In this document: positions 1-49,161 of the stretch, piece after piece | How the letters are laid out: every line of letters starts with the position of its first letter | Position numbering within the stretch: the stretch's first letter is position 1 | IMG/VR virus record: IMGVR_UViG_3300030389_001563 | Coordinates: 1 to 49,161 of that record | Source: a virus | Strand: one strand, 5' to 3' | Length of the DNA stretch: 49,161 nucleotides | Translations under genes and position numbers: made by a program | Notes under the pieces: generated by a model | What the model was told of the DNA's origin: nothing | Seen by the model: the letters and a program-made list of their open reading frames with translations, nothing else | Database searches by the model: none

Positions 1-66
1 AACTACATACTTACCAACACTATCTGCTGTCTGTCCTCGTATGCTGTCTACTCTTAATGTACTCAT
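1..66 (-). CDS. short tail fibre protein, 5' part, cut by left window edge
   Basis: The ATG at 66-64 opens a frame of 22 codons (MSTLRVDSIRGQTADSVG...) that runs off the left edge without a stop. The start closely resembles the gene at 48323-48814 (MSTLSVDTIQGKT), so this is the N-terminal adaptor of another short fibre. The codon phase at base 1 matches the frame open at base 49161. If the molecule is circular, this fragment and the CDS at 48811-49161 form one 138-residue protein. The role in the tail is inferred from its paralogues. Confidence 0.7.
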   Translation of the reverse strand, partial: MSTLRVDSIRGQTADSVGKYVV

Positions 67-69
67 TGT

Positions 70-603
70 TTATCCTAGTAAGTAGCCCATAAATTGACTT
101 GAGCCTACGCCAGATTGTATTTGAAACGTACCACTGTTCTGAAACTCATCTCCAGTAAAAAGCTCAACATAATCATTTAAATTCAGACTTAATATTGTTG
201 AACCAGAAGCATAGGGGTGATCTGAACCAGAGCTACCATCAAAATCTGATCCTGCTCCTTGTCCTCCAAGCCTTGTATAAACTGATGAACCATTTTTATA
301 AATAGCAAAATTGAAAACCCTTAATTTACCAACAGACGCTAAACGTAAATTTGCATGAAAATAATATAAACCTGTAACTGGTGCAGTGAATCTACTGTTG
401 CTTGAGTCATAATGACTCCCTTGATTGATATCAACTTGACTAAAAACGATTTTTGTATTTGCTGTGCCATCTTGTTGATCTGAAGATGTTTTTCGAGCAA
501 GAAATACTGGTCTAGCAGGAGTTGTTACCCTTCCACTACTATCGATAGTCTGAGCCGTAGTGCCATTCGTATGCTTTATATTCTGTACTAAAATATTGCT
601 CAT
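70..603 (-). CDS. C1q-like short tail fibre protein
   Basis: 177 residues. The N-terminal 30 residues (MSNILVQNIKHTNGTT) belong to the adaptor shared by the other short fibres. Residues 33-177 look like a C1q/TNF-like jelly-roll: a strand rich in VFLARK, the FTAPVTGLYYFHANL motif typical of C1q-like domains, then YKNGS and a final SQFMGYLLG strand. Such domains form trimers and often bind receptors or polysaccharides at the tip of phage fibres. The stop overlaps nothing, and the start overlaps the stop of the upstream gene at 600-603. The C1q-like fold is a pattern call; the ligand is unknown. Confidence 0.75.
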   Translation of the reverse strand: MSNILVQNIKHTNGTTAQTIDSSGRVTTPARPVFLARKTSSDQQDGTANTKIVFSQVDINQGSHYDSSNSRFTAPVTGLYYFHANLRLASVGKLRVFNFAIYKNGSSVYTRLGGQGAGSDFDGSSGSDHPYASGSTILSLNLNDYVELFTGDEFQNSGTFQIQSGVGSSQFMGYLLG

Positions 604-1055
604 ATAATTGCTAAACTCCCACCAGAGTTGACGTTTAGGGTGACACCAGATGCTATTGTTAGCGGCCCTGTAGCTGAAGCATTCTCCGTAGCTAATATCG
701 TAGTATCGTTGCTGAGTGTTTGATTATTTACTCTAAAGATACCATCTGCCTTAAACCTACCTCTGAATGTTTCTTCTGGCACTACTGAGTCATTGGCTAA
801 TGCTAAAAAATTGACAAATATATTACCTGTTCCAGAGGACGGTGCTTCTGAAAATGTTAGCGTTGTGCCATTGGAAGCTATTGTGTAAGCACTTGTGTCC
901 TGTATAACCCCATCTACTGACACCATAATATCCTGCACTAAGCCTATTTTATTGGTTAATGTAAAAGCTGTTGTAGAGCCATCACCGTTAAAACGCTGTA
1001 CAGACGGTATAGTCTGAAAGTTTGCAGGTACAGTATTGTTTCCTATGTAAGCCAT
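600..1055 (-). CDS. tail fibre/appendage protein, MAYIG family
   Basis: 151 residues starting MAYIGNNTVPANFQ, followed by a strand-rich region of the form F.GDGSTTAFTLT...VDGVIQD..AYT...TLTF. This is the repeat unit common at the base of podovirus and siphovirus fibres. The C-terminus is a short Gly/Ser/Asn collar (NVNSGGSLAII). It is paralogous in layout to the gene at 46430-46891 (MPYIGRSAG...). The start lies just after the stop of 1065-1388, and the ATG is followed within 4 bases of its stop by the next gene, so translation is probably coupled. It is probably a connector that holds the C1q-like fibre. Confidence 0.65.
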   Translation of the reverse strand: MAYIGNNTVPANFQTIPSVQRFNGDGSTTAFTLTNKIGLVQDIMVSVDGVIQDTSAYTIASNGTTLTFSEAPSSGTGNIFVNFLALANDSVVPEETFRGRFKADGIFRVNNQTLSNDTTILATENASATGPLTIASGVTLNVNSGGSLAII

Positions 1056-1064
1056 CCTAACTCC

Positions 1065-1388
1065 TTAACTTATTGCATCGACTACTGAACACCATACATC
1101 AAGAGATGATGCTGTGTTTGATTGTACTTTAAGAGCATCCCCACTCTGTAAAACAAACTTTGCTCCCCCATCCATGATCTGTATGGCACTGCCAGATGGT
1201 ATAGGTGCACTCTTTAGCCAATAGTAATCTGCACTACTAACCGTTACAAATACGTCTACTGTTACTTGACTGCTTGTTGTATTCGCTATGTTAAGACCCA
1301 CAACCGTGTCATCAGAGTTACTTGTCATTATAGTAACGGCTGATGTGCCCACATTTCTGGCTATCGAGCGTTCAAAGTCCTGTGCCAT
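1065..1388 (-). CDS. small virion structural protein in fibre cluster
   Basis: 107 residues, beginning MAQDFERSIARNVGTSAVTI. It appears to be all beta, with alternating hydrophobic strands (VVGLNIAN, VTVDVFVTV, YYWLKSAPIP). I have seen this type next to fibre genes in marine phages, where it is left as a conserved structural protein of unknown role. An upstream AGGAGA at spacing 5 precedes the ATG. It sits between the long fibre and the MAYIG protein and is probably cotranscribed with them. Confidence 0.55.
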   Translation of the reverse strand: MAQDFERSIARNVGTSAVTIMTSNSDDTVVGLNIANTTSSQVTVDVFVTVSSADYYWLKSAPIPSGSAIQIMDGGAKFVLQSGDALKVQSNTASSLDVWCSVVDAIS

Positions 1389-1399
1389 CTATTCTCCTT

Positions 1400-4378
1400 T
1401 CACAGAGCAATAGCCATAGCTATCGCAAATCCTGCTGATACACCACTGCTTGTGTTAGCATCAACATATGTTTTTATTGCTTTAGCCGATGCCAAAGTAT
1501 CGTCACTGCCAGATACAGAGTTCAGATCGGTATCTAACACCCCAGACTTAAGGTTGTCTACCTCTATATTAGATAATGTGTTGTTATCAGCGTCTATTGT
1601 CTTGTTTGTAATGGTTTGTGTACCTGCCAAAGTCACTGTGCCTGTTACGTTGGCTTGTGCGTCTACATAAGCCTTAATAGCCTTTGCACTTGCTAAAGTA
1701 TCATCATTACTGGACACACTGGCTATATCTGTATCTACAACACCAGAAGCAAAGTCAGCCACTTCTAAGTTTGTAATAGAGTTACCAGTTCCGTTTGCAT
1801 CTATGGTCTTGTTAGTAAGTGTTGTTGTACTTGTTGCTGTAACTTGTCCTGTACTGATATATGTGGATAGCTGAGACGCATTTATGTACTTTGTTGTGCC
1901 ACCATCGTCTATGAGAAACTTATCTGAGTCAGCAACCGTTATGGATGTACCGTCTGTGCCACTATCTATCTGTATTGCTCCCCCTGCTACCTTGTCAGCC
2001 GTTGTTATCTGACTAAGCTTTGAGTCAGCAATAGACCCTGCTAGTTGGGCATTTGTAATCGTACCACTCAACGATGATGTCGGATAGTTGGTTGCATCGC
2101 TTAAATCAAAGGCAGGGGTAGTATCTGATGCACCTAATGCAACGCTGATACCCCCAAAGTTTACAGACGAATTAGCTAACATCGTGTTAGATACCGTGCC
2201 ACTATCCCCAGAACCCACTAACGTACCTGCACTGCTTGGTAGCTGTATGAGCTTACCACCTTTACTGAAGGTGCTTGTTGTAGCTACAGCATGATTACCC
2301 ATATAACCGTGAGAAGAGCACTGATAGTAAAGAATATTGGGTGTATTCTCTGATACTTTTATTGTTGTGTGTGCTCCAGAAGACCCTGCTGTACCAGAAG
2401 TTGTCACATCTGTGGTAAAAGCTTGGGTTTTATTTGCATCTAAGTAAAATCGTAGAGGATGTCCACCATTACTACTATCTGACTGATCGAACTTGTACAC
2501 ATATTCGCTGTTTGAAGTCGTATCATCTACACCACTAAACAATATGGCAGGAGACTCTAATCCATTGATGTAATAGCCATTTGAGCTTCCGTCACCGTGA
2601 TATGGGTGTGCAGATGTCTTTGTTGCCACTGTCACAGTAAAGGTGACTGGACTAGAAGCCGTACCATGTCTAGGAAAGATACTTTTGTTTGTGATGTCTT
2701 GAGTTCCAGTCGTGGTCACAATAGTCGAATCAACTTGGGAGGATGTGATAGTGTTATTCGCTATTTTCCCTGCTGTGACAGCGTTATTGGCTATCTTAGC
2801 CGTTGTTACGTTTAAATCAGCAATCTTTGCTGTAGTGACATTATCATCTACTATTGAAGCTGTAACAACTGCATTAGATGCTAATTGGTCAGCACCCACA
2901 GCATCGTCTGCAATCATTGACTGCTCTACTGCATCGTTTGCTATTGTTAAAGCACCACTGTCTGAAACAGTAGCATCACCAGATACTGATGAATGAATAT
3001 ACTTCTTTACTCTTGTAAAAGTTGACTTTCTCTCCGTGCCATTTGCACCATCGTCAACTATCAACAAGTCAGCATCTACAATATCAGCACCTATATCTGT
3101 AGCACCGTCTATTTCCAAAGCTCCGATATCTACTTTACCTGCTGTAGTGATGGTATTGAGTTTTGTATCGGCAATACTACCTGCTAATTTTGCGTTTGTT
3201 ACAGCACTATCGTTAATTTTTGCAGTTGTGACGTTTGCATCCGTTATTTTTGCAGTGGTTACAGCATCATCTGCTATTTTTGCCGTAGTTATGTTGGCAT
3301 CTGCTATATGTGCTGTATCTATAGAACCATCAACTAAATGTTCACTATCAATGCTGTCATCAGCTATTTTAGTGCCATCTACGGCATCTGCTCCTATTTT
3401 AGCTGTGGTTATTGCTCCGTTTGCTATTGTGACTGCACCAGACGCACTTGCAGTTAAGTCGCTTGATAATCCAGAGTAAATGAGCTTTTTAACTCTTGTA
3501 AAAGTAGATTTTCTTTCCGTTCCGTTAGCACCGTCATCTACGATTATTAAATCAGCATCGGCTAAATCTGCTCCAATGTCCGTTGCTCCATCTATCTCTA
3601 ATGCACCTATGTCTACCTTTCCTGCTGTAGTTATGGTTGCAAGTTTGCTGTCAGATATTGACCCTGCTAACATTGAGTTTTCTACAGCACTGCTTGATAA
3701 TGTCAAAGCACCATTAGAAGCAATTGTGGCATCTCCAGAAACAGCAACTTCTTGATAACTTGTGCCATCACCTACCAAAATCTTGCCAGAGGTGTTGTCT
3801 GGCATTTTAAATAATGTGCCTATAGATATATCAGCACTAAAGGTAGCCGTACCACTTATCGTAGGACTTGCAAGTGTTTTATTTGTAAGGGTGTCTGTGG
3901 TTGTTCTACCTACTAATGTGTCTGTCGTTGCAGGTAAAGTTAAGGTTACGTTGCCAGAGAAGTCTGAGTGAGCAGGTGCTTTTATTTCAGCATAGTGTGC
4001 ATTGCTAGACTCACAGTAGAAACGTACTACTGATTGAGCACCAGTGTTCTTAACCTCTACCACCCCACCGTTTACAGTAAGATCATCTCCTACCGTGATA
4101 TCTCCTGTTGTAGTTACAGAAGCACCGTTTATCGTTGTAAATGTACCTGCTCCTGCACTAGAACCACCAATAGTCGTACCATCTATCGTTCCACCGTCTA
4201 TATTTGCAGTGGTTATGTCGATAGATGCAAGTACGTCCTGCTCGATTGCGTTGTTAAGTTCTGCTCTAGTAATCTTCTTTGTCGTGTTGGTGCTTGTATC
4301 CACAACCAAGAAAACGTCATCTGTAGCTGTATTTGAGCCTGTTATCGCTGTAAGTTCAGATATTTTCTGTATTGGCAT
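1400..4378 (-). CDS. long repetitive tail fibre with cupredoxin-like insert
   Basis: 992 residues. The N-terminus (MPIQKISELTAITGSNTATDD) is a typical fibre adaptor. Residues about 310-550 are a heptad-like series of TTAKIADDAV units. A block of about 52 residues beginning ITTAGKVDIGALEIDGATDI occurs at 249-300 and 410-461, with a diverged third copy at 791-841. A further pair, DTLASAKAIK.YVDA, lies at 893-907 and 960-974. Residues about 591-697 differ from the rest. They contain HPYHGDG, GGHPLRFYLD with H640, and C687-x2-H690-x2-M693, which is the ligand pattern of a type 1 copper (cupredoxin) site. The fibre probably forms a trimeric side or tip fibre. Whether the insert binds copper is an inference. 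Confidence 0.75.
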   Translation of the reverse strand: MPIQKISELTAITGSNTATDDVFLVVDTSTNTTKKITRAELNNAIEQDVLASIDITTANIDGGTIDGTTIGGSSAGAGTFTTINGASVTTTGDITVGDDLTVNGGVVEVKNTGAQSVVRFYCESSNAHYAEIKAPAHSDFSGNVTLTLPATTDTLVGRTTTDTLTNKTLASPTISGTATFSADISIGTLFKMPDNTSGKILVGDGTSYQEVAVSGDATIASNGALTLSSSAVENSMLAGSISDSKLATITTAGKVDIGALEIDGATDIGADLADADLIIVDDGANGTERKSTFTRVKKLIYSGLSSDLTASASGAVTIANGAITTAKIGADAVDGTKIADDSIDSEHLVDGSIDTAHIADANITTAKIADDAVTTAKITDANVTTAKINDSAVTNAKLAGSIADTKLNTITTAGKVDIGALEIDGATDIGADIVDADLLIVDDGANGTERKSTFTRVKKYIHSSVSGDATVSDSGALTIANDAVEQSMIADDAVGADQLASNAVVTASIVDDNVTTAKIADLNVTTAKIANNAVTAGKIANNTITSSQVDSTIVTTTGTQDITNKSIFPRHGTASSPVTFTVTVATKTSAHPYHGDGSSNGYYINGLESPAILFSGVDDTTSNSEYVYKFDQSDSSNGGHPLRFYLDANKTQAFTTDVTTSGTAGSSGAHTTIKVSENTPNILYYQCSSHGYMGNHAVATTSTFSKGGKLIQLPSSAGTLVGSGDSGTVSNTMLANSSVNFGGISVALGASDTTPAFDLSDATNYPTSSLSGTITNAQLAGSIADSKLSQITTADKVAGGAIQIDSGTDGTSITVADSDKFLIDDGGTTKYINASQLSTYISTGQVTATSTTTLTNKTIDANGTGNSITNLEVADFASGVVDTDIASVSSNDDTLASAKAIKAYVDAQANVTGTVTLAGTQTITNKTIDADNNTLSNIEVDNLKSGVLDTDLNSVSGSDDTLASAKAIKTYVDANTSSGVSAGFAIAMAIAL

Positions 4379-5716
4379 CTAACTTATTCTCCAACTTGCC
4401 TGTGCCGATGATCTACTTAACTCCGTCAATCCCCATACTAAGGCATCTAATCTATCTGGTGAAATGTTTTTTTCACCTGTGTAAGAGATCATCTGATCTT
4501 CCAAGTTAGAAAATGAACCTACATGGTGCACTTTCTGTTGCTCATATAGTGCTGATATAGGCTCTGCCCTTACCAGTTTACCTCTAGTTGCGTGTACTGA
4601 TTTGTAAGGCACTTGCCCATCTACGCTTCTTATTAACCTCTCTACCAAGTCACCACCATTGTTTGTTTCTGCTACAATTCGGTCTGCTTTGTATAGATAA
4701 AAAAGGTCAACTGCCCTTCTTGCCCAAGCATCTGCACTCAATTTACCAGAACTATCGTCTAGCACATAGTAGCGATTATTGTTTGATTTGCCAACTACTA
4801 TTATTCCTGTTTCGTCACTTTGAGAATTTGCTGTCACAGCAGGGTCTATAGATACAACGACTCTTTGTAGCTCTGGCACTTCATCCTTCAGTATACGGCA
4901 ATCTTCTATCTGCTTATATGTCCATAAAGCACCCTCTAAATCAGTCAAGACCTCTGCATATAGCTCCTGTCTACCCATTGTGGTGTTCTCATAACGCTCT
5001 TTAAGGCTATCAAGGGCACTCTTTGCTAGGTTTTCTTCGTTTTCAAAGGTGCTACCTCTTGTTATGTAGATGTCATCACGCTTTAGCAGGTCTGTTATTA
5101 TCTTGATAGGTCTTGGTGTTGTTGTAATTACACACTGTGGGTTATCTCCCAGACGTAATCCAAACATCAACTGGTCAAAGGTTTCTGGATATTGCCAAGC
5201 TGCTAACTCATCACACCATGCTCTATGAAACTGTGAACCCCTTAATCTATTAGGTTCTGTAGCAGAAAAGCCTATAATTTTAGACCCATTATATAGATTT
5301 ATCTCTGAACGGCTAACAGAGTAACCTGTTTCCCTGTTGTTATCTCGAAAGACTTCATCTGGTAAAATACTCATAAACCCACTGACCCCACCGAAACAAA
5401 CCCTTCTAAGGTCTCCAAATGTCGGTGCTACCACTGCTGTGATTGTATTTGGGTTTTCAAAAGCAAATCTAATGCAATCTTCAGCACCAGTTCTAGTCTT
5501 ACCCCACCCTCTACCTGCTAATATAAGCCATATATTATAATCTTGGACTGGAGATAGTTGCTTCCACCGTGCACCACTTGTCCAATTAGTTATAGTTTGA
5601 AACGCTTTCTGTCTCGATACGTTCGGCTCTAACCGTGTCGAGAAGTCTGATAGCTTCTCTGAAAGTCTCGTCTGTGTCTGTATTAGTGTCAATGTTGATA
5701 TTCTCTGTAGATTCAC
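4379..5716 (-). CDS. terL: terminase large subunit
   Basis: 445 residues from the GTG at 5716. The protein is the ATP-driven DNA packaging motor and nuclease. Walker A is GRGWGKT (68-74), Walker B with catalytic acid is WCDE (167-170), and the RNase H-like nuclease shows D291 (SIDP), E350 (VAETN) and D421/D424 (DRLDALVWG). Length is usual for the family. The start is uncertain. From GTG 5716 the frame overlaps the small terminase gene by 131 bases, and the only later near-cognate start before the ATPase core is TTG 5692, which has an AGAGA 9 bases upstream. No ATG exists in the overlap. The stop abuts the long fibre gene. Confidence 0.93.
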   Translation of the reverse strand: MNLQRISTLTLIQTQTRLSEKLSDFSTRLEPNVSRQKAFQTITNWTSGARWKQLSPVQDYNIWLILAGRGWGKTRTGAEDCIRFAFENPNTITAVVAPTFGDLRRVCFGGVSGFMSILPDEVFRDNNRETGYSVSRSEINLYNGSKIIGFSATEPNRLRGSQFHRAWCDELAAWQYPETFDQLMFGLRLGDNPQCVITTTPRPIKIITDLLKRDDIYITRGSTFENEENLAKSALDSLKERYENTTMGRQELYAEVLTDLEGALWTYKQIEDCRILKDEVPELQRVVVSIDPAVTANSQSDETGIIVVGKSNNNRYYVLDDSSGKLSADAWARRAVDLFYLYKADRIVAETNNGGDLVERLIRSVDGQVPYKSVHATRGKLVRAEPISALYEQQKVHHVGSFSNLEDQMISYTGEKNISPDRLDALVWGLTELSRSSAQASWRIS

Positions 5717-6137
5717 CTAATGCCAGTTTAGCCATCTTTTGTATCTTTAAAGACGCTGATGCCAAACTATCAATCTGATATGGAGATAGAGTTTCCTTGT
5801 TGTGTATATTTGTAACTACCTTATCAAGCAGTTGCTTCGACACATTGATAATCCTATCGTCTATGGCAACACCCTCTAATGACAGCTTTTCACGCTTCTT
5901 TTTGCTGATTTCCTGCTGATATTTTACTATCTGCTCCTGTTGTTTGACCTTCCAGTCACCCTGTTTAGCCATTTTATACAGTGTATGCTCTGACATTTCG
6001 TACTTTTCTGCCAGTTGTGAGATCGTGGGAGACTGTAGATTTCCTTCATCATCAGTCCATCCGTTGATATAGTAATCAGCAATCTCTAGCTTTTGAGCCT
6101 GTGTGATTTTTTTATATTTTAAACCTTTGTTCGCCAT
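5586..6137 (-). CDS. terS: terminase small subunit
   Basis: 183 residues from ATG 6137; a GTG three codons upstream is an alternative. The N-terminal region carries a helix-turn-helix (SPTISQLAEKYEMSEHTLYKMAKQGDW, about 35-63). It is followed by a basic, coiled region (QQEQIVKYQQEISKKKREK) and a helical oligomerisation part. This is the layout of small terminases that recognise the packaging site and recruit the large subunit. The position directly before terL and the 131-base overlap with it support the call. Sequence similarity to named families is weak, so context carries much of the weight. Confidence 0.75.
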   Translation of the reverse strand: MANKGLKYKKITQAQKLEIADYYINGWTDDEGNLQSPTISQLAEKYEMSEHTLYKMAKQGDWKVKQQEQIVKYQQEISKKKREKLSLEGVAIDDRIINVSKQLLDKVVTNIHNKETLSPYQIDSLASASLKIQKMAKLALGESTENINIDTNTDTDETFREAIRLLDTVRAERIETESVSNYN

Positions 6138-6156
6138 TTTCCCCACATTTTTGCCA

Positions 6157-6187
6157 ATTATATAATATTAATCCATACCAATGTCGA
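6157..6187 (-). promoter_or_regulatory. putative promoter before the terminase genes
   Basis: On the minus strand TCGACA (6187-6182), a 17-base spacer and TATATA (6164-6159, within TATATAAT) form a sigma70-like promoter. It lies in the 63-base gap upstream of the small terminase. It could drive terS, terL and the fibre genes. This is from sequence pattern only. Confidence 0.45.
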
Positions 6188-6200
6188 TTAATTTTTTAAA

Positions 6201-6551
6201 TCATTCCTCTCTTGCATTCATATACTCAATAAACCACATCATAAACCAATTACAATCTACCTTGCTTAAGACATCACCACAACGGAACTCCATCCTTCCG
6301 TCATCATATTTAAAACGGAACTCATAACTCCATTCTGCATCTGATGTCTTGTAAAAGTATAAGTCACCGTATCCAAGATCGTGATACATAATTTTGTTGG
6401 TTCTATCGTTTATCGTTCTGTAATTCCAATGTACATGAGCAAAGAAAGCATCTTTAGGTAGTGGGTCATCAATATCATCAGAACCTCGTGAGTATTTGGG
6501 TTCATAAGATACTACAAATCTTCTATACATTTGGTCATGCTGTATTTCCAT
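6201..6551 (-). CDS. hypothetical protein
   Basis: 116 residues, acidic, rich in Tyr, Trp and Phe (AFFAHVHWNYR, WSYEFRFKYDD, CNWFMMWFIEYM). No signal peptide or clear domain was seen. It starts 3 bases after the stop of the glycosyltransferase gene, so it belongs to the same minus-strand transcription unit as replication and glycosylation genes. It could be an accessory of the glycosyltransferase, but only position suggests this. Confidence 0.55.
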   Translation of the reverse strand: MEIQHDQMYRRFVVSYEPKYSRGSDDIDDPLPKDAFFAHVHWNYRTINDRTNKIMYHDLGYGDLYFYKTSDAEWSYEFRFKYDDGRMEFRCGDVLSKVDCNWFMMWFIEYMNAREE

Positions 6552-6553
6552 CT

Positions 6554-7690
6554 TTATTCTCTTTCCCTCAATTCAAAGGTATATTCCTTGACTAGATACT
6601 CTGATTTCTTTCTAAGCTTATTTATTTTGAATCGCCTGTAGTCTACATGATGATGGTCTCTGTTAAACTTTGTAGTAAGGCTAGTTACATCTGGGTGCAT
6701 ATCTACTAACATCTTACTCTTATTATATGTTCCCTCTCCTGCATAGAACTCTTCAGTATTACCCCCTCTGACTGTCTGTGTAGCTCTCTTACTCTGTAGA
6801 AACATATTGAACTCTGCCGTACATAACCCATCTTTTAAAATACGCAGGGATAGATCGGTGTCCTCGTTATATCGCCCTCTCCACCTATATGGGATGTCAT
6901 TCTTAATAAGTAAGCAGGAATAGATACGAGTGTTAAACCGTACAGCAGGTCTACATTCATTTGCAGGACAGAAGTGACTGTATCCCAGACCAGACTGTGC
7001 AATGTTTGTGTATCGGTTTACAAAGTCTTCTACTATACGAAAGCAAGTACCGTCTGCTACAGGTATCTTACGATTATTGTTAAAACGCTCGAATGCTTCC
7101 AAGTTATCGTCCATTACCCAATGCCACTCATGTCCATTCGCAATAGAGTGTGCCCATGCAAAATTTCTCGCAGCCCCTGCTCCAGTTCTGTTGTCGGTAT
7201 CTTTCCAGAATACATCGTAATCATCCTTATATGATTGAGGTAGAATAAGTAACTGACTCTCGTCTACTAATGTTTTGTAATTACAATACTCATCCTTCTC
7301 TACAACCATATAGAACGGTACACCCATTCTCTTAAGTGCTTTTGATGTAGGATTACGCTCCCACCTGCCCTTACTGACAATATAGACTGGATATTTAGGA
7401 TTGACTGGCTCTGTACACACCCACTCTAGCTTGTAATCTTTTTCCTTAAGGGGATACCAAGCTTGCTTCTCTGTCTCTCTTTGCAATCCATCAAAGACCT
7501 TTTGCCCATCATACAGATGCTCTCTGACCTTTTCTTTGAATTTCTCATAGTCTTCTTTGTTTCTAAACTTGAAAGTAGCTCGTATCTCTGGCTCTGGCTG
7601 TACTTCATTATCGTAAGCAGGTAAGCCATCAAGCTCGTCTCTCCAGTCATTAAGTGATTCGTAAAAGCCAAATGTCTCTTGCTCCATCAT
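6554..7690 (-). CDS. TET-associated-type glycosyltransferase (GT-A fold)
   Basis: 378 residues from ATG 7690. The stop of the primase-helicase overlaps this start as ATGA, so translation is coupled; the GTG at 7699 is less likely. Residues about 100-330 show the pattern of the TET-associated glycosyltransferase (GREB1-related) family: YPVYIVSKGRWE, PFYMVVEKDEY, GAGAARNFAW, a metal-binding-like DD in HWVMDDN (about 194-195), RYNEDTDLSLRIL and a conserved QTVRGGNTEEFY. The first 90 residues form a separate small module (TFKFRNKEDYEKF ... WYPLKEK). In phages this family glycosylates oxidised pyrimidines made by TET/JBP enzymes. No such enzyme was recognised here, so the acceptor is unknown. Confidence 0.75.
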   Translation of the reverse strand: MMEQETFGFYESLNDWRDELDGLPAYDNEVQPEPEIRATFKFRNKEDYEKFKEKVREHLYDGQKVFDGLQRETEKQAWYPLKEKDYKLEWVCTEPVNPKYPVYIVSKGRWERNPTSKALKRMGVPFYMVVEKDEYCNYKTLVDESQLLILPQSYKDDYDVFWKDTDNRTGAGAARNFAWAHSIANGHEWHWVMDDNLEAFERFNNNRKIPVADGTCFRIVEDFVNRYTNIAQSGLGYSHFCPANECRPAVRFNTRIYSCLLIKNDIPYRWRGRYNEDTDLSLRILKDGLCTAEFNMFLQSKRATQTVRGGNTEEFYAGEGTYNKSKMLVDMHPDVTSLTTKFNRDHHHVDYRRFKINKLRKKSEYLVKEYTFELRERE

Positions 7691-9378
7691 TGATAGCACC
7701 GTGTTTTCATGTTGAATAAGAACTCAACCATGCCAATGTTACCATATACACCCTGCTCTCTTATTTTCCTAGTAATTATCTGTGTAAAGTTGTGCTCGAA
7801 GTCTCGATGAATTACTAATCCTACGTCTGCCATGTTTGCCCAGTGTGCAGAACCAGATACTTGATACAAGTCTGGTGGTGGTATTACCCCACTGTCGTTC
7901 CTATGTAATTTGTGAGGATGAGCTACCATCCAAACAACTATTTGGTGATTTCTAGCAAACTGCTGACATTTAGCAATGATATCTCTAATGTGCTCGTCTT
8001 CACGCTTGTTATAGTCACGCTCTGGACTGATTTGATTAAATGGGTCTATGACTAGACCGTTGATACCATATCGTATCTTTGCAACCTTTGCCTTCTGCAG
8101 GATATACTCGATAGTCGGTATCGCATCGGTGTTTTCAATGAAACGAAAGTGATGATCTATAAAGTCTATGCCACTGTTAAGCTCATCTTGGCTCATACGC
8201 TCATATTCGCCTATATCGAATGGCTTACGCACTCTTTTCTCCAGTAATCGCCTTAAATGGTTAGGTGTGGAGTGCTCTGGAGAGTAAACAGCAAACTTCC
8301 ATCCCAAATCTTCAGCTAGGTTCATCAATATCTGATCTAAGAAGTTTGACTTACCGTGATTAGGTATACCTGTGACCAAGTGGAATGTAGATGGCATTAT
8401 CTTGTAGATTTCATCAAGCTTTTTAAATCCTGTAGAATATGCCTTCTGTGTCTTACCTTCATATATGTCCTGTACCATATCGTGATATTCTCTTGGTCTA
8501 TGGACACCCTCTATTGGGAATGCTTCTGCATTCACCACAGCATCTATAACTGATTGCTTGCCCAATTTAACTAAAGCTTCGTTTGCATCTTTTATTATTG
8601 TGCCATCTTCGCTGTTTGGTAGTTTGACTAAACGGCATATATCTTTACCAAATCTATGCACTAACTCTAGCTGTAAAGCTTTCCCTGCTTCATCTTGGTC
8701 AGTAAATATAATGACTTCATCTGCATCAAATATCCATTCGCTCTGAGCAAACGCTGAGAAACGCTTATCATCATCTGCATATTTAGCTTGTTTCGGTGCA
8801 CCGTTAGGCAAAGACACACAATTGTTGATACTGCATTCTGCCAGTGCCAGAACGTCCATCTCTCCTTCGACAAAGATAACAGACTTTTTTACTTTCCAAC
8901 TTTCTTTGAGTCTGTCGATATTAAACAACGTCTGGAGTGCTCCTGCTTCCTGTGAAAACCTTTTATCCTTTGATCTGTGCTTAATATTTACGACTTTGCC
9001 ATCATAGTAATACGGAAAACAAAGATTATTGTTAAGTGTGTACAAACCAAACTTTTCTGCTGTGACCCTGCTTATACCTCTGTTTTGTAGCCACAAACCT
9101 GCATTTTCTGATAGATCAGTGCTGATAGGACTTGTTATGTCCTTTGGTGGTGCAGGTCTTTCGAATGCTGTGACGTTATTTCTGTCGTTGAATCCACCCT
9201 GCCATTCGCAATGATGACAAGTCCATGTGATACTATCTTTTGAAATGTTAACGCTCAACGGCATATCTGACTTCTTCTTTCGTAAGTGAGAGCATTTTGG
9301 ACACCGTTCTTTGTGTTGACCAAAACTGTAGTTACGAATGTGTAATCCTTCTTCTTTTGCTTTTTGTATAAAATCCAT
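7687..9378 (-). CDS. bifunctional primase-helicase (T7 gp4/Twinkle-like)
   Basis: 563 residues. The N-terminal zinc ribbon has CPKC at 26-29 and CHHC at 54-57. A TOPRIM primase domain follows, with EGEMD (E171) and DQDEAGK (D227, D229). The C-terminal RecA-like DnaB helicase has Walker A GIPNHGKS (337-344), Walker B LVIDP (D445) and a sensor in MVAHPHK (H487). It would unwind DNA and lay primers at the fork, working with host polymerase because no phage polymerase is visible. The start is one base from the stop of the initiator gene at 9380, which fits a replication operon. Confidence 0.93.
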   Translation of the reverse strand: MDFIQKAKEEGLHIRNYSFGQHKERCPKCSHLRKKKSDMPLSVNISKDSITWTCHHCEWQGGFNDRNNVTAFERPAPPKDITSPISTDLSENAGLWLQNRGISRVTAEKFGLYTLNNNLCFPYYYDGKVVNIKHRSKDKRFSQEAGALQTLFNIDRLKESWKVKKSVIFVEGEMDVLALAECSINNCVSLPNGAPKQAKYADDDKRFSAFAQSEWIFDADEVIIFTDQDEAGKALQLELVHRFGKDICRLVKLPNSEDGTIIKDANEALVKLGKQSVIDAVVNAEAFPIEGVHRPREYHDMVQDIYEGKTQKAYSTGFKKLDEIYKIMPSTFHLVTGIPNHGKSNFLDQILMNLAEDLGWKFAVYSPEHSTPNHLRRLLEKRVRKPFDIGEYERMSQDELNSGIDFIDHHFRFIENTDAIPTIEYILQKAKVAKIRYGINGLVIDPFNQISPERDYNKREDEHIRDIIAKCQQFARNHQIVVWMVAHPHKLHRNDSGVIPPPDLYQVSGSAHWANMADVGLVIHRDFEHNFTQIITRKIREQGVYGNIGMVEFLFNMKTRCYQ

Positions 9379-9379
9379 T

Positions 9380-10012
9380 TTATCCTACCAGTTGGTTTAA
9401 GTTAATTCGTTTTGTTGAAGTTTCTTTCACAGTCTCCCATCTCTGCTGATTTAACCAAGTGGTGCAATGAGGTATAAACTTAACATCTTTGCCAAGAGTT
9501 ATTTTATTATATTTTTCACATAACTTAAACAATTCTTCTTGAGAAATAGAGCTTTTAGTAGCCTTTAACCAAGACTCAAAAGCTTTCTTCTTAGAACCAC
9601 TATTGTTAGGATAGACCTTCCAAAACCTCTCGAACTCTTCTGTATACGTTAATGGTTCTTTATGATTGGTTATATGGGGTCTCACTGTGATACGAGGGGG
9701 GGTCTCACTCTGAGACTCATGGGTGTCAGACTGACACCCTACCTGTAAAGTATATTGGTTACTCGTTTGACGATTTCTTCCTTCAAATTCAGAGTATCTT
9801 TCTTCTCTAGTCACAAAACCAGACAACTCTAAATTATTTATAGATCGTATTATAGTTGCTCTGCTTAACTCAGTCATCTCACACAGCTTTTTAAAACTGG
9901 GAAAGCATTTATTTTGTTCATCGGCATAATTAGCTAATATTAACAAAACAAGCTTATTATTGCTTGACCCTGTTTTTTGTTTTGATGCCCAAGCTAAAGC
10001 AGACCAACTCAT
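9380..10012 (-). CDS. O-like replication initiator with HTH domain
   Basis: 210 residues. Residues about 5-72 form a winged helix (LVLLILANYADE, CFPSFKKLCEMTELSRATIIRSINNLELSGFVTR) as in replication protein O and RepA-type initiators. Residues 91-125 are a polar linker. Residues 126-200 (FERFWKVYPNNSGSKKKAFESWLKA ... IPHCTTWLNQQRWE) match the C-terminal region commonly found in phage O/DnaD-like proteins that load helicase. The linker is encoded by DNA holding three iteron-like repeats (9677-9739), as in lambda O. The start overlaps the regulator gene as ATGA. The protein probably opens the origin and loads the adjacent helicase. Confidence 0.8.
   Translation of the reverse strand: MSWSALAWASKQKTGSSNNKLVLLILANYADEQNKCFPSFKKLCEMTELSRATIIRSINNLELSGFVTREERYSEFEGRNRQTSNQYTLQVGCQSDTHESQSETPPRITVRPHITNHKEPLTYTEEFERFWKVYPNNSGSKKKAFESWLKATKSSISQEELFKLCEKYNKITLGKDVKFIPHCTTWLNQQRWETVKETSTKRINLNQLVG
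9677..9739 (-). repeat. iteron-like repeats inside the initiator gene (putative origin)
   Basis: Three 14-base repeats fit GGGTNTCANNNTGA on the plus strand and begin at 9677, 9700 and 9721, spaced 23 and 21 bases. Each is also the core of a 15-base inverted repeat centred on 9686, 9709 and 9730. The last is a perfect nine-base-arm palindrome (9721-9739). An AT-rich stretch lies at about 9490-9535. Placement in the linker of the O-like gene mirrors lambda ori. The origin role is inferred. Confidence 0.7.
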
Positions 10013-10248
10013 GCTACAACTTCCGTCCGTTTTTTCTGATTAAGCTTGTATCGCTCATCATAAGTCATATAGAAGTCGTGCCCTGTAACCACATTTTCAG
10101 TCGCATCAAATATTGTAAATGCGTCTTTATAATTTGGCATACGTTCACCTCGACACCACATCTCTACATTACGATGATTGAGATTGTGCTTCTTAGAGAA
10201 ACCTCGAATCGTCATACCATTAGACTTTATGTATTCTCGTAGTTTCAT
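10009..10248 (-). CDS. small HTH regulator
   Basis: 79 residues. Residues about 13-38 (TIRGFSKKHNLNHRNVEMWCRGERMP) read as a Cro/YdaS-like helix-turn-helix. The N-terminus MKLREYIKSNGM is typical of Cro-type repressors. A strong AAGGAGA lies 6 bases before the ATG. The gene is the first of the minus-strand replication operon and diverges from the plus-strand early operon across a 127-base control region. It probably acts as the switch between the two. The C-terminal half (YMTYDERYKLNQKK) is charged and unassigned. Confidence 0.7.
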   Translation of the reverse strand: MKLREYIKSNGMTIRGFSKKHNLNHRNVEMWCRGERMPNYKDAFTIFDATENVVTGHDFYMTYDERYKLNQKKRTEVVA

Positions 10249-10375
10249 ATTTTTCTCCTTTCTAAATCATCACTACACTAATAAAGTTTTTTTGTAAACA
10301 ACAAAAAAAATATCTTTACAACTCTTTTCTATGTGGTACAACAACTGTTACGAAGAACCAGATAAGGATAACCAC
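10249..10375. promoter_or_regulatory. divergent control region with inverted repeat
   Basis: The gap between the HTH regulator and the early operon holds the inverted repeat TTGTAAA (10292-10298) and TTTACAA (10315-10321). The right arm contains TTTACA (10315-10320), then 16 bases and TACAAC (10337-10342). This run resembles the promoter at 14128 over the ACAACTCTTTT stretch. The left arm offers a minus-strand TTTACA. It may be the operator of the adjacent regulator; the promoters themselves could also explain the symmetry. Confidence 0.5.
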
Positions 10376-11539
10376 ATGGACGATTTATACAATGAGATAC
10401 TAGCAGGTGTCGCAAATCCAAACAGAGCTTTTGTTAGATACGATAACAATAAATTTAACAAGCTTGTGAGGAGAAATTTTCTTAGAGATATGTTAGGTGC
10501 ACAGAGGTTTTACATAAGTGATTCTCTCTTACAAAGTGCCATTGTTGCAAGCTACTCACATCCTAAAGCTATCTTAGGAATGTTAAGACAAGCCAAACCA
10601 CCATTTAACAATATGTGGATTGAATGGGATGAAAGAAAGAGAATGCACTTGACCAGAGAGTATTTGATAGGTCAAGGAATGCAAATGGAAGGTATTGACA
10701 GAAGTGAACAAGCTCAAAAAGTTGGATATAGAATTCATCGAACACAAGAAAGAGATAAAATGTTTCATTGGAAAGAAAAATCATCTGACTGGGAGAAACC
10801 TATATATCCAGAAGATTCTTTTTGTTATCAAGGTTTCATAAAAATGGGTAAAGTTTCCAAGCATGGATTAGCAAGTAAAATTCTTTTTGCTCCCCTTAGT
10901 TTAACAATGTCCAATGAGCAAGAAATGGAGTGGATGAAGCGTTTCCCTGTCAAACATTATAATAAGGCTTTCATGGAAACAATATATCCGATTATGGGAT
11001 ACACCTATACTCAAATGCACCCAAATAATACTTACCTAAGTAATTGTGTAAGGCAATTGGCTACAGGAGTGCACGAACTTCACACATTTAATTATGGCAT
11101 GGAAAGAGTTGCAAAATGGAATCAAGAAGGTGATATAACACCTTTTGAAAAATGGATGGACACAACAGTAAGCACTAGTGAAGGTGATATTAGATTTATC
11201 ATATCTGTTTTAGCTTTACTGAACTATCAGCATCATGTGTATGAAAGAGCAGAGATGGCATCTATCCCAAGAAGAATTAGATATGGTGGCATCGTGCCCA
11301 GAAACGAGCTTCGTGTTTTAGAGATAGATTTACCTAAACCATTTGGTGTCAAGAAATACGAAAAGATATTTAAGGGATTTGGCTCTCCGAAACGACAGCA
11401 TACACGCAGAGGTCACTGGCACACTTACCATTACAAGAATGGTGAGAAGAGACAGAAGTGGGTAGAAGAGCAAACTGTCGGCAATCCAGAGCTAGGAAAG
11501 ATTGAACATGATTACATATTAAGGAGACGAAATGGATAA
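10376..11539 (+). CDS. unknown protein, first gene of early operon
   Basis: 387 residues from ATG 10376, which has AAGG 8 bases upstream. An earlier in-frame ATG at 10331 lies inside the promoter spacer and has no ribosome site. No catalytic motif was recognised. The C-terminal part has a compact basic module, PKRQHTRRGHWHTY, then KWVEEQTVGNPELG and a final HDYILRRR. The RRGHW...W.....G pattern recurs at the ends of unrelated phage and plasmid proteins. The stop overlaps the nuclease gene by 8 bases. As the first early gene it may act on the host, but nothing in the sequence shows how. Confidence 0.65.
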   Translation: MDDLYNEILAGVANPNRAFVRYDNNKFNKLVRRNFLRDMLGAQRFYISDSLLQSAIVASYSHPKAILGMLRQAKPPFNNMWIEWDERKRMHLTREYLIGQGMQMEGIDRSEQAQKVGYRIHRTQERDKMFHWKEKSSDWEKPIYPEDSFCYQGFIKMGKVSKHGLASKILFAPLSLTMSNEQEMEWMKRFPVKHYNKAFMETIYPIMGYTYTQMHPNNTYLSNCVRQLATGVHELHTFNYGMERVAKWNQEGDITPFEKWMDTTVSTSEGDIRFIISVLALLNYQHHVYERAEMASIPRRIRYGGIVPRNELRVLEIDLPKPFGVKKYEKIFKGFGSPKRQHTRRGHWHTYHYKNGEKRQKWVEEQTVGNPELGKIEHDYILRRRNG

Positions 11540-12284
11540 TAACCCTTTTACCGTACACAAAATAGACCACCTGTCAGCATCAAGTATAAATCTTTGGGTG
11601 ACTGACCCATGCAGATGGTGCTTGAAGTATCTTATGAAGATTGACTCAGACTATGGTGCATCTGCACAGAGAGGGCAGATAATAGAGTGGGCACTTGAGA
11701 GATGGCTTGCAAAAGGTGATATAATCACAGCGAAAGAGCTAGAGGAAGTATTTATCAAACATCTAATCGACAAGCAAATAGATGTAGAAGCAGGGAAAGC
11801 AGTTGAGGAAATAAAAAACCTTATGCCGTATTACGATATGGTAAAACATAAGTATAACGACTATCCAAATCTTGTAAACTACCAAGAGAAAGTAGAGGTT
11901 CAGTATGGTGACTTGCCTATACCTATAATTGGATACATCGACTTTGTGTTTGATGATTTTATACTCGACTTGAAAACAACTAGTAAGATGCCTTCTATCT
12001 GTCCAGAGACAGTGAAAAGACAGATGGCAGTTTACTCAATGGTGTATACTGACAGACCTATGGTTGTTGATTATGTAACACCAAAGAGATATCAGACCTT
12101 CAAACTGGACGAGCTACAGCTTTACAGAAGACAGGTTTATGATATCTGCATGGGATTGATGAGGTTCTTAAGCACTTCTGACAGTCCGTTGCAGTTAACC
12201 CAGTCATTCCACCCCAACTTCGATCACTGGGCATGGGATGATAAAATGAAGAACGAAGCAAAGAAAATATGGAGATTTATATGA
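11532..12284 (+). CDS. PD-(D/E)XK nuclease, RecB/Cas4-like
   Basis: 250 residues. The core shows RGQIIEW (E52), GYIDF (D137), LDLKTT (D146, K148) and RQMAVYSM (Q164, Y168), which is the order of acidic, lysine and Gln-x3-Tyr positions in RecB-like nucleases. The N-terminal SASSINLWVTDPCRWCLKYL also fits this family, with Cys27 and Cys30 as possible cluster ligands; I saw no full set of four cysteines. AAGGAGA precedes the ATG. With the Erf gene next to it, it probably acts as the exonuclease of a phage recombination pair. Confidence 0.85.
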   Translation: MDNNPFTVHKIDHLSASSINLWVTDPCRWCLKYLMKIDSDYGASAQRGQIIEWALERWLAKGDIITAKELEEVFIKHLIDKQIDVEAGKAVEEIKNLMPYYDMVKHKYNDYPNLVNYQEKVEVQYGDLPIPIIGYIDFVFDDFILDLKTTSKMPSICPETVKRQMAVYSMVYTDRPMVVDYVTPKRYQTFKLDELQLYRRQVYDICMGLMRFLSTSDSPLQLTQSFHPNFDHWAWDDKMKNEAKKIWRFI

Positions 12285-12874
12285 CAGAGAAAAATCAAAC
12301 AGCTTGGACAGGTAACAGTCCACTATATGAAGCACTAGCTAAATTTCAGCAGTTGAATATATCAGCTACGAAAGATGGCAACAATCCGTACTTTAGTTCA
12401 AAGTATGCTACATTGGATTCTGTAATAAATGCAGTAAATCATGGAGCAGAGTTTGGATTATCATTTTCTCAAACAGTCAACTACGACTGGCTTAAAGTTG
12501 ATGTGGAGACAACTGTGACCAATAAAGAAGGAGTTACCAAGAATACGAAGTCAGCACAGCTTTCCAGAGATATCTATGTAACTACAACAATATATCATCA
12601 TAACGATGAGAAGACTTTGGTAAGTCGAGTGCCAGTGCTTGTAAACGCTAATGATAAAGATAATCCACAGAAGCTAGGTAGCTCAATATCGTATGCAAAA
12701 AGATATGGCTTACAGGCATTGTATGGACTTGGAAGTGATGATGATGGCAATGAAGCATCGAAGAATGATAACGGTGAAGTGCCTAATGCAAAAACTACCA
12801 AAAAAATTCCACCAAAAGACCCACTCTCAGAAGTAACACCAATACAAGGAGATGACATTGAACGATTATACTAG
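12281..12874 (+). CDS. erf: Erf-type single-strand annealing protein
   Basis: 197 residues from ATG 12281, which overlaps the nuclease stop as ATGA and has GGAGA 5 bases upstream. Diagnostic ERF features are present: LAKFQQLN, NPYFSSKYATLDSVINAV near the N-terminus, and SSISYAKRYGLQALYGLGSDDDGN at about 130-155. The C-terminal tail is charged and low complexity, as usual. It anneals complementary single strands, together with the neighbouring nuclease, for recombination or genome circularisation. Confidence 0.9.
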   Translation: MTEKNQTAWTGNSPLYEALAKFQQLNISATKDGNNPYFSSKYATLDSVINAVNHGAEFGLSFSQTVNYDWLKVDVETTVTNKEGVTKNTKSAQLSRDIYVTTTIYHHNDEKTLVSRVPVLVNANDKDNPQKLGSSISYAKRYGLQALYGLGSDDDGNEASKNDNGEVPNAKTTKKIPPKDPLSEVTPIQGDDIERLY

Positions 12875-13304
12875 TAAAAAATATGATAATACCAACAAAG
12901 GCATTCTTTGGAATATTCCAACGAGTGCCGATGGTAAGAAAGAGATGGCTCTGATAAAGCAGGGTAAGATTAATATGGATGGTGAAGAGCACAGGATTTA
13001 CGGTGTTTCTCGTAAGAATAGAGATGGAGATATGATTATGTCCGTTTTAGCTGAGATAGGAACGATCAAAGTAAATCCAGATGCACAGCCAGAGCTTAGA
13101 GGTACTGACACACCTAGAAGACCAGACTCCAGAGGTATTGTGCAGAACGTAGACATCAAAGGCACATATCAATTATCTGGGTGGATGGAGACCAGTCAAG
13201 GTGGCAATCAGCAAACTTCTCTTAAGGTACAAAAACTAGAGGATGACGGAGCACCAACAAACGATTATAAAGAGGGTGATTCGTTTGAGGATATTCCTAT
13301 CTAA
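12852..13304 (+). CDS. putative single-strand DNA-binding-like protein
   Basis: 150 residues. Two similar halves, each with a strand-rich pattern (KGILWNIP ... ALIKQGKINMDGEEHRIYGV, then GTYQLSGWMETSQGGNQQTSLKVQKL), loosely resemble DUF736-type units. The C-terminus is acidic with a final hydrophobic pair (GDSFEDIPI), like the partner-binding tail of SSB proteins. It follows the Erf gene with a 23-base overlap. ATG 12852 sits one base from AAGGAG, whereas TTG 12858 is 6 bases away and may be the true start. The SSB role is an inference. Confidence 0.55.
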   Translation: MTLNDYTSKKYDNTNKGILWNIPTSADGKKEMALIKQGKINMDGEEHRIYGVSRKNRDGDMIMSVLAEIGTIKVNPDAQPELRGTDTPRRPDSRGIVQNVDIKGTYQLSGWMETSQGGNQQTSLKVQKLEDDGAPTNDYKEGDSFEDIPI

Positions 13305-13630
13305 TGTTACTGCCTAAAACAAAGCCTATCAGAAATAGAAAGCATCTGGAGTTCGTTGTGAGCTTCAGATGTATTCTGAGAGGATGGACTGCCTGTCAAG
13401 GTGAGATACAAGCTCATCACCTGTTGAAGCCGTACTATGGACACAGGGGAACAGGCATGAGAGCAAGTGACAACAATACTGTGCCACTTTGTTACAGACA
13501 TCACGCAGAGCTTCACAAGTTTGGAAATGAAGATGAGTTCTGGAAATCTTATGGTTTAAATAAAACATTTGGTAGACATACAGCAGAACGATTGTGGAAT
13601 TTATTTCAAGAGGAACAAAATGACAGATGA
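13304..13630 (+). CDS. HNH-type nuclease (DUF968/Ref-like)
   Basis: 108 residues. The pattern is CQGEIQAHHLLKP, then GMRASDNNTVPLCYRHHAELHKFGNEDEFW, which matches phage HNH proteins of the DUF968/Ref type; HH and HHAELH are likely metal ligands. The start overlaps the previous stop as TAATG. Placed among recombination genes, it probably cuts recombination intermediates or host DNA. The Zn-knuckle cysteines are partly preserved (C27, C36, C62). Confidence 0.75.
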   Translation: MLLPKTKPIRNRKHLEFVVSFRCILRGWTACQGEIQAHHLLKPYYGHRGTGMRASDNNTVPLCYRHHAELHKFGNEDEFWKSYGLNKTFGRHTAERLWNLFQEEQNDR

Positions 13631-13787
13631 TATTGAAGAACTTCTAAAGCTTAAGCCAGTGCCTAGAGATATATGGCAACGTAACAATAGATTTTTCAAA
13701 AAGAAAACTATAGAGACAATGAAGAAATTAGAAGAGAAAAAGAAGAAAGAAAATGGACAGACTGGAAAGAGAAAACCCACTAAGTGA
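13620..13787 (+). CDS. small basic protein
   Basis: 55 residues from ATG 13620, preceded by GAGGAA and overlapping the HNH stop. The sequence is MTDDIEELLKLKPVP... followed by a lysine-rich helix (KKLEEKKKKENGQTGKRK). A longer frame from 13569 is a shadow within the HNH gene. It may be a nucleic-acid-binding accessory. No family was recognised. Confidence 0.6.
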   Translation: MTDDIEELLKLKPVPRDIWQRNNRFFKKKTIETMKKLEEKKKKENGQTGKRKPTK

Positions 13788-14100
13788 TGACGAGATAGAT
13801 AAAGCTGTAGATTATTTAAGAGATACAGCAGAAATAACGGCTCGTCACAAGGCAGAACGAGTTTATGCAGAAGAGTATAAAAAAACCCTTAAGGCTATAC
13901 TGATGAAGCAATTTACTGACCTGCCGATATCTGCACAGGAAAGAGAAGCTCTAGCTCATCCGAAATACATTGAACACCTCGAAGAACTTAAGAAGGCTGT
14001 ATTCAATGATGAGAATATGAGAGCACTTCGAACTGGAGCAGAAGCAAAGATCGAAGCTTGGAGAACTAAGCAAGCTAACATCAGAGCCATAAAAATATAG
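13753..14100 (+). CDS. conserved phage protein of unknown function
   Basis: 115 residues, almost all helical: DKAVDYLRDTAEITARHKAERVYAEEYKKTLKAILMK, PISAQEREALAHPKYIEHLEELKKAV and the ending KIEAWRTKQANIRA. This is a well-spread phage family found in replication and recombination clusters with no known activity. The start overlaps the previous gene by 35 bases with AAAGAAA upstream. It is the last gene before the first repeated promoter. Confidence 0.7.
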   Translation: MDRLERENPLSDDEIDKAVDYLRDTAEITARHKAERVYAEEYKKTLKAILMKQFTDLPISAQEREALAHPKYIEHLEELKKAVFNDENMRALRTGAEAKIEAWRTKQANIRAIKI

Positions 14101-14117
14101 CATTTAACTAACTCTAC

Positions 14118-14194
14118 AAAAAAGTGTTTGACAACTCTTTTATGTTGCTGTAACTTTGTATGTATAAAACGAATCACTCAATGGGAGACAAAAA
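14118..14194 (+). promoter_or_regulatory. repeated promoter-leader, copy 1
   Basis: AAAAAAGTGTTTGAC (14118-14132) contains -35 TTGACA (14128-14133). A 17-base spacer and TAACTT (14151-14156) follow. The leader holds AAAACGAATCACT and AATGGGAG (14180-14187), whose GGGAG ends 7 bases before the ATG at 14195. Three other copies occur at 15938, 35243 and 35963. Confidence 0.85.
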
Positions 14195-14419
14195 ATGAAC
14201 TTATCAATCGCAATCAAAAGAGACATCGTAGCTCTTAGAAAAACTCACAGAGAAGCAGGTGAAAAATCTTGGTATGTAACAGAAGCTCAATTCAAGACCT
14301 TCGTAGAAGGTTTGATAAAAAAGCACAGAGTCAATGATACTTACAACTTTATCAGAACTCTTGAGATGATAATTACACAAGAAGTCTACTACGGCATCGG
14401 TGTAAGAGTAGACAGTTAA
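14195..14419 (+). CDS. small protein, first gene of leader cassette 1
   Basis: 74 residues, mixed charge and helical (MNLSIAIKRDIVALRKTHREAGEKSW). It has no recognised family and no membrane segment. The gene follows promoter-leader copy 1 and is followed at once by a G7/C6 hairpin, which suggests that it is expressed apart from, and more strongly than, its downstream neighbours. It is a likely early host-interaction protein by position only. Confidence 0.65.
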   Translation: MNLSIAIKRDIVALRKTHREAGEKSWYVTEAQFKTFVEGLIKKHRVNDTYNFIRTLEMIITQEVYYGIGVRVDS

Positions 14420-14425
14420 TTAACA

Positions 14426-14456
14426 GGGGGGGTAACACCCCCCATAACAATGGGAG
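14426..14456 (+). terminator. G7-C6 hairpin followed by AATGGGAG ribosome site
   Basis: GGGGGGG (14426-14432), loop TAACA and CCCCCC (14438-14443) form a strong stem without a U-tract. AATGGGAG at 14449-14456 then serves the gene at 14463. The hairpin may be a partial terminator, a processing site or an mRNA stabiliser. Confidence 0.55.
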
Positions 14457-14462
14457 AAAAAA

Positions 14463-14657
14463 ATGCACTACGCTATACAAATTCAAGAAAAAGATTTTAT
14501 GAGAGGTTGTTGTATATCTTCTCGAAATAAAGAAGTTTTGTTAGAAAAAGCAAGATTTGAAACCTTTGGAGATTTAGTCCGTCATCTCAATGATATGTAC
14601 CTACGAACTGAATGGCATCGTAAAAGATTTACCATCTTAGGCATAGAGGAGCAGTGA
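14463..14657 (+). CDS. small unknown protein
   Basis: 64 residues. The start is fixed by AATGGGAG with a 6-base spacer. The sequence (MHYAIQIQEKDFMRGCCISSRN ... FETFGDLVRHLNDMYLRTEWHRKRFTILGI) looks like a small alpha/beta fold. No family was recognised. It lies after the hairpin of cassette 1 and is followed by a short series of overlapping small genes. Confidence 0.6.
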   Translation: MHYAIQIQEKDFMRGCCISSRNKEVLLEKARFETFGDLVRHLNDMYLRTEWHRKRFTILGIEEQ

Positions 14658-14658
14658 T

Positions 14659-14814
14659 ATGGAAAAATTACAAATCATCGAAGACATTGACAAGATTGTA
14701 GGTGAGCACAGAAATTATGATGACCTTATCAAGAGAATTCTGTCACTGAGAACAGAGTTGTCACTGCAAGCAATCAAAGAAGAAAAGCAAATGGAGCAAG
14801 AGCATGGAGTTTAA
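14659..14814 (+). CDS. small helical protein
   Basis: 51 residues (MEKLQIIEDIDKIVGEHRNY ... EKQMEQEHGV). GAGGAG lies 8 bases before the ATG. The frame starts 2 bases after the previous stop and overlaps the next gene by 11 bases. The whole protein is predicted helical and charged, like many short phage coiled-coil proteins. Function is unknown. Confidence 0.6.
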   Translation: MEKLQIIEDIDKIVGEHRNYDDLIKRILSLRTELSLQAIKEEKQMEQEHGV

Positions 14815-15055
14815 TATCAAAAATCTTTTCAATCAGATATTCACACACAAGTTGGATACCTCTAATGAAGTCACGCATGGACTACCAGAGGGAGTTCTAT
14901 GGGATAACAACCAGTTTTATATCGAAAAAGAGGGCAACCAGTTTGTCGTTTATACAGACGGTCACTTTGACTTGACTAGGCATAGCACTTTAGAGGATGC
15001 TATTAGTTGGGCAAGAACCAAAACAGCAACTTCAGAGGATAGCAATTATGTTTAA
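14804..15055 (+). CDS. small unknown protein
   Basis: 83 residues, with GVLWDNNQFYIEKEGNQFVVYTDGHFDLTRHSTLEDAISWARTK in the middle, which suggests a small antiparallel sheet followed by a helix. The start overlaps the previous gene and the stop overlaps the next, so the cluster is translationally coupled. No family was recognised. Confidence 0.6.
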   Translation: MEFNIKNLFNQIFTHKLDTSNEVTHGLPEGVLWDNNQFYIEKEGNQFVVYTDGHFDLTRHSTLEDAISWARTKTATSEDSNYV

Positions 15056-15200
15056 CTTTATGTACGAATATGGCTACTACGTTTTTTGGGGTACGGTGTT
15101 TATGATTTTTCTATATTTCTTACAGCAGGGAATGTGGGTAGCTTGTGCCTTAGATGACCACTGCACAGCAGAAAACTTGAGGATGATTAGTGGCAACTGA
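15048..15200 (+). CDS. small single-pass membrane protein
   Basis: 50 residues from ATG 15048, preceded by AGAGGAT; a longer frame from 14997 overlaps the previous gene and lacks a better site. One transmembrane segment is clear (YVFWGTVFMIFLYFLQQGMWVA, about 8-29), followed by an acidic tail with two cysteines (CALDDHC). It is an early membrane protein of unknown role. Superinfection exclusion or host membrane targeting are possibilities, with no direct evidence. Confidence 0.6.
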   Translation: MFNFMYEYGYYVFWGTVFMIFLYFLQQGMWVACALDDHCTAENLRMISGN

Positions 15201-15414
15201 GGACTTCATAAGGGTGAGTGTCAAAGATTTACAGTCAATGGCATTCACCCCTAAAGAACTCAAAACCATTATTGGTCTGACAGAATTTTACATCACAGTC
15301 TCTTCGGCAACAACTGACATGACACAGGAAGAGATACGGTGGATACTCTCGATAAAGAAAAAGTGTGATAAACTATTAACAAAGAATGGAGACAAAGATG
15401 GATATGCCACATGA
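15190..15414 (+). CDS. small unknown protein
   Basis: 74 residues from GTG 15190, with GAGGA 6 bases upstream, overlapping the membrane-protein gene by 11 bases. It is helical (SVKDLQSMAFTPKELKTIIGLTEFYI, MTQEEIRWILSIKKKCDKLL). No family was recognised. Confidence 0.55.
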   Translation: MATEDFIRVSVKDLQSMAFTPKELKTIIGLTEFYITVSSATTDMTQEEIRWILSIKKKCDKLLTKNGDKDGYAT

Positions 15415-15916
15415 AACAAATGTCTACCAGTGCATCAATGGAATAGTCTCAGTGCCCAAAGGAGAGGTGCTAAAGGGCAGTTACTGTGGTGGACTCATAA
15501 TCCGATACAACAGACAGAAGATGAGGGTTGACGGAGCTACCTGTCAGCAGAGATACCTATCTTTAGCAACCAGTAATAATGCCAAGCCAAAAATAAATAA
15601 ATTGTTTCTGGAGAAACCTATCTGGAACGGTGGAGAAATGCTTATTGGTATAGCAACAAAAAGATTTGCCAAAGGAGATGTTAGAGTCTTCTCTAAGTAC
15701 AGAAATAAGTCTGGTAGACCCCTCTGGGATGGTGGACTGTATTGCACTAAGGAATTTGCCAAAGAGTTCCCTGTGAAGCATTATAACAACACAGCCAAGC
15801 CTTTGACGGTCTACATGATACCCTTAGATGATTTACTGGCATTTAATGAGAGCTACAAAGATATGAGCAGACCAGTGAATTATGTAGACTTCGACTGGAC
15901 ACCAAACGAACTCTAA
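15398..15916 (+). CDS. unknown protein
   Basis: 172 residues from ATG 15398, which has GGAGA 5 bases upstream; an in-frame ATG at 15386 is less well placed. The protein looks mostly beta (GIVSVPKGEVLKGSYCGGLIIRYNRQKMRV, GGEMLIGIATKRFAKGDVRVFSKYRN, LTVYMIPLDDLLAF). No motif was recognised. It ends the cluster before promoter-leader copy 2. Confidence 0.6.
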   Translation: MDMPHETNVYQCINGIVSVPKGEVLKGSYCGGLIIRYNRQKMRVDGATCQQRYLSLATSNNAKPKINKLFLEKPIWNGGEMLIGIATKRFAKGDVRVFSKYRNKSGRPLWDGGLYCTKEFAKEFPVKHYNNTAKPLTVYMIPLDDLLAFNESYKDMSRPVNYVDFDWTPNEL

Positions 15917-15937
15917 ACAAGTATTTAAAAAAACTTC

Positions 15938-16012
15938 AAAAAAGTGTTGACATGATTTTGTTATCTGCTAATTTTGTAGGTACAAAACGAATCATTTAAT
16001 GGGAGAAAATAA
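15938..16012 (+). promoter_or_regulatory. repeated promoter-leader, copy 2
   Basis: AAAAAAGTGTTGAC contains -35 TTGACA (15947-15952), a 16-base spacer and TAATTT (15969-15974). The leader AAAACGAATCATTTAATGGGAG ends at 16005, 7 bases before the ATG at 16013. It differs from copy 1 by one base in the upstream block and by its downstream gene. Confidence 0.85.
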
Positions 16013-16420
16013 ATGACTAAATACACAAAAGAAGAAATGGTACAAACTTTCAGTGACTTCTACAAAGAAGTAAATGGGTTTAGACCTTCACCAGACCATG
16101 CGTTTTACTCAATGGACGTTGAGAGTATGAACAAAGAATGGGATTACTTAGGTGAACAGCTTGCTGAAAACGATAGACGAGAAGCAAAGATGCAGGACAA
16201 AGCAATTAAAAGTTTCAATGATTTGATTGCTAACCTTATCAAGATAGGTGCTAGAGGTAGAGCACAGGCTATCGAATGGTTAATGGATGCAGAGGATTTT
16301 TTTGACCCATACAGCCATGATACTGGTGACACACTGTGCTATCGTTACAGGTTGCCCTACTCTTATGGACAAGAGTTCGATCAAGTAATCATCAACAGAA
16401 GAAAGAGGAGAGGGGTTTAA
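16013..16420 (+). CDS. unknown protein, first gene of leader cassette 2
   Basis: 135 residues. The N-terminal part is helical (MTKYTKEEMVQTFSDFYKEV), the centre is a charged helix pair (NDRREAKMQDKAIKSFNDLIANLIKIGARGRAQAIEWLMDAEDFF) and the end is basic (INRRKRRGV). The stop codon lies in the centre of a perfect palindrome (16408-16428). No family was recognised. Position after the repeated leader indicates an early, highly expressed protein. Confidence 0.65.
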   Translation: MTKYTKEEMVQTFSDFYKEVNGFRPSPDHAFYSMDVESMNKEWDYLGEQLAENDRREAKMQDKAIKSFNDLIANLIKIGARGRAQAIEWLMDAEDFFDPYSHDTGDTLCYRYRLPYSYGQEFDQVIINRRKRRGV

Positions 16421-16428
16421 CCCCTCTC
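16408..16428 (+). terminator. perfect 21-base palindrome over a stop codon
   Basis: GAGAGGGGTT, T, AACCCCTCTC: ten-base arms with the TAA stop of the preceding gene at the centre. No U-tract follows. It parallels the palindrome at 35614-35634, which also ends the first gene of a leader cassette. Confidence 0.6.
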
Positions 16429-16449
16429 TAGTTTGAAGGAAGATTCGTA

Positions 16450-16665
16450 ATGAAAAAATATTTAGTTCTATTTTTACTTACATCGTCATGTTCCAGTTTT
16501 ATCATAGACCCTAGAGGTAGTAAAGAGCCTAGAGAGATCATCAGAGATAAAATGGAATGCAAAGAAATCATCAGACAGGAAGCAAGCATAGTTGATAGAT
16601 TGCTTCTCAAAAAGTTGATGTTCAAACAGTGCCTACAAAATCGTGGTCACTCAATATTAAATTAA
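16450..16665 (+). CDS. putative small lipoprotein
   Basis: 71 residues. The N-terminus MKKYLVLFLLTSSCSSF is a short signal with a Cys at residue 14 in a lipobox-like LTSSC, though not the classical form. The mature part is charged and helical (EPREIIRDKMECKEIIRQE ... LLLKKLMFKQCLQN). GAAGGAAG precedes the ATG. A small outer-membrane lipoprotein near a SleB-like hydrolase could be an outer spanin component, but no inner partner is adjacent. Confidence 0.5.
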   Translation: MKKYLVLFLLTSSCSSFIIDPRGSKEPREIIRDKMECKEIIRQEASIVDRLLLKKLMFKQCLQNRGHSILN

Positions 16666-16676
16666 GGAGAATTGTA

Positions 16677-17594
16677 ATGTTAGATTTTAGTAATAATGTA
16701 AATATAGATGAAGTTCTAGCTGAAGTGGACTTTCCAGTTGAGCTACAGCCTATCTACGATGGAGATAAAATGATTTCCAAAGAGATGGGTCAGTTCGTCA
16801 GACGCACAGATACAGATGATTTATTTGGTATAGTCAAGTCTAAGTATAAGCTGTTATCTCACAAGGATGCTTTTGGTGGTGCACTAGAAGCTATGCAGAC
16901 AGCCTTAGATTTCTCTGATGCTCAAATAAAAGTGACATCTTACGAAAACGGTGCACTGGCAATGATGGAAATAATGTTTCCAAACCATCATGCAAAAGTA
17001 GGAGATCACGACTTATATCTAAAGTATGTAGCTCGTAACTCTTACAACCTGCGTTGGAAGTTCCAGTCATTCTTTGGGTGGCTCAATCAAGTGTGCTTCA
17101 ACACTTTGGTATCTGGACAGCAATTAGCTTACAGTTCTCATAGGCATACAGTTGGTTTTGATGTACAATCAGCTAACGCTAAAATACAAAAAGCTGTAAC
17201 GGCTGTCACACAGGATACAGAGATGTACAACAAGTGGTGGAATACAAAGGTCTCTGATGAGCAGGTAGTAGATTTATTCAAGTCTACTCTTGGTAGATTG
17301 AAAGTGAGTGCCAGTAAAATCAAAACTGGTAGATCACACATCAATCAAAAGTGTGTGAATACTTTGTGTGACCTATATGAAAAAGAAGTAGCACAGATAC
17401 ACGGTAGTGGTGCTTATGGCAGGAATGGTGCACAAGGTTCTTTATGGTGTGTCTATCAAGCTGTAACTGAGTGGTCTACACATCTTAGAGACTGTGCATC
17501 TGATACGAGTAAAAAGCATATTGTTCAGCAACAAAGACAAGACGAAATAAAGTCTATGCTGAATAGCCAACAGTGGGCAGAGTTGGTAGCATAA
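16677..17594 (+). CDS. DUF932 (phage/plasmid-like) protein
   Basis: 305 residues from ATG 16677, which has AAGGAGA 6 bases upstream; the in-frame ATG at 16629 lies inside the previous gene. Family features include LFGIVKSKYKLLSHKDAFGGALEAMQ, YENGALAMMEIMF, DLYLKYVARNSYNLRWKFQSFFGWLNQVC and NTLVSGQQLAYSSHRHTVGF. DUF932 proteins are common on phages and plasmids; their biochemical role is not established. The stop overlaps the next gene as TAATG. Confidence 0.8.
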   Translation: MLDFSNNVNIDEVLAEVDFPVELQPIYDGDKMISKEMGQFVRRTDTDDLFGIVKSKYKLLSHKDAFGGALEAMQTALDFSDAQIKVTSYENGALAMMEIMFPNHHAKVGDHDLYLKYVARNSYNLRWKFQSFFGWLNQVCFNTLVSGQQLAYSSHRHTVGFDVQSANAKIQKAVTAVTQDTEMYNKWWNTKVSDEQVVDLFKSTLGRLKVSASKIKTGRSHINQKCVNTLCDLYEKEVAQIHGSGAYGRNGAQGSLWCVYQAVTEWSTHLRDCASDTSKKHIVQQQRQDEIKSMLNSQQWAELVA

Positions 17595-18067
17595 TGTTGA
17601 GGTTAGGTTTCATACTTATTATGTGCCTTGTAGGATTCAAGAGTTGGGCAGACAGCAAAGAATGCCTAGCTCTTGCTATCTACTATGAGTCACGGTCAGA
17701 GTCTATGTTAGGGCAAGTCGCTGTAGGTCAAGTCGTGTTAAACCGTGTCAAATCCAAGCACTTTCCTAACACCGTTTGTGATGTAGTATATCAAGCTCGT
17801 ACATACAAAAATGGCAAGATAGTTCTCCATGCGTGTCAATTTTCATTTTATTGCGATGGTAAGCCAGAAAACGTCAACAGGGAGAGTAAGCAATGGCTAA
17901 TGGCTAGAGAATATGCCAGTATTGTTCTTAGTGGCAGGATTGTGTTTGATATTACAGAGGGAGCAGAGTTTTATCATGCTTACTATGTAAGACCGTCATG
18001 GATGTCAGAAAAAACCAAAACTGTCCGTATTGACAGTCACATATTTTACAAATGGAAATTTAAATGA
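17594..18067 (+). CDS. SleB-like cell-wall hydrolase with signal peptide
   Basis: 157 residues from ATG 17594, overlapping the previous stop. The N-terminus MLRLGFILIMCLVGFKSWA is a clear signal peptide, so the enzyme is exported by the host. The rest matches the Hydrolase_2 (SleB) pattern: CLALAIYYESRSES with the likely catalytic Glu32, GQVAVGQVVLNRV, FPNTVCDVVYQ, then HACQFSFYCDG. Such enzymes cleave peptidoglycan glycan strands. It lies in the early operon, far from the late holin-endolysin pair, so its role may be other than final lysis. Confidence 0.85.
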   Translation: MLRLGFILIMCLVGFKSWADSKECLALAIYYESRSESMLGQVAVGQVVLNRVKSKHFPNTVCDVVYQARTYKNGKIVLHACQFSFYCDGKPENVNRESKQWLMAREYASIVLSGRIVFDITEGAEFYHAYYVRPSWMSEKTKTVRIDSHIFYKWKFK

Positions 18068-18174
18068 ATGAACAGATCGAGATGGTATTTGAAGAGGAGC
18101 AGGAAGACGATATACCTGCACATATCCCAGATGATGAATATCTTTTGTATCTATGGCTACAGCTACCGTCTTGA
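18064..18174 (+). CDS. very small acidic protein
   Basis: 36 residues (MNEQIEMVFEEEQEDDIPAH ...). The start overlaps the hydrolase stop as ATGA and the 3' end overlaps the converging nuclease gene by 12 bases. The acidic run EEEQEDDIPAHIPDDE followed by LLYLWLQL is notable. Translational coupling makes it plausible, but length alone gives limited support. Confidence 0.45.
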   Translation: MNEQIEMVFEEEQEDDIPAHIPDDEYLLYLWLQLPS

Positions 18175-18540
18175 TCTTAACTCCTCTAAGTCTTTCTTTT
18201 TTGTGCCACCGTCATACTCCCAAGCATAACCCCTATATACCATCTCTTCATTTATATTCGTCTCTCCACAGTAAATCCATCCAAGCATTCTACCGTACTT
18301 TCCGTCTTTTTCCGTTGTGACCTTGAGATTAACACAATCATTGAGCCTTCTAGATAGAAACTCTTTAGATTCCAAACCCATCTTTTTTTCTTCAAGGTCT
18401 GTTGTACGGCTTTCTGGTGCATCTATTCCTGCTAATCTAACTCTTTCTTTCTTTGACAGACTGAAACCCAGATCAATAATTAAATCAACAGTATCTCCGT
18501 CAACAACCTTTACAACTTCTTTTATCGCATATTCGTACAT
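18163..18540 (-). CDS. thermonuclease (SNase family)
   Basis: 125 residues. Staphylococcal nuclease motifs are complete: VVDGDTV (D14, D16), RVRLAGIDAPES with R35, D40 and E43, and KYGRMLG with R84. These give the calcium-binding and catalytic residues of the OB-fold nuclease. No signal peptide was seen, so it would act in the host cytoplasm, for example on host DNA. It is the last gene of the long minus-strand late unit and converges with the early operon. Confidence 0.9.
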   Translation of the reverse strand: MYEYAIKEVVKVVDGDTVDLIIDLGFSLSKKERVRLAGIDAPESRTTDLEEKKMGLESKEFLSRRLNDCVNLKVTTEKDGKYGRMLGWIYCGETNINEEMVYRGYAWEYDGGTKKKDLEELRSRR

Positions 18541-18541
18541 C

Positions 18542-19099
18542 TTACACCCAATCTAATGTTGCTTCACCTTCATAGTTTACGTCAAAAATAAACCATGCAA
18601 AAGCCATTAAGCCATTTGACTTACTATCCGTTGATTTTTTCTTAAAGGGCAGTCTACGGCTAAATATGAGCACCTTCTGGAGCTTTTTAGTGCTATATAA
18701 CAGTTCTTTTCTCTTTACACCCTCCAAAAACGATATTTTAGACAGCATAGCCACCTTATCTGTAGCTAAATCTAGTGCATGGAGTATAAACTCTGTTGCC
18801 AGATTGAACGGTGGATTTGTCACAATGTTAGGCACTCTTCTTCTGTCCAAAAGAAAATCTACCCCAGACTCTCCATAACCCCTGTCCACTAAATCTGTAC
18901 TTACAACCTTATGACCGTTCATTTCTAACACTTGAGACATCGCACCGTCACCACAAGCACACTCCCATATTGTACCTACAAACTTCTGTTTTTTAAGCAA
19001 AGCATCCGTAGCTATACTGGGTGTAGGATAAAAATCTAATTTGTTTCTATCATCTCTAGAATTATGACCAACGTAAGATAGTGCTGAGTTGAGTTTCAT
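18542..19099 (-). CDS. DNA methyltransferase, amino-type (NPPF)
   Basis: 185 residues. Motif I is IWECACGDGAMS (about 44-55) and motif IV is NPPF (95-98), the order of adenine or N4-cytosine methyltransferases. DFYPTPSIATDALLKK at the N-terminus is typical of phage Dam-like proteins that occur without a partner restriction enzyme. It probably protects phage DNA from host restriction. The target recognition part is short, so specificity cannot be judged. The C5-cytosine PC motif is absent. Confidence 0.8.
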   Translation of the reverse strand: MKLNSALSYVGHNSRDDRNKLDFYPTPSIATDALLKKQKFVGTIWECACGDGAMSQVLEMNGHKVVSTDLVDRGYGESGVDFLLDRRRVPNIVTNPPFNLATEFILHALDLATDKVAMLSKISFLEGVKRKELLYSTKKLQKVLIFSRRLPFKKKSTDSKSNGLMAFAWFIFDVNYEGEATLDWV

Positions 19100-19133
19100 T
19101 TGTGTTGTATACCTTCACGTTTATTGATAAAAT

Positions 19134-19204
19134 AAATGTTCCTTTGTTTATTCCGACAAAAGGAAGTCATTGGTCAGAGGATTAATCCCCCTCTGACCTT
19201 TTTT
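19134..19204 (+). ncRNA. candidate two-hairpin small RNA with terminator
   Basis: In a 207-base gap between two minus-strand genes the plus strand carries TTGTAT (19105-19110), a 17-base spacer and TAAAAT (19128-19133). Next come a hairpin TTCCTTTGT/ACAAAAGGAA (19139-19165, with one bulged A) and a terminator (19172-19204). The predicted transcript is about 70 bases and has no start codon with a usable ribosome site. Transcription is inferred. Confidence 0.4.
19172..19204 (+). terminator. rho-independent terminator, plus strand
   Basis: GGTCAGAGG (19172-19180) and CCTCTGACC (19190-19198) form a perfect nine-base stem, followed by TTTTTT then CTTTT. It faces the plus strand although the flanking genes are on the minus strand. 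It may end a small RNA or read-through from the early operon. Confidence 0.8.
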
Positions 19205-19306
19205 CTTTTATCTTTTGAGATTCCTTTTGCATTTTTTCAAACATCCATCTTCTATGTAATTTTTTATTCAAAACATTTCTCTGCATTTTATATTTTGTGG
19301 TTGGAA

Positions 19307-19627
19307 CTATTTTCGGCTTATCCATGCTGTTGTTCCCATATAAGTTCCAACAATACCTGCCATACTGATATAAAATAGATTACTGACATCACTCAGAGCC
19401 TTTAATCTTTCTAGAGGTACAAGGGGAGTAAACAGCAACAGAGTAAAAATGCCCATAGCAATAAGACTTGCAGTAGCCATGCGTCTCTGTGCCCTAAGTT
19501 TTCTTCCTTCTGCTTCTGTTTCATTAATTTCTTTAACTGCTTGTAGCTCTTCGTCACTTACTAAACCATCTCCATCTAAATCGTATTTTGCATACTTGGA
19601 TTCTTTTTCTAGTTTTTTTTGTGTCAT
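19307..19627 (-). CDS. EF-hand membrane protein (holin-like)
   Basis: 106 residues. One canonical EF-hand loop, DLDGDGLVSDEE (about 16-27), has Asp, Asp, Asp and a final Glu in the calcium positions. It is followed by a charged helix and two transmembrane segments (LIAMGIFTLLLFTPLVPL and NLFYISMAGIVGTYMGTTAWI). The layout, with a cytoplasmic calcium-binding head on a membrane hairpin, recurs in marine phages near lysis genes. It could be a calcium-responsive holin, antiholin or other membrane effector; none of these is shown. Confidence 0.7.
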   Translation of the reverse strand: MTQKKLEKESKYAKYDLDGDGLVSDEELQAVKEINETEAEGRKLRAQRRMATASLIAMGIFTLLLFTPLVPLERLKALSDVSNLFYISMAGIVGTYMGTTAWISRK

Positions 19628-19631
19628 TTCA

Positions 19632-19826
19632 CTATCCCCTGTTATTTCTACTGGTGTTCACTACCTCTGGTTTACAATAAGCTGAATAATCATATGTGAT
19701 TAATCTGGCTTCCCTGTTTATCTGTCTTTCATATTCAATACATTTTTGCAGACTTATGAACATTAGGTCTTGATTTACGACTTTTCCGTTACTTAAAATG
19801 ACCAAAACAAACACTAATGTTTTCAT
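19632..19826 (-). CDS. small exported protein
   Basis: 64 residues. MKTLVFVLVILSNGKVVNQ reads as a short signal or anchor, followed by LMFISLQKCIEYERQINREAR and AYCKPEVV with two cysteines that could pair in the periplasm. It lies 4 bases before the EF-hand gene. Small two-cysteine exported proteins like this are common near marine phage lysis regions. Function is unknown. Confidence 0.55.
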   Translation of the reverse strand: MKTLVFVLVILSNGKVVNQDLMFISLQKCIEYERQINREARLITYDYSAYCKPEVVNTSRNNRG

Positions 19827-19870
19827 TATTACATCTCCCTAAAACATTTTACCCTATTTCACCCCCTGTG

Positions 19871-20377
19871 TCACTTTTTGAAACTCTCATTCAACGAATC
19901 CACAACGCTATCTATGTTTGGTTCTTTACCGTGCGGCTCGTATTTGCATTGAAATTCTATTGGGCACTGTCCTTCTACAACAAGTGTATAAGTGTCATTA
20001 GCACCTCTGTATAAGCAAACCTCTTGTCCATTCTTTGCTTTTCTCCTTTTGTATCTACGGCAAGTAATATACTTTGGGTCTTCTCTTATGCCTTTTCGGA
20101 CTTCCTGTTCCCAAGTCCAGTCACTAAATCGCTTGAGAAAGCAGGTATAGCAGTTCTTAATATTATCTGACTGTGCCAGATATATGCGTCCGTCTTGAGC
20201 ACACAACCATTCAAATGTCTCTTGACCCCCCTGTTTTCTTACACAGTTATCCCCACCAACCTCTATCAAATCCCATGAGTGTGTAGATGAACCCAATAAG
20301 AACAAAAGTGCCAACAGACACAACAATAGAAACAGCAACCCATGTAATAATCTTTTCTCTAAATTTTTGCTTATCAT
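19871..20377 (-). CDS. signal-anchored Cys-rich protein
   Basis: 168 residues from ATG 20377, chosen because AAGGAAATTT precedes it; a longer frame to 20449 has no such site. The N-terminus MISKNLEKRLLHGLLFLLLCLLALLFLLGSS is a strong signal or anchor. The rest has about ten cysteines (NCVRK, WLCAQD, NCYTCFL, ITCRRYK, EVCLYR, GQCPIEFQCKYE), consistent with a disulphide-bonded periplasmic domain. The first 131 bases overlap the upstream gene in another frame, and both frames encode a membrane segment there. A lysis-related envelope role is possible. Confidence 0.6.
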   Translation of the reverse strand: MISKNLEKRLLHGLLFLLLCLLALLFLLGSSTHSWDLIEVGGDNCVRKQGGQETFEWLCAQDGRIYLAQSDNIKNCYTCFLKRFSDWTWEQEVRKGIREDPKYITCRRYKRRKAKNGQEVCLYRGANDTYTLVVEGQCPIEFQCKYEPHGKEPNIDSVVDSLNESFKK

Positions 20378-20744
20378 AAATTTCCTTTTGGCGGCGTTTA
20401 CGGATTTCTCCTTCCATGCGAAGCAATTCTTCCCAAGAACGGCTACCATGTGTGAACATCAAAAACTGCTTTAACTCCTCCCTTTGAGCTTCAAGTTTTT
20501 TTTTCGCTGCGAATGCTTCAATGGCTTCTTGTTCGACACTCCCCCCTCCAAAAACTTTTTTCAACATAGATGGGTTTTTTGCCGACTTATGGGCATTATC
20601 AATATCACTCACAGCACCCATCCATCTGGACAGGTCTTGAGACATAGCTTCAAGATCGCGGCCTGCTTGAAACATTCTCTTTACGTTCGAGAAAGCCGTT
20701 GATGCGATTCCAAGACTTGCTGTAATCGAAATGGGGTCAAACAA
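20247..20744 (-). CDS. membrane-associated conserved phage protein
   Basis: 165 residues. The N-terminus MFDPISITASLGIASTAFSNVKRMFQAGRDLEAMSQDLSRWMGAVSDID and the centre EAIEAFAAKKKLEAQREELKQFL mark a conserved marine phage family. A C-terminal transmembrane segment (VAVSIVVSVGTFVLIGFIYTLMGF, about 137-160) follows a charged helix. The role is unknown; it has been found close to lysis and tail genes. It overlaps the Cys-rich gene at its 3' end. Confidence 0.7.
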   Translation of the reverse strand: MFDPISITASLGIASTAFSNVKRMFQAGRDLEAMSQDLSRWMGAVSDIDNAHKSAKNPSMLKKVFGGGSVEQEAIEAFAAKKKLEAQREELKQFLMFTHGSRSWEELLRMEGEIRKRRQKEIYDKQKFREKIITWVAVSIVVSVGTFVLIGFIYTLMGFDRGWWG

Positions 20745-20787
20745 TGTTGGATACTCTGCTCAGTTGAGCATATTGTTAGCTAGATAG

Positions 20788-21108
20788 CTATATTTCCGTA
20801 ATTATAACTGGATGCTCTTGGTTTTCCAAGATTTTCTTTTTTAATCTATACACTGGTGTCTTTGTGGCAGGAGACTTTACATCCTCTATTATCCACTCAT
20901 ACCGTCCAATATCAAAGTATTTGAAGTCTGCTCTATAATAAGCAATCTTCTTTTCATTGATTACAATATCGAATTTTGGCTGTAATTCTAAGTCTTTGAT
21001 AACACCTTGACTCTTTAGCAGTAACAGTTCTGTATATCTTTTTGCTTCTTTTTTAGAATCAAAGGTAATGCCATCAATTTGTGTTTTGACGTTTCTATAT
21101 TTGTTCAT
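20788..21108 (-). CDS. DUF1064-type nuclease-like protein
   Basis: 106 residues from ATG 21108, which overlaps the upstream stop as ATGA. The pattern MNKYRNVKTQIDGITFDSKKEAKRYTELLLLKSQGVIKDLELQPKFDI ... YRADFKYFD ... EWIIEDVKSP is that of DUF1064 proteins. These carry a PD-(D/E)XK-like core (E in KKEA, D in RADF, E-x-K in EDVK). They are thought to be Holliday-junction or related nucleases, but activity is not established for most members. Confidence 0.8.
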   Translation of the reverse strand: MNKYRNVKTQIDGITFDSKKEAKRYTELLLLKSQGVIKDLELQPKFDIVINEKKIAYYRADFKYFDIGRYEWIIEDVKSPATKTPVYRLKKKILENQEHPVIITEI

Positions 21109-21347
21109 ACACGCTCGATTTCCTGCCAAGACGGTAATCCTGCCAGTTTAGTAAGTCTCTCGAACTCATTATGACCTTTTTGTGTAAGTACCACATCTAA
21201 TGAATTACTTCTATCCTCTACAAGTACAAACTCACCTTCTCTGAGCTTATCTAACAAAAATGGATAAGGTGTTCGTCCACACATCACAGCAACTAACCCA
21301 CCGTATCTGATAGACTGCGTTTTAGATAAGCCAGTTCTTCGTTTCAT
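21105..21347 (-). CDS. small unknown protein, winged-helix-like
   Basis: 80 residues (MKRRTGLSKTQSIRYGG ... EFVLVEDRSNSLDVVLTQKGHNEFERLTKL). The alternation LLDKLREGEFVLVEDR...DVVLTQKG could be the wing of a small DNA-binding fold. The start overlaps the endolysin stop (TAATG) and the end overlaps the DUF1064 gene. No firm family. Confidence 0.5.
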   Translation of the reverse strand: MKRRTGLSKTQSIRYGGLVAVMCGRTPYPFLLDKLREGEFVLVEDRSNSLDVVLTQKGHNEFERLTKLAGLPSWQEIERV

Positions 21348-21811
21348 TATGCAAGTTGGAAGTGCGGCCCATCAATAAATGGTCTTCGACCTTCTGACCT
21401 TCGTAAGTCCACATATTCATTCATTAAATCTTCGGCTGAGTCTGGTGAAACTGTAAGAATTTTATGCCAAGCAGCTCCCCAAATAATCTCGACACCTAAC
21501 TCTTTTCCTGCCTTACGCATAGCATCAGCTATATTATCATAATCCACAATATCCCAAGATGGATTACTGCCATCATAAGCCATAAGATCAATAGCGTGTG
21601 AAAACCCATCTTCTTGCACCAAATGTTTACTAGCCATTGTCTGTGATTTCCCAGATTTATACAAGCGTTCTTGTGTCGCAAGGTCTCTGACCCCATAGAT
21701 TACACCAAAGTCTACATCAGTATATGTGATGGCAAGTTTTACAACTTTTACTAAATCTGGATGCACTCCCTCTAGTTTGTCTAATGACCTCTGTGATAAT
21801 TGAAATGCCAT
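21347..21811 (-). CDS. M15 peptidase endolysin (VanY-like)
   Basis: 154 residues from ATG 21811, which has AGGGAG 6 bases upstream. Metal-site motifs are SKHLVQEDGFSHAIDL (H72, D75 or D79) and the C-terminal GPHFQLA (H150); VIYGVRDLATQERLYKSGKS is also typical of phage L-Ala-D-Glu/D-Ala peptidases. It cleaves peptidoglycan cross-links. It lacks a signal peptide and would need the holin encoded next to it. It is the likely main endolysin. Confidence 0.9.
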   Translation of the reverse strand: MAFQLSQRSLDKLEGVHPDLVKVVKLAITYTDVDFGVIYGVRDLATQERLYKSGKSQTMASKHLVQEDGFSHAIDLMAYDGSNPSWDIVDYDNIADAMRKAGKELGVEIIWGAAWHKILTVSPDSAEDLMNEYVDLRRSEGRRPFIDGPHFQLA

Positions 21812-21812
21812 G

Positions 21813-22277
21813 TTAAGCTCCCTTTGTTTTGTAATATTTACTGACGGCTCTGTTACCAAACCAGAAGGACATTATGGCAGCGAATAATCCTGCTGTCTGG
21901 TCATCCCATATAGTGCTAAGAGCCATGTTTAATTGCATACCAGTTTGATTCATAAGTGATAGTAATGCTGTTACTTTAATGGCAACGAATAAGCCAAAAA
22001 AAGCATAAGTGATGATAGGACGGACACTACCTCGTAATGCGTTAATAAACCCACCTGCATCGACATTATCATGCTTGTATAACCCCTCTGTCTCTTTTAT
22101 TTCTGCCTGTTTATCTAATTCGGCTATTTTTAGCTCTGACCTCTTTGCCATAATCTCCATTTCCATCTGCATTCTCTGAAGTTCATACTTTTGCTCCTGC
22201 CCTCTTTTGAAGTAATTAAGAACCTCTGGCAAAAAGCTTGTGCCAAACCCCAACAGACTGCCTATTATTGTCATCAT
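21813..22277 (-). CDS. holin (GTA 3TM-type)
   Basis: 154 residues. The N-terminal half is a charged coiled coil (QEQKYELQRMQMEMEIMAKRSELKIAELDKQAEIK) and the C-terminal half has two or three membrane segments (VRPIITYAFFGLFVAIKVTALL, WDDQTAGLFAAIMSFWFGNRAVSKYYK). The ending FWFGNRA..K is characteristic of the GTA holin family. The stop is one base from the endolysin start, the usual holin-endolysin pairing. Confidence 0.75.
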   Translation of the reverse strand: MMTIIGSLLGFGTSFLPEVLNYFKRGQEQKYELQRMQMEMEIMAKRSELKIAELDKQAEIKETEGLYKHDNVDAGGFINALRGSVRPIITYAFFGLFVAIKVTALLSLMNQTGMQLNMALSTIWDDQTAGLFAAIMSFWFGNRAVSKYYKTKGA

Positions 22278-22278
22278 C

Positions 22279-22875
22279 TTAGTCTACCTCTGAACAAGAA
22301 AAAGATATACCATACGCTGATACAGCATTGGTATCCCACATCAATTCGTTTGAATCCATACGAAATATGCCTTTCGGATTGGTGTATGTTATAGTTGTAC
22401 CCTGTGCAACGCTTGATTTTAACTTAGGCTCTATCTGAATTGTTGAACCACCAGACTGATCGGCTACAACCATGTGCAATCGTGAAGATGAACCAGTGCC
22501 TATTTGAACATAATCTCCTGCACTAAATGCCGTTGTGCCAGTCAAAGTCAAAACAATATCCCCTGCTGATGCAGCGTTTGTAACTGTTACTGAGCCACTT
22601 ATACTATTTTGGGGTGCTCTAGCATCGTTATCACTTAAGAAAAATGTACCTCGTCTACCGTGTAACTTTACCAAAAAACTAACCCACTCATGTGCCTGTG
22701 AACGCTTCATAGGTGGCAAAGAAAGCACTGCCTTCCATTTAGCTAAATCAAACTCTACAGTCTGTTGTACCCCTGTGAATGGAGACTCTGATATGCCTAC
22801 ACCTCTAATAATTGACCATTGCTGTGTGACATACTGTGGACTGGATGGTGGTGTGAGAGGATATGTTATACTCAT
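22279..22875 (-). CDS. tail protein following the tape measure (distal tail)
   Basis: 198 residues. It begins MSITYPLTPPSSPQYVTQQWSIIRGVGISESPFTGVQQTVEF and contains WKAVLSLPPMKRSQAHEWVSFLVKLHGRRGTFFLSD, a pattern of siphophage minor tail proteins encoded directly after the tape measure. A strand-rich insert (SGSVTVTNAASAGDIVLTLTG) may be an Ig-like module. It overlaps the tape measure gene by 4 bases. It may act as the distal tail adaptor between tube and tip. The exact family is not certain. Confidence 0.65.
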   Translation of the reverse strand: MSITYPLTPPSSPQYVTQQWSIIRGVGISESPFTGVQQTVEFDLAKWKAVLSLPPMKRSQAHEWVSFLVKLHGRRGTFFLSDNDARAPQNSISGSVTVTNAASAGDIVLTLTGTTAFSAGDYVQIGTGSSSRLHMVVADQSGGSTIQIEPKLKSSVAQGTTITYTNPKGIFRMDSNELMWDTNAVSAYGISFSCSEVD

Positions 22876-24902
22876 GTCATTAACTGACCAAAAGAGCCAC
22901 CCCTGCGTTTTTGATCTACAACAGCCTGTAGAGTGCTTTCCTGAATGGCAGGAAGCATACTAAGAACTTCCGCTCTCACTGTGTTCTGTATGCCTGTTGT
23001 AAAATTGAGATTTTGATTAACAACGGTTGTTCCTCCACCTTTAGGTAGTGCACCGTTTGGAACTATACGACCACCTGTATTAGGAACAAACATTTCTGGG
23101 CCGCGTTCGCCCACCATGTAGGGTCTTCCACGCTGTACTGTACCACCACTTGCTCTAGCAGGAAGTGTTGGTAATTCTGCTGTAGTTCCTTCTAATCTGA
23201 GTATAGAATTTATTGCTCGATTTATAATCGCAAGCTCTATCGTTTTTGCTAATAACTGTTTGATGAAATCCTTAAAAATATTTAAGAAACTTGTCAAACT
23301 TCCCTTACCGTTGACAACCATTTCTGCCAAACTCTGAGATACGCTTTTCCCCATATCTTCTAATGCGTCTTTGAACATAACAAATTCTGGATTAGTCATC
23401 CTTATTTGCATCTCCATTTCTTTCATAGCACCAGTGAATTCCTCTGATGTAAAATTACTCTGAGCAAATTTCAAATCAGCTATATCCTCGTTCAATTGTT
23501 CTAATGGTGTTTTGAGAGACTCAACAATAGATTTTGCATTATCTAATCTTTCATTTGTCGTTTCTGTTGTATCTCCTAATTCTTTCATTGATGATTTAAG
23601 CTTATGATTCTCTGCAACTATATCTGCCAATTCTTTTTTAAGCTTGTCTCCACCTTCACCCATAGTCATAAACTCTGATGTAAGTTCTGATGTTGCCTTG
23701 ATGCCTTCTCTTTGAGATTGAGTTGTAGCTTTTATCTGCTCCTTAAGTGCTTCCTGCTCTGCTTTGGCTTTTGCAATGGCAGCGTTTATGGTTGATTCGG
23801 CTTCTCCTCTTGCTCTTAGCTTTTGATTGTATTCATCTGCTACCCTAGCTTGTCGTTCTTGTATTTTTGCGAGCATATCATTGGCACGAATTTGCTTATT
23901 GATATTACGGACTCTTCGCTCTGCACTAGATAAAGCTCCTGCTCCTGCTTCTGGTAATCTTGTATTTTGTTCATGTAGTGCTTGTTGTCTTCTAAGCTCG
24001 AATAACTTTTCTTCTGCTTGTATAAGCTCTTTTGTTGCTTCGCTGTTGAGACTTAAATTTCTAGATAAGATACCAGTATTGTATAAAAACTCTTTTATAG
24101 ATACGACACCTGCCTTCAACATTCCTACAAACTCAGCAAGTTGTGGCAATAGAGGTGTCATTACGGCAACCCCAAGATTTGACAAGGCAGCTCCTAATCC
24201 CTTCATCTGATTAGCAAAACTTTCTGATGTTCGAGCAGCGTCACCTTGTGCATCAGTTGTACCTGCTAATAATAGATTGAGTCGTGCTTGCACCTTCTCT
24301 TGATTGGTAGCATCTTTAGAAAGCTTATTGATGCCCATCCTCATCAATTCTTGTGACAGAGTTGCTTCTGTAATTACAACACCAAATCTTCGTACTGTTT
24401 CGTGATTACCTACCAGAGCACTTTGAAAAGCTCTCATAGTATCAACGTCACTGGCATTATTGAAAGATGCTACGTCTGTTGCAAGCTTCGTCAATTGTAC
24501 TGATAACTGTGATGCTTCACCTCTGGCAAATCCCATAGGAACAAAAGTGTCCTGTATCTGAGATGCCATCTCTTCTAACTGAAATGTGCTTCTTCCGACC
24601 TCATCCCCAAATTTAGACAATTGTGATCTTACTTGTGTAGCAAACTGACCAAAGACCACAGAGGATTTTGCTTGCATCTCTTCGACATGAGACGCAAATC
24701 TTACTAGGGCAGACGCACCTCTAGCAAGTTGTTGAACGACCACAGCACCTACAGCAAGCTTCGCTACTGAAGCAATTTTATTGAAGTTTGTACTTACCTT
24801 TTTAGTTGTAGTTGCTGTTGATTGCTCAAGTTGCTTAAGCTTTTTGGTAATGTCGCTTAAGTCACCTTTGATACGGACTATGAGTTCGTCTGCTGTTGCC
24901 AT
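22872..24902 (-). CDS. tape measure protein
   Basis: 676 residues. The N-terminal part (DELIVRIKGDLSDITKKLKQLEQSTATTTKKV, then a hydrophobic VAKLAVGAVVVQQLARGASALVRF) is typical, as are the long helical and coiled regions at 280-460. The C-terminal RGRPYMVGERGPEMFVPNTGGRIVPN is a common end of tape measures. At about 0.15 nm per residue it would set a tail of roughly 100 nm. The start overlaps the frameshifted chaperone stop (TAATG), as expected for the G/GT-H order. Confidence 0.9.
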   Translation of the reverse strand: MATADELIVRIKGDLSDITKKLKQLEQSTATTTKKVSTNFNKIASVAKLAVGAVVVQQLARGASALVRFASHVEEMQAKSSVVFGQFATQVRSQLSKFGDEVGRSTFQLEEMASQIQDTFVPMGFARGEASQLSVQLTKLATDVASFNNASDVDTMRAFQSALVGNHETVRRFGVVITEATLSQELMRMGINKLSKDATNQEKVQARLNLLLAGTTDAQGDAARTSESFANQMKGLGAALSNLGVAVMTPLLPQLAEFVGMLKAGVVSIKEFLYNTGILSRNLSLNSEATKELIQAEEKLFELRRQQALHEQNTRLPEAGAGALSSAERRVRNINKQIRANDMLAKIQERQARVADEYNQKLRARGEAESTINAAIAKAKAEQEALKEQIKATTQSQREGIKATSELTSEFMTMGEGGDKLKKELADIVAENHKLKSSMKELGDTTETTNERLDNAKSIVESLKTPLEQLNEDIADLKFAQSNFTSEEFTGAMKEMEMQIRMTNPEFVMFKDALEDMGKSVSQSLAEMVVNGKGSLTSFLNIFKDFIKQLLAKTIELAIINRAINSILRLEGTTAELPTLPARASGGTVQRGRPYMVGERGPEMFVPNTGGRIVPNGALPKGGGTTVVNQNLNFTTGIQNTVRAEVLSMLPAIQESTLQAVVDQKRRGGSFGQLMT

Positions 24903-25437
24903 TAGTCTGGATACCTCTCCATCATATCCTGTAGCTCATCTCTTGTTAGTGGGGTATCTGATTGAGAAGCATGGAAACTACTAAAACCTTCTACTGCACA
25001 AGAAAATTCTATCATTGTTAAATTCCAAAATTGTTCTGGTGTCATTTGAAGCACTCCAATCCCAGTTTCTAGTAAGTCTCTCCACTTGATCTCTTCAACT
25101 ACAGAACCCCTCTTTACTTTTTTTCGTCATCACCACTAGTTAATGCCATAGAAATAACTTCTCCTACAGCTCTTATAGCGTCAACAAAACCAACTTTCCA
25201 TATGAGATCGCTTACTTCTTTTTCTGTAATGTTTTTACCACCACCTTTTATGGCTGTAAAAAGGATATAACTAATCTCTGTTACCTTTAATTCTGCTTCA
25301 GAAATTTTCTGTGCCAGTTTTAAAATCGGTGTATCTAAAGTATTTTCAATACGCACTAGAGAATCAAAGTTTAATCTACAGTTGTAAGTCTGCTCTCCAA
25401 GCTTGATCTCAATCTCCCCTCTTAGTTGATTTGACAT
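24902..25437 (-). CDS. tail assembly chaperone GT fusion by -1 frameshift
   Basis: Reading shifts by -1 at A AAA AAG (25123-25117), just before the stop of the 107-residue G protein. This adds 71 residues: VKRGSVVEEIKWRDLLE... to ...DMMERYPD. The added part contains GIGVLQMTPEQFWNLTMIEFSCAVEG and DELQDMMERYPD, the pattern of GTA-type tail chaperones (rcc01693-like). The added frame has no ATG, GTG or TTG before its conserved start, so the shift is its likely route of translation. The fusion stop overlaps the tape measure start. In lambda the GT product binds tape measure during tail assembly. Confidence 0.8.
25114..25437 (-). CDS. tail assembly chaperone, G form
   Basis: 107 residues (MSNQLRGEIEIKLGEQTYNCRLNFDSLVRIENTLDTPILKL ... 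VGEVISMALTSGDDEKK). The layout matches the GTA gp10/TAC family, with a short N-terminal sheet and a helical body. It is the unshifted product; the lysine codons at its end form the slippery site. The position between tail tube and tape measure genes is the standard one. It overlaps the preceding small gene by 29 bases. Confidence 0.8.
   Translation of the reverse strand: MSNQLRGEIEIKLGEQTYNCRLNFDSLVRIENTLDTPILKLAQKISEAELKVTEISYILFTAIKGGGKNITEKEVSDLIWKVGFVDAIRAVGEVISMALTSGDDEKK
25117..25123 (-). promoter_or_regulatory. -1 ribosomal frameshift site A AAA AAG
   Basis: The zero-frame codons are GAA AAA AAG TAA. The heptamer A AAA AAG is the strong slippery sequence also used by dnaX. A stop follows at once, and the -1 frame is open for 71 codons with a conserved chaperone domain. 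No stimulatory structure was modelled. Confidence 0.8.
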
Positions 25438-25684
25438 TTTTCTTATACTCCACTTTTGTTGTTATGATAAATTCTTCGCCACGATTAGCGACATCTTCTA
25501 CTGATGTAACGGTGTGTGTATGACCACCACATAGAAAAGTCTTATCCAGTCCACGACTTATGTGAACTCCGTCCAGTTGGACTGCTGAAGTAAAAGCAAA
25601 CGTATATTCGCCATTCTTCTTCTTAAAAAAAACAGGGTAATCTGTTTTTTTATTATTTGTTATAGTTGTTTCTGTCCAAGCCAT
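25409..25684 (-). CDS. small tail-region protein
   Basis: 91 residues (MAWTETTITNNKKTDYPVFFKKKNGEYTFAFTSAVQLDG ... HTHTVTSVEDVANRGEEFIITTKVEYKK). It is mostly beta with a HTHT stretch. Lying between tail tube and tail chaperone, it may be a second minor tail or completion protein. It has no recognised family. Confidence 0.5.
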   Translation of the reverse strand: MAWTETTITNNKKTDYPVFFKKKNGEYTFAFTSAVQLDGVHISRGLDKTFLCGGHTHTVTSVEDVANRGEEFIITTKVEYKKNVKSTKRGD

Positions 25685-25687
25685 TTA

Positions 25688-26092
25688 TTAAGCAGCCGTA
25701 AATGTTATCGCTCCAGATGATTCTAGAGTGACACTGTAAGTAGCTTCGCCATTGTACTCACCAGAATATTCTAGACTAGCTATCATAAATGTACCTGCAT
25801 AAGTGCCTAAATCTGGCACAATAACATTGTAGCTTTTGAAAGTTGATGTTCCATAAGCTGATCTCAATGTTGTTTCTGCTGTTGAATCTGTGAACACACC
25901 AGATGCAGTGATTGTCATAGACTGTATACCACCAGAAGGAAGTAGCTCTCTAAAAGAACTACTGTCTTTATTAGTGATGTCTACGGCTTCATCGTTAAGT
26001 GTCATGGATGTTGATCTCATTCCACCAACAGTTGTCATTGTTCCACTGATATCAATTTTTAATAATAAGGCTTTACCTCTTTGTGCTGCCAT
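25688..26092 (-). CDS. major tail (tube) protein
   Basis: 134 residues. MAAQRGKALLLKIDISGTMTTVGGMRSTSMTLNDEAVDITNKDSSSFRELL and the ending YSGEYNGEATYSVTLESSGAITFT match the TP901-1/GTA major tail protein pattern. It polymerises as hexamer rings around the tape measure. Position upstream of the chaperone supports this. Confidence 0.85.
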   Translation of the reverse strand: MAAQRGKALLLKIDISGTMTTVGGMRSTSMTLNDEAVDITNKDSSSFRELLPSGGIQSMTITASGVFTDSTAETTLRSAYGTSTFKSYNVIVPDLGTYAGTFMIASLEYSGEYNGEATYSVTLESSGAITFTAA

Positions 26093-26104
26093 TTTTGCTC
26101 TCCT

Positions 26105-26515
26105 TTAGCTATCAAAAACTACGGCTCGAAATCTCATGACTCCGTGTCGAGTTATTCCATCAGCTTCGGTTAGTGTATTCTCAAACTCATGTCTGATATT
26201 CACTAAGGAAGCACCACTTACAGTTATACTCGCATTATGTAGCGTTGTATATACTGAACTCATAATATTTTTTATCTCTTTTCTACCCCTGTACTGACTC
26301 CAGACATGGATGGTAAGGGTGTGCTCATGGGCATCTTTATCTTTCGTGTCTATATTTGTGGCTGTCTCTTCGCCTATAACAACATAAGGATAAGCCGTAT
26401 TCTCTGGAACATCATCAAAAACTCCAGTAATAGCATTGCCATCTACATCATTTATCGTTGCTCCATCTAAGGCTGTAAATATTGCTTGTTGTAACGCGAA
26501 AGAATGTAGTGCCAT
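26105..26515 (-). CDS. DUF3168 tail completion protein
   Basis: 136 residues. ALQQAIFTALDG, AYPYVVIGEETATNIDTKDKDAHEHTLTIHVWSQYRGRKEIKNIMSSVYTTLH and the final HGVMRFRAVVFDS give the DUF3168 pattern. This family caps the tail end that joins the head. It is followed directly by the tail tube gene. Its start overlaps the stop of the gp10-like gene. Confidence 0.85.
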   Translation of the reverse strand: MALHSFALQQAIFTALDGATINDVDGNAITGVFDDVPENTAYPYVVIGEETATNIDTKDKDAHEHTLTIHVWSQYRGRKEIKNIMSSVYTTLHNASITVSGASLVNIRHEFENTLTEADGITRHGVMRFRAVVFDS

Positions 26516-26934
26516 TATCCCAATAACTTTCTTAATCTAGCTCTTATTTTTGGTCTATTCTGCTCCAAAGACGGTTGCATAAAGGGTCTTGCACCCATTT
26601 TTGATGTGCCATACTCTAAATATTGTGAGTACTCTGCTTGGCTAATTACTTCACCCTCTAAGCCATTTCCCTGTAGGTTAGTTACAATATTGTTTGCTAA
26701 AAAGCCTGTGTCACTTGCAGGAAACTGACCAGATGCTGATGCTTGATGAGTTCTTCTTGGATTGTACTTTACATACGTCTCTCCACTTTTTGCACCACGC
26801 AAAATATTGTCTACAGCAGTGTTTCTTGTAGCATTTATACCATATACTATGACTTGTTGCATTTTTTTACGAATATCTGCACTTATCCCAGTCAAATTCT
26901 TGCCTTCTCTGTCAATCTTAACAGAAACCTTCAT
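26515..26934 (-). CDS. HK97 gp10-like head-tail protein
   Basis: 139 residues. The pattern VYGINATRNTAVDNILRGAKSGETYVKYNPRRTHQASASGQFPASDTGFLANNIVTNL followed by YSQYLEYGTSKMGARPFMQPSLEQNRP is that of the HK97 gp10 family. These proteins join the neck to the tail. The start overlaps the adaptor gene by 4 bases. Confidence 0.85.
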   Translation of the reverse strand: MKVSVKIDREGKNLTGISADIRKKMQQVIVYGINATRNTAVDNILRGAKSGETYVKYNPRRTHQASASGQFPASDTGFLANNIVTNLQGNGLEGEVISQAEYSQYLEYGTSKMGARPFMQPSLEQNRPKIRARLRKLLG

Positions 26935-27278
26935 GTAGCCACTCCTTCTTCTACTAAAATATCCAAATATCTGTCTCTAGTGTCTCTATTTATCACTCTT
27001 TTAATGTTGAATGTCCTTGTATAGCTTGCACCATCCCTATTGAAACGATATTGCAGTCTGTTTTTAAAGGTGATGCTCCTATTGAACCGTGTAGTAATAA
27101 TATGTGTTATTCTTTCCTCTAATTGGTCTCCAAATACCCTCTCAGAGCCTGTTTTTGGCTCTATCATGCCGAATACAGAAAACGAATCACTATATGTGAC
27201 GTTTTGAGAGCCACCACCATCGCTTGTCCTTGTTTGTGTTTGTACATACAATTTATGTCTAAGCTTGCCTACTGCCAT
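26931..27278 (-). CDS. head-tail adaptor (SPP1 gp16-like)
   Basis: 115 residues. LRHKLYVQTQTRTSDGGGSQNVTYSDSFSVFGMIEPKTGSERVFGDQLEERITHIITTRF and RDTRDRYLDILVEEG follow the head-closure protein pattern: RLRHRV-type start, DGGG, ITT.R and a final long-strand. It plugs the portal-connector after packaging. Its neighbours gp10, DUF3168 and tail tube give the usual series. Confidence 0.85.
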   Translation of the reverse strand: MAVGKLRHKLYVQTQTRTSDGGGSQNVTYSDSFSVFGMIEPKTGSERVFGDQLEERITHIITTRFNRSITFKNRLQYRFNRDGASYTRTFNIKRVINRDTRDRYLDILVEEGVAT

Positions 27279-27279
27279 A

Positions 27280-27696
27280 TCATTCTGGTTTCTTTGGGAA
27301 AGTCACAACTTTTGGGAATTTAGCTTGTTTAGTTATGTCAAGCAGGTCTTGCCTATACTTTTTCCATTCATCTTGCTTAGATTCAGTCATATCTGCCCAT
27401 CTAAGTGGGTTTGAGACTATTGGGTCTACCTCAAAAGTAAGAATATAATTTCTGGCATCTCTAACTTGTTGTGCTTTTTGCTTATTTATTTCGTCATCTG
27501 TGGGTGCTTTGTACGCTTGTGCGTCTCCATTCAGATTAATGCTGTCACTTAGCTTCTTTACATCTATATCGCTTCCATTGTCGTTTAAATTGACTGTAAA
27601 AGGTATCCATCCGTGTACTGGATGTTTTATCTCACAGTCTATATCACCATTCTCATTTACGATTTTTGCATTTTTATATTGTTTTATCTCTATCAT
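27280..27696 (-). CDS. tail fibre assembly chaperone-like protein
   Basis: 138 residues from ATG 27696, which overlaps the stop of the fibre gene (TGATG). The C-terminal half, VRDARNYILTFEVDPIVSNPLRWADMTESKQDEWKKYRQDLLDITKQAKFPKVVTFPKKP, is the tail assembly chaperone pattern. This module recurs in the gene at 47913-48326. The N-terminal part (DCEIKHPVHGWIPFTVNLNDNG) also fits phage fibre chaperones. It probably helps fold the fibre at 27696-28508. Confidence 0.75.
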   Translation of the reverse strand: MIEIKQYKNAKIVNENGDIDCEIKHPVHGWIPFTVNLNDNGSDIDVKKLSDSINLNGDAQAYKAPTDDEINKQKAQQVRDARNYILTFEVDPIVSNPLRWADMTESKQDEWKKYRQDLLDITKQAKFPKVVTFPKKPE

Positions 27697-28508
27697 CACG
27701 AAATCCTCTGCCAAACACCCCAACCATAATGTCCAGACGCACTATTGAAATTTGTTCTACCATGATACCTCCAAGTACCACTACTTACACTTGTAGGACT
27801 TGCCAATATTCTTGCTCCGTCATTAGTAACACTACCAGAACTTGTAAAACCATAAGGAAACTCAAGTCCTGCATAATAAAGATTGCTTCCAGAAACTGTA
27901 GCTCCTGCAGCCAATCCTCCACTGGAAGATGTCACACCTAGTATATATGAACCCACATTAGTCAATCCACTTATAGAGTTAAGACTCATGGACGCACCAC
28001 TTAAGCTAAGTCCAGAACCTGCTGACATAGAATTAGTTACCGTAGCTGCTCCACTAGATGTCGATACAGATACATTCGTACCTGCAACTACTGATGTAAT
28101 GGCATTTGCCTGTATAGATTGTTTTGTTCTAAGTGGAGTCATAACTTGTGTTGTTTCTGTTCCTGCTTCTGCTGTATTTTGAGTGGGCACTTGTAGGGAT
28201 AAAACCGTTGTTCCAGAAGTATTTTTTACCTCAGTTACTGCTGAAGTAGCATATTGTATATCATCTGTAATTATGTTGACTCTAGCGTTCGTTTGATCGG
28301 ATTCTAACAGAATTATCCATGCAGAGTCGGCTTCGTTTCTCATCTTAAGTTGATTTGCACTTGTGTCATACCAAAGCATATTTGCAAAAGTATCAGATGG
28401 TGCTGACCCTCCAGAATTTGTTGAAACTATAGCAAGAAGTGCGTTATTCAGATCAGTACGAAAACTAGGTGCTGTCTGGTTTGCTATGTTGTAATCGTGA
28501 TTTGCCAT
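27696..28508 (-). CDS. tail fibre protein
   Basis: 270 residues. The start MANHDYNIANQTAPSFRTDLNNALLAIVSTNSGGSAPSDTFANMLWYDTSANQLKMRNEADSAW is a widely used marine phage fibre base. It is followed by a Ser/Gly-rich shaft (SMSAGSGLSLSGASMSLNSISGLTNV) and a tip ending TNFNSASGHYGWGVWQRIS. The start overlaps the tail tip gene stop. It is the only fibre located beside the tail tip block; the other fibres are in the 44-4 kb cluster. Confidence 0.75.
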   Translation of the reverse strand: MANHDYNIANQTAPSFRTDLNNALLAIVSTNSGGSAPSDTFANMLWYDTSANQLKMRNEADSAWIILLESDQTNARVNIITDDIQYATSAVTEVKNTSGTTVLSLQVPTQNTAEAGTETTQVMTPLRTKQSIQANAITSVVAGTNVSVSTSSGAATVTNSMSAGSGLSLSGASMSLNSISGLTNVGSYILGVTSSSGGLAAGATVSGSNLYYAGLEFPYGFTSSGSVTNDGARILASPTSVSSGTWRYHGRTNFNSASGHYGWGVWQRIS

Positions 28509-31174
28509 TAATTATATCTAACCTCTGCTTTAAGTAATGATATATTCGGTGTTATATTTGTTGATGTACTTCTTAACTGTACCTTAAAACGAAAATATCT
28601 TCCAGTAAAGAAACCTGCTCTAAATCTCTGATAAGTGCCTGTAAAGGAATTGGAAGTGGATGGTTCGATAAAAAACTGAACATCAGAGTCTTTTTGTTGA
28701 GATGTTGTGCCAGATAAATCATCTACGTTTCCAGTCAATTGATCCCAAAGAGTGCTACCTCCACCAATACTATCCCAGTCATTGATACTACCTGCTGTAT
28801 CTAATCGTATCGTATTTACAATAATTTCTGCTCTTACAAGTTTCGTTGACCCAATGTCTATATCCGAAGAAAATATATATTCACCTGTGTTTAATATTGG
28901 GTCACTGGAGTCCGAAACATCTGTCATTCTCAGGGCACTACTTGTCACCTGCAAATTTGTTTTATTACCAGAAAAAGAAGGACTTTCTGTTTGTGTCGCT
29001 ACGTTACTAAATTGCACCAAACTTGTTGTAGGTATGGCAACAGCAGATGTAAAGTTTGCTGATGCTACGTTTGTTTTGTCGTAGGCTCTTATCATATATG
29101 TGCCAGAACGAGCAGGAACTGAAAAGGTGGTAGCAGGTCTAGGTACTTTTTCTGTGTCAGTTGTGGAGTTTGCCCAAGTAGCACCAGATGTTTCGCTAGA
29201 AAACCTTATGGTATAAAAAGATAAATCTAAATCAGCTATGGCATCCCATCCCAATATTACATTATCTCCAGAAACAATTGCATCAAAATTTACAACGTCA
29301 GCAGGTGCTACACCCTGTCCTGCGATATTTGCCGTTGTTTGGTTGTAAGTACCCTTAACACCTAATGTACTTATCGCTCTTGATCGCACAACAAAAGAGC
29401 CATCTTCCACATCAAAGACTTCATATATTCCTAACTCTCCAGTACCTACTACTTTAAAATCGGAATCAGCAGATTTTCTAAACTCAACTTCAACAAAATC
29501 AATCCTTGAAGCATCCACTGTGCTCATAGATGTTGTAATTATAAGAACCTGTGAGACTTTTTCGTTGATAACTCTCAACTCGCTAGTAACAGTAATACCT
29601 ACAGATGGAACGCTAAATGGGTCTAACAAAGTAGTATTGTCGGACTCAAATTGTGTTTCTTCTGCATCCCAGTCAAAAACAGCACTGGAAATTTCCCTTA
29701 AAGTGAGTGCTATCGTAAGACCTTGCTGTAAATCTGGTGTGAATACCCAATTTTGAACTTCAAAAGTCTTGGCACTAAAACCTAGTCTACTATTTGTGAG
29801 TTGTATTATATCACCAACTTGCACCTGCAAAGCTTTCATAGAAAACGTACCTTTGACAACTATTTGCTGTCTATTCTTGAATAACGCTATTTTAGCTATC
29901 CTCTGTGCCATAGAACTTGTGTTTGTAAATGGTAATTCTAAGTCGATAATGTTTTCTTCATTGTTATCTATGCTCAAAAATGTGCTTGATCGTATCTCTG
30001 GATAGTCTGTATTTTGAAAATTTGTTTCTGCACCTCTAAACTTTCCTCTGACTACGTTGAAGTTATCTCTCCGACTTTGCCGTGTTTGAATAGCAAGATT
30101 TCCTCTTAAATCATCTTCTGTAAGGGTGATAACTGGACTAGTATATGAACCTGCTTTTACTCTCCATTTGCCCTGTGAATACCACATTATTCCTGCCATA
30201 GACGCTACAAGCTTTTGTAAAACAGTTCTTGGGTTTACATTTGTGGTGAGAGCACCGTTAACAGTGTATTTAGATTGTGTTCCCCCACCTAAAGAAGCAG
30301 CCAGATTTACAGTTGTGTCACACACCGTCTGAGCAGAAGCAAAAGCAGTATCATCTAAATCTCCTGTAGGAATATTTAGTCCGTAAGAGCTTGTTAGATA
30401 ATCTCTTATGACTAGAGCAGTATTATCACTCCATGCTGTTGCTCCTGTATTAACATTATACAACTTTTTTCCTTTGATAAGTGCTGTTAGACTTGGCTCT
30501 CCGTTTGGAAAAGCATCTGCTTGAAACTCATATCGCACATAAATATAAGTAATGTTTCTCAGTTTATGATCTGATGTCCATTTTGTACTTTCTGAAACTA
30601 GATCACTGTCTCCTGTTGTTTGATCTCCCAGATGTATTTTTACTCTTATGAACTTGTCACTTCCGTCTACATATTTTGTAGGTGATGTAACAAAATTGTT
30701 TCCGTCAATAGTAAGCTCTTCACCATTCAAGTAAATTTTAGACACTTCTTCACAAATGTGTCCTGCCATAGCATAAACCACATGAAGAAATTTATTATTA
30801 TCTGTTACTTCTTTAAATACTATAACCCCACCAACTCTAGTCTGACCGTATATAATCTGATGATCGGCAGCACTTGCTATACCAGATATATTGTACCCCC
30901 CAACTGTTGTCGTACCATGTGATGTAGCTCCACCATTAGATGAACCCAGTCCGTTAAGATTTGGCATCTCTGGTTGTGGAGCAAGGGCATTTAAAATATA
31001 GTTGGTTGCAACAGATGTAGCCACATATGTTGCAATTTTAGCTACAGTAGCCGTACCTCCAATATAATTAAACGCAGTTACTGCGTAATATACTATAGTT
31101 GATGGATTGGCATAGGTTACGCTTGGTATAAGGCATAATGCCAAAGCAAAGCTAAATATTAGTCTACAGTCCAA
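28508..31174 (-). CDS. tail tip attachment protein (gpJ/GTA gp15-like)
   Basis: 888 residues from TTG 31174, with GGAG about 8 bases upstream. Central features are DHQIIYGQTRVGGVIVFKEVTDNNKFLHVVYAMAGHICEEVSKIYLNGE, GDPSLTALIKGKKLY-like text (NGEPSLTALIKGKKLYNV), LVIRDYLTSSYGL and later fibronectin-like stretches. These fit gpJ-type hub proteins that form the tail tip and fibre base. The first 22 residues (LIFSFALALCLIPSVTYA) look like a signal peptide, which is odd for a virion protein and may be a hydrophobic hub segment. It overlaps the NlpC gene by 16 bases. Confidence 0.88.
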   Translation of the reverse strand: MDCRLIFSFALALCLIPSVTYANPSTIVYYAVTAFNYIGGTATVAKIATYVATSVATNYILNALAPQPEMPNLNGLGSSNGGATSHGTTTVGGYNISGIASAADHQIIYGQTRVGGVIVFKEVTDNNKFLHVVYAMAGHICEEVSKIYLNGEELTIDGNNFVTSPTKYVDGSDKFIRVKIHLGDQTTGDSDLVSESTKWTSDHKLRNITYIYVRYEFQADAFPNGEPSLTALIKGKKLYNVNTGATAWSDNTALVIRDYLTSSYGLNIPTGDLDDTAFASAQTVCDTTVNLAASLGGGTQSKYTVNGALTTNVNPRTVLQKLVASMAGIMWYSQGKWRVKAGSYTSPVITLTEDDLRGNLAIQTRQSRRDNFNVVRGKFRGAETNFQNTDYPEIRSSTFLSIDNNEENIIDLELPFTNTSSMAQRIAKIALFKNRQQIVVKGTFSMKALQVQVGDIIQLTNSRLGFSAKTFEVQNWVFTPDLQQGLTIALTLREISSAVFDWDAEETQFESDNTTLLDPFSVPSVGITVTSELRVINEKVSQVLIITTSMSTVDASRIDFVEVEFRKSADSDFKVVGTGELGIYEVFDVEDGSFVVRSRAISTLGVKGTYNQTTANIAGQGVAPADVVNFDAIVSGDNVILGWDAIADLDLSFYTIRFSSETSGATWANSTTDTEKVPRPATTFSVPARSGTYMIRAYDKTNVASANFTSAVAIPTTSLVQFSNVATQTESPSFSGNKTNLQVTSSALRMTDVSDSSDPILNTGEYIFSSDIDIGSTKLVRAEIIVNTIRLDTAGSINDWDSIGGGSTLWDQLTGNVDDLSGTTSQQKDSDVQFFIEPSTSNSFTGTYQRFRAGFFTGRYFRFKVQLRSTSTNITPNISLLKAEVRYN

Positions 31175-31593
31175 AATACATCTCCAGACTTTATTTTTTC
31201 AAATTGCAAACCGTTCCATCCTAAATAACCTGCTCTATGATCTATAGCTACACCCAGTTTATGCCCTATGCCATATTCTATTCTTTGTCTCTCTAATGCA
31301 CACACAATACTGCCCTTTGGTGGTATCATACCTATAAATCGTGTCAGTTTTGTATCTATAGCATCTTTGATAGTTGCGACATTCATTTCTAGGAGCATTG
31401 TCCTATAAGTTCTATTGGCTTTTATAGCCGTATCGTAGTCTGGTAAAAATTCATCAAAAAAACCCTTGCCAGTCTGAACCTTGATAGCTTGATTTGCAAA
31501 CACAACACAATCGTGAATACCCCAATCAAATGGCTTATTACGGATTTCTTCAATATATATTTCAAGGTCTTTCTCCCAAGTATCCTTCTTCAT
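31159..31593 (-). CDS. NlpC/P60-like tail peptidase
   Basis: 144 residues. The likely nucleophile is Cys29 in PFDWGIHDCVVFANQA; the downstream His is in GHKLGVAIDHRAGYLGWNGLQF. The gene lies between a DUF2163 protein and gpJ, the same order as in GTA and lambda-like tails, where it is the tail-tip peptidoglycan peptidase or assembly factor. It overlaps the DUF2163 gene by 4 bases. Confidence 0.8.
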   Translation of the reverse strand: MKKDTWEKDLEIYIEEIRNKPFDWGIHDCVVFANQAIKVQTGKGFFDEFLPDYDTAIKANRTYRTMLLEMNVATIKDAIDTKLTRFIGMIPPKGSIVCALERQRIEYGIGHKLGVAIDHRAGYLGWNGLQFEKIKSGDVFWTVD

Positions 31594-32225
31594 TTTCTAC
31601 CCCAGTTGAAAGTCTTGCCTTGTAATTGATCGACAAAATCTAAACCTTTGTCTCCACTATATAAAGCTTTTTGTACAGCAGAGGTGTATCTCAAAACTCT
31701 TGCCCTGTTTAATTCTAATAACTTTGACTCTAATCTTACTGTGATAGAACTAAATTCTGCACCTTCATTTATATCCATTTGGTCTAAATACCCAACAAAT
31801 AGAGTTGAAGTGGCATCATTATCTAAATTACCAGAAGAAACATCTAATAAGCCACCTGTCTCTGACAATATAAATTCTCCGTCTTCACTAGCCAAAAACA
31901 AGAGGTTTGCATTTCGTATGCCGAATAAAATTGTGACTTCTCTGCCTTGATACGGCTCTGTGAGAGCCAGTGACAGATTTGATGACGGAATACCACTCAG
32001 AGTAATAGTGACGTTTTTAGCACCTATATCAGAGCTTTCTTCTACATTGTCAAAGTTAATAACGCTTCCAACTCCTCTATAGGTGTTCCCACCTACCGTA
32101 ATATCTCCGACTCCTGTGTAGAGATATAGGGTTGTAGTGTCGAAAGCTATCTGAAAAGCAAAAAATGGCTCGATATTGTCGGATGTGATTGCCGATGTAA
32201 TGTTTGCGTCAAGTGTTCGGCTCAT
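31590..32225 (-). CDS. DUF2163-like tail tip protein
   Basis: 211 residues. FAFQIAFDTTTLYLYTGVGDITVGGNTYRGVGSVINFDNVEESSDIGAKNVTITLSGI, then GYLDQMDINEGAEFSSITVRLESKLLELNRARVLRYT and the ending LDFVDQLQGKTFNWG, match the GTA gp13/DUF2163-like family. It is a baseplate hub component preceding the NlpC protein. The 12-base gap upstream includes no strong structure. Confidence 0.8.
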   Translation of the reverse strand: MSRTLDANITSAITSDNIEPFFAFQIAFDTTTLYLYTGVGDITVGGNTYRGVGSVINFDNVEESSDIGAKNVTITLSGIPSSNLSLALTEPYQGREVTILFGIRNANLLFLASEDGEFILSETGGLLDVSSGNLDNDATSTLFVGYLDQMDINEGAEFSSITVRLESKLLELNRARVLRYTSAVQKALYSGDKGLDFVDQLQGKTFNWGRK

Positions 32226-32237
32226 AGATCACCTTGA

Positions 32238-32519
32238 TTATTTCTTAACTGGTGCTTCTTCCCATGCTTCATCTACGTCTGGTGTGCTAGGGTCATCAGC
32301 CTTGTAATGTCCTGTTTTGGTTCTAGCTCTTACTTTTTTTGTCTCTGTTGGCTCAACAGTCTTTACTTCTTCAGCACAACCTGCATCCATAAACTGATGA
32401 GCTAACTTCATCTGCCATTCTTCTATAGCCACAAACTCTTCTCCAAGTGCATACATCTTGGTATGTGACCCTTGAGCATTCGCTGTGCCAATAATACTTT
32501 TTGTAATTTTTATCTTCAT
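32238..32519 (-). CDS. small capsid-region protein
   Basis: 93 residues. The N-terminus MKIKITKSIIGTANAQGSHTKMYALGEEFVAIEEWQMKLAHQFMDAGCAEEV is the fold often seen in short proteins between capsid and connector genes; the C-terminus is low complexity (KKVRARTKTGHYKADDPSTPDVDEAWEEAP). Role unknown. It follows a hairpin at 32536-32557. Confidence 0.6.
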   Translation of the reverse strand: MKIKITKSIIGTANAQGSHTKMYALGEEFVAIEEWQMKLAHQFMDAGCAEEVKTVEPTETKKVRARTKTGHYKADDPSTPDVDEAWEEAPVKK

Positions 32520-32535
32520 TTCAATATCTCACATA

Positions 32536-32557
32536 GAGAGGGGATTGCTCCCCTCTC
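32536..32557 (-). terminator. hairpin after capsid accessory gene
   Basis: GAGAGGGG (32536-32543) and CCCCTCTC (32550-32557) form an eight-base stem around ATTGCT, without a U-tract. It lies after the capsid and accessory capsid genes and before lower-demand tail-tip genes. Partial termination could favour capsid expression. Its arms equal those of the hairpin at 16408. Confidence 0.55.
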
Positions 32558-32570
32558 CACTAGCTAACAA

Positions 32571-33035
32571 TTAGGATGCGTGTGCAGTAAATGCGTTATC
32601 ACCAGTGTGCCTTGCATGGCTCTTGACGATAAATGCTCCTATCGGAGTACCGTTTGAGTGTGTACCAGTTTTGGCTAGAACGACTCTAATGTATCGCTTG
32701 CCACCTCTGTATCCAACTCTAAAGATATCTCCTGCTGTGTCTGGATTACCACCTGCTGTACCGTCTAATTTTAAGAAGATACCACCAGATGAGATTGTGC
32801 CATCCACAATATCGGCTTGAGCTACATCAGTGAAAGTTGAGTTGTCATCAGAATGCTCCAATGAAACCTCGAAGTGTACTGAGCTTGAAAGTGTGTCACC
32901 TTCTGCTCCAACGTCTACCATTACTGTTGCACCCTCATAACCCTGCAAATCAACTCCTGTACCATTCTCAGCAGCTGTTTTTACAGCATTTTTGATTGAT
33001 ACGGCAGTCGCTATGTTATTTGATAAGTCTTTCAT
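32571..33035 (-). CDS. head decoration-like protein
   Basis: 154 residues. GVDLQGYEGATVMVDVGAEGDTLSSSVHFEVSLEHSDDNSTFTDVAQADIV and VGYRGGKRYIRVVLAKTGTHSNGTPIGAFIVKSHARHT are conserved in proteins encoded next to HK97-type capsids in marine phages. It is mostly beta, as decoration proteins are. Location 12 bases after the capsid gene fits a stoichiometric partner. Function is by position. Confidence 0.7.
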   Translation of the reverse strand: MKDLSNNIATAVSIKNAVKTAAENGTGVDLQGYEGATVMVDVGAEGDTLSSSVHFEVSLEHSDDNSTFTDVAQADIVDGTISSGGIFLKLDGTAGGNPDTAGDIFRVGYRGGKRYIRVVLAKTGTHSNGTPIGAFIVKSHARHTGDNAFTAHAS

Positions 33036-33047
33036 TTATACCCCCTC

Positions 33048-34265
33048 TTAAGCTGAGATTACTTGAATTCGGAGAGCTTCTGGAAGAATTACCTGTCCAC
33101 CAACTCTTCTTCGAGCAACGTAACGGACGTTACCAGAAGTAGCTTGAGTGAATGGGTCTCTCAACACTGAAAGATTTACACGGTCTACGACCATGTAACC
33201 TCTGCTGAAGTCACCGAAGATTACTGGCTTTGCTGATGAACCAACATCGGCTAAGTCTGGAGCTTCCACATATGGATACCCTAGAACTGAGTTTGGAACA
33301 CCTGCTGTTAACATCATTCCTGCTTGGAATACATATTGTCCTGCTGAATCCTTCAGCTTTCTAATAGCACCAAGAGTCGTTCTGTTGAACATAAATGTAG
33401 CATTCTGCCCATAATCAGACTTAATTGCGTGTACGAGTTCAATGAGACCGTCACCAGTTAGGAGTGTACCACTACCAGAGTTGGTTGTGCCAACGCTAGA
33501 ATTTGTTATAACACCCTCTGGCTTGCCTACGGCATCACCAACGATGAAAGAGTTACCTTCAGCCTTTGCAAACTGTGTAGCAAATTCTGACTGCATTTCT
33601 GCTTCCATATTAAACGCTGAATCATCCAACTGCTGTGTAGAAATATCCACAAGTGCATAAAGCTCATGTGTTGGTATTTCCTCTAAAGCTGTGGTGTATC
33701 CAGTTGTTTCTGAACGAGAACCAGTTTCAGCAACCCACTGAGCAGAGAATGTAGCTGTTCGAGATGGGATTTGTACAGATTTTTGTGCTGTTGTCCTCAC
33801 TCTCGCTACGCTTCTGAATGGTGTTACCTCTGTGATGGTTTTAATTAACTCATTCACATACTCTGGTGGAGCAAGATACCCTGCCTGTGTATCATCAGAT
33901 ACAGTCAGAGCTTTCTTTTCCATATCATCCAGACCTTCGTCACCTTTTCTGACCCACTTGTCGAATACCTGCATTTTGGTGTCGATGTCATCGGCTGTAA
34001 GGTTAGCTTCTGGACGCTTAAGCATAGTTTCAAAGTTATCCAACTTCTCTCCTACCTTTTTTTGCTCCTGCATTTGCACGGTTAGTTTTTGGTTTAAATC
34101 CTCAAACTTATCCATGTCAGCTTCGATTTTTTTGATCTTCTCATCATAGAGAACATCAGCAGAGTCCTTTTTTTCAAGCTCTGCAAGCCGTGATTCGTTG
34201 GTAGCCTTGAATTCCTCGAAGGCTTTGACCATGCCATCTACAGCTTCTTTTACTTCTTCTGCCAT
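33048..34265 (-). CDS. major capsid protein, HK97 fold
   Basis: 405 residues. The first about 119 residues are a charged coiled coil, the delta scaffolding domain removed by the protease. The mature part begins near LTVSDDTQAGYLAPPEYVNELIKTI. HK97 features follow: TPFRSVARVRTTAQKSVQIP, WVAETGSRSET, ELYALVDISTQQLDDSAFNMEAEM, GVITNS and GYPYVEAPDLADVGSSAKPVIFGDFSRGYMVVDR. It lies 2 bases after the protease gene. Confidence 0.95.
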   Translation of the reverse strand: MAEEVKEAVDGMVKAFEEFKATNESRLAELEKKDSADVLYDEKIKKIEADMDKFEDLNQKLTVQMQEQKKVGEKLDNFETMLKRPEANLTADDIDTKMQVFDKWVRKGDEGLDDMEKKALTVSDDTQAGYLAPPEYVNELIKTITEVTPFRSVARVRTTAQKSVQIPSRTATFSAQWVAETGSRSETTGYTTALEEIPTHELYALVDISTQQLDDSAFNMEAEMQSEFATQFAKAEGNSFIVGDAVGKPEGVITNSSVGTTNSGSGTLLTGDGLIELVHAIKSDYGQNATFMFNRTTLGAIRKLKDSAGQYVFQAGMMLTAGVPNSVLGYPYVEAPDLADVGSSAKPVIFGDFSRGYMVVDRVNLSVLRDPFTQATSGNVRYVARRRVGGQVILPEALRIQVISA

Positions 34266-34267
34266 AA

Positions 34268-35152
34268 TTAGCTCCTGTTGTTGAAGGTTTCTGTTAGAGC
34301 GTTTATCTTGCTCAATAAATCGGCATCCTTATCAACCTCTCGTTGACTTAGAGCTTTATGGACAGCAGATGCTGCCACTTTTGCTTCAGAATGAGACAAG
34401 TCTCCTACCTCTCGTAGCTTCTTTTCCCACTCCCTCACAGTAAAGTCACTTTTCACAGCTTGTATCCGTGCACTTGGATTCATTGGAAAAGTAACTGCTG
34501 AGATTTCCATAAGATCGACTTCTTTAAGTCTTCTATACTTTTTACGCTTGTCATAGTCGTAGCCTTTGCTATCGACACGGTATCCTACTGACAATCCATC
34601 TATCGCACCCATCTTCATAAGTTCATAGACTTCTCTGCCCTTCTGAGTGCCCATAGCCAAACGACCTTTGACATATAAACCGTCTGCATCTTCTTTGACC
34701 ATATCGAACACACCGATAGGCTCTTTGGTGTCGTGCTGATACAGCATCTTAATTTTCTTTGCACCTTTTCTTCGGAGAGAACGCATAAAAGCACCCTTCT
34801 CTACTACGTCATTGCCTAAGTCTTTATTGCCAAATACAGAAGCATACCCCTCAAACATACCTTTTTTCTTTTCTTTATCGTCATCGTCTTCGTCTTCACC
34901 GTATGCTTTTGTATCTTCTATAAGGGTGTATTCGGCTTCAAGGTCTAAAATATCTTCGAAACTTTTCTGCTCTATTTCTGTTTCATCATTCATTTTGCTG
35001 TCCTTATCATCAAATGCTGTACTGCATATTGCCACTCTTTGACGGTTGTCTGTGTACTCCTGTTGCATGATATCAGATGATAAGCAACGGCTCATAAACG
35101 CTTCCCTACTCTCGCCTGTTGTCGGTTTTGGTATAGGCATAATGTGCATCAT
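34268..35152 (-). CDS. prohead protease, HK97/U35 type
   Basis: 294 residues from ATG 35152; a TTG at 35176 and ATGs at 35149 and 35140 are alternatives. The core is FEGYASVFGNKDLGNDVVEKGAF, YQHD with His140, GAIDGLSVGY with Ser188 and DLMEISAVTFPMNPSA with Glu216 near the usual triad position. An extra N-terminal piece (MPIPKPTTGESREAFMSRCLSSDIMQQEY..NRQRVAIC) occurs in other phage head proteins and may be a targeting module. It cleaves the delta domain of the capsid protein. It diverges from the plus-strand island. Confidence 0.9.
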   Translation of the reverse strand: MMHIMPIPKPTTGESREAFMSRCLSSDIMQQEYTDNRQRVAICSTAFDDKDSKMNDETEIEQKSFEDILDLEAEYTLIEDTKAYGEDEDDDDKEKKKGMFEGYASVFGNKDLGNDVVEKGAFMRSLRRKGAKKIKMLYQHDTKEPIGVFDMVKEDADGLYVKGRLAMGTQKGREVYELMKMGAIDGLSVGYRVDSKGYDYDKRKKYRRLKEVDLMEISAVTFPMNPSARIQAVKSDFTVREWEKKLREVGDLSHSEAKVAASAVHKALSQREVDKDADLLSKINALTETFNNRS

Positions 35153-35176
35153 ATTAGCATATTTAGTAGATTTCAA

Positions 35177-35326
35177 GCTTGTAAATACAAAAAAAAATCA
35201 GCCTAAAACCCCAGGAACTACAAAAAAAAGTAAAAAAACATTAAAAAAGTGTTTGACTACTACAATAAAGTGTTTATATTAATAGATATGAAAACGAATC
35301 ACTTTAACACAATGGGAGAAAAAAAG
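35177..35326 (+). promoter_or_regulatory. repeated promoter-leader, copy 3, with A-tracts
   Basis: Poly-A tracts (35190-35240) precede AAAAAAGTGTTTGAC (35243-35257). The -35 is TTGACT (35253-35258), with a 16-base spacer and -10 TATATT (35275-35280). The leader contains GAAAACGAATCACTTTAACA, then AATGGGAG (35311-35318), 8 bases before the ATG. The gap also separates this island from the minus-strand protease gene. Confidence 0.85.
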
Positions 35327-35626
35327 ATGATTAACTTTGTAAACGGACATGAATACACAGGAATTAACGTAACTACACTTCTTGACCTTGACTATAACGA
35401 AGGAGACGAGTTTTGCACATTTAGACAAGCTCTTGATTTCTACAAGATCAAAGGCAAGCAGATGAAAGGTACAAAGACTGTAGCAAGCTTAGTGTTTATG
35501 TCAGAGGACGAAGAAGAAGATAAAGAGACCAAAGAGGTAAGCAAAAAGAAAAAGAAGAAGTACTTCAGAGTTTTCGAGAGAACTTCTTTAGAAGCAAAAT
35601 TAGCAGAGAATGGAGTGAGGGTTTAA
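35327..35626 (+). CDS. ArdC N-domain-like protein, first gene of leader cassette 3
   Basis: 99 residues from ATG 35327, placed by AATGGGAG; the longer frame from 35249 runs through the promoter. The text GDEFCTFRQALDFYKIKGKQMKGTKTVASLVFM ... KKYFRVFERTSLEA resembles the N-terminal ssDNA-binding domain of ArdC antirestriction proteins (F.QA...G..V.KG ... V.F ... FRVFN). An acidic-then-basic insert (DEEEDKETKEVSKKKKKK) separates the two parts. The metallopeptidase half of full ArdC is absent. Antirestriction or DNA binding is an inference. Confidence 0.55.
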   Translation: MINFVNGHEYTGINVTTLLDLDYNEGDEFCTFRQALDFYKIKGKQMKGTKTVASLVFMSEDEEEDKETKEVSKKKKKKYFRVFERTSLEAKLAENGVRV

Positions 35627-35634
35627 CCCTCACT
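35614..35634 (+). terminator. perfect 21-base palindrome over a stop codon
   Basis: AGTGAGGGTT, T, AACCCTCACT: ten-base arms centred on the TAA stop of the preceding gene. It has the same design as 16408-16428, with a shared GAGGG.TTTAA.CCCTC core. No U-tract. Confidence 0.6.
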
Positions 35635-35669
35635 TCACGTTGGATGAACAAATGGGAAAGGAGCTTACC

Positions 35670-35933
35670 ATGATATATCCGAACAAAATGCCAAGTGTCA
35701 GAATGATGCTTGACTCTCCTCTTGGAAAAACGGTTTTAGCAGTGATGTCTAAAGCCACAAATGGTGACGAAAGAGCCATGACATCTCATATCCTCAAGAT
35801 CAAAGAACTTGAAGATATGTTCGTAAAAGCTTTTCTGGAAGCTTACAAAGAAGCTCTTAAGATCGAGCTTGAGAAGAAAAACCAAGAGAAAAAAACTCTT
35901 GGTGATTTTCTAGGAAAGAGCCTAAATTACTAG
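35670..35933 (+). CDS. small helical protein
   Basis: 87 residues from ATG 35670, which has AAAGGAG 6 bases upstream; a TTG at 35640 is less likely. The sequence (MIYPNKMPSVRMMLDSPLG ... ILKIKELEDMFVKAFLEAYKEALKIELEKKNQEKK) is helical and ends in a charged tail. No family was recognised. It follows the palindrome of cassette 3. Confidence 0.6.
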   Translation: MIYPNKMPSVRMMLDSPLGKTVLAVMSKATNGDERAMTSHILKIKELEDMFVKAFLEAYKEALKIELEKKNQEKKTLGDFLGKSLNY

Positions 35934-35962
35934 GCTCATGCAAAAAAGAGTAGTTGAACATC

Positions 35963-36043
35963 AAAAAAGTGTTTGACTACTCTACTCTGTATGGTATACT
36001 AGTTATATGAAAACGAATCACTTTAACAAAATGGGAGAAGTCG
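35963..36043 (+). promoter_or_regulatory. repeated promoter-leader, copy 4
   Basis: AAAAAAGTGTTTGAC (35963-35977), -35 TTGACT (35973-35978), a 16-base spacer and -10 TATACT (35995-36000). The leader GAAAACGAATCACTTTAACA and AATGGGAG (36030-36037) follow, 6 bases before the ATG at 36044. Copies 3 and 4 are nearly identical in the leader. Confidence 0.85.
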
Positions 36044-36328
36044 ATGACTACAATTCGTAAAAACACAAAACACATCAAGACCCCTCTACCGAAAGGTAGA
36101 CCTCTTGGTAAGAAGTGGAAGAAGGCACAGCTTTTTTCCATGACCTACTGCCCAGACTCATTAGGTGGAGATCACCGTTCTATCTGGGCACTCGTTGGGC
36201 ACAAGTGGGTGCACTGCTCCACTAGCCAACTGTGCAAGTCTGGTGGCAACCGTAAAGCCACTGTATCTCGACAGGCTTGGGAGAAGCTTGTCTCAACCAA
36301 AAACAACACCGTGCAGGTGCTTGCTTAA
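36044..36328 (+). CDS. small basic protein, first gene of leader cassette 4
   Basis: 94 residues. The N-terminal 35 are very basic (MTTIRKNTKHIKTPLPKGRPLGKKWKKAQ). The centre has CPDSLGGDHRSIWALVGHKWVHCSTSQLCKSGG with three cysteines and histidines that could bind zinc. The composition suggests nucleic-acid binding. No family was recognised. A long G9/C7 hairpin follows the stop. Confidence 0.6.
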   Translation: MTTIRKNTKHIKTPLPKGRPLGKKWKKAQLFSMTYCPDSLGGDHRSIWALVGHKWVHCSTSQLCKSGGNRKATVSRQAWEKLVSTKNNTVQVLA

Positions 36329-36332
36329 CACA

Positions 36333-36365
36333 GGGGGGGGGATTACCCCCCCAACCTAATGGGAG
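36333..36365 (+). terminator. G9-C7 hairpin followed by AATGGGAG ribosome site
   Basis: Nine G (36333-36341), loop ATTA and seven C (36346-36352) form a very strong stem. CTAATGGGAG (36356-36365) then serves the gene at 36372. This repeats the design at 14426-14456. Confidence 0.55.
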
Positions 36366-36371
36366 AATGAA

Positions 36372-36587
36372 ATGGAAAATGTAGTAAAAAGAAAAGTGTT
36401 TTTTAAAAACCGTATGAAAAGATTGTTTGTGCTTACAGACGAATGGTCAGACAAGGGATACTGGATTGCGAAAGATAAGGGTCAATGGCTGTTAGTTCAA
36501 TACTCTTTCTTTAATCAAGTAGGTGTATCGTCAAATCTCGAAGGCATTGACAGACAGTTAACTAAGCTGAAAGCACAGGGAGTATAA
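36372..36587 (+). CDS. small unknown protein
   Basis: 71 residues, start fixed by AATGGGAG with a 6-base spacer. The sequence is basic and strand-rich (VVKRKVFFKNRMKRLFVLTDEWSDKGYWIAKDKGQWLLVQYSFF) and ends in a short helix. No family was recognised. It is the first gene after the hairpin of cassette 4. Confidence 0.6.
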   Translation: MENVVKRKVFFKNRMKRLFVLTDEWSDKGYWIAKDKGQWLLVQYSFFNQVGVSSNLEGIDRQLTKLKAQGV

Positions 36588-36588
36588 A

Positions 36589-36789
36589 ATGAAAGTAAGA
36601 ATTACACACACCATCGAACTGTCATACGAACAAGAAAGTATACAGAAATATCTCTATCAAAGAGACTGCGATACCAATAACGTCAGCTTTAGGGAATACC
36701 TTCAGAGTTACTTCATAGCTGATGGGGAGTTTATGATGCAAAGAAGAGCAGAACAATATCTAGAGGAGATGAAACATGAAGACAGTTAA
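36589..36789 (+). CDS. small unknown protein
   Basis: 66 residues (MKVRITHTIELSYEQESIQKYLYQRDCDTNNVSFREYLQSYFIADGEFMMQRRAEQYLEEMKHE). The end overlaps the next gene by 14 bases. It starts one base after the previous stop. It is mostly helical after one strand. No family. Confidence 0.6.
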   Translation: MKVRITHTIELSYEQESIQKYLYQRDCDTNNVSFREYLQSYFIADGEFMMQRRAEQYLEEMKHEDS

Positions 36790-37333
36790 AGGTGGTACTC
36801 TTGAGTTCATGGGCAATGTCTCCATAAACGACAACTTCATAAATGAAACCTACAAACGTATAGTAGACTGGGTGGAGAGGGAGCATGGTAAAACTCTTAC
36901 AGAGCAAGAGAAGCAGGAGTGCATGGAGAGTGCTAAGACAATATCTCAACGAGAGTCGATGGGCAGGATTTATAAAAATAATATATTTACCGTCAACTTT
37001 TACACTGGCAGTAGTGCCGATGACATGGTGCACCATGAGGAGCTTAAAGGAAAGTGTGTCTGGCTCTCCATCAAGAGGAACGATAAGACCACTAGGATTG
37101 AGTGGTTCGATAAGATGCAGATCGTCCGTGCTCTACTGGGAGATGACTGGATGGGCATGGAGTTGTATCCCCCACAAAAGTTCATGGTAGATACAGCTAA
37201 CCAGTATCACATCATATGTATCCCACCAGAGTATGTAGATGATTTCCCATTCGGATGGAAACACCGTGAGATCAACAGCACTAATAGTAAAGGTGGTTAT
37301 CAAAAATTAGGTCAAACCTATCGAGGAGATTAA
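36776..37333 (+). CDS. conserved phage protein (DUF7694-like C-terminal part)
   Basis: 185 residues. The C-terminal half (CVWLSIKRNDKTTRIEWFDKMQIVRALLGDDWMGMELYPPQKFMVDTANQYHIICIPP.YVDDFPFGW) resembles a widespread phage module I associate with DUF7694: W.hlSI...D, dW..mQ.i, ElyP....vDtaNqyH, P.Gf. The N-terminal part (GNVSINDNFINETYKRIVDWVEREHGKTLTEQE) is helical. Function is not established. It ends the plus-strand island; the candidate antisense RNA begins 27 bases later. Confidence 0.6.
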   Translation: MKTVKGGTLEFMGNVSINDNFINETYKRIVDWVEREHGKTLTEQEKQECMESAKTISQRESMGRIYKNNIFTVNFYTGSSADDMVHHEELKGKCVWLSIKRNDKTTRIEWFDKMQIVRALLGDDWMGMELYPPQKFMVDTANQYHIICIPPEYVDDFPFGWKHREINSTNSKGGYQKLGQTYRGD

Positions 37334-37359
37334 TTATTTATTTCTCATAATGTTTACTG

Positions 37360-37465
37360 TATAATTCGAACACCCCTGCCACCTGCCTTCGGACTGCTCG
37401 AAATTTGGCAGGGTACACTAATCACCGATGACTTACTCCCATTAGTTGTCGGTGATTTTTTATTT
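37360..37465 (+). ncRNA. candidate antisense RNA with anti-RBS loop
   Basis: TATAAT (37360-37365) is followed by an about 90-base non-coding stretch. Hairpin one pairs CCCTGCCA (37374-37381) with TGGCAGGG (37406-37413). Hairpin two (37420-37457) is a 14-base-pair stem including two wobbles, with the ten-base loop TACTCCCATT (37434-37443), then TTTTATTT. CTCCCATT is the exact complement of AATGGGAG, the ribosome site used at six phage genes; the match to the 36358 copy extends to ten bases (CTAATGGGAG). The -35 is weak. It could also be the 3' end of the island mRNA. Confidence 0.55.
37420..37464 (+). terminator. rho-independent terminator of the plus-strand island
   Basis: AATCACCGA (37420-37428) pairs with TCGGTGATT (37449-37457), extended inward by five more pairs, then TTTTATTT. 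It ends the plus-strand island before the converging minus-strand genes. Its loop is the anti-AATGGGAG sequence. Confidence 0.85.
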
Positions 37466-37605
37466 GAGCAATTCCAAAGGATTGTAATCAATGAACGGTA
37501 TGAAAATTAGATTATCCCAGTCCGTGACTACAAAGAACAGGGAGCATATAAAAATAAGCAATATAAATAATACTGTCTCTAACCCATCTGGTCTACGGTC
37601 TTTTC

Positions 37606-37872
37606 TCACTTTACTTTTTCGTAAATCTCTTCTTTAACCAGTTTTTTATTTGCTGATATAGCTTTTTTAACTTCTGTAACAAATGTCTCTGCCTTTGCTT
37701 TCGTTAGATTTAGGTCTTTGAAGTATAGGTCTTTCCAATTATCGAACTTCTGGGCATAGTCCTTTATTGCTTCATTGACCGTTTTGTACTTATAAAAATA
37801 GATACCACTTACTGTGCCTTTGATGTTTTCATTAAGATTCCGTATGCCAAATGTGCTGTTTGTTAGTCTCAT
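37606..37872 (-). CDS. candidate immunity protein 2, paralogue of the next gene
   Basis: 88 residues. The C-terminal part (YAQKFDNWKDLYFKDLNLTKAKAETFVTEVKKAISANKKLVKEEIYEKV) aligns with the neighbour's YIQKFESVDELQIWGLPETDVIVNRFIELIDDAIKKGSKIKNERLLEEF. Both lie after a MuF protein with a metallopeptidase-like tail domain. In MuF polymorphic toxins the immunity gene follows the toxin. No family was recognised, so the role is by context. Confidence 0.5.
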   Translation of the reverse strand: MRLTNSTFGIRNLNENIKGTVSGIYFYKYKTVNEAIKDYAQKFDNWKDLYFKDLNLTKAKAETFVTEVKKAISANKKLVKEEIYEKVK

Positions 37873-37881
37873 AGTGACCTC

Positions 37882-38130
37882 TTAGTATGGAACTGGTTTA
37901 CCGTCTACAAGTTTAATTTCTTCTAAATTAAATTCTTCTAATAATCTTTCGTTTTTTATTTTAGAACCTTTTTTTATTGCATCGTCTATAAGCTCTATGA
38001 AACGATTAACAATAACATCTGTTTCTGGCAAACCCCATATTTGTAACTCATCAACACTTTCAAACTTTTGTATGTAGTCAAAAATCTTTTCATTTAGCTT
38101 TGGTGTTTGGTACATAGAAAAATATCCCAT
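37882..38130 (-). CDS. candidate immunity protein 1
   Basis: 82 residues (MGYFSMYQTPKLNEKIFDYIQKFESVDELQIWGLPETDVIVNRF ... EEIKLVDGKPVPY), acidic and helical. Its start is one base from the stop of the MuF-metallopeptidase gene, so the two are coupled. It is related to the following gene at 37606-37872. A two-copy set of small acidic proteins directly after a fused peptidase domain suggests inhibition of that domain. Alternatives are tail or head accessory proteins. Confidence 0.5.
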   Translation of the reverse strand: MGYFSMYQTPKLNEKIFDYIQKFESVDELQIWGLPETDVIVNRFIELIDDAIKKGSKIKNERLLEEFNLEEIKLVDGKPVPY

Positions 38131-39930
38131 TTAATTCCCTCTATCAAATTGTGGAAAGTCCATAAAAAATCCATCTGGTAAATCTTTGAATTTATTTTTT
38201 TCAATCCTGTCATACAAATCATCAAATCCTTTTGTTGTCTCTGGTGCAAAATACATCATAAGTTTCTTGACTGCTTTGGACGCTTTACTATCCCCACCTC
38301 CTAGCAAAGCATTATAATTTGCCATTGCTTCTGTGGTATGCCCATCTGTGACACCTCTTGTAACACGGAAAAATTTTGCATAATAACTTTTACCATGCCC
38401 ATATCCAACTGCTTCATTCGTTATTGCTCCCATGTAATCAGCAAAATAAAGTTGCCCTTTCCAGTTTTCTTTGCCGACAAATCTTCCAACATCTAGAAAC
38501 GACCTTGCATCTTTTGTTTTTAAGGCTGTTAAAATAATTCTAAAATATCCTCCTTCTATAGTGTCGAATTTGTCGATCATATCAGAAAGCTTTCCACCAT
38601 ACAAATCGTCAATATCATTATAATCAAATCCTGTACCTTTAAGATAATTATCTATATCATCTTTTGTTTTTAATGGATTTAAACTTTTATTTTTTAGGAT
38701 GTCTGTCTGTTGTAATCCGACTTTGTAAGCATTCCTTACAGGCTCAATACCCCCTACTGACTCTGTCTGATCTCTAAGTTTGGCATTCTTTTTACTTGTA
38801 TATTTTTTTCTGTCTTCTAAAAGCTCGTTTCTGAGCACTGTGCTAACATATTGCCCTTTTGACCCAACTCTTGACCCAACTTGATAGTCTAGTATGTGAC
38901 CATATTCGTGTCTCCATACTATTTTATCTGTTTCACTAAGTTTATTAAAACCTTGCTTTGTACTCATTCCTATTACTGACCTACCTTCAGCATAAGCTCT
39001 GCTTACACCATAGATGACTCTTACTTTTGCTGAATTTCTTATGAACTTGTACATCAAAGTATTTTTATTCCAGTCAGCATTGTCGTGAAATCTGACTTCA
39101 TCCTCTGTGGTATCTCCGTAAATATTTGCTGTAGGCACTGGCTTCTCAGCAGGAATATCTGGTGATGTGTCATCAATAACAAAATCATCTGGTTCAACAT
39201 AAAGAATTACACATCGACAATTAATTACGTTTGCAGGGCCGCCTCTTGGGTCTCCTGCGTGTTTCATCTTGTACGTCACTCCTTTATAGGGAACATCAAA
39301 GTCTGCTTCTATATCCACCTCAACACCGTTCATTGCACTGTGGTGGCTTCTTGTCCTGTCATCGTTAGTTGATACCCATCTTTTCTTCATGGGCACTTCA
39401 TAGCTCTCTGCTACGGCTTGATTAGTATAGCTTGATGCGTTGTGTGTCTCTGTCCTTGCTATGAGTGCTGATCTATACCGTGTAAATGGCTCTGACATCT
39501 GGGTTCTTATATTCTTGGCAATCTTATCAACCCCAAACCCTTCTACCTGTCCGTCAGATATTATCTTGTTTATCTTTGTCCTTGTTGTGCCAGATATTCT
39601 AGTAATCTTTGCTCCACCCTGTGTCGTGATATAGTTTCGGATTATTCTTTCCCACTGGTTTTCTTGTTTTGTAAATACAAATCTATTGGCAAAAGATTCG
39701 ATAACGCTTCTATAATGTGGGAGTAGCACTTGTGATAAACGCTCTTCTAAACCTTTTAGCTCGACCCTGCCAGATTGTATCTCACGGCTTGCTTGCCTAC
39801 CAGTGCTATTGAAATAACTTACCATCTGCTTGTATAGTCTTCTCTCGAAGCCTTGACGCATCTTTGTCTGCTCGATGATCGATTTTCTAGCAGATAATAT
39901 CCTACCTCTTCTTTTCGTCTGTATCTTCAT
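38131..39930 (-). CDS. MuF minor head protein fused to metallopeptidase-like domain
   Basis: 599 residues. Residues 1-250 are a MuF minor head protein: SALIARTETHNASSYTNQAVAES, KKRWVSTNDDRTRSHHSAMNG, MKHAGDPRGGPANVINCRC (238-240). After a Pro-rich linker (250-272), residues about 280-575 form another domain: VRVIYGVSRAYAEGRSVIGMS, IVWRHEYGHILDYQVGSRVG with HEYGH 341-345 (HExxH zinc motif), LYFADYMGAITNEAVGYGHGKSYYA and HTTEAMANY (E534 as possible third ligand). MuF proteins enter the host with DNA, and fused C-terminal toxins are known in temperate phages. A virion-injected peptidase acting on the host is an inference. Confidence 0.85.
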   Translation of the reverse strand: MKIQTKRRGRILSARKSIIEQTKMRQGFERRLYKQMVSYFNSTGRQASREIQSGRVELKGLEERLSQVLLPHYRSVIESFANRFVFTKQENQWERIIRNYITTQGGAKITRISGTTRTKINKIISDGQVEGFGVDKIAKNIRTQMSEPFTRYRSALIARTETHNASSYTNQAVAESYEVPMKKRWVSTNDDRTRSHHSAMNGVEVDIEADFDVPYKGVTYKMKHAGDPRGGPANVINCRCVILYVEPDDFVIDDTSPDIPAEKPVPTANIYGDTTEDEVRFHDNADWNKNTLMYKFIRNSAKVRVIYGVSRAYAEGRSVIGMSTKQGFNKLSETDKIVWRHEYGHILDYQVGSRVGSKGQYVSTVLRNELLEDRKKYTSKKNAKLRDQTESVGGIEPVRNAYKVGLQQTDILKNKSLNPLKTKDDIDNYLKGTGFDYNDIDDLYGGKLSDMIDKFDTIEGGYFRIILTALKTKDARSFLDVGRFVGKENWKGQLYFADYMGAITNEAVGYGHGKSYYAKFFRVTRGVTDGHTTEAMANYNALLGGGDSKASKAVKKLMMYFAPETTKGFDDLYDRIEKNKFKDLPDGFFMDFPQFDRGN

Positions 39931-40135
39931 CGTCTTTTTCTCGTTTCAACACATGGTCTATCCACTCTGGGTGCATATCATAATAAAATCTCTCACAGTA
40001 ATAGCAACGTAACATATCACCCTTCTTGACTTTATCGTGACCACAAACAGAGCAGGTAAGGTCTCCCAAGTAGTGTTTACTTGTCTGTTTTAAGTGGATG
40101 ACCTTCTGGTAATAGGTCACGGTCAAATTTACCAC
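39902..40135 (-). CDS. zinc-ribbon small protein
   Basis: 77 residues from GTG 40135. The domain is LTCSVCGHDKVKKGDMLRCYYCERFYY with CxxC...CxxC, then an acidic-basic tail (KREKDDEDTDEKKR). It sits between portal and MuF genes, overlapping the portal by 59 bases and the MuF gene by 29. TTG 40069 just before the ribbon is an alternative start that would reduce the overlap. It may be a head morphogenesis accessory. Confidence 0.55.
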   Translation of the reverse strand: MVNLTVTYYQKVIHLKQTSKHYLGDLTCSVCGHDKVKKGDMLRCYYCERFYYDMHPEWIDHVLKREKDDEDTDEKKR

Positions 40136-42224
40136 GCTTGAATCTACCAGTTCTGACTGCTCCTAAAAAGACGTTGACCCTCGCTAATGCCCACTGATCG
40201 GAGCTAGTTACACTGGGTCTTACACTCTGTGGATTTGTGTTATACGCACCCACACCCCTTCTAAAGACGGCTGAGAGCATTCTAAGAGTAACTCTTTTAC
40301 CCTTTTTGTCTCCGTGCTTTTCATTATGCTCTTTAACCTTGTTTTCTAAAGCCTTCTTAATCTTCGCAGATATTTCAGCTTTGTCCTCTTGGTAGAATTC
40401 CTCTATCTCTAAGTCAAATGACTTTTCGGCATCTAACTGATCTCTCTTTTTCTTTGACCAACTGAACCCTGCATCTCCACCCCACAATGCCCATGCTATC
40501 CGTCCTGCACTTGGATAGCCGTCTTCTCCTGCCCTAAACCCTTCTGCTTGCTTATCTACTTCATGCCTAGAGAAAAATGAAAACATACGTCTGACAGTAG
40601 ATGGAGATAGTCTTTCTTTGTTTACAAGCTGTCTAGCTCTGGCAACACCTACTGCTGTGCCACCTCTTTTAAATTCTTTTCTCCATTCTAAGCCTTTTCT
40701 AGCTTCCTCTGCCATCCCTGCTGTGGGTGTGGTGTCTACATCACTTTCTGCCTTAGACCTCTCCAGAGGGTCTCCTGTACGCTCCTCATACTCTTCGTGA
40801 GACTGACACGGCATATATATGATCTGTCCGTCCTCATTGTGGCTGTGGAAGCCTACACAACCTATTTCTTCGGCTCTATCCCTTGCTTCTGCTTCTGTAG
40901 TAAAGACATCCTTTTGTATCTCTCTCTTTTCTTCCGTGTAATCAAAGTCCTTATCATCGTCTTCTGCTTGCTCTCCTTCAGCAGGTGCTACCTCTGATGA
41001 CCCCAATGGGAATAGATTTGCGTTGATATATACATCGTCTCCACCAGATATCGGCTCATATCCCAGTCTCTCTCTGGCTTCGTTACGGCTTATGATGCCT
41101 TCTCTAACAGCTTGTACTACGTTCTCATATGTCTTTTTACGTCTTTCTGCCATAGCAGGGATGGAGTCTATGTCGTATCGAACCGTGATATCATCCCCAA
41201 ATCTGGGTGCTAACCACTCATTAAGATCGCTCTCTACTCTTCGTATCAACGGTATGATAGTGTCCTCATATAAGGCTAATCTGGCTTCTGAGACGTTATT
41301 GTAGGTCTGACTGTCTGGAACTCCAACTAATTGTGACGGCACACCAAAACATAAGGCTATATCTCTGGCACTCATATTCTTTAATTCCAAGAAATCCATA
41401 TCCTTCGGACTGAACCCCATTTCTTTCCAGTCGAAATCTCCTTCTAACAGCATAGGTCTACCTGCGTTATGTGCACCAGAGAACCTCATGTTGAGATCAG
41501 TCATAAGCTGTTGTCGTTGTGATTCACTTAGTTGAACGTGCATCCCAGTCTCATCTTTTGGCTTAAATACAACAGCACCAGATGGTCTAGCACCATTCAT
41601 CAGTAACCCTAAGTTATGTTTTGCAGCGTGATTATGTTGGTCAATGTCAGCAGAAGCAGCCTGTATCGGTGATAATCCGTAGTAGTCATCCAGTGGATTC
41701 CACATCTTGAAATGCTTGACTTCTGACATTCCAGTCTCGCTATCTACGTCATAACGGTTAGCCAGTCTTCCATCTACATGATATTCGTATGCAGAGGGGA
41801 TATGCGTCTTACTGGGCACTATCTTCATTCTATCTGGTCTTAAGAGGTGCAATTCTCTTGGTTGCCCTCCTACAAGGCTGTATAAGGCATAGGAGTTGCC
41901 AGACAATAGTAGGAAAGAATACAATGCTTGGAAATACTCGTTCCCTGCAAACTGTGGATTTGGTCTTTCCAATAGGTCTATTAGTGGGTGTTGATCTAGC
42001 TTTATCTCTCCTTGATAGACGCAAAGCTCTACAGCCGATGCTCCATGTGCTATTTCATTGACGCATCGAAACACTATAGCGTTTTCTTGATAACCCTCTT
42101 TAGCTATCTTTCTATAGTCATAAGTTCTCTCCTTGAGATTGTACCCAGATTGATACATCACCATAGGAGCTTCTTTTCTCTCTATCCGTCTAAATCCATT
42201 CGTAATAAAATCGTACCATGCCAT
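40077..42224 (-). CDS. portal protein with multi-module C-terminus
   Basis: 715 residues. Residues 1-405 are an HK97-type portal (YRKIAKEGYQENAIVFRCVNEIAHGASAV, HPLIDLLERPNP, LFMLSGNSYA-like text, GLSPIQAASADIDQHNHAAKHN, FGVPSQLVGVPDSQTYNNVSEARLALYEDTI). Three further modules follow: a Cys/His unit (C456, H460, H462, C473, H476), then GLEWRKEFKRGGTAVGVARARQLVNKERLSPSTVRRMFSFFSRHEVDK...WALWGGDAGFSW (503-595), and a last unit ending ARVNVFLGAVRTGRFKRGKFDRDLLPEGHPL (676-711). These modules recur in other phage head proteins with unknown function. It overlaps the connector gene. Confidence 0.93.
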   Translation of the reverse strand: MAWYDFITNGFRRIERKEAPMVMYQSGYNLKERTYDYRKIAKEGYQENAIVFRCVNEIAHGASAVELCVYQGEIKLDQHPLIDLLERPNPQFAGNEYFQALYSFLLLSGNSYALYSLVGGQPRELHLLRPDRMKIVPSKTHIPSAYEYHVDGRLANRYDVDSETGMSEVKHFKMWNPLDDYYGLSPIQAASADIDQHNHAAKHNLGLLMNGARPSGAVVFKPKDETGMHVQLSESQRQQLMTDLNMRFSGAHNAGRPMLLEGDFDWKEMGFSPKDMDFLELKNMSARDIALCFGVPSQLVGVPDSQTYNNVSEARLALYEDTIIPLIRRVESDLNEWLAPRFGDDITVRYDIDSIPAMAERRKKTYENVVQAVREGIISRNEARERLGYEPISGGDDVYINANLFPLGSSEVAPAEGEQAEDDDKDFDYTEEKREIQKDVFTTEAEARDRAEEIGCVGFHSHNEDGQIIYMPCQSHEEYEERTGDPLERSKAESDVDTTPTAGMAEEARKGLEWRKEFKRGGTAVGVARARQLVNKERLSPSTVRRMFSFFSRHEVDKQAEGFRAGEDGYPSAGRIAWALWGGDAGFSWSKKKRDQLDAEKSFDLEIEEFYQEDKAEISAKIKKALENKVKEHNEKHGDKKGKRVTLRMLSAVFRRGVGAYNTNPQSVRPSVTSSDQWALARVNVFLGAVRTGRFKRGKFDRDLLPEGHPLKTDK

Positions 42225-42886
42225 CAGTATGTTCCACTTCCTGTGCCAAATGGATTGTTAGTAAAACTAAGTTTCCTGTAAGGCTGTAACAGAGATTGTA
42301 CCATAGCAGGTTGCCGTAATACCCCCTCAAAATCCCCTCTGTGCTCGTAATTAAATGCTATTATGTTGAGTATACCTAAACGTATCGCTTCTGGCACATC
42401 CGTTCTGTTTGCTCCATATCCTGCTACATAAACGATCTTAAGTCCGTTAGCTACTCGTAAGGATTGCGGCCATGCTTCTCCATCTCGCAAATATACTCTG
42501 GCAGGTTCTCTTACTGTATCTACAAAATATTTAGTAGATGCAAATGTTGTTTCTGTGTCGTTGTCACTGAAGCTAGATATGGATGATACACTTGATACTG
42601 GTGTAGTAGGTAATTCAATATATCTTTTTCTAATGCTCATATCTGGAGCAACCCTTGTGCCCTCCCATAAAGCTACGTCTATCTCATCTACCCCATCAAT
42701 AAATAGAGTAATCGTCCTGTTAATAAGTGCTCTACCAGTAAACTTCTCTACATACTGGGTTGCCATCTTTAACAGAGTTATTAGAAGCGTTTCATCTACC
42801 CCTTCATCTAACCTAAGATAATCTCTTATCTCTGAATAGGTGAGTGGGTCTATCGAAGCATCTGTTGTTACGGACTGACCACCCAT
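42224..42886 (-). CDS. head-tail connector (gp6/PhiE125 gp8-like)
   Basis: 220 residues. Pattern: DPLTYSEIRDYLRLDEGVDETLLITLLKMATQYVEKFTGRALINRTITLFIDG, FSDNDTETTF, YVAGYGANRTDVPEAIRLGILNIIAFNYEHRGD. The helical head with FTGR.L and GYG....VP..I..g.l plus YEHR is typical of portal-ring adaptor proteins. Its stop overlaps the portal ATG as TGATG. It lies upstream of the portal rather than after the capsid. Confidence 0.85.
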   Translation of the reverse strand: MGGQSVTTDASIDPLTYSEIRDYLRLDEGVDETLLITLLKMATQYVEKFTGRALINRTITLFIDGVDEIDVALWEGTRVAPDMSIRKRYIELPTTPVSSVSSISSFSDNDTETTFASTKYFVDTVREPARVYLRDGEAWPQSLRVANGLKIVYVAGYGANRTDVPEAIRLGILNIIAFNYEHRGDFEGVLRQPAMVQSLLQPYRKLSFTNNPFGTGSGTY

Positions 42887-42895
42887 TTAACTCTC

Positions 42896-43231
42896 CTATG
42901 AATCTAAGTCATCTAATACATTTATACTGATATATTCCGAATTTGGAAAGGTTTCTATCGCTCCCCCAGAGAAAGTGACTTGGAACTCGCCTTGAAATAA
43001 TCCTGCTGTATCCGTATCACTCGCTGAAAAAGTGTAAGAAACTGCTCCGTTTGAAGCATTTGTTATCGTAGCACTACTATTTACCTTTAGAGAAGAACTA
43101 TTTACGGCTCTCATCTTAAATAAGACTGAAGCACCACTTATGTTGATCGCTGTTCCACTACTGTCAGCAACTACCACAGATAACGTAGGACTTGTGTCAT
43201 TCTGCTTTATGTTAAAAGAATAGTTGCTCAT
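42896..43231 (-). CDS. BppU-like/Ig-like structural protein
   Basis: 111 residues. MSNYSFNIKQNDTSPTLSVVVADSSGTAINISGASVLFKMRAVNSSSLKVNSSATITNASNGAVSYTFSASDTDTAGLFQGEFQVTF follows the N-terminal domain of BppU-type proteins (KQND..P.L...D..G....l.ga.v.f.m) common in phages next to fibre or connector genes. A head fibre or baseplate connection is likely. Its start overlaps a 27-residue gene. Confidence 0.7.
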   Translation of the reverse strand: MSNYSFNIKQNDTSPTLSVVVADSSGTAINISGASVLFKMRAVNSSSLKVNSSATITNASNGAVSYTFSASDTDTAGLFQGEFQVTFSGGAIETFPNSEYISINVLDDLDS

Positions 43232-43311
43232 GCCGACCTTTTTATTGTAATTGTGCTTCTGTCGTTCTTTATTGTTATCACACTTCTGTCATTTTTGATA
43301 GTAATTGCCAT
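43228..43311 (-). CDS. 27-residue repeat peptide
   Basis: MAITIKNDRSVITIKNDRST... is almost entirely the repeat I-T-I-K-N-D-R-S, present twice with a partial third (ITIKRSA). The start has GGTGGGATA upstream, and the start and stop overlap both neighbours (TAATG and ATGA), so translation coupling supports it as a gene. A short beta-solenoid-like peptide in the fibre-connector region may be a structural filler. Function unknown. Confidence 0.55.
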   Translation of the reverse strand: MAITIKNDRSVITIKNDRSTITIKRSA

Positions 43312-43481
43312 TATCCCACCAGTATAAATCCAACAAACCCAGTAAATGTAACTGTAAAGTATGTACCTACAGAATACATCACAAATCTTTCTACCTTTGT
43401 GACTCTGTTCTCTACATTTTCCATTTTTGTTTTGATAACTGCTAATTCAGTCAAAATCTGTGTAACATCACTCTTTGTCAT
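43311..43481 (-). CDS. XhlA-like membrane protein
   Basis: 56 residues: MTKSDVTQILTELAVIKTKMENVENRVTKVERF is a coiled coil, followed by VMYSVGTYFTVTFTGFVGFILVG, one membrane segment. This is the layout of haemolysin XhlA-type phage proteins that act with holins. Start and stop overlap neighbours. It lies far from the holin-endolysin pair at 21-22 kb. Confidence 0.65.
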   Translation of the reverse strand: MTKSDVTQILTELAVIKTKMENVENRVTKVERFVMYSVGTYFTVTFTGFVGFILVG

Positions 43482-43654
43482 TCTGCGTCCTCAATTGTCA
43501 GTGTGCCTTCCTTTACTTGTCTTAGTATTTCTGCGTAGTGTCTGTTGGCAGGGTCTAGTGGAACATACATTTCTGTACCATCTATGGTTGCTTTAACAGT
43601 GGCATTTTTTTTGGAAGTCATATCCTTTATATATTGTGCATTTGTAATATTCAT
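43478..43654 (-). CDS. small fibre-region protein
   Basis: 58 residues. MNITNAQYIKDMTSKKNATVKATIDGTEMYVPLDPANRHYAEILRQVKEGTLTIEDAE is a pattern I recognise from short proteins linked with fibre genes in marine phages (VPLD..NRHY.EI..QV..G.L.I.DAD). AAGGA lies 6 bases before the ATG. The stop overlaps the XhlA-like gene. Role unknown. Confidence 0.65.
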   Translation of the reverse strand: MNITNAQYIKDMTSKKNATVKATIDGTEMYVPLDPANRHYAEILRQVKEGTLTIEDAE

Positions 43655-43663
43655 AGTAAATCC

Positions 43664-44719
43664 TTATAGCTCTGCTTCCCCAATAAATTCACCACCAGTT
43701 AAGTAGTAAATTTCATTAGCTGACATTCCATTTGTAGTTTTTATAGTAACACCTGTCGTTCCTGCGTCTTGATAGGTTGGGTCTCCTCCGTATCCTGTCC
43801 CAGAGTTCCATGTTCCAGAACTTGACATGGTAGGGGCAGCTCTCATAGTCACTGGGTGTGCTCTCCAAGAGTAACCAACCCCTGCTCCACTATCTAACCT
43901 GCCTACGTTAAAATGAGTTACTGTACTTGTTTTATAATAATACCTGTGACACTTAGCCAATGTCCTCTCAATAGGCTCATGCTCAAACTCTGTTGGGTTC
44001 TGCCCTACTTCTAACTGAACTCCTGTGATGAAGAAGGTTCTGTCTGTGCTGTCAAAAAATGAGGATATACCTACGGCTCTGTTAGCATTAGTTTTAGATG
44101 CCCATGTTGCAGGTAATGTGCCACTGGTAAAGTTTGACCCTGCGTGTAAAAATATCTGTAAACGTAAACTTTCTCCATTATCATCAGTAAACGCTCCTGT
44201 GGTATCAGCAGGAAAACTTAACTCTACTCTTGTCCAAGCTGTTGTAACATTAAAAGTCTTGCAAACATGACGAGAATTATCTGCATCAAACAACTCTGCA
44301 ACATAAGTAGCAGAAGCATTACCCTTCACATAAAAAGATAAAGCGTAGGGTTTGGCACTTGAAGTTCCTTTGCAAAAATGTTGTACGTTTTGTCCTTCTA
44401 TTATTTGAGATAAAGTAAAAAGTTCTCCTGAAGCAATTGATGTGTCTGCTGTAGTGCAATCAAATTTTGTACTATTAGCAAAACCCTCTGGTGCAGAACT
44501 GTCTTGTGACATTGTAAAACGTCCTGAATTACTTCCCTCTAATAAAATTTTGAATCTATCTACTGTACGATAAGTATCTGTGTCACCACCCAAAACTGCT
44601 TCTGATGTGCTTCTCTGAGCAACATTCATTGCACCATTGATGATGACATTCCTGTTTACTCCACCACCCCCTGCGTTGATGTTGCCTATAAGGTTTGCTA
44701 ATTCTGCTGCTTTGCTCAT
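43664..44719 (-). CDS. tail fibre protein with carbohydrate-binding-like module
   Basis: 351 residues. The N-terminus MSKAAELANLIGNINAGGGGVNRNVIINGAMNVAQRSTS is a common marine phage fibre start. Next are a jelly-roll-like part (YALSFYVKGNASATYVAELFDADN.RHVCKTFNVTTAWTRVELSFPADTTGAF) and FFITGVQLEVGQNPTEFEHEPIERTLAKCHRYYYK, a motif typical of fibres with a carbohydrate-binding-like domain. The C-terminal 90 residues are probably the distal receptor-binding part. Confidence 0.8.
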   Translation of the reverse strand: MSKAAELANLIGNINAGGGGVNRNVIINGAMNVAQRSTSEAVLGGDTDTYRTVDRFKILLEGSNSGRFTMSQDSSAPEGFANSTKFDCTTADTSIASGELFTLSQIIEGQNVQHFCKGTSSAKPYALSFYVKGNASATYVAELFDADNSRHVCKTFNVTTAWTRVELSFPADTTGAFTDDNGESLRLQIFLHAGSNFTSGTLPATWASKTNANRAVGISSFFDSTDRTFFITGVQLEVGQNPTEFEHEPIERTLAKCHRYYYKTSTVTHFNVGRLDSGAGVGYSWRAHPVTMRAAPTMSSSGTWNSGTGYGGDPTYQDAGTTGVTIKTTNGMSANEIYYLTGGEFIGEAEL

Positions 44720-44728
44720 AATGTTATC

Positions 44729-45289
44729 CTACGCAATTTTAAACCCACCCATATCTGTTCGTGGTTGTGTCACAGCATTTTGATTGAGATTCATTGTACC
44801 ACCACTAGCCACATCAGCATAGGCATATAACTCTACATAATCTCCAGAAGTATCAAGATTTATCAGAACATTATTATGAAAAGTGCCACCTTGCACACCA
44901 CTTGTAGCAGGAAAAGTGGCTTGGACAAGTTGTATATCTGTATTGCCATTTTTTCGCCAAAGAACATAAGCATCATAATAAACATCACTACAACTAAAAC
45001 ATAAATTTAAATAAAAAAAATAAATACCTTTTGTTTGTTCTGTGACTGTGTACTTATTGCTTGCGAAACCACCACCTACGTTTATCAGTCTTTTACTGTT
45101 ACCTCCATCAGTTACTTCGTCAAAAGTGACCAAAGTTAAAGTTGCATCACTTACAGTCTGGTCTGCACTTTTTGTGACATGAAAACAAGGTCTGTTTGGT
45201 TCACTAATTACACCAGTTGAACTAACCGTTAAAGCCGTATTAGAGTTCGTTGCGTCTTGTATGGTATTTACTTTAAGTATTGATGCCAT
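44729..45289 (-). CDS. C1q-like short tail fibre
   Basis: 186 residues. Adaptor MASILKVNTIQDATNSNTALTVSSTG, then a C1q-like domain with RPCFHVTKSADQTVSDATLTLVTFDEVTDGGN, NKYTVTEQTKGIYFFYLNLCFS and YVELYAYADVASGGTMNLN. It resembles the gene at 70-603. Trimeric receptor-binding is likely. It is one of three adjacent C1q/fibre genes in this part of the genome. Confidence 0.7.
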   Translation of the reverse strand: MASILKVNTIQDATNSNTALTVSSTGVISEPNRPCFHVTKSADQTVSDATLTLVTFDEVTDGGNSKRLINVGGGFASNKYTVTEQTKGIYFFYLNLCFSCSDVYYDAYVLWRKNGNTDIQLVQATFPATSGVQGGTFHNNVLINLDTSGDYVELYAYADVASGGTMNLNQNAVTQPRTDMGGFKIA

Positions 45290-45297
45290 TGTTTATC

Positions 45298-45888
45298 CTA
45301 TGCTACTGGTGGGCAAAGCCATTCAAAAACTATAAACGACTCATAGCCACTTGAACCATCACCACCTTTGACGTAATTATTTCCTGAACTAGATGTTGCT
45401 AGTTGAGCTACTATATTGTCATTGGCATGATTGAAGTTTTGATACATCATCCTAGTCAAGGTATTATAAGTATAACTGCTTTGCAAAACTGGCAAAGGAG
45501 CAGAAAAATCTCCTACTATCATACTTCCACCATTTGGCGTAAATCTCAAATCAGCTTGAAAATATCTAGCTTCAGCACTTCCCCCTTGATTGTAACATTG
45601 CAACTGTAAATATACTCTGTAAACACCAAGTCTACTTACTGTAAATACACCACTACTTACATTCACATTAGACCCTACTCGTTTGAACCCAAAAGTGCTT
45701 TGACTGTTTACTTCTGTCCAATCAGTTATAGTAGAAGGAGTTGATGAGCTTATTGTTAGGGTTGTATTAATTTGAAACATTGTAATATTATTATTTACAG
45801 ACAGGTCTACCACTCCTGCACTATCTATTGACACAGCACTTGTGCCACCAGAATGTTTTATTGCATCTACATGAAGTTCACTTGCCAT
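45298..45888 (-). CDS. C1q-like short tail fibre
   Basis: 196 residues. Adaptor MASELHVDAIKHSGGTSAVSIDSAGVVDLSVNNNITMFQ, followed by strands like GVFTVSRLGVYRVYLQLQCYNQGGSAEARYFQADLRF and a final GYESFIVFEWLCPPVA. The LGVYRVYL.L match to the FTAPVTGLYYF motif marks the C1q-like family. Start overlaps the next gene's stop by one base. Confidence 0.65.
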   Translation of the reverse strand: MASELHVDAIKHSGGTSAVSIDSAGVVDLSVNNNITMFQINTTLTISSSTPSTITDWTEVNSQSTFGFKRVGSNVNVSSGVFTVSRLGVYRVYLQLQCYNQGGSAEARYFQADLRFTPNGGSMIVGDFSAPLPVLQSSYTYNTLTRMMYQNFNHANDNIVAQLATSSSGNNYVKGGDGSSGYESFIVFEWLCPPVA

Positions 45889-46433
45889 TACTGTGCTATC
45901 TCCTCAATAGTAAAAACTGGTGGAGAGTAAGAACAACCTGCATTATCAGTGGCAGTCATATTAAAATCCATACTTGATGATTCAATCATGGAATAAATCC
46001 CATAGGTTCTGGCATTTGTATTGCTTGCAGATTGATAGGCAGTCATGCTTAAAGTGTGTCTATCATTTCCATCACTGTCTGCCGTTCTCATAGACGCATT
46101 TACAAAAGTTCTACTGCTACCAGTACCTAACGAAGAAAACCCTACATTAGAACTGTTAGTAATATCAAAAAATTTATAGTTCATAATGTAAGAAGTATTT
46201 CTACCCCCAGTAATGCAATGAAAATTAAGCCTAAGTAAACTTGAAGCAAACTTTGGAGTTATAGTAGTTCTCATTGTTGTGCTTACTTCTACCATAGATG
46301 TTGATGTTACTGTTACATGACTTGTTGTTGTGGGTGTATTTTGCACGACTTGAATGACTGAACCACTAGGCATCTGCACAGTGCTTGCAGTAGTTTTCCC
46401 CTCAATCTTATCAACTAATAGTCTACTAGTCAT
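45888..46433 (-). CDS. short tail fibre, MPSGxxxQV family
   Basis: 181 residues. Adaptor MTSRLLVDKIEGKTTASTVQMPSGSVIQVVQNTPTTTSHVTVTSTSMVEVSTTMRTTITPKFASSLLRLNF, then a beta-rich tip ending SYSPPVFTIEEIAQ. The adaptor is paralogous to those of 48323-48814 and the junction gene. The stop overlaps the C1q gene. The receptor is unknown. Confidence 0.7.
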   Translation of the reverse strand: MTSRLLVDKIEGKTTASTVQMPSGSVIQVVQNTPTTTSHVTVTSTSMVEVSTTMRTTITPKFASSLLRLNFHCITGGRNTSYIMNYKFFDITNSSNVGFSSLGTGSSRTFVNASMRTADSDGNDRHTLSMTAYQSASNTNARTYGIYSMIESSSMDFNMTATDNAGCSYSPPVFTIEEIAQ

Positions 46434-46891
46434 ACTATTGTATACACTCCGTTAACTGTGATTGTAGCATTTGTAACTGTTATTGGGCCGCACGACAATC
46501 CATTAGTACCACTTGGTATCGTAATATCTGTTGTGATGCTGTTGCCATTTGTCCGTATAACAGAGTTATTGCCTAAGAATGGGTATCTCTCGTCTGATTG
46601 CGTCCGTGTAAAACTGTCGGCTATAGAAAACGAATCTGATACTATAATCTCTATGATATCGTTGAGACTTGCACCTGTGGTGAGCACTATGGATGTGCCA
46701 GAAGTCGCTGTATAGTCTATTGCAGTCCGTAATTTTACCCCATTCTGCCATACATCGACCAGATTTGCATCTAAATATGACAATATGAGAGCATTACTAT
46801 CTGAACCAGAGAACGTAGTTTGCCCTGCTGTGGCTTGATAATGGTATCTATCTCTAATGCCTTGTCCTGCTGATCGTCCTATGTATGGCAT
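46430..46891 (-). CDS. tail fibre/appendage protein, MPYIG family
   Basis: 153 residues: MPYIGRSAGQGIRDRYHYQATAGQTTFSGSDSNALILSYLDANLVDVWQNGVKLRTAIDYTATSGTSIVLTTGASLNDIIEIIV. This is a strongly conserved marine phage fibre module (GvR.ry.y.AtagQTtFsG.D.....l.Y......VylNGV.L....DYta). The C-terminal ends in a strand set NATITVNGVYTIV. It resembles 600-1055 in arrangement. Confidence 0.8.
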   Translation of the reverse strand: MPYIGRSAGQGIRDRYHYQATAGQTTFSGSDSNALILSYLDANLVDVWQNGVKLRTAIDYTATSGTSIVLTTGASLNDIIEIIVSDSFSIADSFTRTQSDERYPFLGNNSVIRTNGNSITTDITIPSGTNGLSCGPITVTNATITVNGVYTIV

Positions 46892-46895
46892 TTAA

Positions 46896-47903
46896 TCACC
46901 CACAATATAGTACGCAGGAGACTAATTTAACTCCTGTATTACTATCCCCTATTGTTACTTTACCTATTGTTTTACTTCTAATAACATCGTCTGATTGTAC
47001 TTTGGCTGTACCATCACCATTACTTTCTAGTAAATCTCCACCTGCACAAGCTCCTGTCACCTTTATAGACCCTATGCCTACTGATGAAACCATAAGTTTA
47101 TCTTGTGCTGTATAGCTATCTACCACACCATAGACTCTTTTATCTCCAACAGTATCAGAGATTTTAACCTTTGGATGGTCTGCTCTAGTCTGTCCTGCTC
47201 TAGGACAATCTGCTTCCTTTTTACCTTCACCTTGTTTAGTAGGATAAATATCTAACTCATCTATTGTACTTACTACTGTTCCCTTTTCAGTTTCTGTTGA
47301 GATGCCAGAGCTTTCGTGTCTACCTACAAAACCATCAAAAGAAACTGTTGAACCAGATACACCTATACTTCCCTCTGCTGTATTTTGTTGTTGAAAAAGA
47401 ACTATTGTGCCATCATTTAAATTTCTATTGAAAGTTGCAACGGCTTTTGCAGCTCCTTGAACACCCAATTCGCCATCATTTTCTAAAATAATGTGTTCAT
47501 CAGCATTTGTGCCACTCAAACTATTTGTATCTGTGCCTATTAACAGATGACCATTTGGGTCTATATTGATATCAGAAGTATCTGCACCATTACCACATCT
47601 AAAATTTAAATTTGTTCCCCCATAGCCTATCTGAAAGTCTGGTCTACTGTTCGCACCATCCCCAAAACCTACAAAAAAACTATCAGCAAGGTGTATACCA
47701 TTACCACTAGAAAAAGTTGGAGAGCTTAAACCCACCCCAATATTACCACTCGCATCTATTCTTATTCTCTCTGACCCTGCTGTATCAACAACAATGGTAT
47801 CGTCAGCAGAACTTGCATCTATGCTCGTATCACCATCAGCATCAAGAATTATCTCTTGACCATCAGCATCAATTCCTGCTCCTCTAACTTTAGTTAATGC
47901 CAC
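46896..47903 (-). CDS. tail fibre with possible C-terminal autoprotease-like domain
   Basis: 335 residues. The start MALTKVRGAGIDADGQEIILDADGDTSIDASSADDTIVVDTAGSERIRIDASGNIGVG is a standard marine fibre shaft. The C-terminal part (DKRVYGVVDSYTAQDKLMVSSVGIGSIKVTGACAGGDLLESNGDGTAKVQSDDVIRSKTIGKVTI) resembles Peptidase_G2-type intramolecular chaperone domains that trim fibre ends. The catalytic residues could not be placed, so the protease call is tentative. Confidence 0.65.
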   Translation of the reverse strand: MALTKVRGAGIDADGQEIILDADGDTSIDASSADDTIVVDTAGSERIRIDASGNIGVGLSSPTFSSGNGIHLADSFFVGFGDGANSRPDFQIGYGGTNLNFRCGNGADTSDINIDPNGHLLIGTDTNSLSGTNADEHIILENDGELGVQGAAKAVATFNRNLNDGTIVLFQQQNTAEGSIGVSGSTVSFDGFVGRHESSGISTETEKGTVVSTIDELDIYPTKQGEGKKEADCPRAGQTRADHPKVKISDTVGDKRVYGVVDSYTAQDKLMVSSVGIGSIKVTGACAGGDLLESNGDGTAKVQSDDVIRSKTIGKVTIGDSNTGVKLVSCVLYCG

Positions 47904-47912
47904 TTCTTACTC

Positions 47913-48326
47913 CTAGCTTGGTTTTGTTGGAAATTTTACACTACTTTCGTCTAATCCACCATTGCTATCTAGCTTTGGCTTGGCATCTTTTGTAATATCT
48001 CTCAATGCCTGTCTATATGTTTTCCAAGCAGATGTCATTGTAACGTCTGAATTTGCCATCCAGTCGCTCTCTGCAAGCATTTGTGTTCTTTTCTCCCTAA
48101 GAAGTCTCATAGGCTCTGCATCGACTAATTTCTTCTTCTCAGCCGATACTTTTGTCCATGTTGTTCCCCAGTCCTTTGGGTTTGAACTTTCTATAGCAGA
48201 ACCATTGCTGTCTGCTCCAGTAACCTTACGAAACATTTGGTTAAACTCTTCTTCATTTGTAGGCTCTCCTCTTAGAACCCACTCTGTAACTCCTAAACTC
48301 GATAATGCATTTGCTATTGTTGTCAT
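47913..48326 (-). CDS. tail fibre assembly chaperone
   Basis: 137 residues. The C-terminal half LREKRTQMLAESDWMANSDVTMTSAWKTYRQALRDITKDAKP ... SSVKFPTKPS is the tail assembly chaperone pattern seen also at 27280-27696. The N-terminal part NALSSLGVTEWVLRGEPTNEEEFNQMF is typical. It probably folds the fibre encoded next to it. The start overlaps the stop of the upstream fibre gene. Confidence 0.85.
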   Translation of the reverse strand: MTTIANALSSLGVTEWVLRGEPTNEEEFNQMFRKVTGADSNGSAIESSNPKDWGTTWTKVSAEKKKLVDAEPMRLLREKRTQMLAESDWMANSDVTMTSAWKTYRQALRDITKDAKPKLDSNGGLDESSVKFPTKPS

Positions 48327-48814
48327 TGTTTTATCTCCGTGACTGTTAGACTGTAAGATGAAGCACTATGTACCAGATATACTGTATCACCAGAATGTGA
48401 TTTGTAATAAGGTTCAAACATTAAAGTATCTGTGGAGGTCGCTGTATATGAACCTCCAAAAGCTATAGGCTGATAATTATAGTCTCTAGAGTAAGTAAGA
48501 TGATAGGTACCAGCACCACTCATTGCCGCTATTGATGCACTACCTACTTTTAAATACATCATTCCAGAAAGTTTGTGATTAGAAGCAGTTGTCGCTGCCA
48601 TAGCAGAAATATAATCGACAATAATTAAGCTGTTTGAAAATTTAGGGGTGAGACTACATTGTATTCCAGATGCCACAAGAGATGTAGAAGTTGTGCTTAT
48701 ATGAGAGGAACTAGCAACATATGTTCTTGCAACTTGCACAATATGACCACTAGGCATAGCCACTGTTCCTGCCGTAGTTTTACCCTGTATTGTGTCTACT
48801 GATAGTGTACTCAT
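48323..48814 (-). CDS. short tail fibre, MPSGxxxQV family
   Basis: 163 residues: MSTLSVDTIQGKTTAGTVAMPSGHIVQVARTYVASSSHISTTSTSLVASGIQCSLTPKFSNSLIIVDY, then a tip region ending YLVHSASSYSLTVTEIKQ. This matches the adaptor of 45888-46433 residue by residue over the first 40 positions. The start overlaps the upstream partial gene as ATGA. Confidence 0.75.
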   Translation of the reverse strand: MSTLSVDTIQGKTTAGTVAMPSGHIVQVARTYVASSSHISTTSTSLVASGIQCSLTPKFSNSLIIVDYISAMAATTASNHKLSGMMYLKVGSASIAAMSGAGTYHLTYSRDYNYQPIAFGGSYTATSTDTLMFEPYYKSHSGDTVYLVHSASSYSLTVTEIKQ

Positions 48815-49161
48815 TTCGCAATCTCCATAACAGAAAAGCTAATACGGCTGACATCATCGTTGTGACTCGCAGTATTCGTAAAAACAGATTCAAAAGACAC
48901 GGTATCGCCAATACTTCCTGTTGTTGTATCTTGAAACTCAACAAAAACTCTTACAGTTCTATCATTGTCTGTGCAATATGTTACTACATCAGAACCAGAA
49001 TTTAATCTATAACCTGCTTGAAATTGTCCACTGGTTGCTCCTCTGTTCACGGTACACCCTAATTTTACTAAGAAAAAAGAATCAGCTTGCTTTCTTGTGA
49101 AAGAAATAGATGATGTTCCTCTAGTTGTTGTATTGTTTACGTTAAAACCTGTTGTTGATGT
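48811..49161 (-). CDS. short tail fibre protein, 3' part, open at right window edge
   Basis: 116 residues in frame from the right edge, with no stop upstream; a GTG at 49050 is only an internal codon. Text: TSTTGFNVNNTTTRGTSSISFTRKQADSFFLVKLGCTVNRGATSGQFQAGYRL... ending FESVFTNTASHNDDVSRISFSVMEIAK. It continues in phase from the 22-codon fragment at 66-1. Together they give a 138-residue fibre with the family adaptor. The stop overlaps the next gene's ATG (ATGA). Confidence 0.7.
   Translation of the reverse strand, partial: TSTTGFNVNNTTTRGTSSISFTRKQADSFFLVKLGCTVNRGATSGQFQAGYRLNSGSDVVTYCTDNDRTVRVFVEFQDTTTGSIGDTVSFESVFTNTASHNDDVSRISFSVMEIAK

Follow-up and report, generated by a model that had tools for sequence, protein, structure and literature searches.

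In characterised phages, DNA glycosylation proceeds in two steps: a hydroxylated pyrimidine is made and is then glycosylated. A stretch of viral DNA of 49,161 nucleotides (IMG/VR record IMGVR_UViG_3300030389_001563; the whole stretch is called the window below) encodes a TET-associated-type glycosyltransferase (TAGT) without a visible enzyme for the first step, which raises the question of what this protein modifies and where its acceptor comes from. The features concerned are:

4379 to 5716, minus strand: large terminase (Terminase_6N/6C)
5586 to 6146, minus strand: small-terminase-like HTH gene, one border of the modification slot (in 17 relative loci, a homologue immediately precedes TerL)
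6147 to 7686, no strand assigned: modification slot, occupied by other DNA-modification cassettes in sister phages (comparison of relative loci)
6201 to 6551, minus strand: small accessory gene, 116 aa (relatives L234-L237, 63-65%, in contigs without TAGT)
6554 to 7690, minus strand: TAGT-family glycosyltransferase with fused N-terminal partner domain, 378 aa (PF20691, PHROG 842)
6761 to 7393, minus strand: TAGT catalytic core (PF20691 profile 1-205; invariant residues over 40 sequences)
6860 to 6865, minus strand: ED motif, residues 276-277, probable catalytic base region (invariant in branch alignments)
7103 to 7111, minus strand: DDN motif, residues 194-196, probable metal/nucleotide-sugar site (invariant in branch alignments)
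7403 to 7690, minus strand: partner domain "ND", residues 1-96, motif W.GMPEF ... F.F....D...F ... K....WYP
7687 to 9378, minus strand: primase-helicase (Toprim, DnaB_C), the other slot border, with an ATGA overlap with the TAGT gene

The original prediction placed a TAGT-type glycosyltransferase at 6554-7690, and both the family and the coordinates were borne out. The reading frame for the 378 aa starts with the ATG at 7690, which overlaps the stop codon of the primase-helicase gene as an ATGA junction, and its own stop codon is separated from the gene at 6201-6551 by 2 nt. PF20691 (TAGT) matched residues 100-310 in the Pfam scan with 146 bits (E = 1.7e-42), far above the curated cut-off of 27.5 bits. 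The match covered the whole profile. The protein was not placed in another glycosyltransferase family, an outcome that had been considered. PHROG 842, annotated as "beta-glucosyl-HMC-alpha-glucosyltransferase", matched at 3e-47. No other gene in the window matched PF20691. Comparison with the 99% identical contig L004 gave dN 0.0044 and dS 0.258 (dN/dS 0.017), indicating strong purifying selection. We found no near DNA relatives among named phages, no plasmid relatives, and no solved structure that matched by sequence.

The AlphaFold2 model of the protein (mean pLDDT 84, pTM 0.84) has a predicted GT-A fold, with solved GT-A structures at Z 12-14.7. Its best structural matches were processive GT2 synthases, PcManGT and GalNAc-Ts: Chlorella virus hyaluronan synthase ranked first (Z 14.7, rmsd 3.9, 233 aligned residues) and PcManGT second (Z 14.2, rmsd 3.7, 234 aligned residues), with GalNAc-Ts just below. 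Among viral models (BFVD), the top named matches were TAGT proteins, and a Klebsiella phage Ggt appeared lower down. The DDN motif aligns with the DDD of T6 Ggt and of a TET-linked TAGT, and both of these also contain the ED motif. With its invariant DDN, the modelled protein thus combines the GT-A fold and the acidic metal motif of a TAGT. A predicted GT-A likeness of this kind leaves the acceptor unspecified.

The statement that no gene in the window carries a dioxygenase, thymidylate-synthase-like or kinase signature withstood closer inspection. Six-frame searches of the window with the Tet_JBP (PF12851), Thymidylat_synt (PF00303) and C5 DNA_methylase profiles gave nothing at E <= 10, so that a TET-like gene was sought and not found. 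Pfam scans of the 68 window proteins identified no dioxygenase, no nucleotide kinase, no second glycosyltransferase, and no alpha- or beta-glucosyltransferase family for a first transfer. The profiles were effective in controls: Tet_JBP recovered the TET of sister phage L247 (4.9e-25) and that of contig L283 (8.9e-24), and Thymidylat_synt recovered T6 gp42 at 56 bits. On these searches we rejected the idea that the window conceals a TET or hydroxymethylase gene. Since the first-step enzymes were searched for and not found, the window TAGT falls outside the TET-TAGT and T-even hmC systems as they are defined. The methyltransferase at 18542-19099 had been described as being of the amino type. 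It has no Pfam match, but its match to PHROG 799 ("DNA methyltransferase", 6.8e-58) and its NPPF motif make this description reasonable.

A TET or hydroxymethylase gene could also lie beyond the ends of the window, as the contig has no terminal repeat and the record does not state its completeness. However, terminase, portal, capsid, tail, replication and lysis genes are all present, sister contigs measure 42-53 kb, and two Vibrio isolates of ~48 kb show the same absence. Moreover, the TET of L247 sits in the modification slot, which is intact in the window. We therefore regard an incomplete window as a most improbable explanation.

Three genes had been proposed for a structure-based dioxygenase search, and none of them gained support as a candidate. 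Motif searches found no HxD/E at all in 6201-6551 and 15386-15916. The gene at 10331-11539 (plus strand) has a single HMD at residue 15, which is not conserved and falls outside the region conserved among 12 homologues. The fold search returned only a weak match to the anti-CRISPR protein AcrVA2 and no dioxygenase, and although absence from a match list is no proof, we rejected the protein as a 2OG-Fe(II) dioxygenase on this result and on the lack of a conserved HxD/E...H motif. The AcrVA2 match of the model (pLDDT 70) had Z 4.8 and rmsd 6.6 over 193 residues, with the next match at Z 2.4. The protein is a conserved phage protein with 36 viral relatives and the motifs NMWIEW and RRGHW, and on the strength of the model it is possibly AcrVA2-like. 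This lead is worth following because a phage AcrVA2 homologue has already been reported (PMC10846135). The gene at 6201-6551 was also rejected as a dedicated TAGT partner, given its relatives in contigs without TAGT. Elsewhere in the window, 35249-35626 (plus strand) encodes an ArdC N-terminal domain (PF08401, 2.1e-7), possibly of an anti-restriction protein, and 70-603 (minus strand), near the tail genes, encodes a C1q-like domain (PF00386, 3.5e-13).

The family had been expected to accompany TET as a rule, and this failed for the branch to which the window TAGT belongs. Whole-record Tet_JBP searches detected TET/JBP in none of 52 phage and viral records with a window-branch TAGT (42 viral contigs and 10 named phages, T6 included), and in only one of 26 bacterial genomes that carry a window-type TAGT, represented by contig L283 of a Winogradskyella MAG. 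The characterised T6 Ggt likewise adjoins gene 42 (dCMP hydroxymethylase), not TET. In L283, genes for ParB_N, TET and a 256-aa PF20691 protein (1660-2427, 53 bits) form one co-directional cassette, and the opposite strand carries a separate window-type TAGT with 59% identity to that of the window. The two types share DD(N/D) and ED but differ in length, partner domain and the C-terminal HH.VDY. Their presence side by side, with these differences, indicates that the TAGT linked to TET belongs to another branch than the window type.

Thymidylate-synthase homologues were found in none of the 42 viral contigs and in neither of the Vibrio phages 1.124.O and 1.076.O. These two cultured phages of ~48 kb carry window-type TAGTs and have no TET either; in 1.076.O, the TAGT gene lies among head genes, not replication genes. 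All eight larger phages searched have thymidylate-synthase homologues, most of which resemble ordinary thymidylate synthase. As PHROG cannot tell dCMP hydroxymethylase from thymidylate synthase, the large T4-like carriers were judged by Table 4 of PMC2993671, in which Aeh1 and 65 are not among the phages with gene 42. The TAGT carrier Tenacibaculum phage PTm1 encodes a weak dCMP-hydroxymethylase-like thymidylate synthase homologue (L099 175-849). Many of the contigs are fragments, and the absence of TET and thymidylate synthase can therefore be relied on most in the window, in both Vibrio phages and in contigs of at least 40 kb.

These data also bear on the idea that the host supplies the acceptor base. 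The window contains no recognised DNA polymerase gene, which makes replication by host machinery probable, and TAGT-bearing genomes span several phyla. Yet 25 of the 26 TAGT-bearing bacterial genomes lack a TET match, and we know of no hydroxylated DNA base that is common to hosts in Bacteroidota, Proteobacteria and other groups. A host-made acceptor thus appears very unlikely.

The feature that accompanies window-type TAGTs is the partner domain. After dereplication at 85% identity, 94 TAGT groups remained. All 91 groups away from contig edges had this domain of ~75 aa (consensus W.GMPEF...VRF....D...F....Q.iT.KTKSIWyP), and the other three were cut at a contig edge. The domain was fused to the TAGT in 30 groups, including that of the window. 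In 31 groups it was encoded by a small gene of its own, in many cases one that overlapped the start of the TAGT. It formed the C-terminal end of a ParB_N protein immediately upstream of the TAGT in 24 groups and was part of another protein of 180-300 aa in 6. Nowhere in the sequences searched did it occur apart from a TAGT. PHROG has no match to the domain, and Pfam gave nothing above cut-off for the N-terminal part of the window protein. Pfam matched ParB_N in L241 at 1.6e-6 and in L286 below cut-off, and a ParB_N-only model built without the partner domain strongly found others (e.g., L072 at 1e-37 and L312 at 2e-36). The window copy has no ParB_N. Judged by their sequences, the window-type TAGTs form a distinct subfamily, described here, that is marked by a fused or adjacent partner domain.

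Whole-content clustering of 32 TAGT carrier contigs (15 kb to 178 kb) identified terminase as the next most common family, in 9 of 32. As no family besides TAGT was present in more than nine, we rejected a universal co-inherited acceptor enzyme. Because these contigs otherwise have almost nothing in common, partner domain and TAGT together constitute the travelling unit. Several loci (L009-L012, L062, L078 and L089) contain tandem TAGTs, several with a partner domain each, which suggests sequential sugar additions. A class I methyltransferase of 276-286 aa adjoins the TAGT in four groups (L022, L045, L053 and L080).

In order to compare gene neighbourhoods, relatives of the window phage were picked by primase-helicase and by terminase, and the stretch between both was examined. 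Both borders were present in 10 relative contigs, and nine of these had a ParB_N and/or DNA-modification-type gene between them. Whereas the slot of the window holds the partner-domain-TAGT fusion and the 116-aa gene, that of L247 contains ParB_N, TET_JBP (4.9e-25), two unknowns and a weak P-loop kinase match. In L241 and L252 the slot holds a ParB_N-partner-domain protein, a TAGT, a sugar-nucleotide epimerase/dehydratase and a 127-aa protein; the epimerase/dehydratase gene directly follows the TAGT gene (5248-6201 in L241) and may make the donor sugar there. L257, with an 80% identical terminase, has MT-A70, radical SAM, a weak acetyltransferase-like protein and a ParB_N/N6_N4 methyltransferase, and the ParB_N protein of L277 belongs to the same cluster as this methyltransferase fusion. 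L260 combines ParB_N with a Mom-family protein (7184-7849; PF25680, 4.6e-47). ParB_N occurs with PAPS-reductase/DUF3440 proteins in L242 and, by homology, in L262 and L276. The slot of L261 is empty but for the small-terminase-like gene. Only one border is present in L243, where ParB_N and then a GT4-type glycosyltransferase (together 5891-7829) follow the primase-helicase; L251 is arranged likewise. Here, too, a glycosyltransferase cassette, of a second type, shows no gene for an acceptor enzyme. The ParB_N and PAPS-reductase/DUF3440 pairing is found in L268 and L273 as well as in L262 and L276, and in L242 (7686-11491) it is joined by AdoMet decarboxylase-like and methyltransferase genes; such cassettes possibly represent a modification of an unrecognised kind. 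ParB_N proteins are known to accompany phage DNA methyltransferases and CmoX carboxymethylation loci (PMC12783734).

DNA had been named as the likely target because the gene is coupled to the primase-helicase. The exchange of the TAGT with TET, Mom and ParB-methyltransferases in one slot supports this on firmer grounds and is our main reason for considering DNA the likely target. A protein, RNA or glycan as target would fit the protein and polysaccharide glycosyltransferases among the structural neighbours, the wide spread over unrelated phages, and the position of the TAGT among head genes in L003. However, such a target would account poorly for the interchange of the cassette with TET, Mom and DNA methyltransferases in the slot and for the fusion of the partner domain to ParB_N, and we regard it as unlikely.

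If DNA is the target, the acceptor may be a hydroxylated or hydroxymethylated base made by an unrecognised phage enzyme that differs among phages, with the TAGT acting as in T6. This reading refines the DNA-target explanation and is no alternative to it. Characterised DNA glycosylation systems begin with a hydroxylated base, according to the available text of PMC13216743 and PMC13390438, many window genes have no family assignment, and PTm1 has its weak dCMP-hydroxymethylase-like gene. Conversely, the scarcity of shared families in the carrier contigs, the lack of a dioxygenase motif or fold in the named window candidates, and the lack of thymidylate-synthase homologues in the 42 viral contigs and the two small Vibrio phages all argue against it. 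On balance, we hold this reading tentatively, as a substantial possibility.

The movement of the TAGT with only its partner domain, between phages that have almost no other genes in common, points in a different direction, namely that no separate acceptor maker is needed. Stand-alone Mom or methyltransferase cassettes behave likewise in the same slot, and the unrelated GT4 of L243 has only ParB_N alongside. A widespread mobile system of one or two genes (TAGT with the partner domain or with a ParB_N-partner-domain protein) would then glycosylate phage DNA on a canonical base or another group already in ordinary DNA, such as an exocyclic amine, and the one-gene cassette would be complete. Against this stand the window-type TAGT beside a TET cassette in L283 and the room that negative gene searches leave for unknown enzymes. 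Since we know of no precedent for a sugar on an unmodified DNA base, we consider a self-sufficient enzyme doubtful, despite the lone movement of the unit and the GT4-only cassette that favour it.

Irrespective of the acceptor, we think it likely that the product of the window gene is a phage glycosyltransferase that modifies DNA and belongs to a distinct TAGT subfamily, and that the gene is carried as a self-contained mobile cassette in the modification-exchange slot of its lineage. The gene is real and selected, and its product is probably a DNA-directed glycosyltransferase that behaves as a DNA hypermodification enzyme. The protein would probably take its sugar from a nucleotide sugar of the host and attach it to phage DNA after replication, protecting that DNA against restriction or against other defences that target DNA. 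Recruiting the enzyme to DNA, or positioning it there, is probably the task of the N-terminal partner domain, a role that would fall in relatives to a separate subunit or to a domain fused behind ParB_N. This chemistry is incomplete, as no acceptor-making enzyme was found. Our literature search found no assay of any TAGT from this branch, and a profile-profile comparison gave no significant match to the single T6 Ggt sequence, so that transfer of function from T6 rests on the common Pfam and PHROG models. The position of the gene among head genes in Vibrio phage 1.076.O also speaks against this reading.

The branch comprises at least 90 distinct groups in phages and prophage-like loci of many phyla, in most of which both known enzymes for the first step are missing. 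Either an enzyme for that step awaits discovery, or the branch uses a different chemistry. The acceptor question can be tested directly, since the configuration recurs in two cultured Vibrio phages. The partner domain can serve as a marker for finding the system, and the exchange slot is a good hunting ground for further modification enzymes.

Among known systems, the closest comparison is with T2/T6 Ggt; the T6 enzyme adds a second glucose to alpha-glucosyl-hmC (PMC13216743 and PMC13390438). Ggt shares with the window TAGT the PF20691 and PHROG 842 models, the GT-A fold and the DDD/DDN and ED motifs (PMC13216743). T6 Ggt differs in its length of 261 aa, in lacking the partner domain and the C-terminal HH.VDY, and in its place beside gene 42; BLASTP gave no match between the two proteins. 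T-even glucosylation of hmC needs a dCMP hydroxymethylase and a first alpha- or beta-glucosyltransferase, neither of which was found in the window by PF00303 and Pfam searches. The TET and TAGT system needs TET/JBP in the same genome, which the PF12851 search did not find in the window at E <= 10, and its TAGT in L283 is a PF20691 member like that of the window but is co-directional with TET, shorter and without partner domain. Solitary phage TAGTs resemble the window in having no alpha- or beta-glucosyltransferase alongside; a 2026 survey counted them in 288 of 753 phage genomes, with undefined function, and its available text is silent on the partner domain, on a link to ParB_N, on the slot and on any test for TET or hydroxymethylase (PMC13216743). 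ParB_N-coupled loci, namely ParB-methyltransferase fusions and CmoX (PMC12783734), are like the TAGT cassettes in their ParB_N neighbour or fusion and in being small and interchangeable. Unlike in those loci, ParB_N is missing from the window copy, and the effector is a glycosyltransferase.

Follow-up and report, generated by a model that had tools for sequence, protein, structure and literature searches.

The hairpin at positions 37420–37457 on the plus strand is probably a one-way Rho-independent terminator, with a loop whose complementarity to the ribosome sites of six phage genes is most likely coincidental or without demonstrated role. The window, the whole stretch of DNA that was analysed, is a 49,161-base IMG/VR virus record. 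It encodes a tailed phage, with genes for terminase, portal, head morphogenesis, major capsid, tape measure, tail fibres, and primase/helicase. Late genes are on the minus strand, and two small clusters of plus strand genes are located at about 10.3–18.2 kb and 35.25–37.33 kb. The first gene of the latter module (35327–35626, plus) is similar to the N-terminal domain of the anti-restriction factor ArdC (Pfam PF08401, E 5e-7). The features at the end of this module are as follows.

37360–37365, plus strand: a TATAAT with TTTATT at the −35 position and no −35 box, probably not a promoter
About 37374–37413, plus strand: upstream hairpin CCCTGCCA...TGGCAGGG with inner stem UUCGG/CUCGAA
37420–37457, plus strand: intrinsic terminator hairpin with a 14-bp stem and the 10-nt loop TACTCCCATT
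37434–37443, plus strand: loop TACTCCCATT, with unpaired probability of at least 0.9; its CTCCCATT (37436–37443) complements AATGGGAG
37456–37465, plus strand: U tract TTTTTTATTT, which contains the stop codon (TTA, read as TAA on the minus strand) of the convergent gene
37460–37609, minus strand: small transmembrane-like late-strand gene of 49 aa with a hydrophobic stretch, which ends in the U tract and converges on the terminator

Folding bore out the 14-bp stem and ten-base loop of the original prediction, with two of the pairs being G-U. The stem is formed by AATCACCGATGACT and AGTTGTCGGTGATT, has a minimum free energy of −17.5 kcal/mol by itself, and is followed by TTTTATTT, a T-rich tail. 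The extra hairpin predicted between the TATAAT and the terminator was also found. A stable, G+C-containing hairpin with a U tract directly behind the stem is what defines a Rho-independent terminator, and this one occupies the 126-nt gap separating two convergent stop codons (37333 on the plus strand and 37460 on the minus strand). A plus strand gene of 185 aa stops at 37333, before the hairpin, which faces the minus strand head morphogenesis and portal genes. The hairpin, the U tract, and the position between convergent genes give good support to a transcript that ends here. Ordinary Rho-independent terminators between convergent phage genes have the same stem, loop, U tract, and position between converging stops, but differ from this hairpin in that its loop complements a repeated leader octamer. 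The 49-aa gene is unlisted, and its GTG start overlaps the end of an 88-aa gene; related frames (FFxVTDWxNLxFxPF) are present at four other loci (L029, L031, L032, and L033).

A terminator scan of the window yielded three plus strand candidates, two of which (19172–19198 and 37420–37457) have a solid U tract, and no strong terminators on the minus strand. The third candidate lies at 31004; its tail is weak, and it is probably due to chance. Both strong terminators face the minus strand operon. We propose that the hairpin would stop transcription of a small, probably early, plus strand module set head-on in the late operon, and that termination would keep antisense transcripts from running into the head genes. 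Late transcription should be able to pass the hairpin, since the minus strand has no U tract.

The octamer AATGGGAG occurs six times on the plus strand of the window (14180, 14449, 15998, 35311, 36030, and 36358) and once on the minus strand, where it lies in the loop of the terminator hairpin; shuffled sequences yield 1.4 occurrences in all. Each plus strand copy lies 5–8 nt upstream of an ATG. Exactly six plus strand genes thus have a ribosome site complementary to the loop, confirming the match on which the original prediction was built. Four of the six leaders have a common promoter with AAAGTGTT(T)GAC and then a common 5′ stretch, AAACGAATCA, and the other two come after a G-run/C-run hairpin. 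The leaders, and the module that holds three of them, are arranged as follows.

14121–14195, plus strand: promoter and leader with AATGGGAG (14180), 74-aa gene
14449–14463, plus strand: AATGGGAG leader behind a G/C hairpin, 64-aa gene
15941–16013, plus strand: promoter and leader with AATGGGAG (15998), 135-aa gene
35249–37333, plus strand: cassette module of small genes, ended by the terminator and syntenic with related records L002 and G001
35246–35327, plus strand: promoter (AAAGTGTTTGAC..TATATT) and leader ATGAAAACGAATCACTTTAACACAATGGGAGA, 99-aa ArdC-N-like gene
35966–36044, plus strand: promoter and leader with AATGGGAG (36030), 94-aa gene
36332–36372, plus strand: G/C hairpin and leader CTAATGGGAG (36356–36365, ten-base match), 71-aa gene

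The ten-base match at 36356–36365 is exact, but two stem bases (AG) must open for it to form. Several genes in the 35.25–37.33 kb module use other Shine-Dalgarno (SD) sequences. The pattern of a G/C hairpin followed by AATGGGAG was used to scan for the same SD arrangement in other phages. Several other groups (L009–L026) place AATGGGAG(A) as a ribosome site directly behind a G-run/C-run hairpin, and because these groups look unrelated, the octamer appears to be a common enough phage SD. An inverted repeat, GAGTAGTTGAACA-TCAAAAAAG-TGTTTGACTACTC (about 35946–35980, plus), overlaps the −35 region of the 36030 promoter and also occurs in L002; it is a possible operator.

Comparison with L002 offers an explanation for the repetition of the octamer. 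Between the two records, genes have been gained or lost at three places, and AATGGGAGAA marks or adjoins all three joints. At the joint at 36026–36039 (L002 1618–1626/1963–1971), the homologous blocks to the left and right have AACAAAATGGGAGA as their exact overlap. L002 has here a promoter leader, one extra gene, and then a G/C-hairpin leader with AATGGGAGAAGTCG, whereas in the window the promoter leader and the G/C-hairpin leader are fused at AATGGGAGAA. At 36356–36380 (L002 2290–2316), the L002 leader leads directly into the 185-aa gene, and the window carries two more genes. At 35636 (L002 1091), the blocks diverge three bases before the AATGGGAGA of L002. Cassette shuffling at or beside these joints accounts for the repetition of AATGGGAGAA, and AATGGGAG would be an SD sequence on leaders that are copied and shuffled along with gene cassettes. 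Comparison of the two genomes suggests that leaders may act as recombination joints for the cassettes, and viable joints have to fall near gene boundaries in any case. The phage encodes an Erf-like annealing protein together with an exonuclease; in phages, recombinases of this class have been linked to relaxed homologous recombination (PMC3945230).

Relatives were compared for conservation of the terminator and its loop. L002 is 96–98% identical to the window over shared parts, with an identical hairpin and loop and five AATGGGAG leaders, and it is uninformative on covariation because the loop is identical. Segment 37347–37474 (128 nt) is unchanged in L002; random placement of the mismatches leaves a run of at least this length in 22% of cases (P = 0.22), which is not significant. 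The syntenic relative G001 (42 kb, behind L031) is about 67–84% identical over most aligned blocks. It retains homologues of the leaders with other ribosome sites (AAACGAATCATTTAGGAGA and AAACGAACAACAGAAGGAAA; AAACGAATCATTTAGGAGAATATCATG and GGAAACGAACAACAGAAGGAAAACCATATG) and has no terminator after its homologue of the 185-aa gene, no loop complementary to its leaders, and no AATGGGAGA. The terminator is likewise absent from L029 and L032–L036. L003 and L004, with 51–59% identity in the 185-aa protein, lack both the leader set and the terminator. Among 12 related records, AATGGGAGA occurs in L002 (five times) and in the record of L004 (once) only.

In the records compared, the AATGGGAG leaders and the loop co-occur in one close pair only, which is one evolutionary state and therefore gives no covariation test. 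Pairing that is kept or covaries was not seen in relatives, with L002 being identical and G001 having leaders but neither the terminator nor a matching loop. The original prediction held that leaders kept without a covarying loop would speak against it, and G001 partly does so. IMG/VR scans using the leader pattern, the upstream-hairpin sequence, and the 185-aa, 71-aa, 599-aa, and 74-aa proteins, as well as an alignment of the 88-aa protein, turned up no further independent copy of the terminator. Three other loci (L005, L006, and the genome-contig match L028) have one isolated leader match each, probably by chance; the L005 sequence resembles an unrelated small phage. Annotated phages gave no match at DNA level and none for the 185-aa protein. 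We infer that the loop probably has no pairing function.

A different reading, unlikely but the strongest of the alternatives, is that the terminator loop, lying 3′-terminally in the module mRNA or in a fragment cut from it, pairs with AATGGGAG leaders in the same mRNA and in the other plus strand cluster. Pairing of this kind would block ribosomes and perhaps invite RNase III, resulting in negative feedback or timing. An exact 8-nt (up to 10-nt) complement to six leaders is improbable for one given loop. Of random 10-mers drawn with window composition, 0.9% contain an 8-nt complement to one or more of the six leaders and 0.08% to three or more (P about 0.0008). When the letters of the loop are shuffled, the control proposed with the original prediction, 33 of 5000 sequences reach the duplex energy summed over the leaders. 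Counting the two strong terminators, the match rate for the window is roughly 0.2%, before allowing for the reader's freedom in motif, strand, and window. The match was nonetheless chosen after the fact, and scanning many windows will yield such matches by chance. Terminators across all loci fetched numbered 15, too few for a rate. The other strong plus strand terminator (19172–19198) has the loop ATTAATCCC, in which TAATCCCC complements GGGGATTA, part of the G/C hairpin near 36336, indicating that C-rich loops find matches easily.

Pairing energies allow an antisense action. The loop is open and complementary to the SD region, as expected of an RNA directed at SD sequences. Duplexes between the loop and each leader have about −12 kcal/mol, compared with −7.3 kcal/mol for an anti-SD taken as ACCUCCUUA, an assumed sequence that may not be that of the host. 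Both the loop TACTCCCATT and the leaders were computed to be mostly unpaired, and with these duplex energies antisense action is physically possible. Further points against a plain terminator are that a random loop hits at least three leaders so rarely; that the loop is C-rich, 10 nt long, and open, like known SD-binding RNAs; that the two-hairpin segment (90 nt, −34.9 kcal/mol) has far more structure than a terminator requires (z = −5.9 versus shuffles); and that AATGGGAG leaders and loop co-occur, though as one evolutionary state. Against antisense pairing are its absence from the syntenic G001 despite homologous leaders, the other SD sequences of several genes in the same module, and the fact that one part of the match, CUCC with GGAG, would form with any SD; L002, being identical, is uninformative. 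The original prediction of shut-off or timing by an RNA or a 3′ mRNA loop is partly supported: pairing is physically possible and the transcript end has good support, but the device is not conserved in G001.

The same chemistry is proven in other systems, and the statement that no such design is known was too strong: the icaR 3′-UTR, RNAIII, and phage P1 c4 RNA pair a loop or 3′ end with ribosome sites. In Staphylococcus aureus icaR, a C-rich UCCCCUG near the mRNA 3′ end pairs with the mRNA's own SD in cis or trans, and this is backed by compensatory mutation and RNase III evidence (PMC3868564). It differs in being a single, experimentally supported chromosomal gene, whereas the present case is six phage leaders and a terminator loop known from sequence alone. 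C-rich hairpin loops 7 and 13 of S. aureus RNAIII bind ribosome-binding sites of several mRNAs (PMC2837412). The likeness lies in a C-rich hairpin loop aimed at several ribosome-binding sites, but RNAIII is a dedicated and experimentally proven regulatory RNA and here there is one 10-nt loop in a putative RNA. The c4 RNA of phages P1/P7 and the sar RNA of P22 have complementary stretches directed against the start of translation of one phage gene, with c4 targeting the region around the ant ribosome-binding site, probably with loops (reviewed in PMC12197685). Each has one experimentally shown target (ant), and neither is a terminator loop whose target octamer is shared among leaders. Still less likely than pairing itself is the broader design it would imply, in which the terminator loop of an early module is a shared antisense element against one octamer in the leaders of all genes to be shut off, and new cassettes that join there would come under that control too.

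A separate small RNA of about 90 nt, running from the TATAAT to the terminator and acting in trans on the six leaders, is very improbable. The TATAAT lies about 54 nt upstream, the segment forms two stable hairpins with the z-score given above, and it is unchanged in L002. However, the conserved run is not significant, a promoter scan of the window did not list the TATAAT, and its TTTATT has no match to the strong TTGAC −35 box shared by the phage's own leader promoters. The TATAAT and transcript end of the original prediction hold, then, and its separate promoter is not supported, with no promoter of its own found for a small RNA at 37360. Rfam 15 at gathering scores gave no match, although no match is to be expected for a new RNA. 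TTCGAACACCCCTGCCACC was also considered as a tRNA/attP site and rejected, as ARAGORN finds no tRNA. Least credible is a role on the minus strand, where the late mRNA loop would display AATGGGAG as the real SD of a 23-codon GTG frame (37354–37425): the frame is open with an SD spacing of 10 nt, but it is tiny, has no relative found outside L002, and has its SD held in a hairpin loop.

If the plain terminator reading is correct and the loop does not act, the repeated leaders still illustrate joints for swapping small early genes, and the case is a caution that a single striking loop-leader match, picked out while reading a window, is weak support for regulation. If the loop does act, one terminator would govern an entire regulon, its members marked by a portable octamer at the ribosome site, and mosaic phages would gain simple timing control over newly captured genes.
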